From positions 813,384 to 877,383 of the forward strand of contig NZ_LUKD01000001.1 of assembly GCF_001592745.1 (NCBI RefSeq): DNA of 64,000 bases. Reading direction: 5' to 3'. Positions 1 to 64,000 of the stretch are shown here, in pieces (position 1 is the stretch's first letter; every line of letters starts with the position of its first letter). Both the position numbers and the translations under genes were made by a program. The notes under the pieces were generated by a model. That model had not been told where the DNA came from and did not search any database. It worked only from the letters and a program-made list of their open reading frames with translations. This stretch comes from Bdellovibrio bacteriovorus. Its GTDB lineage: Bacteria > Bdellovibrionota > Bdellovibrionia > Bdellovibrionales > Bdellovibrionaceae.

Positions 1-792
1 TCCCCCGGCTATAGACTTCAGGTAAATAAAACCTCCAATGCGACGGCTGCCAGCAATATCGCTGCTTCTTTTAATTTCATGTGGGCAGCACCAACTAGTT
101 CCAGCGCTAGTACTTTTGTCGGTCAGTATAACGGCGCTGAAAGTGACGGCACGTCGGCAGCTATCACTGGCGGTATTTTAGCGCAGATCAACTACACTCA
201 CCACAACGGTTCAAATGCTTTAGCTAAACTCGTGGGCTCCTGGTCCGGTACTCACAATAAATCTTCGGCAACGGTGGGATCCTCACTGGCAGTTCAGGGT
301 GAAGTGAACAATGACGCTTCGGGAGTTATTTCACAAGCAATAGGAATTCACTCGCGCATTACGAACAGCGGCAGCGGCTCGATCACGAATGCTTATGGAG
401 TGTACGTTGATGGAGTGCAAGGGACGAACAAGTGGTCCATTTATACGAATGATCCTTCAGTGCCATCGTACTTTGCCGGTTATGTTGGTATCGGAACGAA
501 CTCTCCAACAGCTCCACTGGATGTCAATGGAACGGTAAAGGCCACTAAGTTTTCGGTGGGTCCACAGATTGTCACCGCGACTTGCAGTAATAGCGCTGCA
601 GCCTCTTGTATGGCCATCGCCACGTGTCCCGCGGGAAAAACACTTCTGTCAGGAGGTTATTCAACCTCTTGGGCGGCCACCAGTGTTGTTCAGTCTGCCC
701 CCTCTTCAGGGACTACCTGGTCCTGCCAGTTTTACGGCGACAGCGCCCTCGGTCCGCATACCTGCTACGCCCTTTGCGCCAATTTCGAGTAA
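1..792 (+). CDS. fibre-like surface protein, C-terminal part
   Basis: The frame is open from the first base, so the 5' end lies outside the window. The visible part is rich in Ser, Thr, Gly, Ala and Asn, with a motif of the type VGIGTNSPTAPLDVNGTVKA just before the C-terminal domain. That motif is typical of repeat-bearing fibre or tail-like proteins, common in Bdellovibrio as so-called cell-wall anchor proteins. The last ~70 residues form a Cys-rich module (six or more Cys, with a CPAG..LLSGGYS segment). No peptidase S74 chaperone domain is visible. A surface adhesin is inferred; the ligand is unknown. Confidence 0.6.
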   Translation, partial: SPGYRLQVNKTSNATAASNIAASFNFMWAAPTSSSASTFVGQYNGAESDGTSAAITGGILAQINYTHHNGSNALAKLVGSWSGTHNKSSATVGSSLAVQGEVNNDASGVISQAIGIHSRITNSGSGSITNAYGVYVDGVQGTNKWSIYTNDPSVPSYFAGYVGIGTNSPTAPLDVNGTVKATKFSVGPQIVTATCSNSAAASCMAIATCPAGKTLLSGGYSTSWAATSVVQSAPSSGTTWSCQFYGDSALGPHTCYALCANFE

Positions 793-855
793 GAAAGAAT
801 TATGAGCGATCGCTAAACTCAAGTCGAGTCGGTGCCGCTATTTCTGCAACAGACC

Positions 856-883
856 TTAAGTTTCATTTTAAGACAGCCGATAA
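856..883 (+). promoter_or_regulatory. candidate sigma-28 (FliA) promoter
   Basis: A perfect GCCGATAA -10 element lies at 876-883. TTAAGTTT at 856-863 matches the enteric TAAAGTTT -35 at seven of eight positions (12-base spacer); read another way it is TAAG-N15-GCCGATAA. Transcription would start near 890, about 25 bases before the ATG at 916. A FliA gene lies at 44176-44961. The match is visible in the sequence; activity is inferred. Confidence 0.7.
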
Positions 884-915
884 AGCTTTTAGACAAACCA
901 TGGAAGGGTTTTCTT

Positions 916-1629
916 ATGAAGTTTATAACTTTAATTCTGCTTCTTGCCGGTTTCACGATGAAATCTCAAGCCGCCGATATCACCATCGTCGATGTTCGTC
1001 GCAATATCACGATGTCTGAAGATGACACCGTTTACAAAGACTTCTACATCAATGCAGGTCCCTCTTCAGGATTAAAAAAGAATCTTGTCGTCACGGCCGT
1101 TCGCAAACTCAATATTCGTGATGCCAGTGGTGCCAACGCTGTCGGTGAAATCACCGTGCCGGTGGGCCAGCTAAAAATCATCGCCGTTTACGACAAAGTC
1201 GCGGTCGCGCGCGAGTACACTCTTTTATCTCGTGATGAACTTCCGATGCTTGAGCAAGTAGGGATGATGACCGGAGACCGCATAGATCTTCAAGGCTCAT
1301 TCATTGATAATTCTAAGCCCAAACCAAAACGCAAAGTAGCCGAAGCCTCTAGCGAAACGACCGCAACAACGGCCACGGTGGTTTCACTCACCGTCGCCCC
1401 TTCAGCCGCTGGTTTAAGCACAGGGGCAGGAGCCCTTTCCCCTACCCCGGCCTCCCCCGCGGGAGCGAACCCTGTAGTTTCTGCCAATTTAAAAGCGGAT
1501 AGTATCCTTTCTGCCGCAACTAATAGCAGTTCAGCCCCTGCCGCCCCTGCGGCTGCGGCATCCTCGGCTACCGCCGGGGAAACCCTTGAAAAAACGGCGG
1601 ATTCTGGTAACAACACTCTTCATGAGTGA
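916..1629 (+). CDS. secreted protein of unknown function, likely FliA-regulated
   Basis: 237 residues. ATG 916 was chosen because it follows a GGAAGGG site and gives a clean signal peptide ending at SQA-AD; the longer frame from 832 reads through a sigma-28 promoter. The mature N-terminal ~110 residues look like a compact beta-rich domain (ADITIVDVRRNITMS...). The last ~90 residues are a low-complexity Ala/Pro/Ser/Thr tail, probably disordered or a linker. I do not recognise a family. The promoter suggests a motility- or flagellum-linked export protein. The end overlaps prmA by eight bases. Confidence 0.7.
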   Translation: MKFITLILLLAGFTMKSQAADITIVDVRRNITMSEDDTVYKDFYINAGPSSGLKKNLVVTAVRKLNIRDASGANAVGEITVPVGQLKIIAVYDKVAVAREYTLLSRDELPMLEQVGMMTGDRIDLQGSFIDNSKPKPKRKVAEASSETTATTATVVSLTVAPSAAGLSTGAGALSPTPASPAGANPVVSANLKADSILSAATNSSSAPAAPAAAASSATAGETLEKTADSGNNTLHE

Positions 1630-2524
1630 CAATTCTTATTTCCGCGTCCGCCTAAGCCAAGTACCAGCAGAGCTGGAAGACATCATCACCACGCATAGTT
1701 TTGAATGTGGAGCCTCTGGAGTGACAGAGGCTTTGGCTTTTATTCAACCAGATCTTACCTACGACCCTAAACTTCTTCACGTCCGCTCTCACGAAGTCGA
1801 TGTGTTCTTCCCTGAAAAACCGGCACAAAATTTCTTTGATGGCCTTCTAGATATCAACGGTGGCATCAAATGGAATATTTTCGAAGAAGAAAACAAAGAC
1901 TGGCTGGAGGAGTGGAAAAAAGGTTTTAAACCTTTCAAGCTCGTCGGTGATTTCTGGGTTGTTCCAAGCTGGTTGCAACCTCCTGAAGAATGCAAACACG
2001 CGATCTTCATTGATCCGGGTATGGCGTTTGGAACGGGCACACATGCAACCACGCAAATGATGGCCTTCTTTATTCACAAACTCGCTGAAAAATACAAGAA
2101 CGACGTGAAAGAGTGGGCTCTTCTAGATGTCGGAACCGGCACGGCAATTTTAGCAATGCTTGCGCAGATGAGCGGCATGGGCCTTGTCACTGGGATTGAA
2201 ATTGATCCGGAAGCGCGTCGAGTGGCTCGTGAAAACGTGAAGTTGAACAAGCTTGAACAAATCGACATCCCCGAAACACAGATCGAAGACATGCGCTCGC
2301 AGTACGATGTCGTAGTTGCGAACATCATCGATGGAGTTCTGATCAACATCAAATCAGATCTTCTTCGTGTGCTAAAACCAGGTGGTCATATTCTTCTGAC
2401 AGGTATTTTAGAAGAACGCGACAATCACTTCTTTGAAAAGTTCATGGAAAACTCAGGCCTCACCGTTCTTCGTCGTTTAGAAAAAGACGAGTGGGTTGGA
2501 TACTGGGCGCAGTCAAAAGCATGA
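1622..2524 (+). CDS. prmA: ribosomal protein L11 methyltransferase
   Basis: 300 residues. PrmA trimethylates amino groups of ribosomal protein L11 using S-adenosylmethionine. Seen: the family segment GMAFGTGTHATTQ, the SAM-binding motif LLDVGTGTAILA, and a catalytic-type VVANIIDGVL motif. ATG 1622 overlaps the stop of the upstream gene (ATGAGTGA); the longer frame from 1586 adds a basic stretch foreign to the family. The stop overlaps the rsmE start (ATGA), so the two methyltransferases are probably translationally coupled. Confidence 0.93.
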   Translation: MSDNSYFRVRLSQVPAELEDIITTHSFECGASGVTEALAFIQPDLTYDPKLLHVRSHEVDVFFPEKPAQNFFDGLLDINGGIKWNIFEEENKDWLEEWKKGFKPFKLVGDFWVVPSWLQPPEECKHAIFIDPGMAFGTGTHATTQMMAFFIHKLAEKYKNDVKEWALLDVGTGTAILAMLAQMSGMGLVTGIEIDPEARRVARENVKLNKLEQIDIPETQIEDMRSQYDVVVANIIDGVLINIKSDLLRVLKPGGHILLTGILEERDNHFFEKFMENSGLTVLRRLEKDEWVGYWAQSKA

Positions 2525-3282
2525 GACGTTATTGGATAGAGAAAAAAGATTTATTCCAAGATCAGGTGAATTTCACCGGCGATGTCTTTCATCATATTTT
2601 CGATGTCTGTCGCCAAGAGGTCGGTTCAAAGTTTGAGGTTCTTACCGAAGACAGCAAAGCCTACTTCGTTGAAGTCACTCAAGTCTCAAAGAAAAATGCC
2701 ACCGCAAGAATTCTAGAAGAACGCGTGATTCCTCCATTAAAGGAACCACACATTCATTTAGCACTCTCTATTTCGCGTTTTCCAGTGATGGATGCGATCA
2801 TGGAGAAAGCTGTCGAAATGGGTGTTAAAAGCATTCAACCTTTCTTTTCTGAATTCAGCTTCCTGCGAACAGGCGAAAAACTTTCTGACAATAAAGTGGA
2901 GCGTTGGGATAAGATCGTCCGCTCCGCCACCCAACAATCTGGCCGCGGCGACCTCATGAAAGTTCAACCGGCAATTCCGTTTGAGAAAGTTTCAGGTTTG
3001 ATTAACCGAGATGCGGGACATGTGGGTCTATTTGCTTATGAGGGTCCGTCGACTCTTAGCATCAAGGATTATGTTCAACAGGTGAAGTCCCAAAACCCTC
3101 AAGGTGTGAAAGCCATCTGGATTATCGTGGGCTCTGAAGGGGGTTTCTCTCACAATGAAGTCGAAAAATTCCAGGAACTAGGCCTTCGCCCAGTCACCTT
3201 GGGACCCCAGGTTTTGCGAGTTGAAACGGCTTGCATGGCTCTGGTATCAGTCCTAAAGTATGACTTTGATCTGATGTGTTGA
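2521..3282 (+). CDS. rsmE: 16S rRNA (uracil-1498-N3)-methyltransferase
   Basis: 253 residues. RsmE methylates U1498 of 16S rRNA and belongs to the SPOUT (knotted) methyltransferases. Seen: an N-terminal PUA-like region (MRRYWIEKKDLF...GDVFHHIFDVCR), the central MEKAVEMGVKSIQPF segment, SATQQSGRGD, and the C-terminal knot motifs IIVGSEGGFSHNEVE and LGPQVLRVETA. ATG 2521 overlaps the prmA stop. Length is normal for the family. Confidence 0.95.
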   Translation: MRRYWIEKKDLFQDQVNFTGDVFHHIFDVCRQEVGSKFEVLTEDSKAYFVEVTQVSKKNATARILEERVIPPLKEPHIHLALSISRFPVMDAIMEKAVEMGVKSIQPFFSEFSFLRTGEKLSDNKVERWDKIVRSATQQSGRGDLMKVQPAIPFEKVSGLINRDAGHVGLFAYEGPSTLSIKDYVQQVKSQNPQGVKAIWIIVGSEGGFSHNEVEKFQELGLRPVTLGPQVLRVETACMALVSVLKYDFDLMC

Positions 3283-3293
3283 AAGGAGAGGGA

Positions 3294-4073
3294 ATGGATC
3301 CCTTCGAGGAATTTGAGTTTAAGCCACTCACGGACGGTCTAGGTTTTCACAAAAAGAAAACAACAGGCGCTGCCAAAGACGAAGCTCAGACAGAAACGTT
3401 TTCTAAAAACCGTATGATGGATCAAGGCTTGGAATTGATCGAGGAATCCTCGGTCGATCCTTTGCGTCCTCCTCTTCCACGCAAAAACCGCAACTCTTCA
3501 ACACAAATTCAACCGACTCCAGGTGCTACAGAAGTGGGCGGAGACGGTTCAGCCGCGGTTGATGAAATTCTTAAGACACTTCAAAAAAACCGTCGTTTGG
3601 ATTTCGACAACAGCAAACAAAAAATCTCTCAAACTGCTGTTAAAGAAGAGTACAAAAAAGCGACTTGGAGTTTTTCAGCTGCCATGCTTGATGGCATGCT
3701 TGTCGTAGCTTCGAGCCTTCTTTGCATGATCATTCTTTTGGTTATCACGAAAGTGGATTTGATTGGCAACCTTACGAACCCAGACTCTCAAGGTATGATC
3801 TATCTTGCGACTTTGTCTTTGTTCGCGATGGTGAGCTTTGCTTACCTAACAGTAAATCGTCTATTCATGGGTTGCACTCCAGGCGAATGGGCTTTTGATC
3901 AACGCGTAGGTCAACCTGCAGAGTTGAACAAAGCTTCTTACTCTTTACGTGTAGTCGCTCGTTCCTTCCTCGTGATCGTCACTGGGTTTATCGTATTCCC
4001 ACTTCTTTCGACTGTTCTGGGACAGGACCTTGCGGGTTCTATCACAGGCGCTCGTCTGTATAAAAAGGCATAG
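3294..4073 (+). CDS. RDD-family membrane protein
   Basis: 259 residues. ATG 3294 follows AAAGGAGAG at good spacing. The first ~120 residues are hydrophilic and likely cytoplasmic. The rest is an RDD-type module: helix 1 with AAMLDGMLVVASSLLCMIILLVI, a second helix, the loop RLFMGCTPGEWAFDQRVG and a third helix near the C terminus. RDD proteins are poorly defined membrane proteins, some linked to ion transport. The housekeeping operon gives little hint of the job. The Asp of the RDD motif is present; the Arg is less clear. Confidence 0.75.
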   Translation: MDPFEEFEFKPLTDGLGFHKKKTTGAAKDEAQTETFSKNRMMDQGLELIEESSVDPLRPPLPRKNRNSSTQIQPTPGATEVGGDGSAAVDEILKTLQKNRRLDFDNSKQKISQTAVKEEYKKATWSFSAAMLDGMLVVASSLLCMIILLVITKVDLIGNLTNPDSQGMIYLATLSLFAMVSFAYLTVNRLFMGCTPGEWAFDQRVGQPAELNKASYSLRVVARSFLVIVTGFIVFPLLSTVLGQDLAGSITGARLYKKA

Positions 4074-4077
4074 TTCT

Positions 4078-4545
4078 ATGGGCCAAGTTCGTAAATTTGA
4101 TGATATTGAAAACAGCTTGGCTCCACTTCGCTCTCAAGGAAAAAAAGTCGTCTTCACAAACGGATGCTTCGACCTTTTGCACGTCGGCCATGTTCGTTAC
4201 CTTCAAGAAGCTAAAGCCTTGGGTGACGTCCTGGTTGTAGGTGTGAATTCAGATGCGAGCGTTAAAAAACTTAAAGGCCCCACTCGCCCCGTACAAATTG
4301 AAAATGACCGTGCCGAGATCTTAGCGGCTTTAGGAGCCGTGGATTTCACGGTGATCTTCACTGAAGAAACGCCCGAAAATCTGATTCACAGAGTTCGTCC
4401 CGATATCTTAGTAAAAGGTGGCGATTGGAGTATTGAATCCATCGTCGGTGCTCCTTTTGTGATGTCCTATGGCGGGAAAGTGATGTCATTGCAATTCGTT
4501 GACGGCAAATCCACAACAAAGCTGATCGAAAAAGCGCAAAAATAA
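4078..4545 (+). CDS. rfaE2: D-glycero-beta-D-manno-heptose 1-phosphate adenylyltransferase
   Basis: 155 residues. This nucleotidyltransferase makes ADP-heptose for the LPS inner core. Seen: FTNGCFDLLHVGHVRYL (the HxGH nucleotide-binding motif), VGVNSDASVKKLKGPTRP and the C-terminal VDGKSTTKLIEK. It is the stand-alone form without the kinase domain of HldE; no heptose kinase gene is in the window. ATG 4078 fits the family start; the longer frame runs into the RDD gene. Last gene of the operon. Confidence 0.92.
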   Translation: MGQVRKFDDIENSLAPLRSQGKKVVFTNGCFDLLHVGHVRYLQEAKALGDVLVVGVNSDASVKKLKGPTRPVQIENDRAEILAALGAVDFTVIFTEETPENLIHRVRPDILVKGGDWSIESIVGAPFVMSYGGKVMSLQFVDGKSTTKLIEKAQK

Positions 4546-4564
4546 TTTAAAAAATTAGAGATAT

Positions 4565-4600
4565 AAAAAAAGGGAATACAGATTTTGTATTCCCTTTTTC
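4565..4600. terminator. bidirectional intrinsic terminator
   Basis: A stem GGGAATACA / TGTATTCCC with a short loop, flanked by an A run on the left and a T run on the right. It lies between the convergent rfaE2 and the lipoprotein gene and can serve both. Confidence 0.9.
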
Positions 4601-4603
4601 ATT

Positions 4604-5455
4604 TTAGTTCGTGGGACAGATGGCCGCGCGTTCAGCCGCGGTGATTGAAAACTTCACGTAGGGTTTGAAAGCCTTTAAACGATTGCGAATTGTCGTGAAT
4701 CCAGAAGAATTCCCATCCGTATTTTTCACCCAATAGGCATCCACTTTTTCATTACTCCAGCCACAGAACTGTTTCAAGGCCATGCCTGAAATCAGGCCCG
4801 ATGAATGCCAGCCGTTCCAGCAGTGCGCATAGATCGGACCATTCATTTTCCCTTTGATACGGTTGTAGACCATTTGCAGGATGGCTTCGTTTTCTCCTGC
4901 TGCCGCATATTGCTTGTACTGCATGGTATGGCTTTGGTGAGACGTGTTTTGACAAGACACACTTCGAGGTGCTGTTTCGTAGTTTTCTGAATAAAGATAA
5001 ACGGAGGCTCCGAAGTCTTCTTTACAAAGATTATTCAGACCGACAGTGGGCAATGGATTTACATTGTTTCTTGGCGTGCTGAGATACTTATTATTAGCTC
5101 CCCCACGGTACATCACACCATGAAGAACAACACGAAAATTGCGAGTGCCCCAAAGCTCATCAACACCATCACCTCTGTTATCAGTGAGTTTTGCGAAAGT
5201 GTCAGCCAGTTCGTAACGGTCTTTGTACTTCTGAGCTTCTCTTTGAATACTGAATGCAGTGGAACCAGTATCTGGTGGTACAATAGCTCCTCCAGATGAA
5301 TTGGAATCGTCAGGTATTTGATTGGGCTCCTCTTGACCCACATTTCCCGAAGCGGCGTCTCGCACGCCTTTCATGAGCGCAGCTTCCATACATCCTGTAA
5401 GTTGAGTAACGGCAGCGAATAAAATGATTGCGGTTTTGAAATATCCTGTTTTCAT
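4604..5455 (-). CDS. lipoprotein with degenerate tyrosine/dual-specificity phosphatase signature
   Basis: 283 residues from ATG 5455, which has AAGAGA upstream; starts at 5467 and 5488 are possible. Lipobox QLTGC near residue 22 predicts a membrane-anchored envelope protein. After a Ser/Pro-rich linker comes a domain with VMYRGGANNKYLSTPRNNV and, near residue 211, HCWNGWHSSG. This aligns with the phosphatase loop HCxxGxxR(S/T)G, with Cys212 present but Ser at the Arg position (218). Phosphatases of this fold need that Arg, so this is either a pseudophosphatase or a changed enzyme. Two more Cys pairs may form disulfides. Confidence 0.6.
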   Translation of the reverse strand: MKTGYFKTAIILFAAVTQLTGCMEAALMKGVRDAASGNVGQEEPNQIPDDSNSSGGAIVPPDTGSTAFSIQREAQKYKDRYELADTFAKLTDNRGDGVDELWGTRNFRVVLHGVMYRGGANNKYLSTPRNNVNPLPTVGLNNLCKEDFGASVYLYSENYETAPRSVSCQNTSHQSHTMQYKQYAAAGENEAILQMVYNRIKGKMNGPIYAHCWNGWHSSGLISGMALKQFCGWSNEKVDAYWVKNTDGNSSGFTTIRNRLKAFKPYVKFSITAAERAAICPTN

Positions 5456-5658
5456 TCTCTTGATCATGCTGAAGTTTTGTCGAAACACACAATCAGACTA
5501 GACCCACTTTTTTCCTAATACGAGGCACTCGCAGATTTTCCTATCCCTTTGTAGCGGCGGGTCTTCTGTAGATAAGAATATTCTCTTTTTTGTAAGGTGC
5601 GGATGGCTCCGTTCCTCTTTATAAATGGCTCATCACCCTAAGCAGAAAAGAGTTTAAA

Positions 5659-7014
5659 ATGAGTAAGAAATGGATTTCCGTCCTTTGTGTCACCGCGTGC
5701 GCGTCTTCTTCATTCGCCTTGAATCTCTCGGAGTTGCAAGGTGAACGCCGTGTAGAGTTTAGATCACCTCAAGGCCTGGCAGAGGTTTGTGTTGTTCCAA
5801 AAAAATGGCCAGGAGCTTCTTATCGTGCCGATGATGTAGAAAAAGAAAATGATCTTTGCAGTTACGACTTTCACACCAATATGGGAATTTGTCCGAAATA
5901 CACTTCAACAAACCCCGCAATCCTTTTATTAAAACCCAACGCCTCTTATTCCAAGGCGGCGATTGATGCTTCTAACTGCGACGTTAAAAAGATGAATGTG
6001 AAAACGGAAGCCAAATTCAAGCAGTCCGTGACGTGCTCGTACACTCCGGCCATTCTTGCTTACTATCCGATTTCTAGAATTTTAGGCAACGTCGGTCGCG
6101 TTCCGGTAGCCGTTATTCGTTCCATGGATCGGGACGTCCATTCTCGTCAGACTGACAAAGCTATTGCCCATTTTCAGAATAGTGCTGATGAAATTAAATA
6201 CTCTTGGAATGCCATGGGGAAAGTTCATAAAAATCCCGCGAACTACCCAACCGTCATTGATGGAACTTTGAGCCAGATTTACGGAGCTCTTTCCGATAAT
6301 ATTAAAAACGAAGAGCAATATGTTGAAGTCAGTGGCAAAGGCTCGTATGACACGCGCTATGAGCGTTTTTTACAGCAGCCTCCATTCTTAAAAGTTTCTG
6401 GCTCTCAAACAGTTGAACAAATGTTGGGAACAAAAGACTTTGCAACCGTGGCGCAGACCGTAACTCAGATGAAGGATGTGTCGGATTTAGTTCTCTTAGA
6501 CACTCTGATGAATCAACAAGACCGTATTGGAAACATTCACTATAAATTTTATTGGTACGCCGCGAACCCATCGACCCAAAAGATCGAACGCATGAAGTCC
6601 GAAGCAAAGTGGGTGGGAAATCAATTGCAAGTCCCGCAAGCGGAAAGAGATTTGATGGCTGGAAAGCAAGCCGCTCTTATCAAAGAAATGGTTCTTAAGG
6701 ACAATGACTGCGGCATCGTTAAAACCAACATGATGAGACGAGTGAGCGCATTGGAAAAAGTCCGACATATGAGCTACAACACTTACCGTCGCTTTATGGC
6801 TTTTGAGCGCACGTTAAAAGATGCCTACACCAAAGATTATTTCATGAAAGAGATGCTTTTCACTTCTAGCGACTACGGTGTCCTAGTGGGAAATGCGTCT
6901 AAAGCAAAACAAATCCTGCTTTCAAAATGCCAAGCTGGCGAATTGATTTTCGACGTGGATCTTGAAACATACATCCCAGGCGCGACGAAACCTTCTTATC
7001 GTTGTGATCTATAG
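5659..7014 (+). CDS. secreted protein with FAM20-kinase-like motifs
   Basis: 451 residues with a signal peptide ending near SSFA-LN. No annotated bacterial family comes to mind, but the motif order resembles FAM20C/PI3K-like atypical kinases: a possible ATP-Lys in LLLKP (Lys92), a possible Glu (Glu117), the segment AILAYYPISRILGNVGRVPV (131-150) matching the FAM20-type helix plus VP strand, LLDTLMNQQDRIGN (catalytic-type Asp288 and Asn292) and LKDNDCG (Asp348/Asp350, metal-binding type). Cys residues fit export to the periplasm or beyond. The kinase idea is inference from motifs only. It converges on the VTC gene one base away. Confidence 0.55.
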   Translation: MSKKWISVLCVTACASSSFALNLSELQGERRVEFRSPQGLAEVCVVPKKWPGASYRADDVEKENDLCSYDFHTNMGICPKYTSTNPAILLLKPNASYSKAAIDASNCDVKKMNVKTEAKFKQSVTCSYTPAILAYYPISRILGNVGRVPVAVIRSMDRDVHSRQTDKAIAHFQNSADEIKYSWNAMGKVHKNPANYPTVIDGTLSQIYGALSDNIKNEEQYVEVSGKGSYDTRYERFLQQPPFLKVSGSQTVEQMLGTKDFATVAQTVTQMKDVSDLVLLDTLMNQQDRIGNIHYKFYWYAANPSTQKIERMKSEAKWVGNQLQVPQAERDLMAGKQAALIKEMVLKDNDCGIVKTNMMRRVSALEKVRHMSYNTYRRFMAFERTLKDAYTKDYFMKEMLFTSSDYGVLVGNASKAKQILLSKCQAGELIFDVDLETYIPGATKPSYRCDL

Positions 7015-7056
7015 TTTATCGATAAAGGATTCCTGACGAGACCACGTCAGGAATCC
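7015..7056. other. dyad cluster at a convergent gene junction
   Basis: A perfect 12-base palindrome TTTATCGATAAA (7015-7026) is followed directly by a perfect 12-base-pair hairpin, GGATTCCTGACG (7027-7038) and CGTCAGGAATCC (7045-7056), with a 6-base loop. The hairpin lies inside the last codons of the VTC gene. T runs are weak on both sides, so it is a poor standard terminator. Confidence 0.75.
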
Positions 7057-7801
7057 CTAAGTGAGTCGCCATAGAGTTGCCAAACTTAGAAAACGACCCG
7101 CCGACCAATCCAAACTTACGAATCAGATCAATCATCCAAAGCGGAATTTTCTTTTCACACTTCAGTTCTAAAACCACGCACTTTCCCGGCTCTTCAAAAG
7201 ATTCCGGGTGATCGTAATGCGACAAAAGCTTCTCGTTGGGCGTAACAGTCCAAGTGTTCGCTTCGTGAAAACGCAGGTCGCGGTCAAAGGTCACACGGGC
7301 ATAGTCATCAACGTGGGATATATACGCCTTCCGACGATACTGAGTCAGTATGACGGGGCCGACGTTGTAAGTGATTTTCTGTCTTAGAAAGTCCTCAAGA
7401 TTACCTTTGGAGCCTTCCTCGACATTCTCCGGAATAGTGTCGTATTCCAGAATATCCGACCAGTTGGGAATAGACACCTTTGCTCGTTTCTTTTTAACGA
7501 ACTCTCGCACCTTGTACTTCACTTCAAAAAAATAGGGAGGCGCTGTTCCCGCTCCATAAGACCTGATTCGCATATTAAAACTAAAGGCATTAGCGCGCTC
7601 TTTAAAATGAAGAATAAAATAAGACGGAGAATCCAGATAAAGACTATTGATCGTATAATATTTGTCGTCCGCGATCTCAGAGAAATGATCCATGTAGCAA
7701 TAGGCTTCAACAAACCGGGATATAGGTTCGACCATATCGGGAGAGATCAGGTACTTTAACTCATACCGCTCTAAGTTTAAGGGCGAAACCTGAATGCTCA
7801 T
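7016..7801 (-). CDS. VTC-domain polyphosphate polymerase
   Basis: 261 residues, a stand-alone VTC catalytic domain (triphosphate tunnel fold). The yeast homologue Vtc4 makes polyphosphate from ATP inside a basic tunnel. Seen: ERYELKYLI at residues 11-19, YTINSLYLDSP, MRIRSYG, FFEVKYK, KKKRAKV, QYRRKAYIS, RVTFDRDL and VLELKCE, which are the charged strands of the tunnel. No SPX domain or membrane helix, so the enzyme is cytoplasmic or held by partners. ATG 7801 overlaps the stop of the TolC-like gene (ATGA). Last gene of a four-gene operon with a DUF4956 membrane protein, a frequent VTC partner in bacteria. Confidence 0.88.
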   Translation of the reverse strand: MSIQVSPLNLERYELKYLISPDMVEPISRFVEAYCYMDHFSEIADDKYYTINSLYLDSPSYFILHFKERANAFSFNMRIRSYGAGTAPPYFFEVKYKVREFVKKKRAKVSIPNWSDILEYDTIPENVEEGSKGNLEDFLRQKITYNVGPVILTQYRRKAYISHVDDYARVTFDRDLRFHEANTWTVTPNEKLLSHYDHPESFEEPGKCVVLELKCEKKIPLWMIDLIRKFGLVGGSFSKFGNSMATHLGIPDVVSSGILYR

Positions 7802-8949
7802 AAAAGGGCCTTCAACGACTTATCCAGATAGTTTTTCTCAGGCGAGTTATTTAAAACCTCAGACTCTAACAAATACTCCAGATACAAACTTAAGATTTCT
7901 TGTTGCTGATTTAATAGGTCTAGTTCCTCTTGCTGTTCAACGATTTTCCGCTCGATATTTGCCAATGGATCCAAACTGCTCGCTTGAATTTTACTGAGCT
8001 TCTGTGTGTCTTTATAAATTTCAATCAGATTTAAAACCTGCACCCGCAAAGTTTCTAGGCGATTCCCGGTCTCTTCAATATCGCGTTGTTTTAAGGCACG
8101 CTTTAAAATCAACTCGTTCTGTTTTTGTTTCGCCAGGTCGTCCGAGAAAAGAAATGGCAATTGCACCGTCACTTCAACTTCATAAGAAATATCATCATTC
8201 TTGCGGTTCTGACTGACATCCAATCCCTTAAACCATTGCTTTTCTCGTCCCTTAACAATGGTCAACTCTTGGCTGATCTGCTCGATTTCTTCGTTAGCTA
8301 TTTTCTTTGTCAGTGAATCACCTTTGACGACAGTTTCTTTCAGGCTCTGCTCCACATGGTCGATGCTGATAAGGTTTAGATTGTCGAGATCTCCTTCTTT
8401 CCAAGAAGGCACCCATACTTGGATCTTCGTTTCTAGCATCTGTTTTTCCTGTTGCAACAAAGCCAAAGTGCGTTTGAGTTTCACCAGCTCACTGCGCGCC
8501 GAAACAAAAGACTTGGAAGTCACCCTGCCCGCACGCAACGACAAGGTCTGAGCCTGCACATTTCGTTCTGCAAGTTTGATCACTTCTTTTAATTTCTCGG
8601 ACTTCTGACGGTTTAATTCATAAAGCAAAAGCGTGTTGTAACGGTTTTTCAAAGCCCATCCCAATGAGGTATTTCGAAGAAGCTTTTGCTCTGTCCCTTT
8701 AGGACGACCCGTCTTCCATTCCGGCCAGGATTTAAATTGAAACTTAAGACCTATTTTAGACTTGGTATCACCGTCATCATCTTCGGTTGAAACAAAACCG
8801 TCTACACTGCGCAAAGGATTTTTAGAATCCGTGGCCTGTACTTCTTCGAAAGACAGGTAAGTCTTATCGTTCCAGGCCGTTTTAAGAACCTGTTCTGGCG
8901 TAATAGCCAACGCCGAAGTAGCAAACAGCCAAGGAATCAAGAACATCAT
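7798..8949 (-). CDS. TolC-like outer-membrane efflux protein
   Basis: 383 residues with a signal peptide (LFATSALA-ITPEQ). The N-terminal ITPEQVLKTAWNDKTYLSFEEVQA resembles the start of outer-membrane efflux proteins. Two long coiled-coil blocks (about residues 110-190 and 270-365) would form the periplasmic helical barrel. It is somewhat shorter than usual (420-490). The gene overlaps its neighbours on both sides by four bases, so adaptor, outer-membrane channel and polymerase are made together. Family call from overall pattern, not a strict motif. Confidence 0.7.
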   Translation of the reverse strand: MMFLIPWLFATSALAITPEQVLKTAWNDKTYLSFEEVQATDSKNPLRSVDGFVSTEDDDGDTKSKIGLKFQFKSWPEWKTGRPKGTEQKLLRNTSLGWALKNRYNTLLLYELNRQKSEKLKEVIKLAERNVQAQTLSLRAGRVTSKSFVSARSELVKLKRTLALLQQEKQMLETKIQVWVPSWKEGDLDNLNLISIDHVEQSLKETVVKGDSLTKKIANEEIEQISQELTIVKGREKQWFKGLDVSQNRKNDDISYEVEVTVQLPFLFSDDLAKQKQNELILKRALKQRDIEETGNRLETLRVQVLNLIEIYKDTQKLSKIQASSLDPLANIERKIVEQQEELDLLNQQQEILSLYLEYLLESEVLNNSPEKNYLDKSLKALL

Positions 8950-10724
8950 TGCTGCCCCTGAGCCGCCGCAAAAGGTATGGTAATGAACTTGCCACCTTTT
9001 TTATTGTCAAAAACTCCAAAGATCTGATGGTGGGAAGGTCCCAGTGAGATACCTTCTAACTTCTTCACATCGAACTCTTGCACCAACTCGGTCTGCGAGG
9101 TTTCCGGGTTGATTTTCCAGACCGCACTGCACTTTTCGCTCACACAAGAAGTTGAAATATAAATATGATCCTCGGTATGAATCATGTCCGAAAGATAAAG
9201 ACTGGTTGTCTTATTCGGCAGTCGCAAGGGAAAGCGGTGGGCGACACTGACATTCTTTTCAAGAATACGACCCGTCTCAAAAAGGGCCTCGATATTTTTA
9301 ACTTTTAAAATCAAGCCTTCACCAGCGAAGATCATTGGCCGTTTTAATGCTAAGTACAGGTCCCCGTCTTTAACAAAATGCCCTTCGACTTCAAGATCAT
9401 TCAACTTTGTACCCTGACTCTGTCGGGCAATTTCTTGTAGGGTTGGATCTTTAGCAGCCGCTAAAGTCGGCAAAAGAGCTTTTCTTATATCCACTTGTTT
9501 ATCTAAGGAAAACCGGATGCCATTGCGCTTAACCTTCACAAAAAGCTGACGCGCATCTTTAAGATTTTCTTTCTTCGTGGCCGAAAGCGAACTTAACAAA
9601 TAGATATCGCTTCCTTCGGCAGAAATAGATTCGATGTCTTCCATTTTGTCCAATCCCTCGACGGGAAGCATTTGTTCCGCGACTTCACCTTTGGCATTCA
9701 TCAACAGGATCCAAGGGTGATCGTCTGGATAGTCGTCAGAGATCATCGCAAACTGACGAATCTCGGGGATATAGGTCAACCCTGATATTTCAGGTTGAAA
9801 CTGCTCGGTGATTCGCGCGGGAAAATAAATTTCTTCAAGGCTTTGAAAGCTGTCAGTTCCAATTTCAGCTTGTTCGGCCTGAGCCGTGCTGAACAAAGTA
9901 ATACCCCAGGATTTTTTAACTGTTACCTTTTCCCCGACTAAAAAACCGTTGGCATTGGGAATCTTAATAACAACTTCACGTCCCCAGGCCGGAAGGGTTT
10001 GAATACGCATAACACGATCAGGAATCTGTACAATACGCGTTCCCACACTGACGACACGACCTTGAATCTTGTGGCCACTGGCAGAAACCACATCGACCAG
10101 CTGACCTACGTTGATCGTCGCATGAAGATTTTCATTCACATAGCCATTGATATAGCTAGGATTCACAGGAACCAGAGTTAAAAGTGGAGCAAATGCGGGA
10201 GCCTTTTCGCCGTTTTTAAAATTCACTGCTCCAACCGCACCATCTACTTCCGCAAAAACGAAAAGGTTGCGCAAGCGGTTCTCAATCAGATCCATTTCTT
10301 TTTTTGTATCGTTAAGATCCACTAGCAGTGGGTCCGCACCCTCGGGCATCTTCGCATAATCTTTTGTAAGATGAGAGATCTCTTGGCGTAATTTAAGCTC
10401 TGCCAGCAAACGGTCGTAGCGAGACCGAAGAATGCGCAATTGATTGTCCAATTCTTTTTGACCCAGCTCCAAAAGAAGGTCGCCTTTTTTCACAACTTGG
10501 CTAGGCATCACATGAATTTGCTTAATTTCGACAGCCGTATCAAAGTTGACTTGGAACTCTCGCGATTCTGCGATTCCCAAGATGCTGACAGTCTCTGAGT
10601 TTAGAACAAATCCAAAACTAAGTATGATGAGCACGGCCACACACCAGGTCGCGGCCAGGAACTTATTGTCCGAGCCTACAAAATCTTCCATAAAAGTCTT
10701 AAGAAATGAGCGTGCGGCTTTCAT
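8946..10724 (-). CDS. HlyD-type periplasmic adaptor fused to a phytase-like beta-propeller
   Basis: 592 residues from ATG 10724 (GAGGTG upstream; codons at 10727 and 10730 also possible). Order: one membrane helix (about 23-43), a lipoyl/barrel half (FDTAVEIKQIHVMPSQVVKKGDLLLELG), a coiled-coil hairpin (about 90-155), the second lipoyl half (FAEVDGAVGAVNFKNGEKA) and a beta-barrel (YVNENLHATINVGQLVDV). These are adaptor domains of type I-like exporters. From about residue 300 the chain turns into repeats of phytase-like/SdiA-regulated type: EISGLTYIPEIRQFAMISDD, MEDIESIS, LNDLEVEG, KLEGISLG. No ABC transporter gene is nearby. Confidence 0.75.
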   Translation of the reverse strand: MKAARSFLKTFMEDFVGSDNKFLAATWCVAVLIILSFGFVLNSETVSILGIAESREFQVNFDTAVEIKQIHVMPSQVVKKGDLLLELGQKELDNQLRILRSRYDRLLAELKLRQEISHLTKDYAKMPEGADPLLVDLNDTKKEMDLIENRLRNLFVFAEVDGAVGAVNFKNGEKAPAFAPLLTLVPVNPSYINGYVNENLHATINVGQLVDVVSASGHKIQGRVVSVGTRIVQIPDRVMRIQTLPAWGREVVIKIPNANGFLVGEKVTVKKSWGITLFSTAQAEQAEIGTDSFQSLEEIYFPARITEQFQPEISGLTYIPEIRQFAMISDDYPDDHPWILLMNAKGEVAEQMLPVEGLDKMEDIESISAEGSDIYLLSSLSATKKENLKDARQLFVKVKRNGIRFSLDKQVDIRKALLPTLAAAKDPTLQEIARQSQGTKLNDLEVEGHFVKDGDLYLALKRPMIFAGEGLILKVKNIEALFETGRILEKNVSVAHRFPLRLPNKTTSLYLSDMIHTEDHIYISTSCVSEKCSAVWKINPETSQTELVQEFDVKKLEGISLGPSHHQIFGVFDNKKGGKFITIPFAAAQGQQ

Positions 10725-10726
10725 CA

Positions 10727-11410
10727 TCACACCTCGATCACAGACTCTTGGTTCATAAAGTTCAATCCACGCACTGAATCCACTTTGCCAAGGTCTTCAA
10801 TGAGCTGGGAAGACGTCGTTTGAGGTTTTAAGCGCACTTGATAGGAAAAATCCAAACGATCCCCTTGCCCCATTTCTCGGATCGTCGCCAATGCGAAGTG
10901 ACGGCATTTGCCTTCAAGCACATTTTCAATCTGTCTTTGTTGTTCGGGGTTGCGTGCTAGGTTAAAGCGCAAAAGTCCGTCAAATTGTGGACCTGCTGCG
11001 AATGAAGACCCCTGCAGCACCAAAAGGGCAATTACAAAACAACCCGTCCCTAAGATCGCAATTCCATAGGCATGCACCCCGGACGCAAGGCCCACTGCCA
11101 GAGAGGCAAAGATGAAAAACATATCGCGCGGATCTTTGACATTGGTTCTAAAGCGCAACAAAGACAAAGCACCGATCATCCCAATACCACGGGCCACATT
11201 GTCGCCAATAGCCTGCATAGCGATCGCAATCACGATCGGCAGTAAGACTAAGCCATGCAGGAAGTTCAACGAATAGGACAGCCCTCGGAAAGTTTTAACG
11301 TAAATAACGGCCAAGACCGTACCTAATACAAAACTCAACAGGAATGCGTATACGATTGAGATCCACGTCGGATTTGAAAATGATGAATTCAGAATAGAAA
11401 AGTCCAACAT
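10727..11410 (-). CDS. DUF4956 membrane protein
   Basis: 227 residues. About four membrane helices in the first 130 residues; the family signature GMIGALSLLRFRTNVKDPRDMFFIFASLAVGLASG is clear (about residues 77-110). The C-terminal ~90 residues are soluble and likely cytoplasmic. DUF4956 genes often sit beside VTC polyphosphate polymerase genes, which supports a role as its membrane partner or channel. First gene of the operon; its TGA stop overlaps the start region of the adaptor gene. Confidence 0.85.
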   Translation of the reverse strand: MLDFSILNSSFSNPTWISIVYAFLLSFVLGTVLAVIYVKTFRGLSYSLNFLHGLVLLPIVIAIAMQAIGDNVARGIGMIGALSLLRFRTNVKDPRDMFFIFASLAVGLASGVHAYGIAILGTGCFVIALLVLQGSSFAAGPQFDGLLRFNLARNPEQQRQIENVLEGKCRHFALATIREMGQGDRLDFSYQVRLKPQTTSSQLIEDLGKVDSVRGLNFMNQESVIEV

Positions 11411-11571
11411 ATAAAGCCCCTAGAAAAACAGGCTTCATCCAAATCACTATTCGGGACAATCAAATTGAACGGAGTTTGTGGATAGACAAAGCAGTCTTAC
11501 TGACTTGTAGATAAAGGACACCGACTTGCTTACTAAACAGAAAGGAGAATTGCGGAACTGACAGAAAACTT
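11411..11571. other. intergenic region before the VTC operon
   Basis: Contains the leader of the DUF4956 gene and the 3' end of the beta-barrel gene. I see no convincing -10/-35 pair and no strong terminator. Confidence 0.4.
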
Positions 11572-12300
11572 TTAGAAACGATAACCTAATTTTCCCGAAT
11601 AAACCGAATCCGCGTAACGATCGATTTGCAGAGCTAAAAAGAATTTCGCGATATCGACATTGATACCAAACACCGTGTGATTTTCGACGATGTCCTCTTC
11701 AACGGTATTCTGGTCATCAGTGATCCCATCGGTGCCACCGATAAAAGTCCCAATCGCACGAACACGGCCACCACCAAAATAGATTGCGACATTATTCATT
11801 GCGACGGAAGCAATCAGATCTGCCCCGAGAGTTTTCACGTTAATCAAATTTGAAAAATTCGCGCCCCCGCCTGAAATCATCGCCGTCAATGTCAGAGGAA
11901 AAAAAGGTGCCTCATAAAAACCCCAACGCACTTGTCCACCGAACGTTTGAATTCCATCACCTAAAGCCGGAGTGAAGTACACATGCGTGTCGACGTTATA
12001 GTAAAGGCCTTTTCCAAACGTCAGCGTGAGGTAGTTGATCTCTCCCGTGTCCGTAGTTTCTGACCCCAAAGTCGCCAAATCCTCCGTAGGAATATACTCC
12101 GACGCAATTCCAACCTCGATACCGGAGTAACCGCCGAGTGGATAAGGATTATCCAAAATTTTTGAAGCCGAACCAAACCCCAGAATTTCAAGCGCGCGAA
12201 CACGATCTCCTGAACTGAGGTTTTTAGGTAAATCATAAGAAGCACTCGCCGACCAAGTGGTGAAGATTGTCAGAATGAAAATAAGACGGCTTAAACGCAT
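11572..12300 (-). CDS. predicted outer-membrane beta-barrel protein
   Basis: 242 residues from ATG 12300, with AGGGAT upstream; the longer frame would need a TTG. Signal peptide ends near SASA-SYDL. Alternating hydrophobic strands (YLTLTFGKGLYYNVDTHVYFTP, FGGQVRWGFYEA, LTLTAMISGGG) and a C-terminal KLGYRF ending in Phe fit a beta-barrel recognised by the BAM complex. No specific family recognised. The leader folds into a hairpin that covers the ribosome site. Confidence 0.7.
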   Translation of the reverse strand: MRLSRLIFILTIFTTWSASASYDLPKNLSSGDRVRALEILGFGSASKILDNPYPLGGYSGIEVGIASEYIPTEDLATLGSETTDTGEINYLTLTFGKGLYYNVDTHVYFTPALGDGIQTFGGQVRWGFYEAPFFPLTLTAMISGGGANFSNLINVKTLGADLIASVAMNNVAIYFGGGRVRAIGTFIGGTDGITDDQNTVEEDIVENHTVFGINVDIAKFFLALQIDRYADSVYSGKLGYRF

Positions 12301-12333
12301 AATATCCCTAGGACTCAAAGTTCTAGGGATATT
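12301..12333 (-). promoter_or_regulatory. leader hairpin covering the ribosome-binding site
   Basis: Perfect 11-base inverted repeat, AATATCCCTAG (12301-12311) and CTAGGGATATT (12323-12333), with an 11-base spacer. On the minus strand the second arm holds the AGGGAT ribosome site and ends right before the ATG at 12300. It may block translation or be a protein operator. Confidence 0.7.
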
Positions 12334-12362
12334 CTTGTCAGAAAATGGAATGCTGTCCAGTT

Positions 12363-13418
12363 TTAAAGAGAAGCGACTGCAGTTTGCAATTGCCCTAGGC
12401 CCGTAGCCGCTAAATTAGCGATCGTCGCATCCGAACTTTGCGCAAGTTGTTGAAACAAAGGTACGAATTGAGAGTAACCTGCCACCGCATTTGTCGTTAC
12501 ATCTCCGCGCGAGTTGCGTGGATCCGTGTTTGGCGTTACGCCACCCTTTGCACTTTGATAGCCCTCAATAACAACCTGCAACGCGGCTTCCACTACCGAA
12601 GAGTCGTTAGATTGCAAAACAGATTTCAAAATACCCAAGCGCGCTGTGACCGCGTAACCCGCAAGATATTTATCGGCTTTCGATTTCAGTTCAGGCGTCA
12701 TTTGCTCATAATACTTCGCTGTGACCGCAAAACTTCTAGAGTTATAAAGGGATTTAACTGCCTCAAGACCCAACGCCTGCGTTTCCGCTTTATTGGAACT
12801 GTAAAGATCTGCGACTATAGAATAAAAGATACTTTCGCTCACTTCACTACGGCTGAATGCAGCGACAAGTTGAGCGACATTTTCAGCGGTAGGTTGTGCT
12901 CTTAAACGAGCTTGCCACTGGTCGCCCGTTAAAGTTTCTTTGTCAGCACCCGTTTGTTCATTCTTAGGATTGTTGTTTCCTGAGTTATCCACAAATTGTT
13001 GCCCCGAGCCCGTACCGGAATTCATGAATCCGTCGTCGCCAAATCCTGTCGGTTCATCCGCACCCACGATTTGAACGTCAACAGTCTTTTTTGGAGTTTC
13101 GTCTGCTTTTTTCTTAGCTTCAGCTTTCTTTTGCGCAACTGGTTTCACTGGAACTGCAGCATTTTTAGCATCGGCCGTCTTTTTTGCGTCTTCTTTTTTC
13201 TTTGCATAAGGATTTACGTATTTACGAGAGATCTCGCGGTCGCCCAAGTCAAAAAGAGCTGCCAAAAATGACGTCTTAGGACGTGGCATTTCATAAATCA
13301 CTTCCAGCTCTGCAATCGCTGATTGAACAGGGGTTTTTAGAACGTAACCTAGAGCTCCCACCATCACGATGGACAACCCGATAATCGCCGTTTCTAGTTT
13401 ATTGTCTTTGAAGCCCAT
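12363..13418 (-). CDS. membrane-anchored protein with Lys/Ala-rich linker and helical-repeat domain
   Basis: 351 residues. One N-terminal helix (LETAIIGLSIVMVGALGYVL, about 8-28) anchors the protein. Residues ~60-110 are Lys/Ala/Asp rich, ~110-165 are a flexible Gly/Asn/Asp linker, and ~165-351 are helices reminiscent of HEAT/TPR arrays (AENVAQLVAAFSR, ALGLEAVKSLYNS, DATIANLAATGLGQL). Likely a periplasmic scaffold. No family recognised. An AGGAGG ribosome site precedes ATG 13418, below a small 6-base hairpin (TCTTAC/GTAAGA). Confidence 0.65.
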   Translation of the reverse strand: MGFKDNKLETAIIGLSIVMVGALGYVLKTPVQSAIAELEVIYEMPRPKTSFLAALFDLGDREISRKYVNPYAKKKEDAKKTADAKNAAVPVKPVAQKKAEAKKKADETPKKTVDVQIVGADEPTGFGDDGFMNSGTGSGQQFVDNSGNNNPKNEQTGADKETLTGDQWQARLRAQPTAENVAQLVAAFSRSEVSESIFYSIVADLYSSNKAETQALGLEAVKSLYNSRSFAVTAKYYEQMTPELKSKADKYLAGYAVTARLGILKSVLQSNDSSVVEAALQVVIEGYQSAKGGVTPNTDPRNSRGDVTTNAVAGYSQFVPLFQQLAQSSDATIANLAATGLGQLQTAVASL

Positions 13419-13566
13419 TGTAGCCTCCTGTTCTTACTTGGTAGTAAGAGCAGCGCTTGTGCCACCTAGGCTCGCATATAGGGAACTTGGCATAGATCAG
13501 TCTGAGACAGAGACGTGCAGCGCGCACCCCTGTCAAAGAATCAGGCAATCTCAAAATGAGACAGGA

Positions 13567-13941
13567 CTAAGTGCTACCTGGACAGAAACCAGGACGAGGC
13601 CCTATAGAGGGAAATCCACGACAGGTATCGGGACGTTTTTCATAGACTGTACAAAGACGGGTTTTTGAATCTAAAAACCAGCAGTCGCGATTGGCTTTTT
13701 GCGAGAGCATAAAGAACTCAGTCCCTTGACGGTACGAGGTGATATAGCCCTCTTTCATTAAACGTTTTGCTAATTTTTTGATGGAGCCCGCGGCCTCATC
13801 TTCTGTCGTCAGACCTAAACGAATCAGGTCTGAAATTTTGATTTCCACAGGCATAGTGCAACAGCCGCCCCAGCAGCCTTTGCACATATCAGTGCGATAG
13901 GATTTCCAAGTTGAGGGGCGATCGACATCAGGACGTTTCAT
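13567..13941 (-). CDS. YkgJ-type cysteine-cluster protein
   Basis: 124 residues. ATG 13941 lies eight bases after the deacetylase stop, without a strong ribosome site; the longer frame runs inside the deacetylase gene and is not used. Cys pattern: MCKGCWGGCC near the start, DCWFLD, RLCTVYEKRPDTCRGFP and GFCPG. YkgJ/Fli-B-like proteins bind zinc or an Fe-S cluster through such Cys. The function is not known. Position at the end of the polysaccharide operon may be coincidental. Confidence 0.8.
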   Translation of the reverse strand: MKRPDVDRPSTWKSYRTDMCKGCWGGCCTMPVEIKISDLIRLGLTTEDEAAGSIKKLAKRLMKEGYITSYRQGTEFFMLSQKANRDCWFLDSKTRLCTVYEKRPDTCRGFPSIGPRPGFCPGST

Positions 13942-13948
13942 TTGAAAA

Positions 13949-15079
13949 CTAAGGGATTCTTTTTCTAACCAGTTTGCTGTTGTATTTCGCTGATGGGTCA
14001 GCGGATTGAAGTAATACAACACTGTACCCACGAGTGTAAAGCTCGCGCAAGAATGTCGGCATGATTTCAGCCGTTTTCCTTTGGATGTCATGGAAAAGAA
14101 TAATGCCGCGTCCTTTCGCTTCTACCTGGCTCAAGGTGTTGCGAAGAACATAGTCATTGGATTGAGCTTTCCAGTCTTCACTATCAATCACCCACGCAAA
14201 GTCCGCTGTTGAACTAGATTTTAAAAAGTTTCTCAGCTCTGGAGAGCCCTCGGCATAAGGGAAACGGAAGAAAGGATCAATCCATCCCAAAACGTCATAA
14301 ATCGCCTGGTGACCTTTACGAATCTCTTCAACGGCTTCACTGAACGTGAAGTTACGCCCGTGCATCTTTCTGCACGCATTGCTATTGCCAATACAGCTAT
14401 GTGCTTCTGTGTGCGAACCGATACCATGGCCTTGAGAAGCTACAAGCTTCAAAGTTTCAGGATTCAAACGAGAGTTCTTACCCAAAGCAAAGAAGATAGC
14501 CTTTGCATTCACTTCATTTAACGAACGCAAGATGGAAGGCGTGTAGATGTTGTTAGGACCGTCATCAAAAGTCAAAATCACTTCTTTACGGGCCGTATCA
14601 CCGTATGTTGCGTAGTACCCATTGGAAGTATCGCGTTTCTGAACATTCGTAGGAAATTTGAAGTTGTTCGTCGTGCGCGCAGGAACCAGAGCATTTACGC
14701 TTACAGACATCTTCTGTCTTTCTGCCGCAAAATAATTTTCGATATTTCCAAGAAGATCTTGTTTGCAGTCCTTAAGCAAAGCTTGGTTCTGCTCATCGCG
14801 AATTTCATTTTCAAAAAGAGTCAAAGATTGTGAATCCAATTGCGAAAGACTTTCGCAGATTTCTTTCGGCAAGCCATCGCGAGACTTGCCGCCATTGGAT
14901 TCACGCCATTCTTCAAATAGAGCTTCAGGATTTGCTTCGGATTGTTCCCACTCTAGGTGAGACTTCGCCTCTTGATTATCCGTGACTGCTTGTTGCACTT
15001 TTCTGTTAACACTATTTCCGCAACCTACAAGAGTCCCCGCCAAACCAATCGCAAGCGTAGTAACAATCCAATTTTTCAT
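13949..15079 (-). CDS. polysaccharide deacetylase lipoprotein (NodB domain)
   Basis: 376 residues. Lipobox LVGC with Cys20. Residues ~25-140 are a helical region; the NodB domain follows with LTFDDGP (169-175, metal-binding Asp), GSHTEAH (221-227, His223 and His227 as metal ligands), RFPY (272-275) and LFHD (329-332, catalytic His). All key residues are present, so an active metal-dependent N- or O-deacetylase of sugar polymers in the envelope is expected. Next to Wzz-like and O-antigen ligase genes it may modify the polymer made there, or peptidoglycan. Confidence 0.9.
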   Translation of the reverse strand: MKNWIVTTLAIGLAGTLVGCGNSVNRKVQQAVTDNQEAKSHLEWEQSEANPEALFEEWRESNGGKSRDGLPKEICESLSQLDSQSLTLFENEIRDEQNQALLKDCKQDLLGNIENYFAAERQKMSVSVNALVPARTTNNFKFPTNVQKRDTSNGYYATYGDTARKEVILTFDDGPNNIYTPSILRSLNEVNAKAIFFALGKNSRLNPETLKLVASQGHGIGSHTEAHSCIGNSNACRKMHGRNFTFSEAVEEIRKGHQAIYDVLGWIDPFFRFPYAEGSPELRNFLKSSSTADFAWVIDSEDWKAQSNDYVLRNTLSQVEAKGRGIILFHDIQRKTAEIMPTFLRELYTRGYSVVLLQSADPSAKYNSKLVRKRIP

Positions 15080-15088
15080 CGCACATCC

Positions 15089-16510
15089 CTACTGTGAAAC
15101 GTCTGTTCCCTGTCCCACATTGACGACATTCCAAGCGATCTTTTGCGGATCTTCCGGTTTGTCAGCCTCTTCGGGTTTGGGCTCAGGCTTTTTCAGACTG
15201 AATTTAATTTTAGAGTTTTCGATAATGACACGTGGGTCGGCAGAGTGGTTATCAAAGATAACCAAGTTGCGCGAAGCCTGTGCTGTAACCACATGTGGAT
15301 TCCAAAGGTATTTAAAGTAAATCACCAAAGATCCCACAAACTGGCTTAACAACAAAGACAACAAACCCAAACTCAAAAGGCCGATCTGCGGCAACGTATT
15401 TTCCCAACGGGCGCGCTCTAAAACTTCAAAACGCGTATCGATAGAAAGCTTTTGTGCCTCAAGCTTCGCAAGATTTGTCGTCAACTCTTTGTAACGAGCA
15501 AATTCAAGCTCAGATTTCTTTTTAAGATCGTCGACCATTTGCGCGGCAAACGGCAACTCTTTAGCGTCCCTTTTCAAACGATCAATCGAGGATTGAACCT
15601 GACCCAACTTCGTTTGCAGGATGCTATTTTCAATGCGCAAGGCTTCGATTTTACCGCCGACACCGTAAAGAGCGGACTCACGCTGACTTGAACGGCCTCG
15701 TTGAAGGTATTCAATCATTTTGTTGTTCTCGGCCATCTTCAACTTGATTTCGTTAGAGCGAACTAAAAGATCCGAGATGTAGTCGCCCATTTTGTCTTTA
15801 GAAGCTAAAGGTAAAAGAGCGCCTTCTTTGTTCTGCATTTCAGCGAGCTGTTTGCTTAATTGCACCAGCTTTTGATCTGCATCGACTTTTTGTTTTGCCA
15901 TGAAGTCTTCAACACGAGCGATTTCATTCATCTCGCGCTTTTTCAGAATCTCTGCCGCTAGCTCAGAAGCGGAATTAGATAAGAACAACGACATAGCTTT
16001 GATCGGCGTCACTGCGGACACGCGAATTTCAAAATCCGAATCGATATTGATCTTCGTCCAACTGTCCAATCTTTGGAGGACTTGAACACGTTTTTCAGGC
16101 TTATCTAAATCACCAAGATAATTGGTTTTAAGAATATCGTAGCCGTTACGCTCTTCCATCGTAATAAGAGGGCTGTTGCCACGAACTTGAATTCGCTGCA
16201 GAAGAGCCTCATAAAACTCACGGGTTTTAAGATACTCGATATGCTTAGAAAGCAAACTGCTGCCTTTTTTAGATTCCTGAACTGACTTCGACAAACCGAA
16301 AAATTGGTTTGAGAATGCCTGCAATGATGAGTTCTGCGAATCGTTAATAACAATTGTCGAAGACGCGACAAAAGGAATCTTAACAACGTAAACAAGAACC
16401 GCTACCGCAAATAGTCCTGCGGTAAACAAAGCAAACATGCGCCAATGGGACAGATAAAGTTTAATAATTTCGCCCACTGTTAATTCAGGTTCTATATGCT
16501 GATCACTCAT
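15089..16510 (-). CDS. Wzz/GumC-like polysaccharide chain-length or export protein
   Basis: 473 residues. ATG 16510 follows GGTGGGG. Topology: helix at ~30-52, a large periplasmic part with long coiled coils (~190-370), a second helix at ~385-410 and a cytoplasmic tail rich in Pro/Glu/Lys. N-terminal ELTVGEIIKLYLSHWRMFALFTAGL is typical of the Wzz family. No kinase domain is fused. These proteins set polymer length or help export with an SLBB/Wza protein, which is encoded two genes upstream. Confidence 0.82.
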   Translation of the reverse strand: MSDQHIEPELTVGEIIKLYLSHWRMFALFTAGLFAVAVLVYVVKIPFVASSTIVINDSQNSSLQAFSNQFFGLSKSVQESKKGSSLLSKHIEYLKTREFYEALLQRIQVRGNSPLITMEERNGYDILKTNYLGDLDKPEKRVQVLQRLDSWTKINIDSDFEIRVSAVTPIKAMSLFLSNSASELAAEILKKREMNEIARVEDFMAKQKVDADQKLVQLSKQLAEMQNKEGALLPLASKDKMGDYISDLLVRSNEIKLKMAENNKMIEYLQRGRSSQRESALYGVGGKIEALRIENSILQTKLGQVQSSIDRLKRDAKELPFAAQMVDDLKKKSELEFARYKELTTNLAKLEAQKLSIDTRFEVLERARWENTLPQIGLLSLGLLSLLLSQFVGSLVIYFKYLWNPHVVTAQASRNLVIFDNHSADPRVIIENSKIKFSLKKPEPKPEEADKPEDPQKIAWNVVNVGQGTDVSQ

Positions 16511-16762
16511 ATATCCCCACCTTCTGTGACATATCCCCGCAAGCATTGGTTGTGCCACTGAATTAATGCCTTGGCCTGTGTTTAATGTGCAATGAGGATT
16601 AAGAATTTGAAATTACTTCAGGGGTGTGCACCCAATTGACATCCGCGGGGCGTGAGATCCGCTTCAGTAGGGGCTTAGTCTTTGTAAAAGACAAAAGAAC
16701 TTTTGGAGCAAAAACTTTAGTCGCTGTTGTGTTTTTTAAACTCGTTTGATCAGTAACAAATA
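16511..16762. other. intergenic region in the polysaccharide cluster
   Basis: About 250 bases between the ligase stop and the Wzz-like start. Holds the dyad GGGTG-TG-CACCC (16622-16633) and a small hairpin GTCTTTTGTAAAAGAC near 16678. I see no clear promoter motif and no gene. Confidence 0.45.
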
Positions 16763-18055
16763 TTAGGACTGCTCAGAAGATGCGTCCGAACGAAGAGTCG
16801 ACGCCGCGACAAAGCCAAAGACCATCCAGTAAAGACGGTCCGCCATTCCACCAATCGATAAGTGGATATGATAGATCACCAGGATTGGAATATGGGACAG
16901 CAAATAAATAGCGACCTGGCGTTTCGCGATACTTGGCGATGTCAGAGCTTTAAATGAACCCAACAACATAAAGATCAAAGCCACAATACTTAGAACAATC
17001 AGAGGCCAGCCTCCGACAACACCCGCTGAAATAAAGATGTTATGCGGATCTTTCATCGCATTATAATTAGAAACGTCCACGTCGTTTCCAGCAGCGAATT
17101 TAGATAGCAATCCATGCCCTAACAAGGGTTCCTCTTGAAAGATTTGAAAGCCTCGTTCGACCTCTTCCCAACGAGAGGCGATACCGTCTTGGGCCTCACG
17201 TCCACCTAAAGCGGCCTGACCCGTCGCAATTCCGCGTGCGAAGTCATAGACCTTGGCGCCGAAAAACATCGAAAAGGTAATTACAAAGGAAGTGAAAGCG
17301 AATTTAAAAATGCGCCCCTGGTTGCTTGCCGTTTTGTGTAAGATCATGGTGACTACAAAAGCCAGAACCGCGGCTCCTGCGGAGGACCTTGTTCCCGTTA
17401 AGATGATCGCGATGAAACTAGCACCCAGGATGAGCGCATCTAAAATTTTATGTTTCGCTTTTGCGTCTTTAAGAAAAGTTCCTAAAGAAAAAATAAAGGC
17501 CACGGTCGCACAGGTCACCATGTGAGGAATGTGCTTGAACACGCCGATAAAGCGTCCGCCTTTAAAAACATGGCCACTTGCCACGACCAGTAAAACCAAT
17601 GAAATCAGAACCAAAAATCCAGACCAGCGTTGAATAAAGCGCAAAAAATCATCGACGCTCCAAAGACTGGGTATCACCAAACCATAGACCACAACCATGA
17701 ACAAAGAGACGCCTAGCGCACCGATCTGCATGATCGCAGATTCACCTGTGTTCACATAATGAGCCTGCAACAATGTCTGCACCGTCAAGGTCAACATCAG
17801 AACATAGACGAAGAGTTTATAGAACCCACTCAAATGATGGCGCGTTCGCACACGCAACCACATGAAAATCAAAGGCACCCCAAAAAGAAAGCACAAAAAG
17901 ACATTCACGAAAGGGTGCAGGCCTTGCTGAAAGATCAAAAACGAAAATCTTTGCGGAATAGGCAGCACGGCCCCAAAGGAAATCTTAGAAATGAAAATCA
18001 AAGCCGCGAGAGCTTTTATAAGAAATAAAATTCGACCGTCGCGAGCTTGCATCAT
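16763..18055 (-). CDS. O-antigen ligase/polymerase family membrane protein
   Basis: 430 residues with about ten membrane helices. The Wzy_C-type features are a periplasmic loop with GHGLLSKFAAGNDVD and DPHNIFISAGVVGG, and LTGTRSSAGAAVLAF before it; the His in DPHN is typical of O-antigen ligases (WaaL) and Wzy polymerases. These join or extend polymer on a lipid carrier at the outer face of the inner membrane. Start at 18055 or 18052. It begins three bases after the SLBB gene stop, so they are one transcript. Confidence 0.85.
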   Translation of the reverse strand: MMQARDGRILFLIKALAALIFISKISFGAVLPIPQRFSFLIFQQGLHPFVNVFLCFLFGVPLIFMWLRVRTRHHLSGFYKLFVYVLMLTLTVQTLLQAHYVNTGESAIMQIGALGVSLFMVVVYGLVIPSLWSVDDFLRFIQRWSGFLVLISLVLLVVASGHVFKGGRFIGVFKHIPHMVTCATVAFIFSLGTFLKDAKAKHKILDALILGASFIAIILTGTRSSAGAAVLAFVVTMILHKTASNQGRIFKFAFTSFVITFSMFFGAKVYDFARGIATGQAALGGREAQDGIASRWEEVERGFQIFQEEPLLGHGLLSKFAAGNDVDVSNYNAMKDPHNIFISAGVVGGWPLIVLSIVALIFMLLGSFKALTSPSIAKRQVAIYLLSHIPILVIYHIHLSIGGMADRLYWMVFGFVAASTLRSDASSEQS

Positions 18056-18057
18056 TC

Positions 18058-18609
18058 TTAGTTGTTTCCTGTGTTCTTATCGATCAGAACTGCGGTCAAA
18101 GCGATACCAAGGATCACGGACACAAGAGTGATACCACGAGCCGTTTCGTTACTGATCCACGGAGTGCGCGGAGGAACATAGACGAAGTCGTCTTGATGCA
18201 GACGAAGCGCGCGAGTCCCACCGAACTTAATCAGCTTTTCGGCATCAACCTCATAAGCACCTTGATACTCATTGACCGCTTTAGATTTAATCTCTGCCCA
18301 AGTTTTAGGCTCCATCTTGCGAACAATCACTTCGGAAAGGTCTCCCCCGTTGGTTGTACCACCAGCCAGAGTGATCAACTTCAGAAGATCTGTGCCGGCT
18401 GGCACATAATAGATACCAGGCTTATTGACCGCACCCAAAAGCTGCACCGTCACCAAGGACTCTTTCGGTGAAGACCGGAAGATATACTCGGATGTCTGCT
18501 GAGGAGGCTTGATGTCACTTAAAAGCCCCATGTCGTCTGCATGCGCGCCAGAACAGGTGATCAATAAAACTACGGCCATTATAAAACGAAGGGGTCTTTG
18601 TAAACTCAT
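18058..18609 (-). CDS. SLBB-domain polysaccharide export protein
   Basis: 183 residues. ATG 18609 with a strong GGAGGAG site; the longer frame reads into the divergent promoter region. Signal peptide ends near AHA-DD. One SLBB domain: VQLLGAVNKPGIYYVPAGTDLLKLITLAGG (~50-80), then DDFVYVPPRTPW. A C-terminal helix (~155-178) anchors it in the inner or outer membrane. It is shorter than Wza and lacks the polysaccharide export signature at the N terminus, so a minimal or partner protein is likely. First gene of the cluster. Confidence 0.82.
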   Translation of the reverse strand: MSLQRPLRFIMAVVLLITCSGAHADDMGLLSDIKPPQQTSEYIFRSSPKESLVTVQLLGAVNKPGIYYVPAGTDLLKLITLAGGTTNGGDLSEVIVRKMEPKTWAEIKSKAVNEYQGAYEVDAEKLIKFGGTRALRLHQDDFVYVPPRTPWISNETARGITLVSVILGIALTAVLIDKNTGNN

Positions 18610-18705
18610 GGTATCTCCTCCTACAACAACAACCCTGGACCTAAATCGAGAGGCTCGACCTCTGTCAATAAATTTCGATGACTTGACTTCGGTCTGTGCA
18701 TCACA

Positions 18706-19752
18706 ATGAAGTCTATGACGACTTCCGTTCCTGAGCACGAAAAACTTTTTGACGAAATTTGCAATAAACTAAACGAGTTAAGTACCCAGCATCAGGGAGA
18801 GGAACCTATGCCCCCTCAACCAAAGTATGAACAGATGCAAGTTCAGATGAAAAAATTCCATTCTGAACTGAAGGGTTCCCAAGAAGAGTTGAAAGAAAAA
18901 ATCAAATCTCTTGAGAACGTCTCTTACGGACCTGAAACATTGGATGCGCAAATCAAACAACTTGCCGACCAGCTTTCTGCCGAAAGAGCCAGTAACACAA
19001 AACTCAGTGGCGACTTAGCAAAATCTTTAGAACTCAGCCTGCAACTGCAGTTAGAGATCCAAGGCCTGAAAGCCCGCGCATTGCAAATGCAAAGCGAAGA
19101 GAAAAAGTACAGTCAGGCTCTTTTTGAGAAGAACAAAACTCTGCAAAGAGATTTGGAACTCAACCAAGCGCTTAAAGATGAAACTGCCATGGAACTCGCG
19201 AAAGCGAAAAGTGCCTTTGCTAAAGAACAACAACTTTGGGAAGAGCAGCGCGAACACTTTGAGGCGGCCATTCAAACTTTGAAGACGGAAAAGCACGAAC
19301 TGAAGCAAACCGTTGATGAGATGCAAGCCACCATCGAAGAGCGCGATCAAAATATTGCTTCTTTGAATGAGGAAATCGAGAAAATCTCGGCGTCTTTCGG
19401 GGAAGTGGAAGCTTCGGCGCAGCAACAAAACGATGTTCTCAAAAATTTAATGTCTGTTGCAGAAACAAAAATTATTGAGATGAAGCTCGCTTTGGATAAA
19501 AAGGCTTTAGAGGCTCAAGACTACTACAGTCACCTTCAACAAGCTCTGACTCAGCTGGGTGTCCTTAAACAAGAGAATGCCGCACTGAAAGAGTACGTCG
19601 CGAAGTTGAACTACTACCACCAGCAAGCCCAGCAGGCGCAAATGGCGGTGGCTCAGATGGCTCAAGTCGCTGCGGCTCAGGTGCAAACACCTCAACAGCA
19701 GACAGCGCAACCGCAGGCGCAACAAGCGCTTCCGCCTTCGGCTAGAAACTGA
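18706..19752 (+). CDS. long coiled-coil protein with Gln-rich tail
   Basis: 348 residues. No signal peptide or membrane helix. Residues ~40-300 are almost one heptad-rich coiled coil (LSAERASNTKLSGDLAKSLE..., LKTEKHELKQTVDEMQATIEE). The last ~45 residues are Gln/Ala rich (HQQAQQAQMAVAQMAQ). Probably a cytoplasmic structural or scaffold protein. The gene is divergent from the polysaccharide cluster with a 96-base gap that should hold promoters for both. No specific family recognised. Confidence 0.75.
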   Translation: MKSMTTSVPEHEKLFDEICNKLNELSTQHQGEEPMPPQPKYEQMQVQMKKFHSELKGSQEELKEKIKSLENVSYGPETLDAQIKQLADQLSAERASNTKLSGDLAKSLELSLQLQLEIQGLKARALQMQSEEKKYSQALFEKNKTLQRDLELNQALKDETAMELAKAKSAFAKEQQLWEEQREHFEAAIQTLKTEKHELKQTVDEMQATIEERDQNIASLNEEIEKISASFGEVEASAQQQNDVLKNLMSVAETKIIEMKLALDKKALEAQDYYSHLQQALTQLGVLKQENAALKEYVAKLNYYHQQAQQAQMAVAQMAQVAAAQVQTPQQQTAQPQAQQALPPSARN

Positions 19753-19771
19753 AAGCAAAGACTACAAAAAT

Positions 19772-19802
19772 AAAAAAGGCTCCTTCTCAGGAGCCTTTTT
19801 TA
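19772..19802. terminator. bidirectional intrinsic terminator
   Basis: Stem GGCTCCT / AGGAGCC with a four-base loop, an A run before and a T run after. It lies between the convergent coiled-coil and 3D-domain genes. Confidence 0.9.
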
Positions 19803-19803
19803 T

Positions 19804-20796
19804 TTATTTGCTACGCGGTAGATCAGGATACGCTCTTCTTTCCAACACGCCTTTAGCGACGTCGCCTGTGACTCGGAAGTAAGGAATATTGGTTTTCACA
19901 TCTCCCAAACCCAGTTTTTTGAACGGGTTCGCATTATCCAACCAGCTATAATAGCCGGTGTAAAAATCAAACCTTCCGCGCCCTACGATACCACGGCCCT
20001 TGTCGCGAATAACAAAGTAGCCGTTGTGTTTCGTTCCATCCGGCAATTGCAAGCCAACAACAGCGGGAACATAGATCACTTCGCCCGGCTTGTAGATAGT
20101 TAAATCCGCCGCCAATGTATAAAAGGGATCTAAGCAAGAGCTGTTCACGCCATAACCATAGCGACAACCGTCTTCTTCAATTTCAAAAAAGCGTTCTTGT
20201 CCTTCAAAGCGTCCAATGATGTTAAAGGTGTGAGTTTTACCTTTTTGAATTACCGCACAAGAACCTTGCAAAGAACACGCGGCCCAAGTTTTTGCACAGA
20301 CTTTCAATAAGACTTTTCCGCCGGCTCCGTGCAGATCTCTTTTCGCATCGTCAGCGCATTTATTTTTATCCTCGTTAAGAACAGCAAAGTAATAAACGGT
20401 TGGTTTTAAAACACCAGGACCACTAAGAACTGGCTTCGGATCTTCTTTAGGATCCTCTGCGGCTACATCGGGTTTTACCTCGGGTTTGATTTCCGGCTTC
20501 GGCGTTTCCTTGCCGCCCGACTCTTTTGGCTTAGCCGGTGTCTCGGGAGAACTGACTGTGGCCGGCCCCACCGGAAGAGTTGTTTTCGGAGCCTGCGATG
20601 GAACCTCTTCGGTCATGACCTCTTCCGATTCTTCATTGGCGTAAAGCTCCTGAAGTGGCTTTTCAAATTGTCTTGAGTTCTCGTCCCAAGAACCTACGGG
20701 ATGCTCGATATTGGCTTCCATATTGCCACAGGCAACCATCCCTAATACCGCGCTAAGAAAAATTAAATGTCTTAAAATTTTCTTTTGCATACTCAT
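19804..20796 (-). CDS. 3D-domain lipoprotein, probable peptidoglycan-acting enzyme
   Basis: 330 residues from ATG 20796 (AAGGGG upstream). Lipobox VACG with the Cys near residue 23. Residues ~60-120 are a Pro/Lys/Glu-rich linker. The C-terminal part carries a 3D domain, as in MltA and the YabE/YuiC proteins: TLAADLTIYKPGEVIYVPAVVGLQLPDG, HNGYFVIRDKGRGI and GRFDFYTG, with the three Asp of the family. A lytic transglycosylase role is likely but the MltA catalytic half is not evident. Several Cys before the domain may pair. Confidence 0.82.
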   Translation of the reverse strand: MSMQKKILRHLIFLSAVLGMVACGNMEANIEHPVGSWDENSRQFEKPLQELYANEESEEVMTEEVPSQAPKTTLPVGPATVSSPETPAKPKESGGKETPKPEIKPEVKPDVAAEDPKEDPKPVLSGPGVLKPTVYYFAVLNEDKNKCADDAKRDLHGAGGKVLLKVCAKTWAACSLQGSCAVIQKGKTHTFNIIGRFEGQERFFEIEEDGCRYGYGVNSSCLDPFYTLAADLTIYKPGEVIYVPAVVGLQLPDGTKHNGYFVIRDKGRGIVGRGRFDFYTGYYSWLDNANPFKKLGLGDVKTNIPYFRVTGDVAKGVLERRAYPDLPRSK

Positions 20797-20960
20797 AAAG
20801 CGACCCCTTACGACCGGTCGCCAGAATACCAAGACTTTCTGCTAACCGAGCAAGAATGTGATCCCGCTGAAAAGATGAAAATTGCGGTGACAAAGATGGG
20901 CCCTCTTCTAAAGGTGGGCCAGCCATTGTATAACCTGTTGATGTTTGATAGCTTTCTTGA

Positions 20961-22250
20961 ATGAGTTCAGACAGTTTCCTCTCTATTGATTTTGGTACGA
21001 GTAATTCTTTGGTCGGCGCCTTTCACAAAGGGCAAAGATATGAAGCCCTCCAATTAGATCCTAAATCCCAAGATCCCACGATGATGAGAACTCTTCTCTA
21101 TTTCCCTCATCCAGATCTTTGTTATTACGGCACGGAAGCTATTGAGCAATATATTGAACAGGACATGGAAGGTCGCTTGTTCCGCTCATTCAAGTCTCAT
21201 CTTCCGAATCAGAGCTATTTAGGGACTGTGCTTAACAATCGCATTCTTACCCTTGAAACTTTGATTGGTGTCTTTCTGCTGGAATTGAAAAAAAGAGCTG
21301 AAAAAATATTAGACACTCCGATTGAAAGAGCCGTTATCGGTCGTCCCGCGCGTTATTCTATGGATCCGGTGGCTGATGGCTTTGCCCTGCATCGCATGGA
21401 AAAAGCAGCCACCTTCGCTGGTTTTAAAGAAGTGCAATTCGTTCCAGAACCTTTAGCTGCCGCCTTTGATTATCGCCGTCAGTTAAAAAGTGAAAAGATT
21501 GTTCTTATCGGAGACTTCGGTGGCGGAACTTCTGACTTTACCTTGATCAAACTTCGTCCCGAAGGTTTTGCTAAAGAAGACGTCTTAGCTATCGATGGCT
21601 GCCCCTTAGCAGGGGATGCTTTAGACAGTGTTTTTATGAGCCACCGCTTGAATGAATACTTCGGAGCAAAATCCCGTTACCGCCTTCCAATGGGTAGCAA
21701 CGTTCTAACTATGCCGCCCGCAGTTTCGCAGCGCTTGAATCATCCCGCGCATATTGTGCATCTCAAAGAGAAGGATACTTACGAGTTCATCCGCGAAGTG
21801 AAAAAGTGTTCGCTGACTCAGAAAGATGCAGACGCCGTCGAAAGACTTTTCGTTCTTATCGAAGATCAACAGATATTCCCTTTCTTTGAAAATATCGAAA
21901 AGACCAAACGAGCTCTTTCAGGCAACGAGTCCACAGAGTTCTCTTATGACTATCCAGGCTTGGAAATGAAAGAGTCTTTCAGCGTAAAACAATTCATCGA
22001 TTGGGCTACGGGAACAAAAGAAAAAATCTTTGCCGCTTTAGATGAGTGTTTGAAAAATGCAGGTGTCACATCAGATCAGGTGGATCTCGTATGTCTGACA
22101 GGGGGTACGGCGAAAGTCCCATTCATTCAGCAAGAATTAGAAAATCGATTTGGTAAAGAACGTCTGCAAACTCAAGCGCACTTTCACTCGGTGCTATCGG
22201 GTTTGACAGAGTCCGCAGGCTTTTGGGCCCACGGACAGAAGGTCACATAG
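20961..22250 (+). CDS. Hsp70-like protein (YegD type)
   Basis: 429 residues: only the actin-like ATPase part of Hsp70. Seen: phosphate-1 SIDFGTSNSLVGAF, a connecting GDFGGGTSDFTLI, VPEPLAAAFDY and adenosine-type VCLTGGTAKVPFIQQEL. The peptide-binding domain of DnaK is missing, as in E. coli YegD. The substrate is unknown. Stand-alone gene, converging on the RlmI-like gene with a one-base gap. Confidence 0.9.
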   Translation: MSSDSFLSIDFGTSNSLVGAFHKGQRYEALQLDPKSQDPTMMRTLLYFPHPDLCYYGTEAIEQYIEQDMEGRLFRSFKSHLPNQSYLGTVLNNRILTLETLIGVFLLELKKRAEKILDTPIERAVIGRPARYSMDPVADGFALHRMEKAATFAGFKEVQFVPEPLAAAFDYRRQLKSEKIVLIGDFGGGTSDFTLIKLRPEGFAKEDVLAIDGCPLAGDALDSVFMSHRLNEYFGAKSRYRLPMGSNVLTMPPAVSQRLNHPAHIVHLKEKDTYEFIREVKKCSLTQKDADAVERLFVLIEDQQIFPFFENIEKTKRALSGNESTEFSYDYPGLEMKESFSVKQFIDWATGTKEKIFAALDECLKNAGVTSDQVDLVCLTGGTAKVPFIQQELENRFGKERLQTQAHFHSVLSGLTESAGFWAHGQKVT

Positions 22251-22251
22251 A

Positions 22252-23553
22252 CTATACGTAGTGCACGTACATCTTAAGATAAAAACCCTCAGGGAACTGC
22301 ATCAGCGTCGGATGATCCGCGGCATGTCCCCCACGCAAAACGCTGCGCACTTCGAACGAATTACGAAGTGAGGCTTTACGAATGGCATCACGGAACTCTT
22401 CTTCCTCTAACAACCCAGAACAAGAGCACGAAGCGACAAACCCATTGCGCTTCACCATGCGGAAGGCATGCGTGTTCATCTTCAGATACGCGTGTTTACC
22501 AATAGGAATATCTTTTTTAGATTTGATGAAGGCCGGAGGATCTGCGATCACGATGTCATAGTGAGCGCTTGGTAAACTAGTCAGGCCTTCAGATACGTCC
22601 ATTTCATGAACAACAACTTCAGCGCCTTCGCGTTCCGCATTTTTCTTGGCGAAAGCCAACGCCGTTTTAGAAACATCCACCAAAGAGACTTCCACTTCAA
22701 AACCCAAGGATTTTAAACCACGAGTGATTTGCGTCGACCAGTGGCCTACATAACAGCACAAATCTAAAACACGAAGTTTGCGTTTAGGTTCTGTCTTTGC
22801 CCAATTCTTAAAAAGGTTCACTGCCAAGTGAATATTGTGTGTCTGATCTAAAAAGAAGCCTGTTTTCTGTCCTTCTTTCAAATCACAGCTCATGGCCACA
22901 ACACCGTCATCGGCAGCAGCATTCAAAAGAATCTCTACGTCGGTCAAATCAAAGTCAGGAAGATCTTTAATAACGTTAGGCTCTTCAACGTTTAAGCCTT
23001 CTAATTTACGAATGCCGACGTCGTTACGAATAACAACCGCCGTTTCATTCCATGAAAAATTAGAAAGACCTTGTTCGTGCGCTTTTTGCACTAAACCTTT
23101 GAAGAAATCTTCGGCATTCTTCAAAGCTTCATTCATTCCCGCCGTTACCAACTGAGCCGCAAAGACCTGCGCCTTTTTGCCTTTTTGTTCGATAACGTAA
23201 TAGTCCAAAACTAACCCTGGAATGTAATCAGATTCACCGAAAGCCAAACGGAAACTTCCACGAAAGCCCGCGGCCTTACGTACTTTCCAAGAATTTAAGA
23301 TCTTCCCCTGCAGGAATTCGAAACTCGTAGGTTCTTTTTCCTGGCTATTAAAGCTGAGAGCACGAAAAGCGATCAAGGAATGAGGATTGCCGTAACCGCG
23401 AGCTAAAAACTGCCCCTTAGAGTCTTGCAACTCGACCGGAGTTCCCGGCAACAAACCTTTTGGACTTGCTGAAAGTTCATTAGAAAACACCCACGGGTGT
23501 CCACTGCGAATACGTTTATCTGCTCCAGGGCGGAGTCTCCATACAGTCGTCAT
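22252..23553 (-). CDS. rlmI: RlmI-like 23S rRNA cytosine methyltransferase
   Basis: 433 residues. N-terminal PUA domain (LRPGADKRIRSGHPWVFSNEL), an EEHB-like middle part (KTGFFLDQTHNI) and a C-terminal SAM-binding fold (VLDLCCYVGHWSTQI, VIADPPAFIKSKKD). These are features of RlmI, which makes m5C1962 in 23S rRNA; the PPAF motif and downstream Cys residues fit an m5C enzyme. ATG 23553 has AAGGTGAG upstream; it overlaps the stop of the phytase-like gene. The exact target base is inferred from family. Confidence 0.85.
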   Translation of the reverse strand: MTTVWRLRPGADKRIRSGHPWVFSNELSASPKGLLPGTPVELQDSKGQFLARGYGNPHSLIAFRALSFNSQEKEPTSFEFLQGKILNSWKVRKAAGFRGSFRLAFGESDYIPGLVLDYYVIEQKGKKAQVFAAQLVTAGMNEALKNAEDFFKGLVQKAHEQGLSNFSWNETAVVIRNDVGIRKLEGLNVEEPNVIKDLPDFDLTDVEILLNAAADDGVVAMSCDLKEGQKTGFFLDQTHNIHLAVNLFKNWAKTEPKRKLRVLDLCCYVGHWSTQITRGLKSLGFEVEVSLVDVSKTALAFAKKNAEREGAEVVVHEMDVSEGLTSLPSAHYDIVIADPPAFIKSKKDIPIGKHAYLKMNTHAFRMVKRNGFVASCSCSGLLEEEEFRDAIRKASLRNSFEVRSVLRGGHAADHPTLMQFPEGFYLKMYVHYV

Positions 23554-24659
23554 CACTCACCTTCAACGGCAAAGACCAAAAGCTCGGTCACTTCTTTCTT
23601 AGAAAAATTATCGTCTACCATTACCAGAAGAGAGCGCCGTCCGTCTGCTAATTTCGGTCCCCAAGCCATGGCCTCGAAATTTTCTACACTCTTTCCAGGT
23701 CGAGATTTTGTGAGATCCGTTTCAAAATCAATTAATGAGGTTTTAGAGGCCCCCTTGAACTTGCCCGCCTCTAACTGAGGCAGCTTGGAAACATCCGTGG
23801 CGGCGGAGAGATCTGCCAAATAAAGCTTCGTGGTCTTTCCAAGAAGGCTCTTGGGAGAAACTCGGACCCCTCTTTCCATAACAATCAGTTTATTTTCGGA
23901 CAATGCCAGAATTTCAGAAACTCCACGAAAGACCTCGTGGCCATTATCGGTGCTCGCAGGCGCATCCAAGTTATACGCGTACTCGGCTAACACCTTATAG
24001 CCCCCAGATTCTTTATCTTCGTACTTAAGAACGCGGATCCAAGCGCCCGTCGAGGCTTTATCAACAAAAGAGCTGTCTTGAAGAAGAGGTGATTCTGTGG
24101 CTGCGAAAATAAATTTTCCATCGCCAAAAGAAGTAAGCCCTTCAAAGGCCACATTGTTCTGGGTGCCTTTCTTTTGTTGGCCCGTCAGTTCTGGCAAAAA
24201 CTTCTCTGGCAGTGGCAGATCACTTTTCCATTGACCGTCTCTGGATACACGGAAAAGTCTTGGCATTTGACGAGGCTTTGCGTTGTTATTGCCTTCAGAA
24301 GAAATAACAAGATCGCCGTTCGGTAAAAGCACCAAGCCCTCGGCATCAAGGGCATCTTCCTTGCCTTCGTGTTTCGGCAGATTTTTAATAAACAGCACAT
24401 CTTTTGGTTTGAGCGTTACAGACTTCTTTTCAATGGAAAGTTCAAACTCGTAAAATCGCGGCTCTCCGAAACGGCCTCGATCATCCGAAACCGCGTAAAG
24501 AGAATGTCCTGACCAGGCAATGCCAGAAAGACCACCGATCGTGGTCTTTTTAAATTTTTGCGCATTTTTTATGGAAGTTTCACCGACGTATTCCAAATGC
24601 AAAGCCTGCGCTTGGAATCCCAGAAATAAACTGAAGAAAATCCCGCAGGCTTTAAGCAT
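23553..24659 (-). CDS. esterase-like/phytase-like secreted propeller protein
   Basis: 368 residues from ATG 24659, which gives a signal peptide (FQAQA-LHLEYVGE). Propeller-type repeats of the esterase-like phytase family: GGLSGIAWSGHSLYAVSDDRG, DAEGLVLLPNGDLVISSEGN, NVAFEGLTSFGDGKFIFAATE, ENFEAMAWGPKL. Members bind metal ions, and some hydrolyse phosphate esters; activity is unproven for most. The start overlaps the Rieske gene stop (TAATG). The C-terminal part of the adaptor at 8946 has the same kind of repeats. Confidence 0.82.
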   Translation of the reverse strand: MLKACGIFFSLFLGFQAQALHLEYVGETSIKNAQKFKKTTIGGLSGIAWSGHSLYAVSDDRGRFGEPRFYEFELSIEKKSVTLKPKDVLFIKNLPKHEGKEDALDAEGLVLLPNGDLVISSEGNNNAKPRQMPRLFRVSRDGQWKSDLPLPEKFLPELTGQQKKGTQNNVAFEGLTSFGDGKFIFAATESPLLQDSSFVDKASTGAWIRVLKYEDKESGGYKVLAEYAYNLDAPASTDNGHEVFRGVSEILALSENKLIVMERGVRVSPKSLLGKTTKLYLADLSAATDVSKLPQLEAGKFKGASKTSLIDFETDLTKSRPGKSVENFEAMAWGPKLADGRRSLLVMVDDNFSKKEVTELLVFAVEGE

Positions 24660-25699
24660 TAACTTCTCCAGCGAAGTTCTGTTTCTTTCACCGGATGATT
24701 GAAGTCGCGCTTTTGTTCTAAGTGATCGTGGTATTCCGTTTTCAAAGAATAATACCACTTCGCTTGGGTGTCGGCGTCTTTGATTAACATCAGGCTAGGA
24801 TCGTATTTCAATCCTTCTTGCTGTTTTGTCACCGCATCCATATCTTGACCCAAGAAAGTTTTTGAGAACTGATTGATCGCCGGTTTCAAAAGCGTCAACC
24901 AAGGAATGTCCCAGTAAGCCAGCTGAGTCACGCGCGTATTCTTTTCATCAACCGGAGTTAGCGCTGTGTAAGAATAAAAATTGCGAGGTCCGACTTCGAT
25001 ATGCTCGACGCGAACACAAGGAAGAGTGAAAGTGATCTCTGTCGTCGGAGTTCCACCCAAAATTTTATAGGCCTTCGAGTTTTTAGAAGGCTGATGGCGC
25101 ACCATTTGGAAACCATAATTCACCGGCGCAAATTTTTTGCGTTTTTCCAACATGGTTTTTTCTGAGCGCCAGAACCAGCTCTTATGCACGTAAGGTCCAT
25201 GCGCTGGATCCATCAAACCGATCACCGCGTGATCTACGTGACACGGAAAATTAACAACGTAAGTCAGCCTTGGCTTCACATCGTTGCCAAAGGCCTTCAT
25301 CACGGGAATTTGCGGCGCTTTAGTCATGTCATAATCTTTATCGCCAATGAAAATCCAGATCAGGCCCTGCGCTTCGTGCACAGGATAAGAACGTACTTTG
25401 ATTTTATTCGGATTCAAATCCTGACCAGGGCACAAAGAAGGAATCTCTGTGCACATACCTGAGCCGTCAAATTTCCAACCGTGATAAGGACACTCGATAG
25501 TGTCTTCGACCACGCGACCATAGCTCAAAGGAATGCCACGATGAGGACAGATATCACGAACGGCAGAAACTTTTCCTTTAGAATCGCGGAAAAAGACAAT
25601 AGGTTCATTCATGATCTTACGAGCTTGAGACTTTCCCACAGCCAATTCACTGCTAGGTAAACCCACGTACCAAACATTCTTTAAAAAACCGGTATACAT
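24659..25699 (-). CDS. Rieske 2Fe-2S non-heme iron oxygenase
   Basis: 346 residues. The Rieske domain is at the N terminus with CPHRG and, 18 residues further, CPYHGW (Cys/His pairs for the 2Fe-2S cluster, about 49-71). The C-terminal part has VNFPCHVDHAVIGLMDPAHGPYVH, matching the mononuclear iron site pattern (Asp/His..His) of ring-hydroxylating oxygenases. No reductase or beta subunit is nearby, so electrons come from elsewhere. The substrate cannot be told. A ribosome site GGAAAGAA precedes ATG 25699. Confidence 0.88.
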   Translation of the reverse strand: MYTGFLKNVWYVGLPSSELAVGKSQARKIMNEPIVFFRDSKGKVSAVRDICPHRGIPLSYGRVVEDTIECPYHGWKFDGSGMCTEIPSLCPGQDLNPNKIKVRSYPVHEAQGLIWIFIGDKDYDMTKAPQIPVMKAFGNDVKPRLTYVVNFPCHVDHAVIGLMDPAHGPYVHKSWFWRSEKTMLEKRKKFAPVNYGFQMVRHQPSKNSKAYKILGGTPTTEITFTLPCVRVEHIEVGPRNFYSYTALTPVDEKNTRVTQLAYWDIPWLTLLKPAINQFSKTFLGQDMDAVTKQQEGLKYDPSLMLIKDADTQAKWYYSLKTEYHDHLEQKRDFNHPVKETELRWRS

Positions 25700-25715
25700 T
25701 TCTTTCCTTTTTTAC

Positions 25716-26570
25716 TTACAGACCTGCGCGCTTTTCCGCCAGAAGACAGGTGTTCTGAAGAAGAGTTGCGATCGTCATTGGACCCACTCCCCCAGGTACA
25801 GGAGTCACCGCTTTCACCCATCCATCAAGCTCTTCCGTGCGCACGTCGCCACAAAGCTTTCCGTTCGGGCCATCATGGTGCATTCCCACGTCGATGACAA
25901 TAGCATCTTTCTTAAAATCTTCACGTCCCAAAAGGCGCGCTTTACCTGCGGCCACGACGACCAGATCAGCTTCTCGGACTACGGTGGATAAATCTTTTGT
26001 TTTCGAATGACAAACAGTCACAGTGGCATTGGCCTCTGTCAGAAGCTGAGCCATGGGTTTTCCCACAATATTACTGCGCCCTACAACCACGGCACGCAGT
26101 CCTTCCGCAGAAATTCCATAGTGCTTAAGAATCGTCATGACCCCTTCTGGAGTGCAGGGTTTCACGATCGGTTTTCCCGCGAAAAAAAATCCCAAAGACG
26201 CATATGTTAAACCGTCTGAATCTTTCTCCGGTGATACCAGTCGAAGTACCTCATCCGAACTCAAATGACCTGGCAGAGGAAATTGCACTAAGATGCCATC
26301 AACGGAAGCATCGTTATTAAGGGCCTTGATCTGAGCATTAAGTTCTTTTTGCGTGGTGTGCGCCGGCATCGCAATGATTTGCGAGGTCATGCCAACCGAT
26401 TCACAAGCTTTCTTCTTATTTCTTACGTAGATATGGCTGGCATCATCATCACCGACAATGACAACCGACAGATGAGGAGCCCGTCCCACTTTTTGTGAAA
26501 AACTCGCGACTCGAGGAGACAGCTTTGAACGCACTTCTTTGGCGACTTCTTTACCATTAAGAATGAGCAT
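25716..26570 (-). CDS. folD: methylene-THF dehydrogenase/methenyl-THF cyclohydrolase
   Basis: 284 residues, normal for FolD, which interconverts methylene-, methenyl- and formyl-tetrahydrofolate. Seen: SHIYVRNKKKACESVGM (catalytic Tyr and Lys), VDGILVQFPLP, KPCTPEGVM, VVGRSNIVGKPMAQLL (NADP-binding) and TPVPGGVGPMTIATLLQNT. First gene of the minus operon folD, Rieske, phytase-like, rlmI. Confidence 0.96.
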   Translation of the reverse strand: MLILNGKEVAKEVRSKLSPRVASFSQKVGRAPHLSVVIVGDDDASHIYVRNKKKACESVGMTSQIIAMPAHTTQKELNAQIKALNNDASVDGILVQFPLPGHLSSDEVLRLVSPEKDSDGLTYASLGFFFAGKPIVKPCTPEGVMTILKHYGISAEGLRAVVVGRSNIVGKPMAQLLTEANATVTVCHSKTKDLSTVVREADLVVVAAGKARLLGREDFKKDAIVIDVGMHHDGPNGKLCGDVRTEELDGWVKAVTPVPGGVGPMTIATLLQNTCLLAEKRAGL

Positions 26571-26778
26571 TCACACCTCCCAATTGCCCCTCCAATGTCC
26601 GCTATTTATTAAAGAAATTCAATGGTTTAATAAAATCCTGACAAAGACACCGCGCTCCCAACAACGCCCCCTTGGGGAGGCATTTCCAGGGCCTTCGATA
26701 GCTCGTTGTAGGCTCTTTTTCCTTGCTTCGAAGCTGCAAAATAAGGTACAAACCCTTTAAAACATTAGGGGATTTAGA

Positions 26779-27057
26779 ATGGCTGATAAAGTTAAGCTTT
26801 CAAAAGATGGTAGCTCCATTGATTTCGTTCAATCTGATAGCTTACCCACGTCGCTAAAGAAATTCCGTCAAAGCCCTGAGATCGAGGGTTTCTACCGTTT
26901 CATTTTCGAAAATGATCTGCAAAAAGAAGCTTACGATATTTTAGATCGTATCATCATCCAACGTAAGGCGAAAAAAGCCGACGCGAAAAAAGAAGCCCAA
27001 GCCGAAAAAGCAGCGGCAAAAAAAGAAGCTTCTGCTGTTAAAGGCAAAAAGAAGTAA
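26779..27057 (+). CDS. small protein with Lys/Ala-rich C-terminal tail
   Basis: 92 residues. Residues 1-58 look globular (LPTSLKKFRQSPEIEGFYRFIFENDLQKEAYDILDRII). Residues 60-92 are almost only Lys, Ala, Glu, Asp and Gln, similar to histone-H1-like bacterial tails, so nucleic-acid binding is possible. No signal peptide. Its own terminator follows. Just upstream of the pilin operon but separated by that terminator. Family not recognised. Confidence 0.75.
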   Translation: MADKVKLSKDGSSIDFVQSDSLPTSLKKFRQSPEIEGFYRFIFENDLQKEAYDILDRIIIQRKAKKADAKKEAQAEKAAAKKEASAVKGKKK

Positions 27058-27088
27058 AAAAAAAGTCCGGACCTCCGGACTTTTTTTA
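27056..27088 (+). terminator. intrinsic terminator
   Basis: Stem AAAGTCCGGA / TCCGGACTTT with a two-base loop, A run before, T7 after. Follows the small Lys-rich gene. Confidence 0.93.
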
Positions 27089-27168
27089 TTTCCGCCACTC
27101 TCTTCTCAAATTTCACGCAATCCCCGTCTGCACCCCGTTTGCTAAATCGCCTCCTTGAGGAGGCATTC

Positions 27169-27441
27169 ATGAATGCAAACAAAGTTTTAAAAAATAAAAA
27201 AGGCCAAGGTCTTATAGAGTATCTTATTATCGTTGCCATCGTTGCTGTTGGTAGCATGGCCGTGATCAAAGTCGTTGGCGCCAATGTCGGCGTTCGTTTC
27301 GCCAACATCGCCAATGTCTTGGGCGGCAAAGCCGCTGGTACAAACGTGCAAGTTCAAGAAGTCACTGAATCCATGACGAAGAAAAAGGATTTCAGCAACT
27401 TCTTTGACGGTGCCACGAACCAATCCAAATCTAAGAACTAA
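27169..27441 (+). CDS. flp: Flp-type major pilin
   Basis: 90 residues. ATG 27169 follows GAGGAGG; the longer frame from 27139 has no support. Short basic leader, then KGQGLIEYLIIVAIVAVGSMAVI: a Flp prepilin pattern with cleavage expected at the Gly before the hydrophobic helix and the usual Glu at +5. The mature part is longer and more hydrophilic than many Flp pilins. First of a run of Tad genes. Confidence 0.88.
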   Translation: MNANKVLKNKKGQGLIEYLIIVAIVAVGSMAVIKVVGANVGVRFANIANVLGGKAAGTNVQVQEVTESMTKKKDFSNFFDGATNQSKSKN

Positions 27442-27442
27442 A

Positions 27443-27778
27443 ATGAGAACCGGAAACAGACAGGGGCAAGGTGTTGTTGAAGCCCTTTTATCTTTACCGT
27501 TTCTTTTTCTGGCCGGCTCTGCGATCACAGCTCTTCTGTATCGTGGAGTCGTTTTTTATTACATCGATTATCAATTGCATGAAGCCCTGATTTGCACTCA
27601 ACACGAATCTGAACGCTTCTGTAAAAATGAATTGCATCAGCGGCTGGGAAAAGTTCTTTTTTTAAATTCTCACTACGAAACCGAAATCACTCGCAACCGC
27701 AGAACGGTTAAAGGCAAAGTCTTAGTAAATTTATCGCCGGAACTGTCCATCGAGAAAGAGCTAAAGAAATCCTTATGA
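27443..27778 (+). CDS. TadE-like minor pseudopilin
   Basis: 111 residues from ATG 27443, two bases after the pilin stop. N terminus RQGQGVVEALLSLPFLFLAGSAI fits a TadE-type pseudopilin with a Glu at +5. Two Cys (LICTQHESERFCKN) may form a disulfide. Overlaps the next gene by four bases. Confidence 0.8.
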   Translation: MRTGNRQGQGVVEALLSLPFLFLAGSAITALLYRGVVFYYIDYQLHEALICTQHESERFCKNELHQRLGKVLFLNSHYETEITRNRRTVKGKVLVNLSPELSIEKELKKSL

Positions 27779-28497
27779 AAAATGAAAAGGGCTTTGCCGT
27801 CATTCTGCTATTGGCTTGCTTGCCTGTTTTGATCAGTGGATTACTTCTTCTGAGCAGCGTCTTCGGTTTTATGCAGAATGATCTAGCGATGAAATACCAA
27901 TGCCGCGTGCACGGTCAACAGGGACAGAAGCTTGTGGCTCCCAACCTTGAAAAATTGCTGTCGCTGAACAACACAGCTCGCAGACTCAAAGTAGAAGAAG
28001 TTGCCGCCTACGCAAAAATAGCGGCCTCGGCTGGAAATCCTCCAGCGTTAGCGGCAGCAAAGGCTCGCTTGGTTAAAATACAGAATCAAAAACGACAGCT
28101 CGATCTAAAACAAAAACAACTTATCAACCAAGCCAATATGTCGCTGGCTTCGTCCTTCGCAAAAACGCGGCGAGAACTTGCGAACACCCAAGAAGGCCTC
28201 AGCAATATCCTTTTTGTCGCAAATGGTTTTCATCTGTCGGGCCGCCGCCCCACCTTAGCCGTCCGTCCGGACTCCTCGGACATAGCTCCGACCTACAGTC
28301 CGGTCGCGGCTTTTGAAGAAAAACAAGCACTGGCGCATGAATGGCAATACACCTTGGCCGTCCGCAAGCCGTTTTCACAGTTCCTAGAAGGACGCTTTCA
28401 TTTTAAAAAGGCCTGCGCGGTTTCGCTTATTAAGGAGAACTCTGCATGGATACCCAAAATAATAAAGGGCAAATTCTCGTTGAAGTCGGTGTGGTGA
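27775..28497 (+). CDS. TadG-like pseudopilin with coiled coil
   Basis: 240 residues. A basic start and a helix (KGFAVILLLACLPVLISGLLLL) resemble TadG/Flp-pilus-assembly proteins. Residues ~55-125 are Lys/Ala/Gln-rich helices. No von Willebrand domain as in large TadG. Two Cys. The start overlaps the TadE-like gene (ATGA), and the end is overlapped by the next gene. Confidence 0.65.
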   Translation: MKNEKGFAVILLLACLPVLISGLLLLSSVFGFMQNDLAMKYQCRVHGQQGQKLVAPNLEKLLSLNNTARRLKVEEVAAYAKIAASAGNPPALAAAKARLVKIQNQKRQLDLKQKQLINQANMSLASSFAKTRRELANTQEGLSNILFVANGFHLSGRRPTLAVRPDSSDIAPTYSPVAAFEEKQALAHEWQYTLAVRKPFSQFLEGRFHFKKACAVSLIKENSAWIPKIIKGKFSLKSVW

Positions 28498-28631
28498 CGG
28501 TCTTTATTTTATTAGTCATCTTTGCCGCGATCACCCAGCTTTCCGAACTTAAATCTTCTTATAGAAAAAATCAGCTCACTCAAGAAAGGGGTTCATATGA
28601 GACAAAAGCTTCAACTTCTCGCAAAAAATAA
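28446..28631 (+). CDS. small TadE-like pseudopilin
   Basis: 61 residues. AAGGAG lies nine bases before ATG 28446, inside the end of the previous gene, with a 52-base overlap. NNKGQILVEVGVVTVFILLVIFAAITQL has the Gly/Glu+5 pilin pattern. The tail is short and basic. Easily missed because of its size and overlap; the ribosome site and helix support it. Confidence 0.72.
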   Translation: MDTQNNKGQILVEVGVVTVFILLVIFAAITQLSELKSSYRKNQLTQERGSYETKASTSRKK

Positions 28632-29070
28632 TCTGATGATCTTGGCTTTCGTAGTTTTAGGCTTGGTGTCTTACGTCGCCACAAGACCTGCTTCGGAACC
28701 TAAAGATACGTTTTTACCCGAACCCAAATCCGTGGACACGTTCATCCCTCGCGGATTTTCTTTAGTGCCGATTGAAGTCGCCAATGCCGACTCCTTAGCT
28801 TCATTGATTGGCGATGTCGGTGGCGTTGTCGATCTATATCTAGCCTCGACGGAAAAACAAAAAGGCGGCCTTAAGGTCGGTAGCAAACTCAAGCTTCTAC
28901 GTGCACCTTTAAATCCTCAGCAGTATGCCGTTTTAATTCGCGACACTGAAAGCTCAAGGCTTCTTAGTTACACCGGCCCCTTTATCGCCGTTGTACAAAA
29001 TCCAGAAGAAACTGGCGCACAATTAACATCAACAAGTCCCGCAAAAATCCGCGTGGAATATCAAAACTAG
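28597..29070 (+). CDS. CpaB/RcpC-like Flp pilus assembly protein
   Basis: 157 residues from ATG 28597 (GAAAGGGG upstream). One N-terminal helix (LMILAFVVLGLVSYVATRP), then an SAF-like segment DTFIPRGFSLVPIEVANADSLASLIGDVGGVVDLYL, the conserved part of CpaB/RcpC proteins that act in the periplasm with the secretin. The end is short compared with the usual ~270 residues. Overlaps the small pseudopilin gene. Confidence 0.75.
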   Translation: MRQKLQLLAKNNLMILAFVVLGLVSYVATRPASEPKDTFLPEPKSVDTFIPRGFSLVPIEVANADSLASLIGDVGGVVDLYLASTEKQKGGLKVGSKLKLLRAPLNPQQYAVLIRDTESSRLLSYTGPFIAVVQNPEETGAQLTSTSPAKIRVEYQN

Positions 29071-29079
29071 GGGATAAAA

Positions 29080-29949
29080 ATGAAGACATTCATTCTTTTA
29101 ACTTTCTTTATTCCCGCAGTATCTTTTGCGCAAAACATCCTGTTGCAAGCTCCTGCGGGCAGTAAGATAAACTATGAACGCTTCTTAGCAAAGCATCCCG
29201 AAGCCCAATCCATGGTGCAGTTTGAACAGAAGACAATTCAAAGCAATCCGTCACAGGAAAATCAGCTATTTGCTTTGAGTGATACATTCAGCGATCGACT
29301 GGAGTTCGTGATAAGTTCTCTTAAAGAGATTCAGAAGCAGGCTCCTCTAACACTTTCAAGTCTTCGTTTCGTGCGTGATTTAAGCGAAAAGGCTTTAACG
29401 AAAGATATTTCGTCTCAAGACAAAAAAGAACTTCTGCATGCCTACTGCAAGGCAGTGACTTTGTTAAACGAAGGCCCTTCCCATTTTGTCTGTCGCGAAG
29501 AATATGTTGCGCTGGAAAAGCTGGCTAAGAAATTTCCGTACCACGAGACTCTTTTGATTGAATCTATGAGCTTTCCGCTCAAAGAAAAGTCGATGGCCAG
29601 CCTTTCACCGCAAACTCCTTATCACTGGACGCTGGTTTCGAATTCCCAAACGACGGTTCGCTTTTACGGTACTTACGAACAGCTGTTGAACCAGCATTTT
29701 ATAACTGAAAACTGGATTGACGGAGACTGCGATAACTTCAGTCACCGCATTGAAGACATGAACGTTCTTCACCGAGGCACTGTCTTTTTCGATGAAAGCT
29801 GCACTCCCCGCTTATTTAAAGACGAATCGAAGAAGTCCTGGGTCATGGAAAAGAAAACATGGCTTTATGTCGCCGGCGCCGTTGTCTTGGGTGGGATTGT
29901 CTATTCGCTCAAAGACAAAGACATCATCGTGAACACATCACTCAAGTGA
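29080..29949 (+). CDS. Tad-linked secreted protein with C-terminal membrane helix
   Basis: 289 residues. Signal peptide (VSFA-QN), helical and mixed domain, and a C-terminal helix TWLYVAGAVVLGGIVYSL followed by a basic end. Cys are scattered (YCKAV, HFVCRE, GDCDN, ESCTPR). The Cys pairs suggest a periplasmic fold. Family not recognised; the position at the end of the pilin block suggests a pilus role. Overlaps the convergent amidohydrolase by 12 bases. Confidence 0.65.
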   Translation: MKTFILLTFFIPAVSFAQNILLQAPAGSKINYERFLAKHPEAQSMVQFEQKTIQSNPSQENQLFALSDTFSDRLEFVISSLKEIQKQAPLTLSSLRFVRDLSEKALTKDISSQDKKELLHAYCKAVTLLNEGPSHFVCREEYVALEKLAKKFPYHETLLIESMSFPLKEKSMASLSPQTPYHWTLVSNSQTTVRFYGTYEQLLNQHFITENWIDGDCDNFSHRIEDMNVLHRGTVFFDESCTPRLFKDESKKSWVMEKKTWLYVAGAVVLGGIVYSLKDKDIIVNTSLK

Positions 29950-31203
29950 TAAAAGAGACCCGTTAAAATTAATCTCTTTAACGATGCCTTCTTCAATAAT
30001 CGAATAACTGTTTGCAAACGTGGCGTCTGGGTGAGAGTGCGCGACAGCCAAATCCCCTGTAAACTTACGGATCTTGGCCTTCACACTTTCATCTAACGCC
30101 ACTTTATTTCTCCAAAAAGACGGTGGTTCTACCGGACTGTCGCAACCAAATGAGATGGGGATTTGCGCAGCTCTTAAAGCCTCCCAAGGAAACACATATT
30201 TATACAAATCACCCAGTTTTTGTTCTAACCAAGCTTTATCGCTCAGCCAATGACAAGGCTGCATGTGACAACGAACATGCAAGGGCTTCATCATTTGAAT
30301 TGTTTCAGGTCTGAGCATTTGTGCATGTTCAATATTCAGTCGTCCCACAAAACCTTGTGCCGAAATCTTTCGCGCACTTTGCACCATGTGATGAGCGGCT
30401 TCGTCACCGATCGTATGCACCGAAAATTCCAAACCGGCTTGCCATGTGCGTTTCATGATTTCTTCGACTTCTTCTAAAGGCCAAAGCGTGCGACCTTGAG
30501 GTCCTTCGGCTTTTCCGTTGTAGGGCTTAGACAGATAAGCCGTTTCAGAACCTAACGATCCGTCATAAAAAAGTTTGATCCCTTTCATGCGAAGCAAAGG
30601 CGTTTCCGTTTTTTTCGCACGAATACAGAAGTCCAACATGCCTTCAAAGTCTGACATTTCGTGCGTCGTCACATTTTCTTCGATGGCTAATGTCAGTTCA
30701 TTTTTTTCAGACATTTCTACCAAAAGGTTCCACAGCGATTCAGTGCAAGACATGTCGCGAACATGAGTGAAACCGGCTTTATTGTATGTACGACAGGCCG
30801 AAAGAACATGACGACGTTGTTGTTCTTTTGTGAAGCCCGGAAGCTTGTCCCACGCTTGCAGATGATCTTTTTCTAAAAGAAGACCTGATTCAGATTTCAT
30901 TCCCAAAATCTCTAAAGCGCGAGAATTCACCCACGAACGATGACCATCCATGCGAGGAAAGAACACCGGTCGATCCGGAAAATACTTATCAAGAATGTTT
31001 TTGTGGGGAGCCTCGGGCCAGCCCGCTTCGTTCCAACCGAATCCGACAATCCAGTCACTTCGATAATAGGCAGGATTTTTAAGATCAATCAGCGACAGAT
31101 CCTCGGCCTTTCTCATAAAGCCTAAGTGAAGACCTGCCGAGAATTCGCCGGTCGCTAGAAAGTGAGTATGACTGTCGTAAAGACGCGGGATCTTAAAAAG
31201 CAT
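29938..31203 (-). CDS. YtcJ-like metal-dependent amidohydrolase
   Basis: 421 residues. Amidohydrolase_3 features: DSHTHF (HxH metal motif, residues 10-15), GWNEAGWPEAPHKNIL, GIKLFYDGSLGSETAYL, SVHTIGDEA, LNIEHAQML and SFGCDSPVE. The carboxylated Lys/metal residues of the family are plausible. The substrate is unknown (amide or imine hydrolysis). No signal peptide, so cytoplasmic. Divides the two Tad blocks; start lies directly behind a strong hairpin. Confidence 0.85.
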   Translation of the reverse strand: MLFKIPRLYDSHTHFLATGEFSAGLHLGFMRKAEDLSLIDLKNPAYYRSDWIVGFGWNEAGWPEAPHKNILDKYFPDRPVFFPRMDGHRSWVNSRALEILGMKSESGLLLEKDHLQAWDKLPGFTKEQQRRHVLSACRTYNKAGFTHVRDMSCTESLWNLLVEMSEKNELTLAIEENVTTHEMSDFEGMLDFCIRAKKTETPLLRMKGIKLFYDGSLGSETAYLSKPYNGKAEGPQGRTLWPLEEVEEIMKRTWQAGLEFSVHTIGDEAAHHMVQSARKISAQGFVGRLNIEHAQMLRPETIQMMKPLHVRCHMQPCHWLSDKAWLEQKLGDLYKYVFPWEALRAAQIPISFGCDSPVEPPSFWRNKVALDESVKAKIRKFTGDLAVAHSHPDATFANSYSIIEEGIVKEINFNGSLLSLE

Positions 31204-31204
31204 A

Positions 31205-31230
31205 AGGCCCTCTGTTTTATCAGAGGGCCT
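31205..31230 (-). promoter_or_regulatory. hairpin covering the ribosome site of the amidohydrolase gene
   Basis: Perfect 10-base stem AGGCCCTCTG / CAGAGGGCCT with a six-base loop. On the minus strand the second arm contains GAGGG and ends just before the start codon at 31203. It may be terminator-like for the upstream Met-rich gene and/or a translation control element. An 8-base T run lies on the plus side, so the element could also end plus-strand transcription. Confidence 0.75.
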
Positions 31231-31256
31231 CGTTTTTTTTAACTAAATTATTAGAA

Positions 31257-33443
31257 TTAGCGAGCCGAAGGAATTGGAGCCGGGTTGTTTGTCACCCCTC
31301 CAGAAGGAATTGTTCCTGGGAAGGTCGAAACACCGCCGGTTGCTGAACCTGGTAGTGGAGTCAGAACACCATTACCGATTCCAGTTCCAATACCCGTTCC
31401 GATGCCTGTACCGATTCCGATAGAGCCACCGATGTAACTGCCGCCGCCGTAAGATACTTGCTGGATTCTATACAACAATCCGTAAAGTTCTTGTTGAAGG
31501 CTTGCCACAACTTGCTGTCTTTGCATTTGTTGAGACATATATTGTTGCTGTTGTTGGATGTACATTTGGTATTGCTGCATTTGCATTTGCATCATTTGTT
31601 GTTGCATTTGCAGACCGCCCAAACCGGTCATACCACCCATCATTGGCATTCCCATCATACCACCGGCCATAGCTCCCATCGGCATACCCATCATGCCGCC
31701 AGCCATCGCGCCCATCGGCATACCCATCATGCCGCCAGCCATCGCACCCATTGGCATGCCCATCATACCGCCAAGCATTCCGCCGGCCATGGCACCCATA
31801 GGCATTCCCATCATTCCACCCATCGGCATACCCATCATGCCGCCGGCCATAGCTCCCATTGGCATACCCATCATGCCGCCGATCATTCCACCGGCCATCG
31901 CACCCATAGGCATTCCCATCATGCCACCCATTGGGTAGCCCATCATTCCACCAGCCATCGCGCCCATCGGCATGCCCATCATAGAGCCCATAGGCATACC
32001 CATCATGCCGCCGATCATTCCACCGGCCATCGCACCCATAGGCATTCCCATCATGCCACCCATTGGCATGCCCATCATACCGCCGGCCATCGCGCCCATC
32101 GGCATTCCCATCATGGAGCCCATAGGCATACCCATCATTCCGCCGATCACGCCGCCAATCATATTACCCATTGGCATACCCATCATGCCGCCCATCATTG
32201 GGTAGCCCATCGCTCCTGGATATGGTCCACCCATACCCCAAGGACCGGCCATACCCCAAGGGCCCATGCCAGGCATATAAATTCCGCCACCAAGACCACC
32301 CATGCCCATGCCGGCCATTGCATATGGGTTACCCCACATACCATTGCCATTCATGCCACCGTAAGGTCCCATCATTCCGTAAGCGCCACCATTCATACCC
32401 GCACAACCGAAACCACCGGCACCGATACCGCCACCGATTGCTCCGTAAATACCACTACCGCCACCGATCATTTGACCGATACCTTGAGCAAGGAATGGGA
32501 AGCCGTAGCCCCATGCAGGATATGGCTGAGTTGGCCAACCGATATTCGAGTTCGCCTCTGCAGCAATTTTGTTAGTTTGATAACCCATGTAAGTCGCTGC
32601 CAAACCAAGACCGATGTTACCGATCACAGAACCCCAGTCAGTTTGAGGTTTCTGATAAGCGTAACCGTTTCCTTGCATAATACAGTCTGTACAGATACCG
32701 CCTTCAAGTTGCTCACGTTGACGCTCACGTTGTTCGTCTGCGTAGTTTTGTTTTGCATCTTGAATGTCTTCTTTAGAACGATCGATCAAGCTTTCCAAAG
32801 CTTCGATTTCGCGTTGAACTTTATTTGATTGAGAATAAGATTTTCTGTAATCCGCAAGACCTTTTGTACAGTCTTGAGCTGTCGCACGACCTTTTTCAGA
32901 TTGACGTGCACGAGCCATATTACAAACCGCACCCGATACAGAACCGGCTTTATTTGGATCACACAACGCTTTCCATTCATTGATTTGGAAACCACGAATT
33001 TGCACAGAACCAGCGATATCACCGTTAGCCACTGGAGTTACCGGAACGCCACCTTGATCACCGGCTGCTTCAGATTCTTCCGGAGCTGCCCCAATGCCTT
33101 TGTAAGCTTGGCACGTTCTATTGTTTTCAATGTGCTCGAACATAAACTCAGAGAAGTCTTCAGAAACGACTTGCTCCACATCGCGACGAGAGCGCTCCAT
33201 GGATTTTTCCAGCCTTTTCTTTTCAGTCTTTTTAGAGCGGAGTTGTGCTTGCGCTTCTTTGATTGCAGCTTGAGCTTCTTTGATTTCATCAAGGTAGCTT
33301 GAAGAACCTGCCGCAGCGGAGTAGTTGTAAGGACATGATTGCATGCCACCATACATCCCTGTTCCCCACATTTGAGCTTGAGCACCAACTGCAAAACTCA
33401 TCACTAGCGTGAATGGAGTTGCAATGCGCATCCAAAATTTCAT
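31257..33443 (-). CDS. secreted Met/Gly-repeat protein
   Basis: 728 residues. Signal peptide (GAQA-QMWG). Residues ~50-95 and ~190-245 are coiled coil (ERQREQLEGG etc.), with Cys around 100-265. A Gly-rich region follows (~265-410), then about 190 residues of MMGMPMG-based repeats made of Met, Gly, Pro, Ala and few others, and next a Gln/Met tract. The end is a GIGTGIG run and a Pro/Thr/Gly tail. No family recognised. Could bind metal through Met, self-assemble or be a sticky surface layer. A CTAGAC/GTCTAG dyad lies 105 bases upstream. Confidence 0.85.
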   Translation of the reverse strand: MKFWMRIATPFTLVMSFAVGAQAQMWGTGMYGGMQSCPYNYSAAAGSSSYLDEIKEAQAAIKEAQAQLRSKKTEKKRLEKSMERSRRDVEQVVSEDFSEFMFEHIENNRTCQAYKGIGAAPEESEAAGDQGGVPVTPVANGDIAGSVQIRGFQINEWKALCDPNKAGSVSGAVCNMARARQSEKGRATAQDCTKGLADYRKSYSQSNKVQREIEALESLIDRSKEDIQDAKQNYADEQRERQREQLEGGICTDCIMQGNGYAYQKPQTDWGSVIGNIGLGLAATYMGYQTNKIAAEANSNIGWPTQPYPAWGYGFPFLAQGIGQMIGGGSGIYGAIGGGIGAGGFGCAGMNGGAYGMMGPYGGMNGNGMWGNPYAMAGMGMGGLGGGIYMPGMGPWGMAGPWGMGGPYPGAMGYPMMGGMMGMPMGNMIGGVIGGMMGMPMGSMMGMPMGAMAGGMMGMPMGGMMGMPMGAMAGGMIGGMMGMPMGSMMGMPMGAMAGGMMGYPMGGMMGMPMGAMAGGMIGGMMGMPMGAMAGGMMGMPMGGMMGMPMGAMAGGMLGGMMGMPMGAMAGGMMGMPMGAMAGGMMGMPMGAMAGGMMGMPMMGGMTGLGGLQMQQQMMQMQMQQYQMYIQQQQQYMSQQMQRQQVVASLQQELYGLLYRIQQVSYGGGSYIGGSIGIGTGIGTGIGTGIGNGVLTPLPGSATGGVSTFPGTIPSGGVTNNPAPIPSAR
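31640..32210 (-). repeat. tandem repeat encoding MMGMPMG units
   Basis: The unit MMGMPMG occurs 14 times exactly, plus two variants (MMGYPMG and a final MMGMPMM). Higher-order blocks alternate units ending in AMAGG with ones ending in G, S or N and with IGG/LGG spacers. The codons vary, so selection acts on the protein. Part of the gene at 31257-33443. Confidence 0.9.
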
Positions 33444-33687
33444 ACACGATCTCCTGAAAAGGATAAAAACTCTTCTACCGTTTCACTCATCGTCAGGGAA
33501 CAACGCAGACTTGACTCATTTCTGAGCAAAAATGTTGAAAGAGTATGAAACTAGACTCCTGTCTAGGTGAAAAAACAGCTGTGGGACAGCAGAGTTTCTC
33601 TCTCTTCCTCGTTATCATCCATGACAACAAACCGGCCTTGTGCAAATTCCTTTGCACTGCTCTTTTTCAAATCCTACACTAGCTTTT
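33444..33687. other. divergent intergenic region
   Basis: Between the Met-rich gene (-) and the response-regulator gene (+), so promoters for both are expected here. A dyad CTAGAC-TCCT-GTCTAG lies at 33551-33566. I see no clear -10/-35 pair. Confidence 0.45.
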
Positions 33688-34794
33688 ATGGTGAAGCACA
33701 CAATTCTTTGTGTAGATGATGAAATAGATAACGTTGATGCCTTAGAAAGGTTGTTTCGTAAGAAATTTACCGTACTAAAGGCCACCTCAGGTAAAGAGGC
33801 TCTGGCTGTTCTCGACGAACATCCAGGACCCGTTTCTTTAATCATCACCGATCAAAGAATGCCAGAAATGACTGGCGTCGAATTTTTAGAAAGAACTTTG
33901 GAATCTCATCCTGAGACGATTCGCATTCTTCTTACTGGTTACACAGATCTTGAATCCGTGATCATGGCCGTCAATAAAGGACAGATCTTCCGTTACCTGA
34001 CCAAGCCTTGGGACCCTGTGGATCTTACGAACACCGTTGAGCACGCTATTGAAAGATTCGCGCTCGGACAAGAGCTTAAACAGAAAAATGCGGAACTTGG
34101 AAAAGCTTTGGATGAACTTAAAAGCTTGGATGTTGCCAAATCTAATTTCATGATTCTGATTAATCATGAATTAAAGACACCTTTAACATCCATCCTCAGC
34201 TTTTCTTCCCTACTGGCTGAATCCAACTTAAATGATGAAGACAAGTTGATGGTCAACCGAATCACTAAAAGCGCGGAACGTCTGAAAACTTTAGTGGAAG
34301 ATGTTTTGCTTGTGGTTCGTGCTGAAACAAACCAGCTCAAGATCGACATGCAAAGTATTGCGTTCACTCAGTTTGACGAAAGTCTTTCGAAGGACGTGAA
34401 TGATCTTTTACAAAGGAAACAGCAGAAGCTGGTTTCTAAACTCGAACCCGTGACGGTAAAAGCAGACGCCCGTTTGATTAAACAGGTGATGCTTCGTTTG
34501 ATCCATAATGCCGCCAAATTCGGTGAAGAAGGCAGCGAGATTCATATTGAATCCATCCGCAATGGTGCGAACCTAAGGTTCTTGGTTCACAACAAGGGGC
34601 CGCACCTTCCAAACTCGGTGGTCGATAAAATCACGAAACCGTTTTATATTGATGAAGATGTTATGCACCACTCGACGGGAACGGGCCTAGGGCTTACGAT
34701 CTGTCAGTCTATTTTAAAATCACATCAATCCCAGTTGCAGTTTAAGAATACCAATCAAGGCGTGATGGTTTTCTTTGAACTCGCGGTCGGTTGA
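33688..34794 (+). CDS. hybrid response regulator / histidine kinase
   Basis: 368 residues from ATG 33688. Receiver domain first: Asp10/Asp11, the phosphoacceptor Asp55 in IITDQRMPEM and Lys106 in LTKPW. A short coiled coil (~120-150) leads to a HisKA domain with His160 in NHELKTPLTS, then an HATPase domain (RLIHNAAKFGEEG, GTGLGLTIC). No membrane helix, so it is cytoplasmic. The order, receiver before kinase, fits a sensor controlled by another kinase. Upstream of cpaC and cpaF; it may regulate pilus genes, but that is inference. Confidence 0.92.
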   Translation: MVKHTILCVDDEIDNVDALERLFRKKFTVLKATSGKEALAVLDEHPGPVSLIITDQRMPEMTGVEFLERTLESHPETIRILLTGYTDLESVIMAVNKGQIFRYLTKPWDPVDLTNTVEHAIERFALGQELKQKNAELGKALDELKSLDVAKSNFMILINHELKTPLTSILSFSSLLAESNLNDEDKLMVNRITKSAERLKTLVEDVLLVVRAETNQLKIDMQSIAFTQFDESLSKDVNDLLQRKQQKLVSKLEPVTVKADARLIKQVMLRLIHNAAKFGEEGSEIHIESIRNGANLRFLVHNKGPHLPNSVVDKITKPFYIDEDVMHHSTGTGLGLTICQSILKSHQSQLQFKNTNQGVMVFFELAVG

Positions 34795-34800
34795 ATCGTC

Positions 34801-34843
34801 CGGACGCCGTCCCTAAGCTTTTTTAAAAGCAGCTCGGCGTCCG
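34801..34843 (+). other. nested hairpin between kinase and cpaC genes
   Basis: Outer stem CGGACGCCG (34801-34809) and CGGCGTCCG (34835-34843) encloses an inner stem GCTTTT / AAAAGC (34817-34830). It starts six bases after the kinase stop and ends 28 bases before the secretin ATG. It has no T run after the outer stem, so it is not a typical terminator. Confidence 0.7.
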
Positions 34844-34870
34844 ACTTCTAGATTGCTCTGGCCTCGGAGC

Positions 34871-36175
34871 ATGAAAACACTTTTTCTTTCCATCACATTC
34901 TTTGTCTCTTTGACTTGGGCCCAGGATAAAAACCTCACTCTTTCTTTGGGCGAATCACGAAGGCTTGCTCTCAACGGTCAATCCACCGTTTGGATTCAAG
35001 ATCGAGATATCTTAAAAGCTGAAGGTCAAGGTTCAAGCCTTACCATTCGAGGCACTCGCGAAGGTCAAACGACTTTGAAGCTGGGCTCGGTTGTTTATCG
35101 CATTCAAGTCCTTCATCCAACGAAAACAGACTCATTTACTGAGCTACAAAATGAACTCAAAAACATTGTGGGACTCTCGGCTGAAATTTCTGAAGGTGAT
35201 CTCTTGGTGAAAGGTCAGCTTTATCGCCTCCAGGACTGGCAAAGACTTTCTGGTTTTGCACGCGCGCGAGGTTTGACTTATCAAATGCGTGCAAGCTTCT
35301 CGGAAGAACTTCAAACAAAAGCCCACTCCCTGTTTCGTGAAATTTTAGAGACTTCAAAGCTGCCGCCACAAACTCTTATTTTTTCCGAGGGTATCGAGGC
35401 TCGCATTAGTGCTTCCGAAGACCTTTACAAAAAATACGTCAAATTATTAAATCCGTACGGCGTACGAGTGATTCGCGACGACAGTAGTTTAGAAATTGCC
35501 CCCACGGTAAAAGTACAGATCACGGTGGCCGAAATTAAAAGAAGTCATGCCATGAAGTACGGTCTGGAGTGGCCCGCTTCTTATGCCGCTAAATTGATGC
35601 CTTCCGGAAAATGGGAGGTCGAAGATGGTCTTCCATTCAATCTCCACGCCTTAGAAGAAAATGGCGACGGAAAAATTTTGGCAAGTCCCAATATTCTTTG
35701 CCGAAGTGGAAAAGAAGCAGAATTCCTCGCTGGTGGCGAATTCCCGATTCGTATTCTCAGCTATAAAGCTTCAGAAGTCGTTTGGAAGCGTTACGGTATT
35801 TTACTGCGCGTAAAACCCAAAGCGGACTCTTCCGGCCGCATCAGTCTTTCCATTGAAACCGAAGTGACGACTTTAGATAAAGCCAATGGCACCGGTGATA
35901 TTCCCGGAGTGTTAACGAATCGCGTGTCTAGTCACTTTGATCTAACTCGTCCGCAAACCATTGCGCTTTCAGGACTCTTGAAAAATGAAGAAGGCGAATC
36001 TTCGACAGGACTTCCGATGTTGTCGCGACTCCCCGTCATTGGCGCTCTTTTTTCCAGCAAAGATTTTCGCGAGAATCGTTCTGAACTGGTGATCTTTGTT
36101 CGACCGACCATTCTTAAAGAGGGCGACAGTGGCGTTGGTCAAGAGCACCTTCAAGCTCGTGGAGAAGATTTATGA
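34871..36175 (+). CDS. cpaC: CpaC/RcpA-type secretin of Flp pilus
   Basis: 434 residues from ATG 34871, with signal peptide (SLTWA-QD). N-terminal BON/pilus-N-like part (LTLSLGESRRLALNGQSTVWIQDRDILKAEGQGSS, typical of CpaC), then the secretin domain with QITVAEIKRSHAMKYGLEW, LASPNILCRSGKEAEFLAGGEFPI and SGLLKNEEGESSTGLPMLSRLPVIGALFSS. It makes the outer-membrane pore. Overlaps cpaF by four bases. Tad genes of the pilin block are 5 kb upstream. Confidence 0.9.
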   Translation: MKTLFLSITFFVSLTWAQDKNLTLSLGESRRLALNGQSTVWIQDRDILKAEGQGSSLTIRGTREGQTTLKLGSVVYRIQVLHPTKTDSFTELQNELKNIVGLSAEISEGDLLVKGQLYRLQDWQRLSGFARARGLTYQMRASFSEELQTKAHSLFREILETSKLPPQTLIFSEGIEARISASEDLYKKYVKLLNPYGVRVIRDDSSLEIAPTVKVQITVAEIKRSHAMKYGLEWPASYAAKLMPSGKWEVEDGLPFNLHALEENGDGKILASPNILCRSGKEAEFLAGGEFPIRILSYKASEVVWKRYGILLRVKPKADSSGRISLSIETEVTTLDKANGTGDIPGVLTNRVSSHFDLTRPQTIALSGLLKNEEGESSTGLPMLSRLPVIGALFSSKDFRENRSELVIFVRPTILKEGDSGVGQEHLQARGEDL

Positions 36176-37284
36176 TGATCGCAGCAAAAACCGTTTACGA
36201 CAAAATTCAAGAAGATATTCAGCAAATTCCTTTGAATGAATTTTTGCTTTCCCCGGAAGAAGCCAGCTCTTTGCGTTCAAAGAAGGTGGAGCAAATCGTG
36301 GAAAAGCATCTGACTTCCCACGAACAAGATGTCTGCACGCGTGTTTTAAACGAAATCAATACTTGGGGGCCCCTTTCGGATCTTTTAGAAGACCAAAGTA
36401 TCACAGAGATTATGGTGAACGGTCCTCAATCTATCTGGATTGAGCGTGAAGGAAAACTTTTTCGTCACCCGGATTCGTTCTTTTCGGATTTAAGCTTTCG
36501 CAACTGCTTGGACCGTTTGTGTCACGAAGCCAATGCACATATTACCAAGGAATTTCCTACGGCTGACGGGGCTTTTAGGGATTTTCGTTTGAGCATGATC
36601 GGAAGTGATATCACTCAGTCTTCCGTTCATCTGACTTTGCGACGCCATCCGAAAAATCCTTGGACATTTTTGAAGCTTGCCGACATCGGCTGGTGTCGCC
36701 CCGAAGACCTGCGAATCTTTCGGGAGCTGATCGATAAGAAAAAGAATTTTTTAGTCGTGGGTTCTACCGGCTCGGGTAAGACGTCCGTTTTGAATTCATT
36801 CTTAAATTTACTTCCGGAAAATGAACGCGTCGTGATTATCGAAGACACTTCTGAAATCCCTTTGCCGAATAAAGCCAGTATGAAACTTTTGACTCGTGAA
36901 GATCCGCAAAATGTTTTACCCGCGATTGATCAAACTCAACTTGTGAAGCGCGCCTTGCGACTTCGTCCGGATCGAATTGCTATGGGAGAAGTCCGTGGTG
37001 CTGAAGCCAAAGACTTTTTAATGGCGCTGGCGACCGGACACGCGGGAAGCTTTGGAACTTTGCATGCTCAAGACGCGGCTCAAGCCTTGATTCGTCTGGA
37101 GATGCTAATCCAAATGGGTGCGCCGCAATGGAATCTTTCGGCCATTCGACGCTTGATTCAAATGTCTTTGGATTACGTGATCGTTGTCGGTCGTGAAGCT
37201 TCGGGACAGCGCCGATTCAAAGGAGCTTATCGCCTTTGCTCTTTAGAGGATAACGGATTCCTTTTAGAACCGTTCGACTTGTGA
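36172..37284 (+). CDS. cpaF: CpaF/TadA-type pilus secretion ATPase
   Basis: 370 residues. Walker A GSTGSGKT at about 197-204, IIEDTSEI (Asp box), Walker B-like RIAMGEVRGAEA and a His box GHAGSFGTLHA. The N-terminal part has ITEIMVNGPQSIWIEREG, typical of CpaF. It powers Flp pilus assembly at the inner membrane. The last 21 bases overlap the convergent rhomboid gene. TadB/TadC platform proteins are not in the window. Confidence 0.93.
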   Translation: MMIAAKTVYDKIQEDIQQIPLNEFLLSPEEASSLRSKKVEQIVEKHLTSHEQDVCTRVLNEINTWGPLSDLLEDQSITEIMVNGPQSIWIEREGKLFRHPDSFFSDLSFRNCLDRLCHEANAHITKEFPTADGAFRDFRLSMIGSDITQSSVHLTLRRHPKNPWTFLKLADIGWCRPEDLRIFRELIDKKKNFLVVGSTGSGKTSVLNSFLNLLPENERVVIIEDTSEIPLPNKASMKLLTREDPQNVLPAIDQTQLVKRALRLRPDRIAMGEVRGAEAKDFLMALATGHAGSFGTLHAQDAAQALIRLEMLIQMGAPQWNLSAIRRLIQMSLDYVIVVGREASGQRRFKGAYRLCSLEDNGFLLEPFDL

Positions 37285-37983
37285 GTTCGATGATTCTGGT
37301 TGCAGCTCTGGCTGCAACTCGTCGTCGCGCACAATTTCGTACGTCACTGCGGATTTAAATTCTTTTTTGCGGAACAAGTAATAAATAAATCCCGTCATCA
37401 CACCAACAAGAAAACCAATCAGATGCGCACGATAGCTGACGTTGGGCTCAAAAGCTGTGGAAGGCATGAAAACACCTAAAGCGACCCCCATCGCTCGTAA
37501 ACTTCTTTGCAACCATGTGCGCTGTTCATCTAACATCAGATAAAGAACGAGCCACATACCGCCCATCCAGTATACAACTCCAGAAACACCGATAAGATTG
37601 ATATCAGGCGCGTAAGTCAGAATTGTCAGAGCGTTCGTCACTCCGCCTAGTAAAAAAGCTAAAATCGGAAACACCCAAAGGCCAAAGTAGCCCGAAAGAA
37701 AATATCCGAAGATAAAAAATAGAATGGAGTTCGAGGCCAAGTGTCCTAAATCAGCGTGAGCAAATAAAGTTGTCCACAGCCGCCAATATTGATGTTGTGA
37801 AAAAACAGAGAACTGCGAAGCACTCATCCAAGTGGAGGAATTGTAGAAGTTTTGCCAATAGAAAACACTGCCAATGATAAGTAAGAGAACGGACCAGGAT
37901 GCTGCAAACCACGCGCGACCTGAGGGCTTACGTGTAAGCCAAGTGGAACGTATCACTGTCCAAGTACGTGCTGCCGGCTGCAT
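37264..37983 (-). CDS. rhomboid intramembrane serine protease
   Basis: 239 residues. Six or so helices. Catalytic Ser in GVSGVVYW (about residues 121-128), His in SYRAHLIGFLVG and the helix-2 motif WRLWTTLFAHADLGHLASN. These are the core of rhomboid proteases, which cut membrane proteins within helices. A C-terminal charged tail follows. Substrate unknown; the position beside pilus genes may be coincidence. Confidence 0.9.
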   Translation of the reverse strand: MQPAARTWTVIRSTWLTRKPSGRAWFAASWSVLLLIIGSVFYWQNFYNSSTWMSASQFSVFSQHQYWRLWTTLFAHADLGHLASNSILFFIFGYFLSGYFGLWVFPILAFLLGGVTNALTILTYAPDINLIGVSGVVYWMGGMWLVLYLMLDEQRTWLQRSLRAMGVALGVFMPSTAFEPNVSYRAHLIGFLVGVMTGFIYYLFRKKEFKSAVTYEIVRDDELQPELQPESSNSQVERF

Positions 37984-38032
37984 AGAGCCTCCCGTTTCGT
38001 TACTTTGAGTTCGAAACGGGAGATGTCAAGAT

Positions 38033-38461
38033 TTAGGCGATTTTATTGTCTGAGATCTCTTTTAATGGAGCTGGCGCTGGCTGTGGGCGCAATTCCTTTT
38101 CTACAAAGAAAAGACCTTCGTTGTCTGTTGTCTTCGTCAACGCTTCTTCCGATTTCGTCATATCCCCTTCACGAGCGACTGATTTCGGGTTCTGGAAGAA
38201 CTTTTGATTTAGATCTTCAATAACTTTCAACTTCTTCACTTCACCAGGATTTTTATAAACGGGAGAGGCCTCGGGCTCAGGAAGTTGACCGGTCATTTTC
38301 ATCTCTTCCATCTGCTTGCTCAGCGAGATGCGATCTCCAAGAGAGTTTTTACCCATGGGTCTTCCAAGTGCCAAAGCCCCGGGTCTTGCAGGCTGCGCGA
38401 CAGAGACGTCGGCAACACGCGTTCGTGGACTTGCTGGAAGAATTCCACTGATTTTTTCCAT
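38033..38461 (-). CDS. small hydrophilic protein, unknown
   Basis: 142 residues from ATG 38461 with GGAGGTG upstream. Pro/Glu/Lys-rich and probably disordered, with no signal peptide or helix. A short stem CACAC/GTGTG with CTCC loop sits around the ribosome site (38464-38477). I do not recognise a family, but the strong ribosome site and position between genes support a real gene. Confidence 0.6.
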   Translation of the reverse strand: MEKISGILPASPRTRVADVSVAQPARPGALALGRPMGKNSLGDRISLSKQMEEMKMTGQLPEPEASPVYKNPGEVKKLKVIEDLNQKFFQNPKSVAREGDMTKSEEALTKTTDNEGLFFVEKELRPQPAPAPLKEISDNKIA

Positions 38462-38564
38462 ACCACACCTCCGTGTGTGTTGAATTTTGAAGGCCATCCT
38501 TGGTCTTCAAGTTATGTATCGGAATAAAACGTTCAAACTTGAGACAGACGGAGGAAAACTGGAA

Positions 38565-39335
38565 CTAAGTCCAGGGAATGAAATGCCAAGGACTTGCAGG
38601 ATGACCTAAGAGCTTCTGACAGATCTCTTTCACTTGCGGATCATCACTGCCCGACCAGAAAGTACGACCGATCAGAAAGCTTTGAGAAAACTCCATCCAG
38701 GATTCGAAATGACCTTCGACTATAGGAGCGAGTTTTAAAATTTCGGCCCAAGCTTCGTTATCATCTAAATAACCCGTAACGAAACAAAGACGAACCAAGT
38801 GAACATAGCGGGCGGCATCCCATCCTAGAATACCAGCCTCTTTTAAATATTTATTTGTACGTTGGATCCAGGAAGCAAGCTTCGTGTAATCCTCTTTGCT
38901 CATTTGCACTTCCTGCCCGACTTCGAGATCAAAGCAGAAGATCTGTTTGAATTTCTCTAAAGAGACAGCATCAATACTGCCGTCTGACGGAAGAGACGAT
39001 CTTAAGACATTAAATTTTGTGCGGTGACCTTGTTGTCGGATATTTTCTAAGTTTTTCAAAGCCGAGGCCTTGTCTGTCACACCCCAAAATTCTTCAAGAA
39101 TGCCGATGCAGTCCCCTTTGATCTCGGGACCGTAATTCATATCCAGACGAAAAAAGTACTCGCCAATTTCATCTAAAACTTGATCGCGGATTTCTGGGGC
39201 TAATTCTTTACCATCAATGAGATCAGACCCGACAACTTGAAACACCTCATCAAGAACTTGATTTTCTTCAACAAAGACTGCGCCCAAGCACATCATTCTT
39301 TTTTCTAAGGTGGTTTCTGGAAGTATACGGCGCAT
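38565..39335 (-). CDS. DUF1266-type protein
   Basis: 256 residues, no signal peptide. The C-terminal segment WDAARYVHLVRLCFVTGYLDDNEAWAEILKLAPIV...SWMEFSQSFLIGRTFWSG follows the DUF1266 pattern. The N-terminal part is acidic and helical. Function of the family is unknown. Stand-alone gene. Confidence 0.75.
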   Translation of the reverse strand: MRRILPETTLEKRMMCLGAVFVEENQVLDEVFQVVGSDLIDGKELAPEIRDQVLDEIGEYFFRLDMNYGPEIKGDCIGILEEFWGVTDKASALKNLENIRQQGHRTKFNVLRSSLPSDGSIDAVSLEKFKQIFCFDLEVGQEVQMSKEDYTKLASWIQRTNKYLKEAGILGWDAARYVHLVRLCFVTGYLDDNEAWAEILKLAPIVEGHFESWMEFSQSFLIGRTFWSGSDDPQVKEICQKLLGHPASPWHFIPWT

Positions 39336-39655
39336 GGGGTCCTCTGTTTTCGTTTAGAATAACGGTCCCATATGATAGGGTGGAAATCAAGGCTCCCTCG
39401 AAGACGACATAGGTTGCCTTTGCTCGGACAGTCCTCGCTGACGCTGTTCCTTCGGAACATGCTGCTGCGGAACTCGCGACGGCAACCTATGTCGTCTTAG
39501 AGGGGTCCTTGCTTCTACACCGTAACGCGGTAGGATTTTGGGCTTCGCCAAGGGCTCGTTGTTTCGCACTTGGGTGGGGTTTTTTTGGTCTTCGGCGGGT
39601 TGTGGGCGCGTTGATTTGGAATATTTTTGGGCGTTTTTGGGAGAGTTGGGTTTCT
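39336..39655. other. long intergenic region with an inverted repeat
   Basis: 320 bases between the DUF1266 gene and the DUF4097-like gene. Holds the structured repeat at 39391-39510 and a G/T-rich stretch up to 39655 unlike the neighbours. No gene is convincing here. Confidence 0.6.
39391..39510. repeat. structured inverted-repeat element
   Basis: Perfect 18-base arms at 39401-39418 (AAGACGACATAGGTTGCC) and 39481-39498, extended outward to 30 bases with three mismatches. The ~60-base interior has smaller stems such as GTTCC/GGAAC. It looks like a palindromic interspersed repeat, a mobile miniature element or a structured RNA. Confidence 0.75.
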
Positions 39656-40315
39656 ATGCTTAAGAAAATTTTGATGGGTTTAGCGGCGCTCTTTTTTATT
39701 TTGGTCGGTGGGCTTGTTTTGATTATGGGGTATGTGTTTAACAATCCTGAGTCGGTTTTTACGGCTTTTCAGTCGGTGACTGATAAGTTTATGCAGGGGC
39801 AGAAGTATGAGGAGCCCGGAGAGTTTTTTCTTCAGGGGATTTCTGAAGTTTCTTTGAATGCTCGTCGTGTGGATATGGTTGTGCGTACGCATTCGGGACC
39901 TACTCTGAAAGTACTTTTGCATGGGAAGGTTCCTCGTTTTGAGCCGGGGCCTTTTATTGTTCAGATGGCAGAGAAAGATATTTTGCGTGTGGATTTTCAA
40001 GAGCCTTTGGCTAGTAACTGGATTCAGATGAATGTGAATGGCGAAGAGTTCACGCAAGAGTCGGATTCAAAATTGACGGCGGATGTTTATTTGCCTCAGT
40101 CGTATAAAGGCAAAATTCTTATTAAAACCGAAGAAGGCAACGTGACTTTGCGTCTGCCTGAAGATCTTTTCTATGAAACGGATTTACAGTCGGTTTCTGG
40201 CAAAGTGACTAATAACTTAAAACAAAAACCCACTTCCGAGATTCTTCCTTCAGAAGTGGGTCATATTAAAATTCAAACTCAGTCTGGTGCTATTGTCGTT
40301 GAAAACGACAATTAG
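39656..40315 (+). CDS. membrane-anchored DUF4097-like protein
   Basis: 219 residues from ATG 39656. One N-terminal helix (ILMGLAALFFILVGGLVLIMGYV) then a soluble domain rich in beta strands (LNARRVDMVVRTHSGPTLKVLLHGK, ITLRLPEDLF, IKIQTQSGAIVVEND). The pattern fits DUF4097/adhesin-like beta-solenoid proteins. The start is G/T-rich and differs in base use from the second half. It ends four bases into the convergent aspS. Confidence 0.65.
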   Translation: MLKKILMGLAALFFILVGGLVLIMGYVFNNPESVFTAFQSVTDKFMQGQKYEEPGEFFLQGISEVSLNARRVDMVVRTHSGPTLKVLLHGKVPRFEPGPFIVQMAEKDILRVDFQEPLASNWIQMNVNGEEFTQESDSKLTADVYLPQSYKGKILIKTEEGNVTLRLPEDLFYETDLQSVSGKVTNNLKQKPTSEILPSEVGHIKIQTQSGAIVVENDN

Positions 40316-42126
40316 ACCTTCTTCATTTCTTCTAAGTTTTTCTCTGCTAGCGGGCTTAAACGAACGCCGACTTCAGTTAACTGATCGCGGCTGACTTCGC
40401 TTGGGCAGTCCGCCATTAAGTCTGAAGCTTTCGCTGTTTTTGGGAATGCGATTACTTCACGGATAGCATCAGTTCCGCACAATAACATCACCAGACGGTC
40501 CATACCCCAGGCGATACCACCGTGTGGAGGAGCTCCGTATTTCAAAGCGTCTAACAAGAAACCAAACTTCGCCTCTTGTTGTTCTTTATTCATACCTAGA
40601 AGACGGAACATCGCCTGTTGCAATTCTGTGCGGTAAATACGGATACTTCCGCCACCCATTTCATAGCCATTACAAACAAGGTCATATGCTTTTGCTAGCA
40701 TTTTACCGTACGAAGACTCATCCCCGTCGATCAAGGCTTGCATGTATTCGTCCTTCGGTGATGTGAACGGATGGTGCCTTGAAACCCAACGTTTTTCATC
40801 TGGAGAATATTCAAAAGCTGGGAAGTCGATCACCCATAGGAAATGATCCTTGGAAGTGTCGATCAAGTTCAATTCTTTACCCAAGTGCAAACGAAGCGTT
40901 GATAGAGCTGCGCAAGCTGTGTCGAAATCATCGGCTACGATCAAAGCACAGTCGCCGTGATTTGCGCCGACTGTTTTAAACATCTCGGCCAACTTCTCAG
41001 GGCTGAAGAATTTGGAAACTGGAGACGCGTAAGATCCATCCGCTTCTGTTTTAATCCATACCAAGCCTTTTGCTCCCGCGCGTTTTGCCATGTCCGTTAG
41101 CTTGTCGAACTGACCGCGAGAGTATGACGCTCCTTTTGGCACGGCAATACCGCGCACGATACCACCACGAGCGATAACTTCGTCGAAAACTTTGAAGCCG
41201 GAACCCGTTACAACTTTTTGAAGATCTTTGATCTCCATACCAAAGCGAGTGTCTGGTTTATCGATGCCATAACGGTCCATCGCCTCTTGATAAGACATGC
41301 GAGGGATATCACCGACATCCACACCTTTAACTTCTTTCCAGATTGTGCGCAGAAGTTTTTCATTCATTTGCATGATGTCTTCTTGATCGATGAAAGACAT
41401 TTCCATGTCGATCTGAGAAAACTCTGGCTGACGGTCCGCGCGCAAGTCTTCGTCACGGAAGCAGCGAGCGATTTGGAAATAGCGGTCATAACCCGACACC
41501 ATCAAAAGCTGTTTTAAGATTTGTGGTGACTGAGGAAGCGCATAGAAAGTTCCTTGATTCACGCGTGAAGGAACTAGATAGTCACGCGCGCCTTCCGGAG
41601 TTGATTTAAATAAAATCGGAGTTTCGATTTCAACGAAACCTTGTTCTGAAAGAAAGCGGCGTACTAATTGCGCCACTTTGTGACGAACCATCAGGTGATT
41701 CGTCAAGCGCGGTGAACGCAAATCCAGGTAACGATGTTTAAGACGCAAGGTCTCGTTCACGTTAGGATCATCGACTTGAAACGGAGGGACTGCGGATTCA
41801 TTTAAGATCTCACAGCGAGTGGCCTCGATTTCGATCTCCCCTGTTTTGATTTTTTTATTTTTCATGCCTTCAGGACGCGCACGAACGACACCCTCAAGCG
41901 CCAATACGAATTCACCACGCAGGTTTTTTGCAGAAGATGTTTCTGCTTTATTTGGATCAAGAACAACCTGCACGATTCCTTCACGGTCACGAAGGTCGAT
42001 GAAAACCAAACTTCCGTGATCTCGGCGGACATCCACCCAGCCCATGAGGACGACTTTTTGTCCAATTTGGGATGTACCTAGACTTCCGCAGTAATTTGTT
42101 CGCTTAAGCTCTTTTACAAACTTCAT
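40312..42126 (-). CDS. aspS: aspartyl-tRNA synthetase, probably non-discriminating
   Basis: 604 residues, bacterial-type class II AspRS with anticodon-binding OB domain, catalytic core and GAD-like insertion. Seen: GWVDVRRDHGSLVF, QSPQILKQLLMVSGYDRYFQIARCFRDEDLRADRQPEF (motif 2) and GIAWGMDRLVMLLCG (motif 3). His37 and Gly87 (RPEG) sit where non-discriminating AspRS of Pseudomonas has His31/Gly82. Such enzymes also charge tRNA-Asn with Asp, needing GatCAB. Confidence in the synthetase is very high; in the specificity moderate. Confidence 0.96.
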   Translation of the reverse strand: MKFVKELKRTNYCGSLGTSQIGQKVVLMGWVDVRRDHGSLVFIDLRDREGIVQVVLDPNKAETSSAKNLRGEFVLALEGVVRARPEGMKNKKIKTGEIEIEATRCEILNESAVPPFQVDDPNVNETLRLKHRYLDLRSPRLTNHLMVRHKVAQLVRRFLSEQGFVEIETPILFKSTPEGARDYLVPSRVNQGTFYALPQSPQILKQLLMVSGYDRYFQIARCFRDEDLRADRQPEFSQIDMEMSFIDQEDIMQMNEKLLRTIWKEVKGVDVGDIPRMSYQEAMDRYGIDKPDTRFGMEIKDLQKVVTGSGFKVFDEVIARGGIVRGIAVPKGASYSRGQFDKLTDMAKRAGAKGLVWIKTEADGSYASPVSKFFSPEKLAEMFKTVGANHGDCALIVADDFDTACAALSTLRLHLGKELNLIDTSKDHFLWVIDFPAFEYSPDEKRWVSRHHPFTSPKDEYMQALIDGDESSYGKMLAKAYDLVCNGYEMGGGSIRIYRTELQQAMFRLLGMNKEQQEAKFGFLLDALKYGAPPHGGIAWGMDRLVMLLCGTDAIREVIAFPKTAKASDLMADCPSEVSRDQLTEVGVRLSPLAEKNLEEMKKV

Positions 42127-42335
42127 AGATGTACCTTTTTGTGAAGGAAGGATTTAGTGACGATGCACTGGGGCTTAGATTTGCACATTGTGCCAATACA
42201 GTCAAAAAGCATCTTTTTATCCTTCCTAAAAGTAAGCCTTATCTCCGGAGGCCAGTGTAAGAGCTTTGTCTTTGCCAAATGGACCCGATATACTTTCAAA
42301 ATCGAAGGACCGTAACTCAAGAGAGGAACTTTTTT

Positions 42336-42641
42336 ATGCCTAAATTTACGATCGACCACCAAAGCAGCCACTCGGTTGAGGAAGCTTACTCTAAAATCAA
42401 AGAATTCCTTTCGAACGACCAGGATATTCGACGCTTTGACCCAAAACTTCAGTGTTCTTTTGATGACGGCTCTAAGAGTGCCGCATTGAAAGGTTCGCAG
42501 TTCAAAGCTGACATGTCGCTTACATCGTCTGGCGCGGGCAGTAAAGTCTCTGTCACGGTGGATCTGCCGTTGATGCTCACTCCGTTCAAAGGTAAAGTGC
42601 AGGAAACTCTGCAAAGGAAACTGGCTAAGTACCTTGGCTAA
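42336..42641 (+). CDS. PHA-granule-type (polyhydroxyalkanoic acid system) protein
   Basis: 101 residues from ATG 42336 with GAGGAAC upstream. SHSVEEAYSKIKEFL at the start and VDLPLMLTPFKGKVQETLQRKL at the end fit the small polyhydroxyalkanoic acid system family. No PHA synthase is visible here, so the role is uncertain. Six bases before rpoH, probably one transcript. Confidence 0.65.
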   Translation: MPKFTIDHQSSHSVEEAYSKIKEFLSNDQDIRRFDPKLQCSFDDGSKSAALKGSQFKADMSLTSSGAGSKVSVTVDLPLMLTPFKGKVQETLQRKLAKYLG

Positions 42642-42646
42642 CCTCT

Positions 42647-43747
42647 ATGGCGAAAACAAAGGCTCGAACTCCAAAAAAGGACGCGGAAAAGAAACCGAAG
42701 ATTGCAAAAAAAGCATCTTCTGGAAAAGCCGCGCCTGAAAAAAAGGTCGAGACGAAAAGTGTTGTCGCCGAAATCGTTGAAGATTCTTCACAAGACGAAT
42801 TTCAACCCTCAACAGAGGCTGAAAAAGCTTATACCGTTGAAACCCCCGATGAAGATTTTGATATCGAAGAGCCGCAAGAGTCCAAAGCGGTCACTGTCGG
42901 CTCTTCCAAATCCATCACTTCATCCGATCCTTTGGTAATGTATCTGAATGAAATTCGTCGATACAAAGTTTTGACCAAAGAAGAAGAACTGGCTTTAGCG
43001 AAAAAATATTTCGAAGGAAAAGATCCCGCCGCCGCTGAAGCCCTGGTGAAAGCCAATCTACGTTTCGTTGTCAAAGTGGCGGCCGAGTATTCAAAATTCG
43101 GCGCTAAGATGATCGACCTTATCCAAGAAGGTAACGTTGGCTTGATGCACGCGGTACGCGACTTCAATCCCTATAAAGGGGCACGTCTTATCACCTATGC
43201 TGTCTGGTGGATTCGTGGTTATATTCAAGAGTTTTTAATGCGTCAGTATTCCATGGTGCGTATCGGGACGACTCAAAACCAGCGCAAACTTTTCTATCAG
43301 CTGCAAAAAGAAAAAGAAGCTCTTGATGCCATGGGTATTGAGCCTAACACAGCCTTGATCAGTTCTCGCCTGGGAATTCCTGAAGACGAAGTGCGCGACA
43401 TGGCCATGCGTATGTCGGGCCGGGACGTTAGCTTAGATCGTCCGGTGGATGAAGACTCAGGAACAAGCCTCGGTGATCTTCAAAAAAATATGAATGATCA
43501 ACCTCTGGACGAGATGCTGGCTAAAGAAGAGCAGCTCAGTATCTTAAAGAAAAAGATCGAAGAGATTCGCCCCGAGCTTTCGGACCGCGAAAAAATTATT
43601 CTGGATGAGCGCATCTTGAATGACGATCCTTTGACGTTGCAGGAAATCGGCGAAAAGTACAAAATCACTCGCGAGGCCGTTCGCCAAATGGAAGCGCGCC
43701 TTTTGAAAAAAATTAAAGCCAAAATGGAAGAGGACATAAAAGAATGA
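42647..43747 (+). CDS. rpoH: RpoH-type sigma factor with long N-terminal extension
   Basis: 366 residues. Sigma-70 regions from about residue 90: SDPLVMYLNEIRRY, LVKANLRFVVKVAAEY, IQEGNVGLMHAVRDFNPYKGARLITYAVWWIRGYIQEFL, the RpoH box QRKLFYQLQ and the C-terminal helix-turn-helix LTLQEIGEKYKITREAVRQMEARLL. Extra ~90 residues at the N terminus are Lys-rich then acidic, absent from typical RpoH. Heat-shock control is expected; the extension may tune stability. Confidence 0.92.
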   Translation: MAKTKARTPKKDAEKKPKIAKKASSGKAAPEKKVETKSVVAEIVEDSSQDEFQPSTEAEKAYTVETPDEDFDIEEPQESKAVTVGSSKSITSSDPLVMYLNEIRRYKVLTKEEELALAKKYFEGKDPAAAEALVKANLRFVVKVAAEYSKFGAKMIDLIQEGNVGLMHAVRDFNPYKGARLITYAVWWIRGYIQEFLMRQYSMVRIGTTQNQRKLFYQLQKEKEALDAMGIEPNTALISSRLGIPEDEVRDMAMRMSGRDVSLDRPVDEDSGTSLGDLQKNMNDQPLDEMLAKEEQLSILKKKIEEIRPELSDREKIILDERILNDDPLTLQEIGEKYKITREAVRQMEARLLKKIKAKMEEDIKE

Positions 43748-44091
43748 CCTACACAGGACAATGCCACTGCGGAAACGTGAAGTTCGAAGTTGAGATGACT
43801 ATTGAAACTCTGGTTGCCTGCAACTGCTCCATCTGCAAACGCAAAGGTCACCTTTTGGCTTTCGCTCCTGAGTCTCACTTCAAACTTCTTTCTGGTGAAG
43901 CATCATTGAAAGACTACCAATTCGGCAAAAAATCCATTCACCACTACTTCTGCTCAAACTGCGGCGTAGGATGTTTCGGTGCCGGCACATCTCCTGACGG
44001 CACAAAATCGCGCGCGATCAATGTGCGCTGCCTCGATGGCGTCGACTTCACAAAATTCCCAGTGCACAACTACGATGGCGCCAGCCTCTAA
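43744..44091 (+). CDS. GFA-family zinc protein
   Basis: 115 residues. Cys motifs GQCHCGNVKFEVE, CNCSICKRKGH and FCSNCGVG match the glutathione-dependent formaldehyde-activating (GFA/CENP-V) family with its two zinc sites. The start overlaps the rpoH stop (ATGA), so it is translated with the sigma factor. True substrate is unknown. Confidence 0.9.
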   Translation: MTYTGQCHCGNVKFEVEMTIETLVACNCSICKRKGHLLAFAPESHFKLLSGEASLKDYQFGKKSIHHYFCSNCGVGCFGAGTSPDGTKSRAINVRCLDGVDFTKFPVHNYDGASL

Positions 44092-44123
44092 AGGCTGCAA
44101 GATAAGTCACACTATCCCAAAAT

Positions 44124-44154
44124 AAAAAAAGGACGCTGCGAGCGTCCTTTTTTT
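44124..44154. terminator. bidirectional intrinsic terminator
   Basis: Stem GGACGCT / AGCGTCC with A run before and T run after. Between GFA (+) and fliA (-), serving both. Confidence 0.93.
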
Positions 44155-44175
44155 ATTTCAATATGTGTGAATTAA

Positions 44176-44961
44176 TTAAGCGATCTCAAGCTCGCCGGCA
44201 CCGATAGTTGCTGCCAGTTTAGCACGTAGACGAGCCACGGCTTGAGCGTGAAGTTGCGATACGCGTGATTCAGTCACACGCAGAACTTGACCGATCTCTT
44301 TTAAGTTCAAGTCTTCGTAGTAATACAAAGAAAGCACAAGACGCTGTCTTTCAGGAAGCTCTTCGATAGCTTGCGCGACAACTTCTTTGATGTTTTTAAC
44401 ATTCAATTGATTGAAAGGACTGTTCGTGCGTGAACCTTCCAAAATATCCATGATGGATTTTTTGTCGGTATTGCTGAATGTTGTCGCCTGATCAATCGGA
44501 AGAAGACTGACCGGACGAACTTGGTTCACTAGATCGTGGAATTCATCGATAGAAACATTGAGGGCTTTAGCAACTTCTTCATCTGTTGGTGTACGGCCCA
44601 AGTCCGCTTCCAACTGAACCATTGTTTTATCAAGAAGTTTGGCTTTATCACGGATCGAACGCGGAACCCAGTCTTGGGCGCGAAGTTCATCCAGAATCGC
44701 TCCACGAATACGGAATTCAGCGTAAGTTTTAAATTTATTATCACGTGTAGAATCGTATTTTTCGATGGCGTCCATCAAACCGATAACACCAGCAGAAATC
44801 AAATCATCCAATTCGATATTAGAGGGAAGACGAACGGCGATTTTTTGCGCGATGAACTTAATTAGCGGCGCGTATTCTCTGATAAGATCATCTTTTTGAT
44901 TCGCAGCGAGCTTGCGTGGCTCTTCTTTGTACTTTTTCAACAATGCCGCATTTTTCCCCAT
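44176..44961 (-). CDS. fliA: flagellar sigma factor FliA (sigma-28)
   Basis: 261 residues. Region 2 (YAPLIKFIAQKIAVRLPSNIELDDLISAGVIGLMDAIEKYD, RGAILDELRAQDWVPRSIRDKA) and region 4 (LPERQRLVLSLYYYEDLNLKEIGQVLRVTESRVSQLHAQAV) are typical of FliA/WhiG. It directs late flagellar and motility genes. Last gene of the flagellar operon, 70 bases after flhG. The promoter at 856-883 fits its consensus. Anti-sigma FlgM not seen here. Confidence 0.94.
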   Translation of the reverse strand: MGKNAALLKKYKEEPRKLAANQKDDLIREYAPLIKFIAQKIAVRLPSNIELDDLISAGVIGLMDAIEKYDSTRDNKFKTYAEFRIRGAILDELRAQDWVPRSIRDKAKLLDKTMVQLEADLGRTPTDEEVAKALNVSIDEFHDLVNQVRPVSLLPIDQATTFSNTDKKSIMDILEGSRTNSPFNQLNVKNIKEVVAQAIEELPERQRLVLSLYYYEDLNLKEIGQVLRVTESRVSQLHAQAVARLRAKLAATIGAGELEIA

Positions 44962-45031
44962 ATTTTTCCCTCTTAAAAACTATGTTAGCAAACAGGTTCG
45001 TGGCCCGAAAGTCCAAATCTGTTTTTCTCTT

Positions 45032-45862
45032 CTATGCAAACCCTACGACCTGATCCCAGAACATTTGCATGCCCCCGGTGCTTTCTACTTGCTTTGAAGA
45101 TTTCTCGATCTGACTACACACTTGACGAATTGCTTTGGATGATTCCGCACCCACATCGTGTCTCACTATGAGACGCTGTTGTTGCACGGCTTTTTTCAAA
45201 ACCACATCATTCGGAACTGAACCCCAATAGTCCAGACCAATGTAGAGGAAGCGATTCACAACATCGTTGAAGCGCTGATAAAGGCCCAAGCCTTCTTGCT
45301 CATCACGCACTTGATTGCAGATGATAGAGAAGTGATTCACTTTGTATTGCTTGTTTAAAACTTTGATCAATGCATACGCATCCGCAAAGCTGGAAGGATC
45401 CGGAGTGATCACTACGGAAACCGTTTGGGCTGCGGAGTTCAGGAACAAAACGTTTTCAGCAATGCCCGGAGCCGTGTCGATAAGAAGATAATCAAAACCC
45501 AGAGGCAAACAGCTCACCGCTTCAACCATTGCGCGACGCTCGAAGTGATTCATATGATTGAACTCAACGACACCACTGCCGCCAGGAATAAGAAATACAT
45601 CTTTAGACACTTCTGTCAGGATGTCTTTCATCTCTTTACGCCCCGCCAGAATGTCATGAATATTACCCGAAGGTTTCACGCCAAAAAAGATATCTACGTT
45701 GGCCATGCCCAAGTCACCATCCAGGATCAAAACCTTTTTGCCTTTTTGGGACAGGGTTAAAGCCAGATTCGCCACCATCGTTGTTTTGCCTACTCCACCT
45801 TTACCGGAAGTAATGCTGATAGTGCGTGTTTTATGCATATTGAATGAGTTCACGTTTCTCAT
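45032..45862 (-). CDS. flhG: flagellar-number regulator FlhG (MinD-like ATPase)
   Basis: 276 residues. Deviant Walker A SGKGGVGKTT at 19-28, ILDGDLGMANVDIFFGV, DYLLIDTAPG. The C-terminal part is short. FlhG and FlhF together set flagellar place and number. Overlaps flhF by four bases. Confidence 0.92.
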   Translation of the reverse strand: MRNVNSFNMHKTRTISITSGKGGVGKTTMVANLALTLSQKGKKVLILDGDLGMANVDIFFGVKPSGNIHDILAGRKEMKDILTEVSKDVFLIPGGSGVVEFNHMNHFERRAMVEAVSCLPLGFDYLLIDTAPGIAENVLFLNSAAQTVSVVITPDPSSFADAYALIKVLNKQYKVNHFSIICNQVRDEQEGLGLYQRFNDVVNRFLYIGLDYWGSVPNDVVLKKAVQQQRLIVRHDVGAESSKAIRQVCSQIEKSSKQVESTGGMQMFWDQVVGFA

Positions 45863-47310
45863 ATAGCTTCTGAATCCTGTTGTTTGAATTTCGTGATTTT
45901 AAAGATCAAATCCAAAAGACGCTCTTTAGTTGCGAATTCAAAGTCTTCCGGCACACGAGGTCCGATACCGAAGGAATGAAGTGGGATATCAAAGCGCTTC
46001 ATAAAGTTGTAAATGGAGCCATGCTGAGTTGACTCATCCAAAGAAGTGAAGATCACGTCTTTGTAGTTCATACCCGCATAACGGCGTCCCAGTTCGGTCG
46101 CATCGGCGTCTTTCACATTCGTGGAAAGAACCAGGTGGATATTTGGATTTAATGCGGAAGGCGGCAGAAGAGATTTCAACATTTGAATCTCATCTGGATT
46201 CTTCAAGCTCATACCTGTGTAATCAACCAGAACACAGTCCACATTCGGAAGATAGCGCATCAAGCTTGTCCAATCATTCTGTGAACGAATCACTGAAAAC
46301 GGAACATTCAGAATTTGCGCATATATCTTCATTTGATCAGCAGCGCCGACTTTAAAAGTGTCCGTCGTGAAAAGAGCAATCTTTTTGCCTTCACGAACCA
46401 CCATCTGACTTGCCATCTTAATCAAAGCCGAAGTTTTACCAGCACCTGCAGGCCCCACGAAACAGTGAATTTTCCCTGCTGTCGGATTGCTAACAGTTCT
46501 GGTGTTATCAAGAACGTGACGAGCCACCCAAGCTTCCACCAAAGCTTTGTTTTTTAGTTTCAAAGCAGGAAGACTTTCTTGCGCCGAAGTTAAAATTTCT
46601 GCGGCGATTTCTCTAGCCATTCCAGCAGAGGTCAATTTTTCAAAAACAAAACTCAAATCGTAGTTGATACCGTAGTCAGCGCCAGGGTGAGTGCCGACGA
46701 AGCTTTGAGGCATTTGCTGGAACTGAGTGATAACTTGTTTAAGACTTGCGATTTCATTTTTAAGAGCCGCAATCTCTGGAGATTCAGTTTGTGCCGGAAT
46801 AGCCACCCGTGCCACAGGAGCCGGAGCTGCCGGTTGTTGTGGAGCTTTCTTCGTCGCATTTCCTCTTGTCGAGAAAATTTCATCTTGCTCCTGGAAAGCA
46901 TTCAAGGCGCGTTGAGCCGCGGAACGAACACGTTCTTCCGCCATCATTCTTTGGCGTTGCTCGGCTTCATCCTCGATGTCGATGTAACGACGTTGAGTGA
47001 TCGGAGCGGCAGGTTGACTCTTTTGCACATGCTTTTCCACCATTTTGTGGATGAGCTCTTTCTGCTGACGAGCCGGGCTTTTTAAGAATTTTTCGCGATC
47101 TTGTTCACGCAGGCGAGACTCTGCAAATTTCTTTTTTTGCAAAGTTTCTTCAGAAACGGCCGCCGTGATTTCAACGGAACCTTCCCCGACCAAGCCAAAG
47201 CTTTTGTTGTTATCGCGGGCAGAAAGAATGATGGCATCAGGTCCCAACTGGGTCTTCACCATCTCTAAGGCTTCTTTCATCGTTCTAGCTTCAAATTTCT
47301 TAACCTGCAT
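45859..47310 (-). CDS. flhF: flagellar placement GTPase FlhF
   Basis: 483 residues. N-terminal VKKFEARTMKEALEMVKTQLGPDAIIL, a flexible middle rich in Gln/Ala/Pro, and an SRP-type GTPase domain with GPAGAGKTSALIKMA (about 284), FTTDTFKVGAADQMK, LVDYTGMS and FTSLDES. It localises the flagellar base at the cell pole. Overlaps flhA by 11 bases and flhG by four. Confidence 0.94.
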   Translation of the reverse strand: MQVKKFEARTMKEALEMVKTQLGPDAIILSARDNNKSFGLVGEGSVEITAAVSEETLQKKKFAESRLREQDREKFLKSPARQQKELIHKMVEKHVQKSQPAAPITQRRYIDIEDEAEQRQRMMAEERVRSAAQRALNAFQEQDEIFSTRGNATKKAPQQPAAPAPVARVAIPAQTESPEIAALKNEIASLKQVITQFQQMPQSFVGTHPGADYGINYDLSFVFEKLTSAGMAREIAAEILTSAQESLPALKLKNKALVEAWVARHVLDNTRTVSNPTAGKIHCFVGPAGAGKTSALIKMASQMVVREGKKIALFTTDTFKVGAADQMKIYAQILNVPFSVIRSQNDWTSLMRYLPNVDCVLVDYTGMSLKNPDEIQMLKSLLPPSALNPNIHLVLSTNVKDADATELGRRYAGMNYKDVIFTSLDESTQHGSIYNFMKRFDIPLHSFGIGPRVPEDFEFATKERLLDLIFKITKFKQQDSEAI

Positions 47311-49399
47311 GGCTCATCTCCACGAGTGCAACCGATTGAACATCCGCATCTGACGTCAACTCATTGTGCGAAAGCACCACAAGCTGAGGAATGAAGCGAG
47401 ATGTAAGCTTATATAAATGACGACGCGAAGTCGGGCTTGTCAGAAGAATCGGCTGACTTGCCACTTCCGGATGGTTTTCTACGGTGCGCGCGATTTCATT
47501 GATCAAGCGATGCGCCGTATTTGGATCCATCACCAACTGAACCCCTTGCTCTGTTTGCAGCAACGAGTTCGCGATCAATTCCTCAATAATAGGATGCAAC
47601 GTCATGACTGGAATGTTGCCTTGATCTGTTGTGTATTTTGCCGTGATACCACGAGCAAGATTTCTACGAACTTGTTCTGTTAAAACTTCGATATCTTTAT
47701 TGCGAGGAGCCTCATCCGCCAAAGTCTCAAAGATCGTTAGAAGGTCACGGATGGACACTTGCTCTTTTAACAAGTTTTGCAATACGCGAACCACAGATCC
47801 CAAAGACAACATGTCGGGGATAAGTTCTTCGACGACTTTAGGATGAGATTTTTTGAAGTTCTCAATTAAAGTAGAAGCTTCCTGACGACCTAACAATTCA
47901 TGCGCATGAGCACGAACAATTTCCGTTAAGTGAGTTGCCATGACAGTTGGCAAATCCACCACTGTGTAACCAGCGATCTCTGCATCTTCCTTGCGAGCCG
48001 GTGAAATCCAAAGAGCATCTAGACCGAAGGCAGGCTCTTTTGTCGCGATACCGTCAATGCGTTCTGCCACATTTCCTGGATCCATCGCCAACAAGGATTC
48101 GGGACGAAGAAGTCCGCCACCGACTTTATTTCCTTTAATCAAGACACGGTATTCACCCGGCGCCAATTGCAAGTTGTCGCGGATGTGAATACTTGGAACC
48201 ACGATCCCCAGATCCAAAGCAAATTGCTTACGGATACTGACGATACGTTCAAGCAAATCACCACTAGAATCTGATTCCACAATATTGATAAGACCATAAC
48301 CCACTTCGAGTTCGACCATATCCAATGGAAGCATTGTTTCGATGTTTTCTTTTTTCGGCGCAGTCAAAGCAGCATCTGACTGTTTCTTTTCAGCTTCTGC
48401 TTTTTCCAAGCGAGCTTTCTTGATAACCCAAGAAGTACCGCAAAGAAGACCACCCATCACGAGGAATGGAACCGTTGGAAGACCTGGGATAAGACCCAAT
48501 AGAATCAACACACCGCCGGCGATCATCACCGCGCGAGGTTTAACAAAAAGTTGTCCCGTGACTTCTTCACCGACGTCTTTGTCAGAATTTGAAGTACGAG
48601 TCACGATGATACCGGCTGCCGTTGAGATCACGATCGCAGGGATCTGACACAGAAGACCGTCACCGATCGTCAACATCGTGTAGTATTTAGCGGCTGTACC
48701 GATATCCAAACCTTTTTGAATAACACCGATACCCAAACCACCCAAAATATTAATGATAGTGATAATAATACCGGCAATGGCGTCACCACGTACGAACTTC
48801 GAGGCACCGTCCATCGCACCGTAAAAATCCGCTTCCCCTTCGATTTGCTTACGACGTTTACGAGCTTCCGCTTCTGTGATGTGACCTGAGTTCAACTCAG
48901 CATCGATCGACATTTGCTTACCTGGCATCGCATCTAAAGTGAAACGAGCTGCCACTTCCGCCACGCGCTCAGAACCTTTAGTGATAACCATGAAGTTGAT
49001 GACCATCAAGATGATGAACATCACAAAACCGATGACATAGTTTCCGCCGACAACGAAGTTGGCAAAAGACGCGATCACGGAACCCGCGGCTTTTTCCCCT
49101 TCATGTCCGTGAGTCAGGATCAAACGCGTGGTCGCCACGTTCAAAGACAAACGGAATAAAGTCGTCATCAACAGAAGTGATGGGAAAGATGTGAAATCCA
49201 AAGCGCGGTCAGTGTAAATAGCCACCAACAGGATCAAAACACTGATCGCTAATGAGAAAGTCAAAGACATGTCCAACATGAACGGTGGAAGTGGGATGAT
49301 CATCACCGCCAAAATAGCCAAAAGACCGAACGCAATGAAGAGATCGGTATTCTTGGTAATTTTATCAAACCGCTTTAAGAACTGAAACAGTTGATCCAT
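47300..49399 (-). CDS. flhA: flagellar export gate protein FlhA
   Basis: 699 residues. Eight helices in the first ~330 residues (motifs LTFSLAISVLILLVAIYTDRALDFTSFPSLLL and GDAIAGIIITIINILGG), and a cytoplasmic C-terminal domain (ELGYGLINIVESDSSGDLLERI, TLHPIIEELIAN). Main inner-membrane gate of the type III export apparatus. Its ATG overlaps the flhB stop (TAATG). Confidence 0.96.
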   Translation of the reverse strand: MDQLFQFLKRFDKITKNTDLFIAFGLLAILAVMIIPLPPFMLDMSLTFSLAISVLILLVAIYTDRALDFTSFPSLLLMTTLFRLSLNVATTRLILTHGHEGEKAAGSVIASFANFVVGGNYVIGFVMFIILMVINFMVITKGSERVAEVAARFTLDAMPGKQMSIDAELNSGHITEAEARKRRKQIEGEADFYGAMDGASKFVRGDAIAGIIITIINILGGLGIGVIQKGLDIGTAAKYYTMLTIGDGLLCQIPAIVISTAAGIIVTRTSNSDKDVGEEVTGQLFVKPRAVMIAGGVLILLGLIPGLPTVPFLVMGGLLCGTSWVIKKARLEKAEAEKKQSDAALTAPKKENIETMLPLDMVELEVGYGLINIVESDSSGDLLERIVSIRKQFALDLGIVVPSIHIRDNLQLAPGEYRVLIKGNKVGGGLLRPESLLAMDPGNVAERIDGIATKEPAFGLDALWISPARKEDAEIAGYTVVDLPTVMATHLTEIVRAHAHELLGRQEASTLIENFKKSHPKVVEELIPDMLSLGSVVRVLQNLLKEQVSIRDLLTIFETLADEAPRNKDIEVLTEQVRRNLARGITAKYTTDQGNIPVMTLHPIIEELIANSLLQTEQGVQLVMDPNTAHRLINEIARTVENHPEVASQPILLTSPTSRRHLYKLTSRFIPQLVVLSHNELTSDADVQSVALVEMSHAG

Positions 49400-50460
49400 T
49401 ATCTTTTCTTCCTACGCAAACGATAAACATATGAAAGCACTTCGGCGACCGCGACAAAGAGCTCTCGAGGTATAACTTGTCCAATTTTAAGTGTTTTAAA
49501 GATCGTGCGCGCCAGTGGTTTGTTTTCCACGATCGGAATGTTGTTTTCGCGCGCGACTTCTTTGATTTTTTCCGCCACGTGGTCAGCACCCATAGCCACG
49601 ATTTGCGGAGCCGGAAGATTGTCCGTGTACTTAAGAACAACCGCAATATGTGTGGGATTTGTAATAACGACGTCGGCTTTAGGAATTTCCGCCATCATAC
49701 GCTTGCTCGCCATTTCACGTTGAATACGACGAATGCGTGATTTGATCATGGGATCACCCTCACGCTGCTTGTGCTCTTCTTTGACTTCCTGTTTCGTCAT
49801 CATCATTTTCTTTTCAAGGTCCCAGCGTTGATAGAAATAATCTGCCAGTGCAATCACCAGCATCACTCCACCAACCCCGCCCAAAAGTTTTACGACGATG
49901 CTACCTAGGTACATCAAGATCTGCTCAACAGAGAATGTCAGCATGTAAGGGATTTGACGAACTTCACCACGAAGAAGGAAATAAAGAACCAAGCCGACCG
50001 CGCCCATTTTTAGAATGGACTTAACAGCTTCTACGACCGCGCGAAGACTGAAAACGCGCTTGAAGCCCTCTACAGGATTCACTTTTTCAAAGTTTGGAGA
50101 AAGAGCATCTTCGACACGCAAGAAACCAACTTGTGCCAAAGAAGAAACCGCACCGATTAAGCCCGCAATACCGGCAACAGGCGCGATCAAGATCAAAGCT
50201 TTTTCACCGTTAAAGCGGAAAGCTTCCGTGAACTTGCCTTCACGCACTAGCACAACCATGTCTTGACCGAATGAGTATTGGAAAAGTTCGTAGAAGTTCT
50301 TGAAGAAAAAGCGACCCAAAACATACACGCCACCAGCCGCAGCAAGCAATAATGCCGCTGACGCCAGCTCTTTTGTATGGGCGACGTTCCCTTTTTTGCG
50401 AAACTCTTCCCGTCTCGCCTGCGTCGCCTTTTCGGTCTTTTCGCCGTTTTCCGCAGCCAT
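49399..50460 (-). CDS. flhB: flagellar export switch protein FlhB
   Basis: 353 residues. Four helices in the N-terminal half and the self-cleavage motif NPTH at about 268-271 (VVITNPTHIAVVLKY), which switches substrate from hook to filament proteins. Basic N-terminal EKTEKATQARREEFRKKGNVA. The C-terminal ~80 residues include VARENNIPIVENKPLARTIF. Confidence 0.96.
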   Translation of the reverse strand: MAAENGEKTEKATQARREEFRKKGNVAHTKELASAALLLAAAGGVYVLGRFFFKNFYELFQYSFGQDMVVLVREGKFTEAFRFNGEKALILIAPVAGIAGLIGAVSSLAQVGFLRVEDALSPNFEKVNPVEGFKRVFSLRAVVEAVKSILKMGAVGLVLYFLLRGEVRQIPYMLTFSVEQILMYLGSIVVKLLGGVGGVMLVIALADYFYQRWDLEKKMMMTKQEVKEEHKQREGDPMIKSRIRRIQREMASKRMMAEIPKADVVITNPTHIAVVLKYTDNLPAPQIVAMGADHVAEKIKEVARENNIPIVENKPLARTIFKTLKIGQVIPRELFVAVAEVLSYVYRLRRKKR

Positions 50461-50492
50461 CTCGTTCCTTCCTAGAACTTAAAAGCTTGTTA

Positions 50493-51272
50493 CTATAAGT
50501 GTTTCATCACCGCGAACAATTTGCTAGCAGTGATATCAACTACACTTTGCATTTCCATCGTCATCAAAGGCAGGCACAAAAACACCACTGCCATACCGAT
50601 CATGATTGTTACGGGCATGCTTGTTACCAAGACGTTGATCTGGGGGACTGCTCTTCCTAAGATCCCCATCGCTACGTTTACTAACAAGATGGTCACCATC
50701 ACCGGTGCACACATCTTGATTGCCATAAGCATGACGTCTTGGCCGTAAGCAGCCATTTCGGCGAAAGGCCCCACATTCAGAGAAAGCGAGCTGACCGGAA
50801 TCAGATCGTAGCTTTGCGCGATCGCGCTAATAAGCATGTGGTGACCGTTAATAGCTAAAAATACCAATGTTCCTAAAGTTGAATAGAATTGATCAATAAC
50901 GTTCCCGTTACTGCCCAACATAGGGTTGTACATCTGAGATGCACTTAAACCCACGGACATGGAAACCAAGTCCCCTGTCATTGTGACTACGAAGAAGAAC
51001 AGGCGGGTTAAAAATCCGATGCTTAATCCGACGATCAGTTCGCGGATAGCTAAGCCGATGATTTCATTGGAAACTAATGCGTAATCGACGTTTCCAACCT
51101 TCACCAAAGGGAATAAAAGAACGCTGAGAACGATAGAAAGAAGAACTTTAATCGGAACCGTGATTGTCGGAGAGCCAAAGACCGCTGAAGAAATAACAAA
51201 GGCGATCATGCGCAGGAAAACCAACGCAAAAAGCAGAATCTGTGCCTCTGTCATCGTGCTCCAGTTGATCAT
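50493..51272 (-). CDS. fliR: flagellar export protein FliR
   Basis: 259 residues, mostly helices; TRLFFFVVTMTGDLVSMSVGLSASQMYNPMLGS is the conserved FliR segment. Core of the export gate with FliP and FliQ. ATG 51272 is one base from the fliQ stop; a start at 51254 is possible. Confidence 0.93.
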   Translation of the reverse strand: MINWSTMTEAQILLFALVFLRMIAFVISSAVFGSPTITVPIKVLLSIVLSVLLFPLVKVGNVDYALVSNEIIGLAIRELIVGLSIGFLTRLFFFVVTMTGDLVSMSVGLSASQMYNPMLGSNGNVIDQFYSTLGTLVFLAINGHHMLISAIAQSYDLIPVSSLSLNVGPFAEMAAYGQDVMLMAIKMCAPVMVTILLVNVAMGILGRAVPQINVLVTSMPVTIMIGMAVVFLCLPLMTMEMQSVVDITASKLFAVMKHL

Positions 51273-51545
51273 CTATTCCCTTACCATCACAGCGATGTTT
51301 TCAAAAAGATTGACGGTGTATGTGCTCATCACATCCATCATCCACGGACCGGCTAAGACAAAGACCAAAGCCACCACGATCATTTTGGGAATGAAGGTCA
51401 AAGTCGCTTCGTTGATCTGAGTCAAGGCTTGGAAAATACTCACGGCCAAACCTACCACCAGCGTGCTGATCAAAAGCGGAGCGGCCAGCATCGCCGTTGT
51501 TCTTAAAGCATCTTGTCCAAGTCTAATTACTAATTCGTCTGTCAT
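51273..51545 (-). CDS. fliQ: flagellar export protein FliQ
   Basis: 90 residues, normal length. Two helices with LVVGLAVSIFQALTQINEATLTFIPKMIVV, the FliQ signature. Confidence 0.94.
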   Translation of the reverse strand: MTDELVIRLGQDALRTTAMLAAPLLISTLVVGLAVSIFQALTQINEATLTFIPKMIVVALVFVLAGPWMMDVMSTYTVNLFENIAVMVRE

Positions 51546-51554
51546 CTTTCACCT

Positions 51555-52313
51555 CTATCCGAAACTCTTAACCATCGAACCGATGAGAAGACCCCATCCA
51601 TCCACAAGGACAAAGAGCATGATTTTAAAGGGTAATGAAATTACTACCGGAGGAAGCATCATCATACCCATCGCCATCAAAACGCTGGACGCCACGATGT
51701 CGATAACAAGGAATGGAAGGAAGATGATAAAGCCGATTTGAAAGGCTGTTTTAAGTTCAGAGACGACAAACGCTGGCACCAAAACCATCGTCGGAACATC
51801 CGCACGTGTCTTAGGCGCATCGATTTTAGAGAGCTTGATAAACAAAGCTAAATCCGAATCGCGCGTTTGATGGAACATAAACTTACGCAGAGGAGCAAGC
51901 GTATTTTCAATCGCCGCATCCTGAGAGATTTTTCCTGCTAAGTAAGGTTGAATTCCGTTTTGATTCATTTCATTAAAAGCAGGTTGCATCACAAAGAATG
52001 TTAGGAACAAAGCCAAACCCACCAACAATTGGTTTGGCGGCATTTGTTGCACACCCATTGCCTGTCTTAAGAAAGAAAGAACGATGATGATACGAGTAAA
52101 ACCCGTCATCATAATTAAGATCGCCGGCGCTAAAGTCAGCACCGTCATGATCAAGATCAATTTAACCGCGTTCACGACCTCATTCGGGTTGTCAGTTGTT
52201 TTGAAACCCAAATTCACTGTCGGAAGTGTGACTTGTGCAAATGCGGAGGAAGTGAATAAAAGAACAAGGGGCAAAAGTACAAGACTGCAAAGAGTCCAAT
52301 TCATTTTTCTCAC
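51555..52313 (-). CDS. fliP: flagellar export protein FliP
   Basis: 252 residues. Signal peptide then [34 protein letters not shown] and [32 protein letters not shown], the FliP core. The start is GTG 52313, overlapping the fliO stop, or ATG 52304; both are possible. Makes the export pore with FliQ and FliR. Confidence 0.94.
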
Positions 52314-52960
52314 TGAAGAGACCTCATTCCTTTAAGGCGTTTAGAAACGATATCTTTGATGCCGCTGATCGCAAACTCATCGTCCGTTTCAATAGAAGCT
52401 GCTGCTTTTTTACGAGGAGCTGAAGCTTCTTCCTGAGAATCTTCATCGAAAGAAGCTTTTGAACCCAGAACCTTACCGAAACTTTGCGGAGTTTCTTCAG
52501 GCACTTCTTCGTCAAGCAAGGACAAAGATTTGATCATAGAGATGTTATGATCTGTCACACCGATCAAGATCGACTCACCGGCTACACGCACAATCGCCAG
52601 GCTTTTCTTAGGACCTAGGAAATGCTGTTGCAAAACTTTGATCTGAGTTTGGTGTTTCTTAGCTTTAGGAACAGAGTATTTACGAAGGAAAATAAAAGCG
52701 CCTGTTCCGACCAAGCCCAAGATAGAAAGAGTGAAAAGGATGCGGAAGAAACCGCCGCCTTCCGATGCTGCTTTCTTATTTTTATCCAAGTTCAATGGAA
52801 TCTCGGATTCTTTACGATTGTCGATTTTTCCATCTTCATGCGCCACGACACCAGCTTCCGCCGGAGCAGAAATTTCTGTTTGTTCAGAAGACGTGGCTGC
52901 TGAATCTGCCGCTTGAGCAGAAACTGAAAATACAAAAAGTAAAGAAAGCAACAAACGCAT
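52310..52960 (-). CDS. fliO: flagellar export-assembly protein FliO
   Basis: 216 residues. Signal-like start, a helix ([19 protein letters not shown], about 72-90) and a FliO-type domain ([37 protein letters not shown]). The long periplasmic N-terminal part and acidic tail vary between species. Confidence 0.88.
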
Positions 52961-52974
52961 CTAAAACCTCTACC

Positions 52975-53343
52975 TTATTTAAGTTGTTCCACGCGCTCAG
53001 CTGGAGAAATGATATCCGTCAAACGCACACCGAACTTTTCGTTGACGACCACGGCTTCACCGCGTGCGATCAACTTGTCGTTCACGTAAACTTCCATCGG
53101 CTCACCCGCCAATTTATTCAATTCGATAACGCTACCTTGAGTCAGATTCAAAAGCTCACTCACCGGCATCTTTGTACGACCCAATTCCACAGAAACTTTC
53201 AATGGAATGTCTAAGATCAAGTTCAAGTTGCGATCGCTTTGGCCTGTTGGAGCTGCAGAAGTTTTTTTCGCTCCGCCATCTGCCATACCGGCTGCTTCCG
53301 CCACCAACTGATCTGCTAAGTTGTCCAATGTATCGTCACTCAT
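52975..53343 (-). CDS. fliN: flagellar switch protein FliN
   Basis: 122 residues. C-terminal SpoA domain LILDIPLKVSVELGRTKMPVSELLNLTQGSVIELNKLAGEP and VYVNDKLIARGEAVVVNEKFGVRLTDI. Part of the C-ring with FliM and FliG. Confidence 0.96.
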   Translation of the reverse strand: MSDDTLDNLADQLVAEAAGMADGGAKKTSAAPTGQSDRNLNLILDIPLKVSVELGRTKMPVSELLNLTQGSVIELNKLAGEPMEVYVNDKLIARGEAVVVNEKFGVRLTDIISPAERVEQLK

Positions 53344-53355
53344 TTTATCCCCCTA

Positions 53356-54357
53356 CTACTTTGTCACCGGTCGAGTCACTTGGACTGCCACAGTTCCGTG
53401 ATGGATTCCGTAATAACCTTTAAACTTTTTTACACCTTCGACCGTCACGTCGAACTCTCCCGAAGCGTCCTGATCCAATGGAATCACGTCGCCGACTTTC
53501 AAGTTCATCATGTCGCGAAGTTTGATTTCTGTTTCACCCAGGTTCACTTTGATTTCCATATCCGTTTCAAGAAGCTGTTCTTGAATGATCGAAGTCCAAA
53601 GCTTTTTATCTGTTTGATCTGATTCAACCTGGAAGCCTGTTGAGAGCTTTTGTTTGATCGGTTCGATGGTCGCGTAAGGAATTACGATAGAGATCGTCCC
53701 TGTCGCATTTTCAAGTTCGACGTCGAATGTCGAAGCGATAACCACGTCTGTCGGAGGCACGATACCTACGAACTGTGGATTCACTTCCGTACGAACAAAA
53801 GAACAACCGATTTTTTCAATAGATGCCCACGCGGCTTCAAGATCGTTGATTGCAAGACCTACGACTTTTTGCACGATCGAAAGTTCAATCGGCGTAAAAT
53901 CTTTACCGTCAATTTTCGTGTACGGACGATCCGCACCACCGAAGAAACTGTCGACCAAAGCGTAAGCCAATTTACTTTCAATCACGAACAAAGCCGAACC
54001 GCGCAAGTTACCAAAACGTAGAACGCTCATGCATGTCGGCATTGGAAGCGTATTAATAAACTCACCGAATTTTAAAAACTCAGTGGAAGTTAAAGTGATG
54101 GAGGCGATTTTACGAAGTGCTGAAGACAAAGAAACGCGGAAAGCACGCATGAATTTTTCGTAAATAACTTCCAACTGAGGAAGACGACCACGAATAATAC
54201 GGTCTTGGCTGGTAAGATCGTAAGAAACAATCTTACGCTCATCCACTTTACCGACATTCTGCGCTTCCGGCTTGGACGTATCCGACGACGCGACATCTCC
54301 GTCAGAGACCGCGGCTAACAGAGCATCCACTTCACTTTGTGAAAGAACCTGATTCAT
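53356..54357 (-). CDS. fliM: flagellar switch protein FliM
   Basis: 333 residues. The N-terminal LSQSEVDALLAAV binds CheY-P in known FliM. Middle CheC-like domain with SAELE-type segment and LRGSALFVIESKLAYALVDSFFGG, then the C-terminal SpoA domain (VNLGETEIKLRDMMNLKVGDVIPLD). The CheY peptide suggests chemotactic control of rotation. Confidence 0.96.
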   Translation of the reverse strand: MNQVLSQSEVDALLAAVSDGDVASSDTSKPEAQNVGKVDERKIVSYDLTSQDRIIRGRLPQLEVIYEKFMRAFRVSLSSALRKIASITLTSTEFLKFGEFINTLPMPTCMSVLRFGNLRGSALFVIESKLAYALVDSFFGGADRPYTKIDGKDFTPIELSIVQKVVGLAINDLEAAWASIEKIGCSFVRTEVNPQFVGIVPPTDVVIASTFDVELENATGTISIVIPYATIEPIKQKLSTGFQVESDQTDKKLWTSIIQEQLLETDMEIKVNLGETEIKLRDMMNLKVGDVIPLDQDASGEFDVTVEGVKKFKGYYGIHHGTVAVQVTRPVTK

Positions 54358-54366
54358 AGTCCTGCC

Positions 54367-54900
54367 TTAGTTGTAGATAAATTCAGTGAAGAACACGTTT
54401 GAAATCTTTCCTTGCACTAGGAAAGAGTTGATCGTGTCTTTAATTTCGTTTCTTAATCCGTCTTTACCTTCACGACTTGCAACGTCTTCATAAGTCTTTG
54501 AAGAAAGAATGATAATAATGATGTCGCGGATCTGCGCCTTGCGCTTTTCGATTTCATCAAGAACGTGGTCACCTTTGACCTCAAGTTCCATGTTTACTTT
54601 CGCGACCTTACGGCCTTTTGATCCTGCTAAATTGACGATGAATGTTTCTAAAGGCACAACCTTCCCCACGATTTCTTTTTCTTCCGTGGCTTCTTTATGT
54701 TGTGCTTCGGCTTCACCTTTAATGACTTGTTCAATCTTAGGTTCTGCTGCTTCTTTTTTCTTACCTTGATAAAGCATAAAACCCACGCCAGCGACCACCA
54801 ACATATTGATAACCGCTAGGGCAATAAGTAGAATAGGCTTTTGTCCAGATCCCCCGCTCGGAGCTGACATTTCCGCTGCTGCCGCTTTTTCTTCAGCCAT
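54367..54900 (-). CDS. fliL: flagellar stator-associated protein FliL
   Basis: 177 residues. One helix (ILLIALAVINMLVVAGVGFMLYQ) and a C-terminal domain (VVPLETFIVNLAGSKGRKVAKVNMELEV, FLVQGKISNVFFTEFIYN). First gene of the operon; a good sigma-54 site lies 48 bases upstream. A hairpin GACCAC/GTGGTC (54919-54933) lies in its leader. Confidence 0.94.
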   Translation of the reverse strand: MAEEKAAAAEMSAPSGGSGQKPILLIALAVINMLVVAGVGFMLYQGKKKEAAEPKIEQVIKGEAEAQHKEATEEKEIVGKVVPLETFIVNLAGSKGRKVAKVNMELEVKGDHVLDEIEKRKAQIRDIIIIILSSKTYEDVASREGKDGLRNEIKDTINSFLVQGKISNVFFTEFIYN

Positions 54901-54947
54901 TCATCCTCCATGATGAAAGACCACAGAGTGGTCCTGACAGAAAACAA

Positions 54948-54963
54948 AGCAACTCGGATGCCA
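54948..54963 (-). promoter_or_regulatory. candidate sigma-54 (RpoN) promoter for the flagellar operon
   Basis: Minus-strand TGGCATCCGAGTTGCT matches TGGCAYR-N4-TTGCW with the invariant GG and GC ten bases apart. It ends 48 bases before the fliL start, so transcription would begin near 54937. Match is visible; activity is inferred. Confidence 0.7.
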
Positions 54964-55148
54964 ACGCAACCATGGTCGAGGTCTAGGAGATCGCAACCAA
55001 CATATTTGATCTAAGGCAAATTTTGCCGCCCAGGAAAATGTTACCGAGAAGAAATTCTCTGACAGTAGTCAAAGTTTTGGCGCGAAGATTTGACTGTTTG
55101 GCTGAGCCACGGTCTCCTGTTTAAAGAAAACTCAACCAGGAGGTCGTT

Positions 55149-55418
55149 ATGAATAAGGACATTTTCCAAGGAAAAATCAAAGAGATTTCTGGCGAAATTC
55201 GCAAAAAATGGGGCGAGCTCACAGACGACGAGATCCAAAGAACTAAAGGCAACTCTGAAGCGCTGAGTGGTCTAGTTCAACAAAAAATGGGTTTAACGAA
55301 AGAAGAAGCCTCTAAACAAGTGAACGACCTTATGTCGTCCATGGAAGAGAGATACCGCGAAGGCGCGGATAAGGTAAATCAAGGCATTGATAAAATGAAA
55401 AACAAGCTCTCGCACTAG
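55149..55418 (+). CDS. CsbD-like stress protein
   Basis: 89 residues. FQGKIKEISGEIRKKWGELTDDEIQRTKGNSEALSGLVQQKMGLTKEEA follows the CsbD pattern, a small helical stress protein family of unknown mechanism. AGGAGG precedes ATG 55149. Divergent from the flagellar operon. Confidence 0.85.
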   Translation: MNKDIFQGKIKEISGEIRKKWGELTDDEIQRTKGNSEALSGLVQQKMGLTKEEASKQVNDLMSSMEERYREGADKVNQGIDKMKNKLSH

Positions 55419-55432
55419 AGGGAGCCACCCGT

Positions 55433-55459
55433 AGGAGGCGGCTTCAAAAAGCGCCTCCT
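55433..55459 (+). terminator. possible terminator after the CsbD gene
   Basis: Stem AGGAGGCG / CGCCTCCT with an 11-base loop, but no long T run. Weak. Confidence 0.5.
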
Positions 55460-55618
55460 TCATCTAACAAATGCATCAAACTCCATTCAAATTACCGGTA
55501 TTTCTGGCTCCCAAAAGACTATGTCTTAGACGTCCGTAAAAACCTTTCAAAGCCCTCCGAACTTCCCTTTATTTTGACTAGAGGTTTTGCTATCACTACC
55601 TCCTCACAAGGAGCTTTC

Positions 55619-56164
55619 GTGAAAACACTTTTCATTACTCTTGCCGCTTTATTGGGAACTCAACTGGCTTCTGCCGAAACGGCGCAAATTTACAAAACAT
55701 TTGATGGTTCTATCGTACGCTGCCAAGGCAATCAGAAAACCAACGGCTCTTTAGGTAGCAAGGCTATTCAGGTTGAGTTGATCAATGCTACAAACTCACA
55801 AAAAGACCTCGATGCATCTTTAAAAGTTTCAGTTGTTCGCTGTGAAGACTCTCGCTGGGTGATGGACGCGAATCCTTCTCGTGAAAACTATATTGCGGAT
55901 AACAATGTCGCGGTTGAGTTGACGTATTCAAATTACGAAGCCTTGGTCGTTGATAAAAACTATCAGGTGGTTTCAGTTCTTAATTTAGCTGACGTTGAAA
56001 ATTTGAGTGCGCAAACACAATCTTTAAGCGTGAATAAAACAGCTGAAAACCCTCAAGACTTCGAAGTGATTGTACGTGCCACTGTCGAAGTTCGCGCTTC
56101 AAATGGTTACTACCAAAAAGAAATCAGAAGCTTTGGCTCTTACCGCCTTCGCCTTCAAAAGTAA
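55619..56164 (+). CDS. secreted protein of unknown function, GTG start
   Basis: 181 residues. GTG 55619 was chosen because AAGGAG lies six bases upstream and the result is a clean signal peptide ending at SA-ETAQ. The mature part is beta-rich (VRCQGNQKTNGSL, EVIVRATVEVRASNG, GSYRLRLQK) with a Cys pair. No family recognised. Followed by a terminator-like stem. Confidence 0.7.
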   Translation: MKTLFITLAALLGTQLASAETAQIYKTFDGSIVRCQGNQKTNGSLGSKAIQVELINATNSQKDLDASLKVSVVRCEDSRWVMDANPSRENYIADNNVAVELTYSNYEALVVDKNYQVVSVLNLADVENLSAQTQSLSVNKTAENPQDFEVIVRATVEVRASNGYYQKEIRSFGSYRLRLQK

Positions 56165-56175
56165 TATGATATTTC

Positions 56176-56205
56176 AGGCGACAGCGATCCGTTGTCGCCT
56201 TTCTT
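56176..56205 (+). terminator. probable terminator
   Basis: Stem AGGCGACA / TGTCGCCT with a nine-base loop and TTCTT after. Eleven bases past the secreted gene stop. Confidence 0.72.
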
Positions 56206-56268
56206 GAGAGTCAACACTTCCTCGTTAATTCAACTGTTCCCCTTCTTCGCATATTTTAAAATCTCAAT

Positions 56269-57576
56269 ATGGCCGCAAGTAAGATCTATGACGTCATCAT
56301 TGTCGGTGCCGGCGCCGCAGGTTTGACCTGTGCTCGTCACCTTTCAGGCGCTGGCAAAAAAGTCTGTGTTCTAGAGGCCCGTGATCGTGTGGGCGGTCGC
56401 ATTTATTCTTTACCTCACGACATAGAACCCATTGAACTGGGTGCTGAGTTTCTGCATGGGGTACATCCTATTCTCAACGACCTTATCCAAGAGCAGAATG
56501 GCTCATTCGTCACGGCACCAGAAAAGCATTTATTCTTAAAAGGCCGCTCGATGATCCCATTAAAAAATTTCGACAAAGAGTTCGGAAAGATCATCAACAA
56601 ACTGAATGCCAATCCAAAGAATGATCGCAGCGTTGCGGATTTTTTAAAGACGCTTAAGAATGTTCCCGATGAATATCGCCAATCTTTCATCGCCTATGTT
56701 GAAGGATTCCAAGGAGCCGATATTGAGCTCATTGGAGAAAAGTCTTTAGCCCTTGCAGAGCAAGAGGACGAAGGCGAAATCGGTGGTGACGGTGCCTTTC
56801 GGCCTTTGCAAAGATACGCGAGCTATTTTGAAAACATGCTTGGTCAAAAAATAAATGCCCTAGTTCATCTTCAGCATATCGTCAAAAAAATAGAATGGTC
56901 GCAAAAGCACGTCATCGTCACCACGAATACAAAAGAAAAACAGGGCGTTCGATTCCAAGCGAGACATGTGGTGGTCACGGTTCCTTTAGCGGTTTTGCAA
57001 AACAATCAGCCCCTATCGCGCATCGAGTTTGCGCCGGCCCTGACGGAAATTACAGAGGCCTTGCAGGGTTACCACATGGGTCATGTACAAAGAATTATTT
57101 TTGAATTCAAAGAGCGGTTTTGGGAGAAACTGTCAAAGGAACCGGTCGTCTTTATGCGAGCAGGTCCCGATCACTACTTTCCAACCTGGTGGACAAAGAA
57201 GCCTATTCACAACAATATCCTCATTGCCTGGCAAGGCGGCCCAAAAGCTTGGGAGATGGCAACTTGGACATCGCAAGAGCGAGCCTTTAAAGCTCTTTCT
57301 ACTCTTTCAAAGATGACACGGAAATCTCAAAACTATTTGATTGAAAATCTAGAAACCTATTACACCTACAATTGGAGCCGCGACCCGTTCAGCTTAGGAG
57401 CCTACAGCTACACCGGTGTTGAAAGAAAAAAATCTCGTCACCGTATTACAGAACCCATTCAAGGAAAAATTTGGCTTGCCGGTGAGGCCTTTGCGAAAAA
57501 ATCCTCTCAAGGAACTGTTCATGGAGCCATGGAGACGGGAAGACAAGTCGCCGCCTCCATTTTAAAAAAAATCTGA
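56269..57576 (+). CDS. flavin monoamine oxidase
   Basis: 435 residues. FAD-binding VIIVGAGAAGLTCARHLSGAGKKVCVLEARDRVGGRI at the start, GAEFLHG, and the C-terminal GEAFAKKSSQGTVHGAMETGRQVA. All fit the amine oxidase/polyamine oxidase family. No signal peptide. The substrate is likely an amine or polyamine but cannot be read. Next gene is convergent, four bases away. Confidence 0.92.
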   Translation: MAASKIYDVIIVGAGAAGLTCARHLSGAGKKVCVLEARDRVGGRIYSLPHDIEPIELGAEFLHGVHPILNDLIQEQNGSFVTAPEKHLFLKGRSMIPLKNFDKEFGKIINKLNANPKNDRSVADFLKTLKNVPDEYRQSFIAYVEGFQGADIELIGEKSLALAEQEDEGEIGGDGAFRPLQRYASYFENMLGQKINALVHLQHIVKKIEWSQKHVIVTTNTKEKQGVRFQARHVVVTVPLAVLQNNQPLSRIEFAPALTEITEALQGYHMGHVQRIIFEFKERFWEKLSKEPVVFMRAGPDHYFPTWWTKKPIHNNILIAWQGGPKAWEMATWTSQERAFKALSTLSKMTRKSQNYLIENLETYYTYNWSRDPFSLGAYSYTGVERKKSRHRITEPIQGKIWLAGEAFAKKSSQGTVHGAMETGRQVAASILKKI

Positions 57577-57580
57577 AAAT

Positions 57581-57904
57581 TTATTCTTCGCCTGTCATGT
57601 AGATTCTTAGAACCTGACATGTTGAATTTGTTTCTGCCGTCACGACTTCATAAGTCAGACTTCCACAGGCATCTAAATCGCCCGGCGTGCAGTGCAAAAG
57701 ATCGGCTTCGTAAACGGAAATCAATCTGTTCCCTTGAAACTCCGAAGAAAGTAAATGCAATTCAGGGGGTTGAATCTCAGACTCTTCACGATCCAGTTGG
57801 GCTTGCTGAACGGCTGCTTTAGCCACTTTACGTTTGCAAGCGTCCGCAGCAAAAACTTGAGAGCTTGTCAGCGCAATGAGAATGAAAGTTACAAAAGTTT
57901 TCAT
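57581..57904 (-). CDS. small secreted protein, unknown
   Basis: 107 residues from ATG 57904 with GAGGACA upstream. Signal peptide (SQVFA-AD) then a Cys-containing domain (ADACKRK, HCTPGDLDACGSLTYEV, TCQVLRIYMTGEE). Probably periplasmic. No family recognised. Confidence 0.68.
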   Translation of the reverse strand: MKTFVTFILIALTSSQVFAADACKRKVAKAAVQQAQLDREESEIQPPELHLLSSEFQGNRLISVYEADLLHCTPGDLDACGSLTYEVVTAETNSTCQVLRIYMTGEE

Positions 57905-58010
57905 ACTATGTCCTCGCTTTGATGGCCCTTTATAATTGAGAATCTTCAAAACTTAAATGGGCATAGTAAGCTTTTTATTATGCGCAAAATGAATTGCGCT
58001 ACCTAGTTGA

Positions 58011-58880
58011 TCAATGTGTATGTGATTGCAGGTGCTTTTGGCAGATGTTTTGAATTTCTTTTACGATCGCGGGGTTGCCTGCAACGATCGAGTTCTTATA
58101 AGGATTGTATTCATCCCCTTTATACGTCTGAATAATGCCGCCAGCTTCTTCCACTAACAAGATGCCCGCAGCCGCATCCCAAGGCTGGATATTTCGCTCC
58201 CAATAGCCGTCAAAAACTCCCCGAGCCACTTGAGTGAGATCGTAAGCCGCAGCACCGGGGCGACGAACGCCACGGCATTTGCGAACAATCTCATCAAAGA
58301 TTTTCAACTGCTCTGCGATGACATGTTCGTGTTCAGCAACAAAGCCAGTCGCAAGCAAAGCTTTCTTAAATTCCTGATTCTTAGAAATGCGAAGTCTTCG
58401 GCCATTAACAAAAGCACCCTGGCCGCGAATCGCCGTGTAGGTTTCATTCAGCATGGGAACATCAATCACCGCGAGTTGAATTTTTCCATCCATCTCCAAG
58501 GCAAGACTGATGCAAAAAATCGGAAAGCGATGAATGTAGTTTGTTGTGCCATCCAACGGATCGACAATCCAACGGCCTTCCGGTCCGGCAGGCTTCACCT
58601 CGACCTTCGCCCCGGGCGCGCTTTTCGCGGCGAAGCTTTCTTCGCCCAAGAACTCAATTGTCGGAAAATTTTTCTTAAGATGCTCTGCGATGACTCTTTC
58701 TGATTCTTTGTCGGCTTCACTGACTAGACCGGCTTGGAACTTCTCTTCGATATGTTCTAAGTTACCGAAATAATTGAGAAGCACTTCGCGCCCCAAGCTG
58801 ACAGCCTTGATTGCTGTACTTAAGACCTGCTTCCAATCCATTGATTTTGCGCCATTTTCCACGGTTTTCCCTTTGAACAT
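58011..58880 (-). CDS. suhB: inositol monophosphatase family protein
   Basis: 289 residues. Metal site motifs GEES, DPLDGTTNYIHRFP and the C-terminal WDAAAGILLVEEAGG. These fit SuhB/IMPase, which act on inositol-1-phosphate and related sugars. AGAAGAA precedes ATG 58880; a start at 58841 is also possible. SuhB in enterobacteria also helps rRNA antitermination. Confidence 0.93.
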   Translation of the reverse strand: MFKGKTVENGAKSMDWKQVLSTAIKAVSLGREVLLNYFGNLEHIEEKFQAGLVSEADKESERVIAEHLKKNFPTIEFLGEESFAAKSAPGAKVEVKPAGPEGRWIVDPLDGTTNYIHRFPIFCISLALEMDGKIQLAVIDVPMLNETYTAIRGQGAFVNGRRLRISKNQEFKKALLATGFVAEHEHVIAEQLKIFDEIVRKCRGVRRPGAAAYDLTQVARGVFDGYWERNIQPWDAAAGILLVEEAGGIIQTYKGDEYNPYKNSIVAGNPAIVKEIQNICQKHLQSHTH

Positions 58881-59019
58881 TTCTTCTGATTATTGACCAG
58901 TTCCGAGACTTAAAGCTAACATGATTGAAGGGCCAAAGGAAGGGCCTTAAACTTTAGAGATGCTTTGTAAAAATCAGAGCATATTAACTCAAGTGAGTTT
59001 AAACATGAGGATTGAAAAA

Positions 59020-59841
59020 ATGAGTTCTAAAACAGACGCGGTTGTGAAGCTTTCGATAGTATTTTTTGTTTCATTGTTGTTCTTCTCTGTAGGAACATTC
59101 GTTGGCAAAAAGTACAGTGACAACCAACATCAATTGGCGGCTCTTGAACCGCAAAAAAACAATGCTCACGGCGAACGTGAAGTAGCGTCTGTTAACAACG
59201 GTCATGGCGAAACTAAATCTGGGCAGATGACGGATGAAGAGATCGCAAAGCTTGCAGAAGAATTCGTGGCTGACGAAGTGGCTCCAGTTCCAGCGGCTCC
59301 TCATGGTGAAGAAGGCCACGGCGCTTCTCACGATGAAAAAACTGTCGGTCACGATGCTCACGGCGAAGTTGCTGAAACAAAAACTCAGACAGAACCAAAA
59401 GCTGAAACAGCGAAGCCTGCAAATCCTAAAGGTGACAAGCATTCTCCAGTAACTAAAACGGAAGAGCCTTCTTCAGCGGCTAAAAACATCGCTTCTGGAA
59501 AAGCTCCAACAACTCACGACGCGACGGAAAAAGCCGCAACAGTGACTAAAGAAGAGCGTCTTCCTTCTTCACTTCCAAAAGATGTAGCGCAATACACTGT
59601 TGGAAAATTCACGGTGCAAGTAGCTTCTTACACAGACGAAGCCGAAGCTCAAAAATTGGCTTCAGATCTTAAAGGCAAAGGTTACAGCGCGTTCTACGTA
59701 CCTGCTAATATCAAAGGCAAACAATACTACCGCGTCAGCGTGGGTCAGTTTGCGACTCAAAAAGAAGCTCAGTCTTACCGCACTGAACTTCTTACGAAAA
59801 GCAGAGTAGGTTCGGCGATCGTTCAACGAATCACTGAATAA
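59020..59841 (+). CDS. SPOR-domain membrane protein
   Basis: 273 residues (ATG 59020; 59005 also possible). One N-terminal helix (LSIVFFVSLLFFSVGTFVGKKY), a long linker rich in His, Gly, Glu, Ala and Thr (HGEEGHGASHDEKTVGHDAHG), and a C-terminal SPOR domain (FTVQVASYTDEAEAQKLASDLKGKGYSAFYVP, YYRVSVGQFATQKEAQSYR). SPOR binds denuded peptidoglycan at division sites. The His-rich linker may bind metal. It overlaps the convergent esterase by 11 bases. Confidence 0.92.
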   Translation: MSSKTDAVVKLSIVFFVSLLFFSVGTFVGKKYSDNQHQLAALEPQKNNAHGEREVASVNNGHGETKSGQMTDEEIAKLAEEFVADEVAPVPAAPHGEEGHGASHDEKTVGHDAHGEVAETKTQTEPKAETAKPANPKGDKHSPVTKTEEPSSAAKNIASGKAPTTHDATEKAATVTKEERLPSSLPKDVAQYTVGKFTVQVASYTDEAEAQKLASDLKGKGYSAFYVPANIKGKQYYRVSVGQFATQKEAQSYRTELLTKSRVGSAIVQRITE

Positions 59842-60886
59842 CAGATACACGAATCGTTTTTTTCAAATCCTGATGAACCCCGTGAGAAATCACGGGGTTT
59901 TTCTTTATCCCGTACACCCTCAAGGCAAAGTCCCACGCTGTTTCGCCTTTCATATCTTTCACCGACGCTGTCTGGTCCCGTTGCAAAAAGGTGTGAGTGA
60001 CGACATCCGCAACCCATGTTTTTACATTGGCAAAGGGAGCGGCAATCACGGCGATTCCCGAGGGCCCTAACACCAAGGTGCGATGAGCTTCAGGCGTGAT
60101 GTTGCCAAACACCATCGACATCACCATATCCTTTGTCGACTGCATAATACCAATATTCCAATCAGACAATTTTGCGAATACAGGTCCCATCAACGGAGCT
60201 ATAAACCCATCGTCGACGGATGCCATCAGTCCAATTTTCGCAAATTGCGCAAGATAGTCTTGAGTCAGTAAAGGAGTAAACTTCTTCCAAAAGTTTTTTC
60301 CGAAATGCAATCCCGGGCTGTCAGCAATAATTGTTTTACGTGTACCGACCCCTAGGTAAGGTCGCATCGTTTCCGTGTGCAGAAGAGCCCCAATCGCTCC
60401 GGCGGACCATCCCCACACTGTCAATTCGGAAAGGTTTTTAAAGTCGATGATCCGCTGTTGATCTAAATAAGCGAAAGCCGCTGCGACATTCGTGGCACCC
60501 GTGTGATAGAGAGTCGCTCCGGTCTTATAGTGAGCCTCGTGAGTTCCGGCAAAAACGTCGCCCGTGCAATAAGGAAAGAAGAGGGCCGAATGCTCTTGCC
60601 ACGGATTGCTGGGCTTTTCTTGCGCCATCACAGTGGTTTGGGGATCTCCCGGCAAGGGAGCAAGACGAGTTAATGGGCTTGAGCCGTAGCAAGTACCTTC
60701 CGACCAACAGGCTCCCCCACCCATGAATTCGATCAGCAGCCTGTCATCGTCTTTGCGATCAAGATAGACGCTATAGACTTCCCCATTTCCACAATGGGTG
60801 CCCGGAATGTCTATCTTCTGCCATGTTCTTGCTTCGGTAATAACACTGAATAATGTAATTAAGGCGAATAAAGAATATGTTTTCAT
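59831..60886 (-). CDS. pectinacetylesterase/Notum-like secreted esterase
   Basis: 351 residues. Signal peptide (VITEA-RT). GGGACWS (oxyanion-type), GWSAGAIGAL (catalytic Ser) and a C-terminal GVHQDL that could bear the His. FPYCTGDVFAG and the family order match pectinacetylesterases and animal Notum. A role in removing acyl groups from host or own glycans or lipoproteins is possible. Target not known. Confidence 0.85.
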   Translation of the reverse strand: MKTYSLFALITLFSVITEARTWQKIDIPGTHCGNGEVYSVYLDRKDDDRLLIEFMGGGACWSEGTCYGSSPLTRLAPLPGDPQTTVMAQEKPSNPWQEHSALFFPYCTGDVFAGTHEAHYKTGATLYHTGATNVAAAFAYLDQQRIIDFKNLSELTVWGWSAGAIGALLHTETMRPYLGVGTRKTIIADSPGLHFGKNFWKKFTPLLTQDYLAQFAKIGLMASVDDGFIAPLMGPVFAKLSDWNIGIMQSTKDMVMSMVFGNITPEAHRTLVLGPSGIAVIAAPFANVKTWVADVVTHTFLQRDQTASVKDMKGETAWDFALRVYGIKKNPVISHGVHQDLKKTIRVSVIQ

Positions 60887-60946
60887 GTCCTCATTTTTCG
60901 CGAGAACACGGAACGTGGAAACAACTTTGTTAACATTAGACTATGG

Positions 60947-61549
60947 TTAGAGAGCGAAGCGCACACCCAAGCGGATCACGACACTCCACACAGGATTTGG
61001 GTCGAAGTCCGATGCGATAAGGGCGCGACCCTCAACACCGGCAACAAAACCAAAGTTCTGAAGTCGATAAGCTCCTTCGCCACCGACAGAGAGTCCCGAC
61101 ATCATCTTGATGTTTTCTTTATCAGTGCGGCTGTCACCCATCAAAGTTGTCTTCACTTCTTCTTGATAGCCACCTAAACCAACGCCACCATACAAGGCGC
61201 CAGACAATTCGTTTTGCACTTTATTAACTAGATGGTAGCGACCCCACACCAAAAGTTCTTGATGAGTGCGCTCGATACTTGAAGTCGCGTTTCCAGAATC
61301 TTCAGAGTAACGCGCATATTCAGCCAGAAAACTGAGACGTTTTTTTTGATAACCAAAAGAGAAATTTAAAGGCTTCACATCTTCGATCTCTTGCGAGTTT
61401 GCCCGCTCATAGCGCATCTCGGGATTGATCAGATTGACGGTCAGATAAGAGGGAGCTTCCGGAGTCACCTTCGGCATTCTTGCACGTGATTCCTGCGCCC
61501 AGCTCACAGAAGAAGAAATTACCAACGCGAGGAAAACAAGAGCTCTCAT
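60947..61549 (-). CDS. small outer-membrane beta-barrel protein
   Basis: 200 residues. Signal peptide (SVSWA-QE) and alternating strands (LNFSFGYQKKRLSFLAEYARYSED, ELLVWGRYHLV, VVIRLGVRFAL). Its C-terminal strand ends in a hydrophobic residue as in OMPs. Its start overlaps the metalloprotease stop by four bases, so the two are translated together. Confidence 0.75.
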   Translation of the reverse strand: MRALVFLALVISSSVSWAQESRARMPKVTPEAPSYLTVNLINPEMRYERANSQEIEDVKPLNFSFGYQKKRLSFLAEYARYSEDSGNATSSIERTHQELLVWGRYHLVNKVQNELSGALYGGVGLGGYQEEVKTTLMGDSRTDKENIKMMSGLSVGGEGAYRLQNFGFVAGVEGRALIASDFDPNPVWSVVIRLGVRFAL

Positions 61550-62892
61550 TGCAAGCTGCTTTCTGTGACTGAAGGCGTTTCAACCGGAGCAACTTCCACT
61601 TTAGGCACCAATTTGAATTCAGACTCGGCCATCTTTTCGCAAGTCAGCGCTTCTTCCGTCGTTGCGACTGAGGAAGAAATGACTTCAGCTAAGAACTGAC
61701 ACTCTTCTTCACGGTAACTCTCATTCAGGGCAAACATCGACTTCAAAAATTTGTCAGCCGTATAATAATTCAAATCCAGCTTATCGAAGTCGTCTTTCAT
61801 TTTCGGCAGAACTTTCACAATCAACTTTGCGATGTCTTTACGTGCTTGAAGATCTTCGATCCCACGCGCTTTAGAGTAAATGTCCGTATAACGTTTAAGA
61901 ACGCGAGAGAACTGCGTTCCCAATGAATACGCATAACCCGTAACGTAGTCAGAGAAACGCGCCTTATCAGCAGCCCCGGAATAAAAGATATTTAAAGACC
62001 TTTTGATATTTTCCACTGACGGCAATGAGTTCACGGATTTCTCGTCGCGTACCTTTAAAGAACGTGTCGCTTTTTCAGAAGGCAAAGACTGCGCGATAAA
62101 ATCAGGGTCGCCGGTGTACATCCAGCCCCAGTAATCAGCAAGACCTTCATTCAAACCGCGAATGATCGCCAGGTGATAGTACATGTGCATTTGGGCTTCG
62201 CTCATTTCTTCGCCCGTACTGATAGGCAGAAGACGACGGTGACGAACAGAAAGATCTTCTACGATCGCACGCTCTAAGAAGTTTTCACGATCATGAATTT
62301 GCGCGCGTTCGTCACCCATCACAAGTTTATAAAACAAAGAATGAAAGTGTTCGTGAGCCAAGATCCCACCGTTGATAGGAATTGGAAGACCTTCTGAAGA
62401 ATAAGGAACTAAAAGCATGGAGTCCGTATTGCCATCATAGAAAGCGTTGTTCGTCAGACCGCCACGAACCTTCACAGCGACACCGACATCGCGAGGCCAC
62501 TTGTTCACTCCACCAGCTCCTAACTCTTCATCCAAAAGCGCCAGTCTTTGCGTGTGCGCATAGATTGTAACTAATTGCTGAGTCATTTCATTGGCAGGAA
62601 TGAAAGCTCCATCCGAATTTTTAATGAAACGACCTTGAGGAGCGGAACCTTGTAATTGTTTATTGGCGATGCGAGGGCTTAAGAAGAAACGCACAAACTT
62701 ACCGGCCACGGTTTGCAGATCCGTGATGCCCTTCAATTCGAATATATCCAGAGAGTAGGAGCCTTTCGAGTTGCTCATAGGAGCTAAAACTCGGACGCTG
62801 CCCGTTTCCGTAGCAGAATCTGTTTGCGGCGCACAGGCTGCCAACACAGATACTGAAATTGCTGCTATGATCCGACTGAAAACGTTCTTCAC
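61546..62892 (-). CDS. gluzincin-type metalloprotease lipoprotein
   Basis: 448 residues from GTG 62892, with AGAGGAC upstream; the longer frame has no signal. Lipobox LAAC near residue 20. HEHFH at 180-184 is a zinc HExxH motif and NEGLADYWGW (Glu about 249) supplies a third ligand, the thermolysin/fungalysin-type arrangement. The family is not recognised beyond this. Likely anchored in the outer membrane with the paired OMP gene. May act in envelope remodelling or on prey. Confidence 0.75.
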   Translation of the reverse strand: MKNVFSRIIAAISVSVLAACAPQTDSATETGSVRVLAPMSNSKGSYSLDIFELKGITDLQTVAGKFVRFFLSPRIANKQLQGSAPQGRFIKNSDGAFIPANEMTQQLVTIYAHTQRLALLDEELGAGGVNKWPRDVGVAVKVRGGLTNNAFYDGNTDSMLLVPYSSEGLPIPINGGILAHEHFHSLFYKLVMGDERAQIHDRENFLERAIVEDLSVRHRRLLPISTGEEMSEAQMHMYYHLAIIRGLNEGLADYWGWMYTGDPDFIAQSLPSEKATRSLKVRDEKSVNSLPSVENIKRSLNIFYSGAADKARFSDYVTGYAYSLGTQFSRVLKRYTDIYSKARGIEDLQARKDIAKLIVKVLPKMKDDFDKLDLNYYTADKFLKSMFALNESYREEECQFLAEVISSSVATTEEALTCEKMAESEFKLVPKVEVAPVETPSVTESSLQ

Positions 62893-63078
62893 AAAGTCCT
62901 CTCTAAGCACTATAAACGGAAGGTCCCTAAAGCCCATTGACCAAACGCGTTATAGTTATAGTTAAAATGGGCAAAAAACTCAATGAAAACTTAGGGATAG
63001 ACAAACTTTGTCAGTCCCACTAAAGGTTCGACAGTGAAAGGGCTCTGGAAGGGGCCCCTCTTGTGACGAGGAAAAGCC

Positions 63079-64000
63079 ATGGATGTACTTGATTTTGTTA
63101 CGAAAGATTTAAACCCTCCGCAAAAAGACGCTGTCGAAACCCTTGAGGGGCCTTTATTGATTTTAGCGGGTGCCGGCTCGGGAAAGACCCGCGTTCTTAC
63201 CCATCGCATGGCCAATATCATCGGCCAAGGGGTTGCCGCCCCCGATGAGATCCTTTGTGTGACCTTCACCAATAAGGCCGCCAAAGAGATGGAGCATCGT
63301 ATTTACAAGATCCTTTCTGAGATGGGTGCACATGTTCGCGCTCAACTTTGGATCAACACCTTCCACAGTTTCTGCGTGCGCGTGCTTCGTCAACATATCA
63401 CTTTGCTCGACTACAAACCTTTCTTCGGCATCTATGATTCATCCGATACGTTAAGCCAAATCAAAAAGGTTATGACGGTGCTGAATATCAACGACAAGAT
63501 GTATCCGGCGAAAAACTTCCAAAGCCGTATCAGCAGCGCGAAGATGATGGGACTTTCGCCAGAAGCTTTCGAAAAAAATGCGAAGCGCTTGATGGATGCA
63601 AAAACGGTTGAGGTCTATAAGGCCTACGAAGTCGAAATGAAAAAAGCGAACAGCTTAGATTTCGATGACTTGTTAATGAAGACCTACGAGCTTTTCCGCA
63701 TGTACCCTGATGTTTTAAAAATGTATCAGGAAAAATTCCGTTACATTATGGTGGATGAGTATCAAGACACCAATCACATTCAATATCTTTTGGTGCAGAT
63801 GTTGGCGAAGGCTCATCGTAATCTTTGCGTTGTGGGTGATGAGGATCAGTCGATCTATAGCTGGCGTGGTGCTGATATTAAAAATATTCTGGATTTTGAA
63901 AAAGACTTCCCGGAAGCCAAAGTCGTCAAGCTTGAAGAAAACTATCGCTCTTCGGCTAACATTGTGAATGCCGCGACTTCGGTGATTAAAAACAATTCGC
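63079..64000 (+). CDS. UvrD/PcrA-type superfamily 1 DNA helicase, partial
   Basis: 307 codons to the window end; no stop in view. ATG 63079 has GAGGAAAAG upstream. Seen: LNPPQKDAVE (Q motif), ILAGAGSGKTRVLTHR (Walker A), FTNKAAKEM, NTFHSFCVRVLRQH, LDFDDLL, MVDEYQDTNHIQYLLV (Walker B), GDEDQSIYSWRGADIKNIL and LEENYRSS. A DNA-repair or replication helicase; UvrD or PcrA cannot be told from this part. Confidence 0.95.
   Translation, partial: MDVLDFVTKDLNPPQKDAVETLEGPLLILAGAGSGKTRVLTHRMANIIGQGVAAPDEILCVTFTNKAAKEMEHRIYKILSEMGAHVRAQLWINTFHSFCVRVLRQHITLLDYKPFFGIYDSSDTLSQIKKVMTVLNINDKMYPAKNFQSRISSAKMMGLSPEAFEKNAKRLMDAKTVEVYKAYEVEMKKANSLDFDDLLMKTYELFRMYPDVLKMYQEKFRYIMVDEYQDTNHIQYLLVQMLAKAHRNLCVVGDEDQSIYSWRGADIKNILDFEKDFPEAKVVKLEENYRSSANIVNAATSVIKNNS

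Follow-up and report, generated by a model that had tools for sequence, protein, structure and literature searches.

What does a polyphosphate polymerase do in one operon with the parts of an outer-membrane exporter? The question arises in Bdellovibrio bacteriovorus, where four ORFs lie at 7016-11410 on the minus strand of our window (the whole stretch of 64,000 nucleotides analysed), with a 4-base overlap at each junction. An initial annotation, made from the sequence alone, had assigned these ORFs to DUF4956, HlyD, TolC-like and VTC proteins; all four are present there, and the DUF4956, HlyD and VTC calls exceed the curated Pfam cut-offs. The features are listed in Table 1. We write D for DUF4956, H for the HlyD-type adaptor, T for the TolC-fold protein and V for VTC, and call a locus with all four a DHTV unit. 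The best single explanation of the unit, to which we give a probability of roughly 0.55, is a synthase-driven trans-envelope machine for polyphosphate export.

Table 1. Window coordinates of the operon, the parts of its adaptor and two accessory genes
Feature	Coordinates	Strand	Basis and remarks
DUF4956 membrane protein, 227 aa	10727-11410	-	Pfam, hydropathy; first in transcription order
HlyD-type periplasmic adaptor fused to a beta-propeller, 594 aa	8946-10730	-	GTG start; second
N-terminal transmembrane anchor of adaptor, residues 20-43	10602-10673	-	Hydropathy, AF2 helix
Adaptor domains and short helical hairpin, residues ~45-275	9906-10598	-	AF2; Foldseek/VIA matches to MacA, EmrA, MexA
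Beta-propeller, residues ~300-590	8961-9833	-	AF2, VIA-align
Predicted TolC-fold outer-membrane channel protein, 383 aa	7798-8949	-	AlphaFold2 model, Foldseek; third
Predicted VTC polyphosphate polymerase, soluble, 261 aa	7016-7801	-	Pfam, Vtc4 match; fourth
Presumed secreted protein with kinase-like motifs, accessory, convergent	5659-7014	+	Motif level
Lipoprotein-like protein with tyrosine-phosphatase-like core, accessory	4604-5488	-	Motif HCWNGWHSSG

The DHTV unit is real. A DUF4956 profile scan of 84,980 species genomes gave 80 loci, many of them from metagenome bins; all ORFs were searched for HlyD, since antisense ORFs mask the HlyD gene in some Fibrobacter loci. All four genes were found in 66 of the 80 loci, 13 stop at a contig edge and one has no VTC, so the four stand together in 66 of the 67 uncut loci. 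The search for the same gene order in other genomes, proposed with the initial annotation, thus found it conserved across phyla: DUF4956-HlyD-TolC-VTC is strict save in eight loci, mostly from Desulfobacterales, that read HlyD-TolC-VTC-DUF4956, with gene junctions of -4 or -1 bases in most cases. Chance adjacency is ruled out, as the order and the overlapping or near-touching genes recur in dozens of genomes with different flanks. Over 51 non-redundant loci the distance matrices of the four proteins correlate with r 0.76-0.84, a pattern that joint inheritance would produce. The locus lacking VTC (L107) is the only uncut one with DUF4956, HlyD-propeller and TolC-like genes alone.

The hosts fall in about seven phyla, from Bdellovibrionota, Desulfobacterota, Fibrobacterota, Gamma- and Alphaproteobacteria, Nitrospirota and Spirochaetota to others. 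Full units were found in Bdellovibrio, Halobacteriovorax, Desulfonema, Desulfamplus, Fibrobacter, Crenothrix and Woeseia, and further in Nitrospirales, an alphaproteobacterium, a bacterium of the Spirochaetia and a Delongbacteria bin; in a Planctomycetota locus the sequence breaks off behind the HlyD gene. Cultured carriers include Bdellovibrio bacteriovorus strain kdesi and Fibrobacter intestinalis ATCC 43854, the latter with the full set of four. All of these host groups, we take it, have an outer membrane. The unit is ancient or widely transferred.

Within the genus the unit is all-or-none. Among 24 genomes, DUF4956 and the TolC-like gene occur in 16, VTC in 15, and none of the DHTV genes in the other eight; the one-genome difference (G010) is a contig gap, where one contig ends in DUF4956 and a truncated TolC-like gene and another begins with a homologue of the accessory ORF 5659-7014. 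Because the unit keeps its order in several different genus neighbourhoods, it behaves as one cassette. Genes for Wzz-like and polysaccharide-deacetylase proteins lie 2-5 kb upstream, but a link was rejected since they do not adjoin the unit in other contexts. Promoter and terminator scans of the operon gave hits at shuffle level only, and inspection by eye of the region upstream of DUF4956 revealed no Pho box.

The polymerase matches VTC (PF09359) over residues 12-246 with a Pfam E of 2.6e-45 (155 bits; curated cut-off 23), and by Pfam and hydropathy the protein has no SPX domain and no hydrophobic or transmembrane segment. A PDB search with the single VTC sequence gave no match; an alignment profile found yeast Vtc4 (E 9e-7). 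In all 98 VTCs compared, which come from DHTV-type loci, the residues equivalent to Vtc4 R196, K200, R264, R266, E279, K281, K294, R361, R373, E426, K428 and K458 are identical; the 98 are not all independent, since some represent one genome in two collections. Vtc4 R361 and R373 align with R157 and R169 of the window protein, whose tunnel residues also include R78, R80 and E212; R196 and K200 lie outside the profile alignment and were placed by eye from the motif R-x-x-x-K-Y-x-x-x-P. Going by the Vtc4 structures, we take these positions to be catalytic residues, tunnel lysines and arginines, and metal-binding glutamates. The tunnel residues, a check raised with the initial annotation, are thus intact in every member, the one exception being the position of Vtc4 K455, which is not conserved. 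By its residues the operon's VTC appears to be an intact polyphosphate-making enzyme.

This enzyme is no general replacement for PPK1, a role ruled out by the presence of PPK1 in 23 of the 24 genus genomes; the window's genome has PPK1 too, so its VTC is not simply a substitute. One near-complete genome of the genus (G013) stands alone among the 24 in having the VTC operon while PPK1 was not detected, and there VTC may be the main polyphosphate polymerase.

DUF4956, the most conserved of the four proteins, carries an invariant FR.N.KD.RD stretch. Its Pfam match (E 2.1e-14) is accompanied by a weak one to MgtC, and hydropathy indicates that the protein crosses the membrane about four times and ends in a cytosolic domain. 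By analogy with the yeast complex we propose it as the inner-membrane conduit, through which the polymer would pass; none of the searches run detected homology to the yeast VTC membrane domain.

The second gene product has the membrane anchor, barrel-sandwich domains and helical hairpin of a HlyD-type adaptor, as judged from Pfam (HlyD_3, E 4.4e-6, above the curated cut-off) and from a structure model that is close to MacA (Foldseek E 3e-11) and EmrA. The propeller domain mentioned in the initial annotation forms the C-terminal part of this protein and is modelled as high-confidence beta structure, with best VIA-align Z scores of 20.4 to YjiK, 18.3 to glutaminyl cyclase and 18.2 to the human calcium-activated nucleotidase SCAN. 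Its acidic residues E314, D332, D365, E367, D515, E559 and D575 are invariant. On a possible calcium apyrase (SCAN/CANT1) or phytase nature of the propeller, the points observed are the SCAN-like fold, exceeded by the likeness to YjiK, and this set of invariant acids. A PDB search with a propeller profile found no credible sequence relative, and in some relatives the domain weakly matches Pfam DUF3616, Phytase-like or SdiA-regulated. In three Chitinispirillaceae loci (L125, L130, L151) the propeller has a gene of its own, placed between the adaptor and TolC-like genes where both are visible, which makes it a detachable part of the machine. Trimming or binding of polyphosphate is a possible role for it. 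Several Fibrobacter loci (L145, L146, L148, L149, L160 and others) have a second HlyD-like gene a few kb downstream of the unit.

The third gene product of the window has no Pfam match (PF02321), and one relative (in L043) gives a weak match to that family below the cut-off. The TolC-like call was nevertheless supported by modelling. In an AlphaFold2 model built with 19 homologues, at a mean pLDDT of 83, long helices connect to two beta-hairpins as in a TolC fold, and the Foldseek matches include TolC (E 1e-11), ST50 and OprM, with E values between 1e-11 and 1e-9. The earlier remark that no ABC transporter is nearby extends to all energised inner-membrane transporters sought, with no ABC, RND or MFS pump among the four genes and the six neighbours scanned; the genome may still have an unlinked pump at another site.

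Taken together, the operon probably makes polyphosphate and moves the polymer out of the cell. Soluble VTC would make polyphosphate from ATP at the inner face of the inner membrane, and the growing polyanion would thread through DUF4956, standing in for the Vtc1-type membrane domain of yeast. If the four proteins form a complex, the HlyD-propeller adaptor would reach from its anchor in the inner membrane to the TolC-fold channel, and the polymer would reach the cell surface or medium with polymerisation as the force and no separate ATPase pump. The periplasmic propeller would probably bind the polymer or its divalent cations, or trim it. Three points lead us to infer this mechanism: eukaryotic VTC couples synthesis to translocation, for which a proton gradient is also required (PMC10657179); no other pump was found; and Gram-positive bacteria have a VTC/DUF4956/CotH core with no HlyD or TolC listed. 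In the open-access literature we found no paper describing the DHTV unit, no experiment on any DHTV operon and no dedicated bacterial polyphosphate export machine.

The unit resembles four known systems in part. With the eukaryotic VTC complex (Vtc1-Vtc5, yeast vacuole) it shares the VTC domain, the same catalytic residues, and the expected course of synthesis at the cytosolic side and passage of the polymer through one membrane; it differs in having no SPX and no fused membrane domain, with DUF4956 in place of the Vtc1-type domain, and adds an adaptor and an outer-membrane channel. With tripartite exporters (type I secretion, MacAB-TolC, EmrAB-TolC) it shares a HlyD/MacA-type adaptor and a TolC-fold channel, but no ABC, RND or MFS pump was found, the adaptor carries a propeller and the operon includes a polymerase. 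Synthase-dependent exopolysaccharide secretion (cellulose, alginate, Pel) runs from an inner-membrane synthase over a periplasmic scaffold to an outer-membrane pore. The DHTV unit would work alike if our model holds, although it is not a member of that class: it has no glycosyltransferase, and its polymer would be inorganic polyphosphate.

The fourth likeness is to the accessory genes of Gram-positive pel loci, where VTC and DUF4956 are adjacent and a secreted CotH kinase is often present as well. There VTC, DUF4956 and CotH are listed as accessory neighbours and HlyD and TolC are not (PMC7112168). In Streptococcus intermedius, deletion of VTC brought no reported change, while deletions of DUF4956 and CotH changed aggregation and the amount of Pel; the study reports that it came across no VTC/DUF4956/CotH arrangement outside the Pel locus (PMC12345266). 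DHTV units differ in having HlyD and TolC and, in the flanks scanned, in standing apart from pel-type loci: no adjacent pel biosynthesis genes were seen there. Gram-positive neighbours of this kind are what would be expected if HlyD and TolC were an outer-membrane add-on.

How far the polymer travels is the point on which the strongest competing explanation turns. In a phylum-wide sample VTC occurs in 67 of 325 genomes, and its neighbourhoods either are DHTV units or have DUF4956 and neither HlyD nor TolC; the latter form is seen in many Bdellovibrionota. The pair therefore functions alone, and the cargo of HlyD and TolC could differ. VTC and DUF4956 might thus deliver polyphosphate to the periplasm only, as an energy source, chaperone or counter-ion, while HlyD and TolC export a peptide, a glycan or an ion-polyphosphate complex. 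The pairs in the same phylum that work with no outer-membrane exit favour this, as does the periplasmic position of the adaptor's propeller; but neither the operon nor the scanned neighbours yielded a pump that could serve a second substrate, and the four genes stand together in 66 of the 67 uncut loci. We hold it to be improbable, at about one chance in five. Beside two of the pairs lacking HlyD and TolC stands an arylsulfotransferase-type protein (L081:5239-6909, L083:5044-6816).

Neighbouring genes bear on the cargo. A Nitrospirales locus (L154) has PstS, PhoU and a phosphate-type permease after VTC, and a Thiotrichaceae locus (L129) a PiT phosphate transporter; phosphate-uptake genes in these places fit a phosphate-related cargo. 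The unit very probably functions in phosphate-polymer biology.

Other neighbours suggest a use for exported polymer: polyphosphate or another high-energy phosphate could be the phosphoryl donor of extracytoplasmic CotH-type or kinase-fold enzymes acting on surface proteins or glycans. CotH kinases adjoin the unit in L108, L109, L115, L122 and L157, most of them carrying lamin-tail domains, and beside units in Desulfobacterales-type loci the CotH matches have Pfam E 2e-31 to 4e-69; lamin-tail proteins follow the unit in Fibrobacter-type loci, and in L043 a DUF2252/APH-like gene overlaps VTC. Pfam finds no CotH in the window flanks. What adjoins the unit there is ORF 5659-7014, with the kinase-like motifs LLDTLMNQQDRIGN ... 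LKDNDCG; its K119/K121, E218, D288-R-x-x-N292 and D348-N-D350-x-G352 vary little or not at all across 22-26 divergent homologues. This ORF occurs in 16 of 16 genus carriers of the unit and in 0 of 8 non-carriers (Fisher's test on the raw table of ORF against VTC, 15/0 vs 1/8, p = 1.2e-5, uncorrected for kinship of the genomes). Two genomes (G015, G016) have the homologue elsewhere, so the link to the unit is not only one of proximity; homologues in genomes of other family genera that lack VTC (G025, G027, G035) show that it is not exclusive to the unit either. The gene at 4604-5488 travels with ORF 5659-7014, also in genera lacking VTC (G027, G035), and its active-site loop, invariant in 10 homologues, has Ser in place of the motif Arg.

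In Halobacteriovoraceae a large presumed secreted protein stands next to the unit, with shared motifs such as WIGNND..NN and HDLGFSFG; the large Halobacteriovorax neighbours have no Pfam or PDB relative. Homologous large presumed secreted neighbours were seen in L054, L055, L057, L059, L060, L100, L102, L106, L046 and L121; they have 1100-1300 aa where complete, come sometimes in two divergent copies, carry kinase-like loops and have no Pfam match.

Both ORF 5659-7014 and the Halobacteriovoraceae proteins look kinase-like by motif, which with the CotH and APH-like neighbours and the co-occurrence in the genus speaks for the donor role. But the likeness stops at motifs: ORF 5659-7014 has no Pfam or PDB match and no profile library recognises its motifs, and as a CotH homologue it was rejected, with an HHalign probability near zero, although the single stretch that aligned was the part of CotH resembling its catalytic loop. 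Many loci, moreover, have no recognisable kinase, and known secreted kinases use ATP. As the main explanation of the unit this is doubtful, and somewhat more so than delivery to the periplasm.

Least probable, and very unlikely in our view, is that VTC senses triphosphate or polyphosphate and gates a DUF4956/HlyD/TolC exporter of unrelated cargo, for although VTC belongs to a wider superfamily with non-polymerases and yeast Vtc2 and Vtc3 carry non-catalytic VTC domains, a sensor would not need every catalytic position tested save K455 to be invariant in the 98 VTCs.

Polymerase-driven export of polyphosphate by the DHTV unit thus stays our preferred reading. Extracellular and surface polyphosphate of bacteria has been reported, and the DHTV operon is a concrete and widely conserved candidate for its export. 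If the reading is true, the coupled synthesis and translocation known from yeast would extend to a two-membrane envelope, and DUF4956 would gain a function. A bolder version, which we regard as speculative and rather unlikely, is a polymerase-driven two-membrane polyphosphate exporter in many phyla whose polymer is phosphoryl donor or partner for secreted kinases outside the ATP-containing cytosol. If ORF 5659-7014 and the Halobacteriovoraceae proteins are indeed kinase-like, four sequence-unrelated secreted kinase-type partners have been recruited beside one machine; export by the unit would also bear on how secreted kinases could obtain phosphate where ATP is absent.
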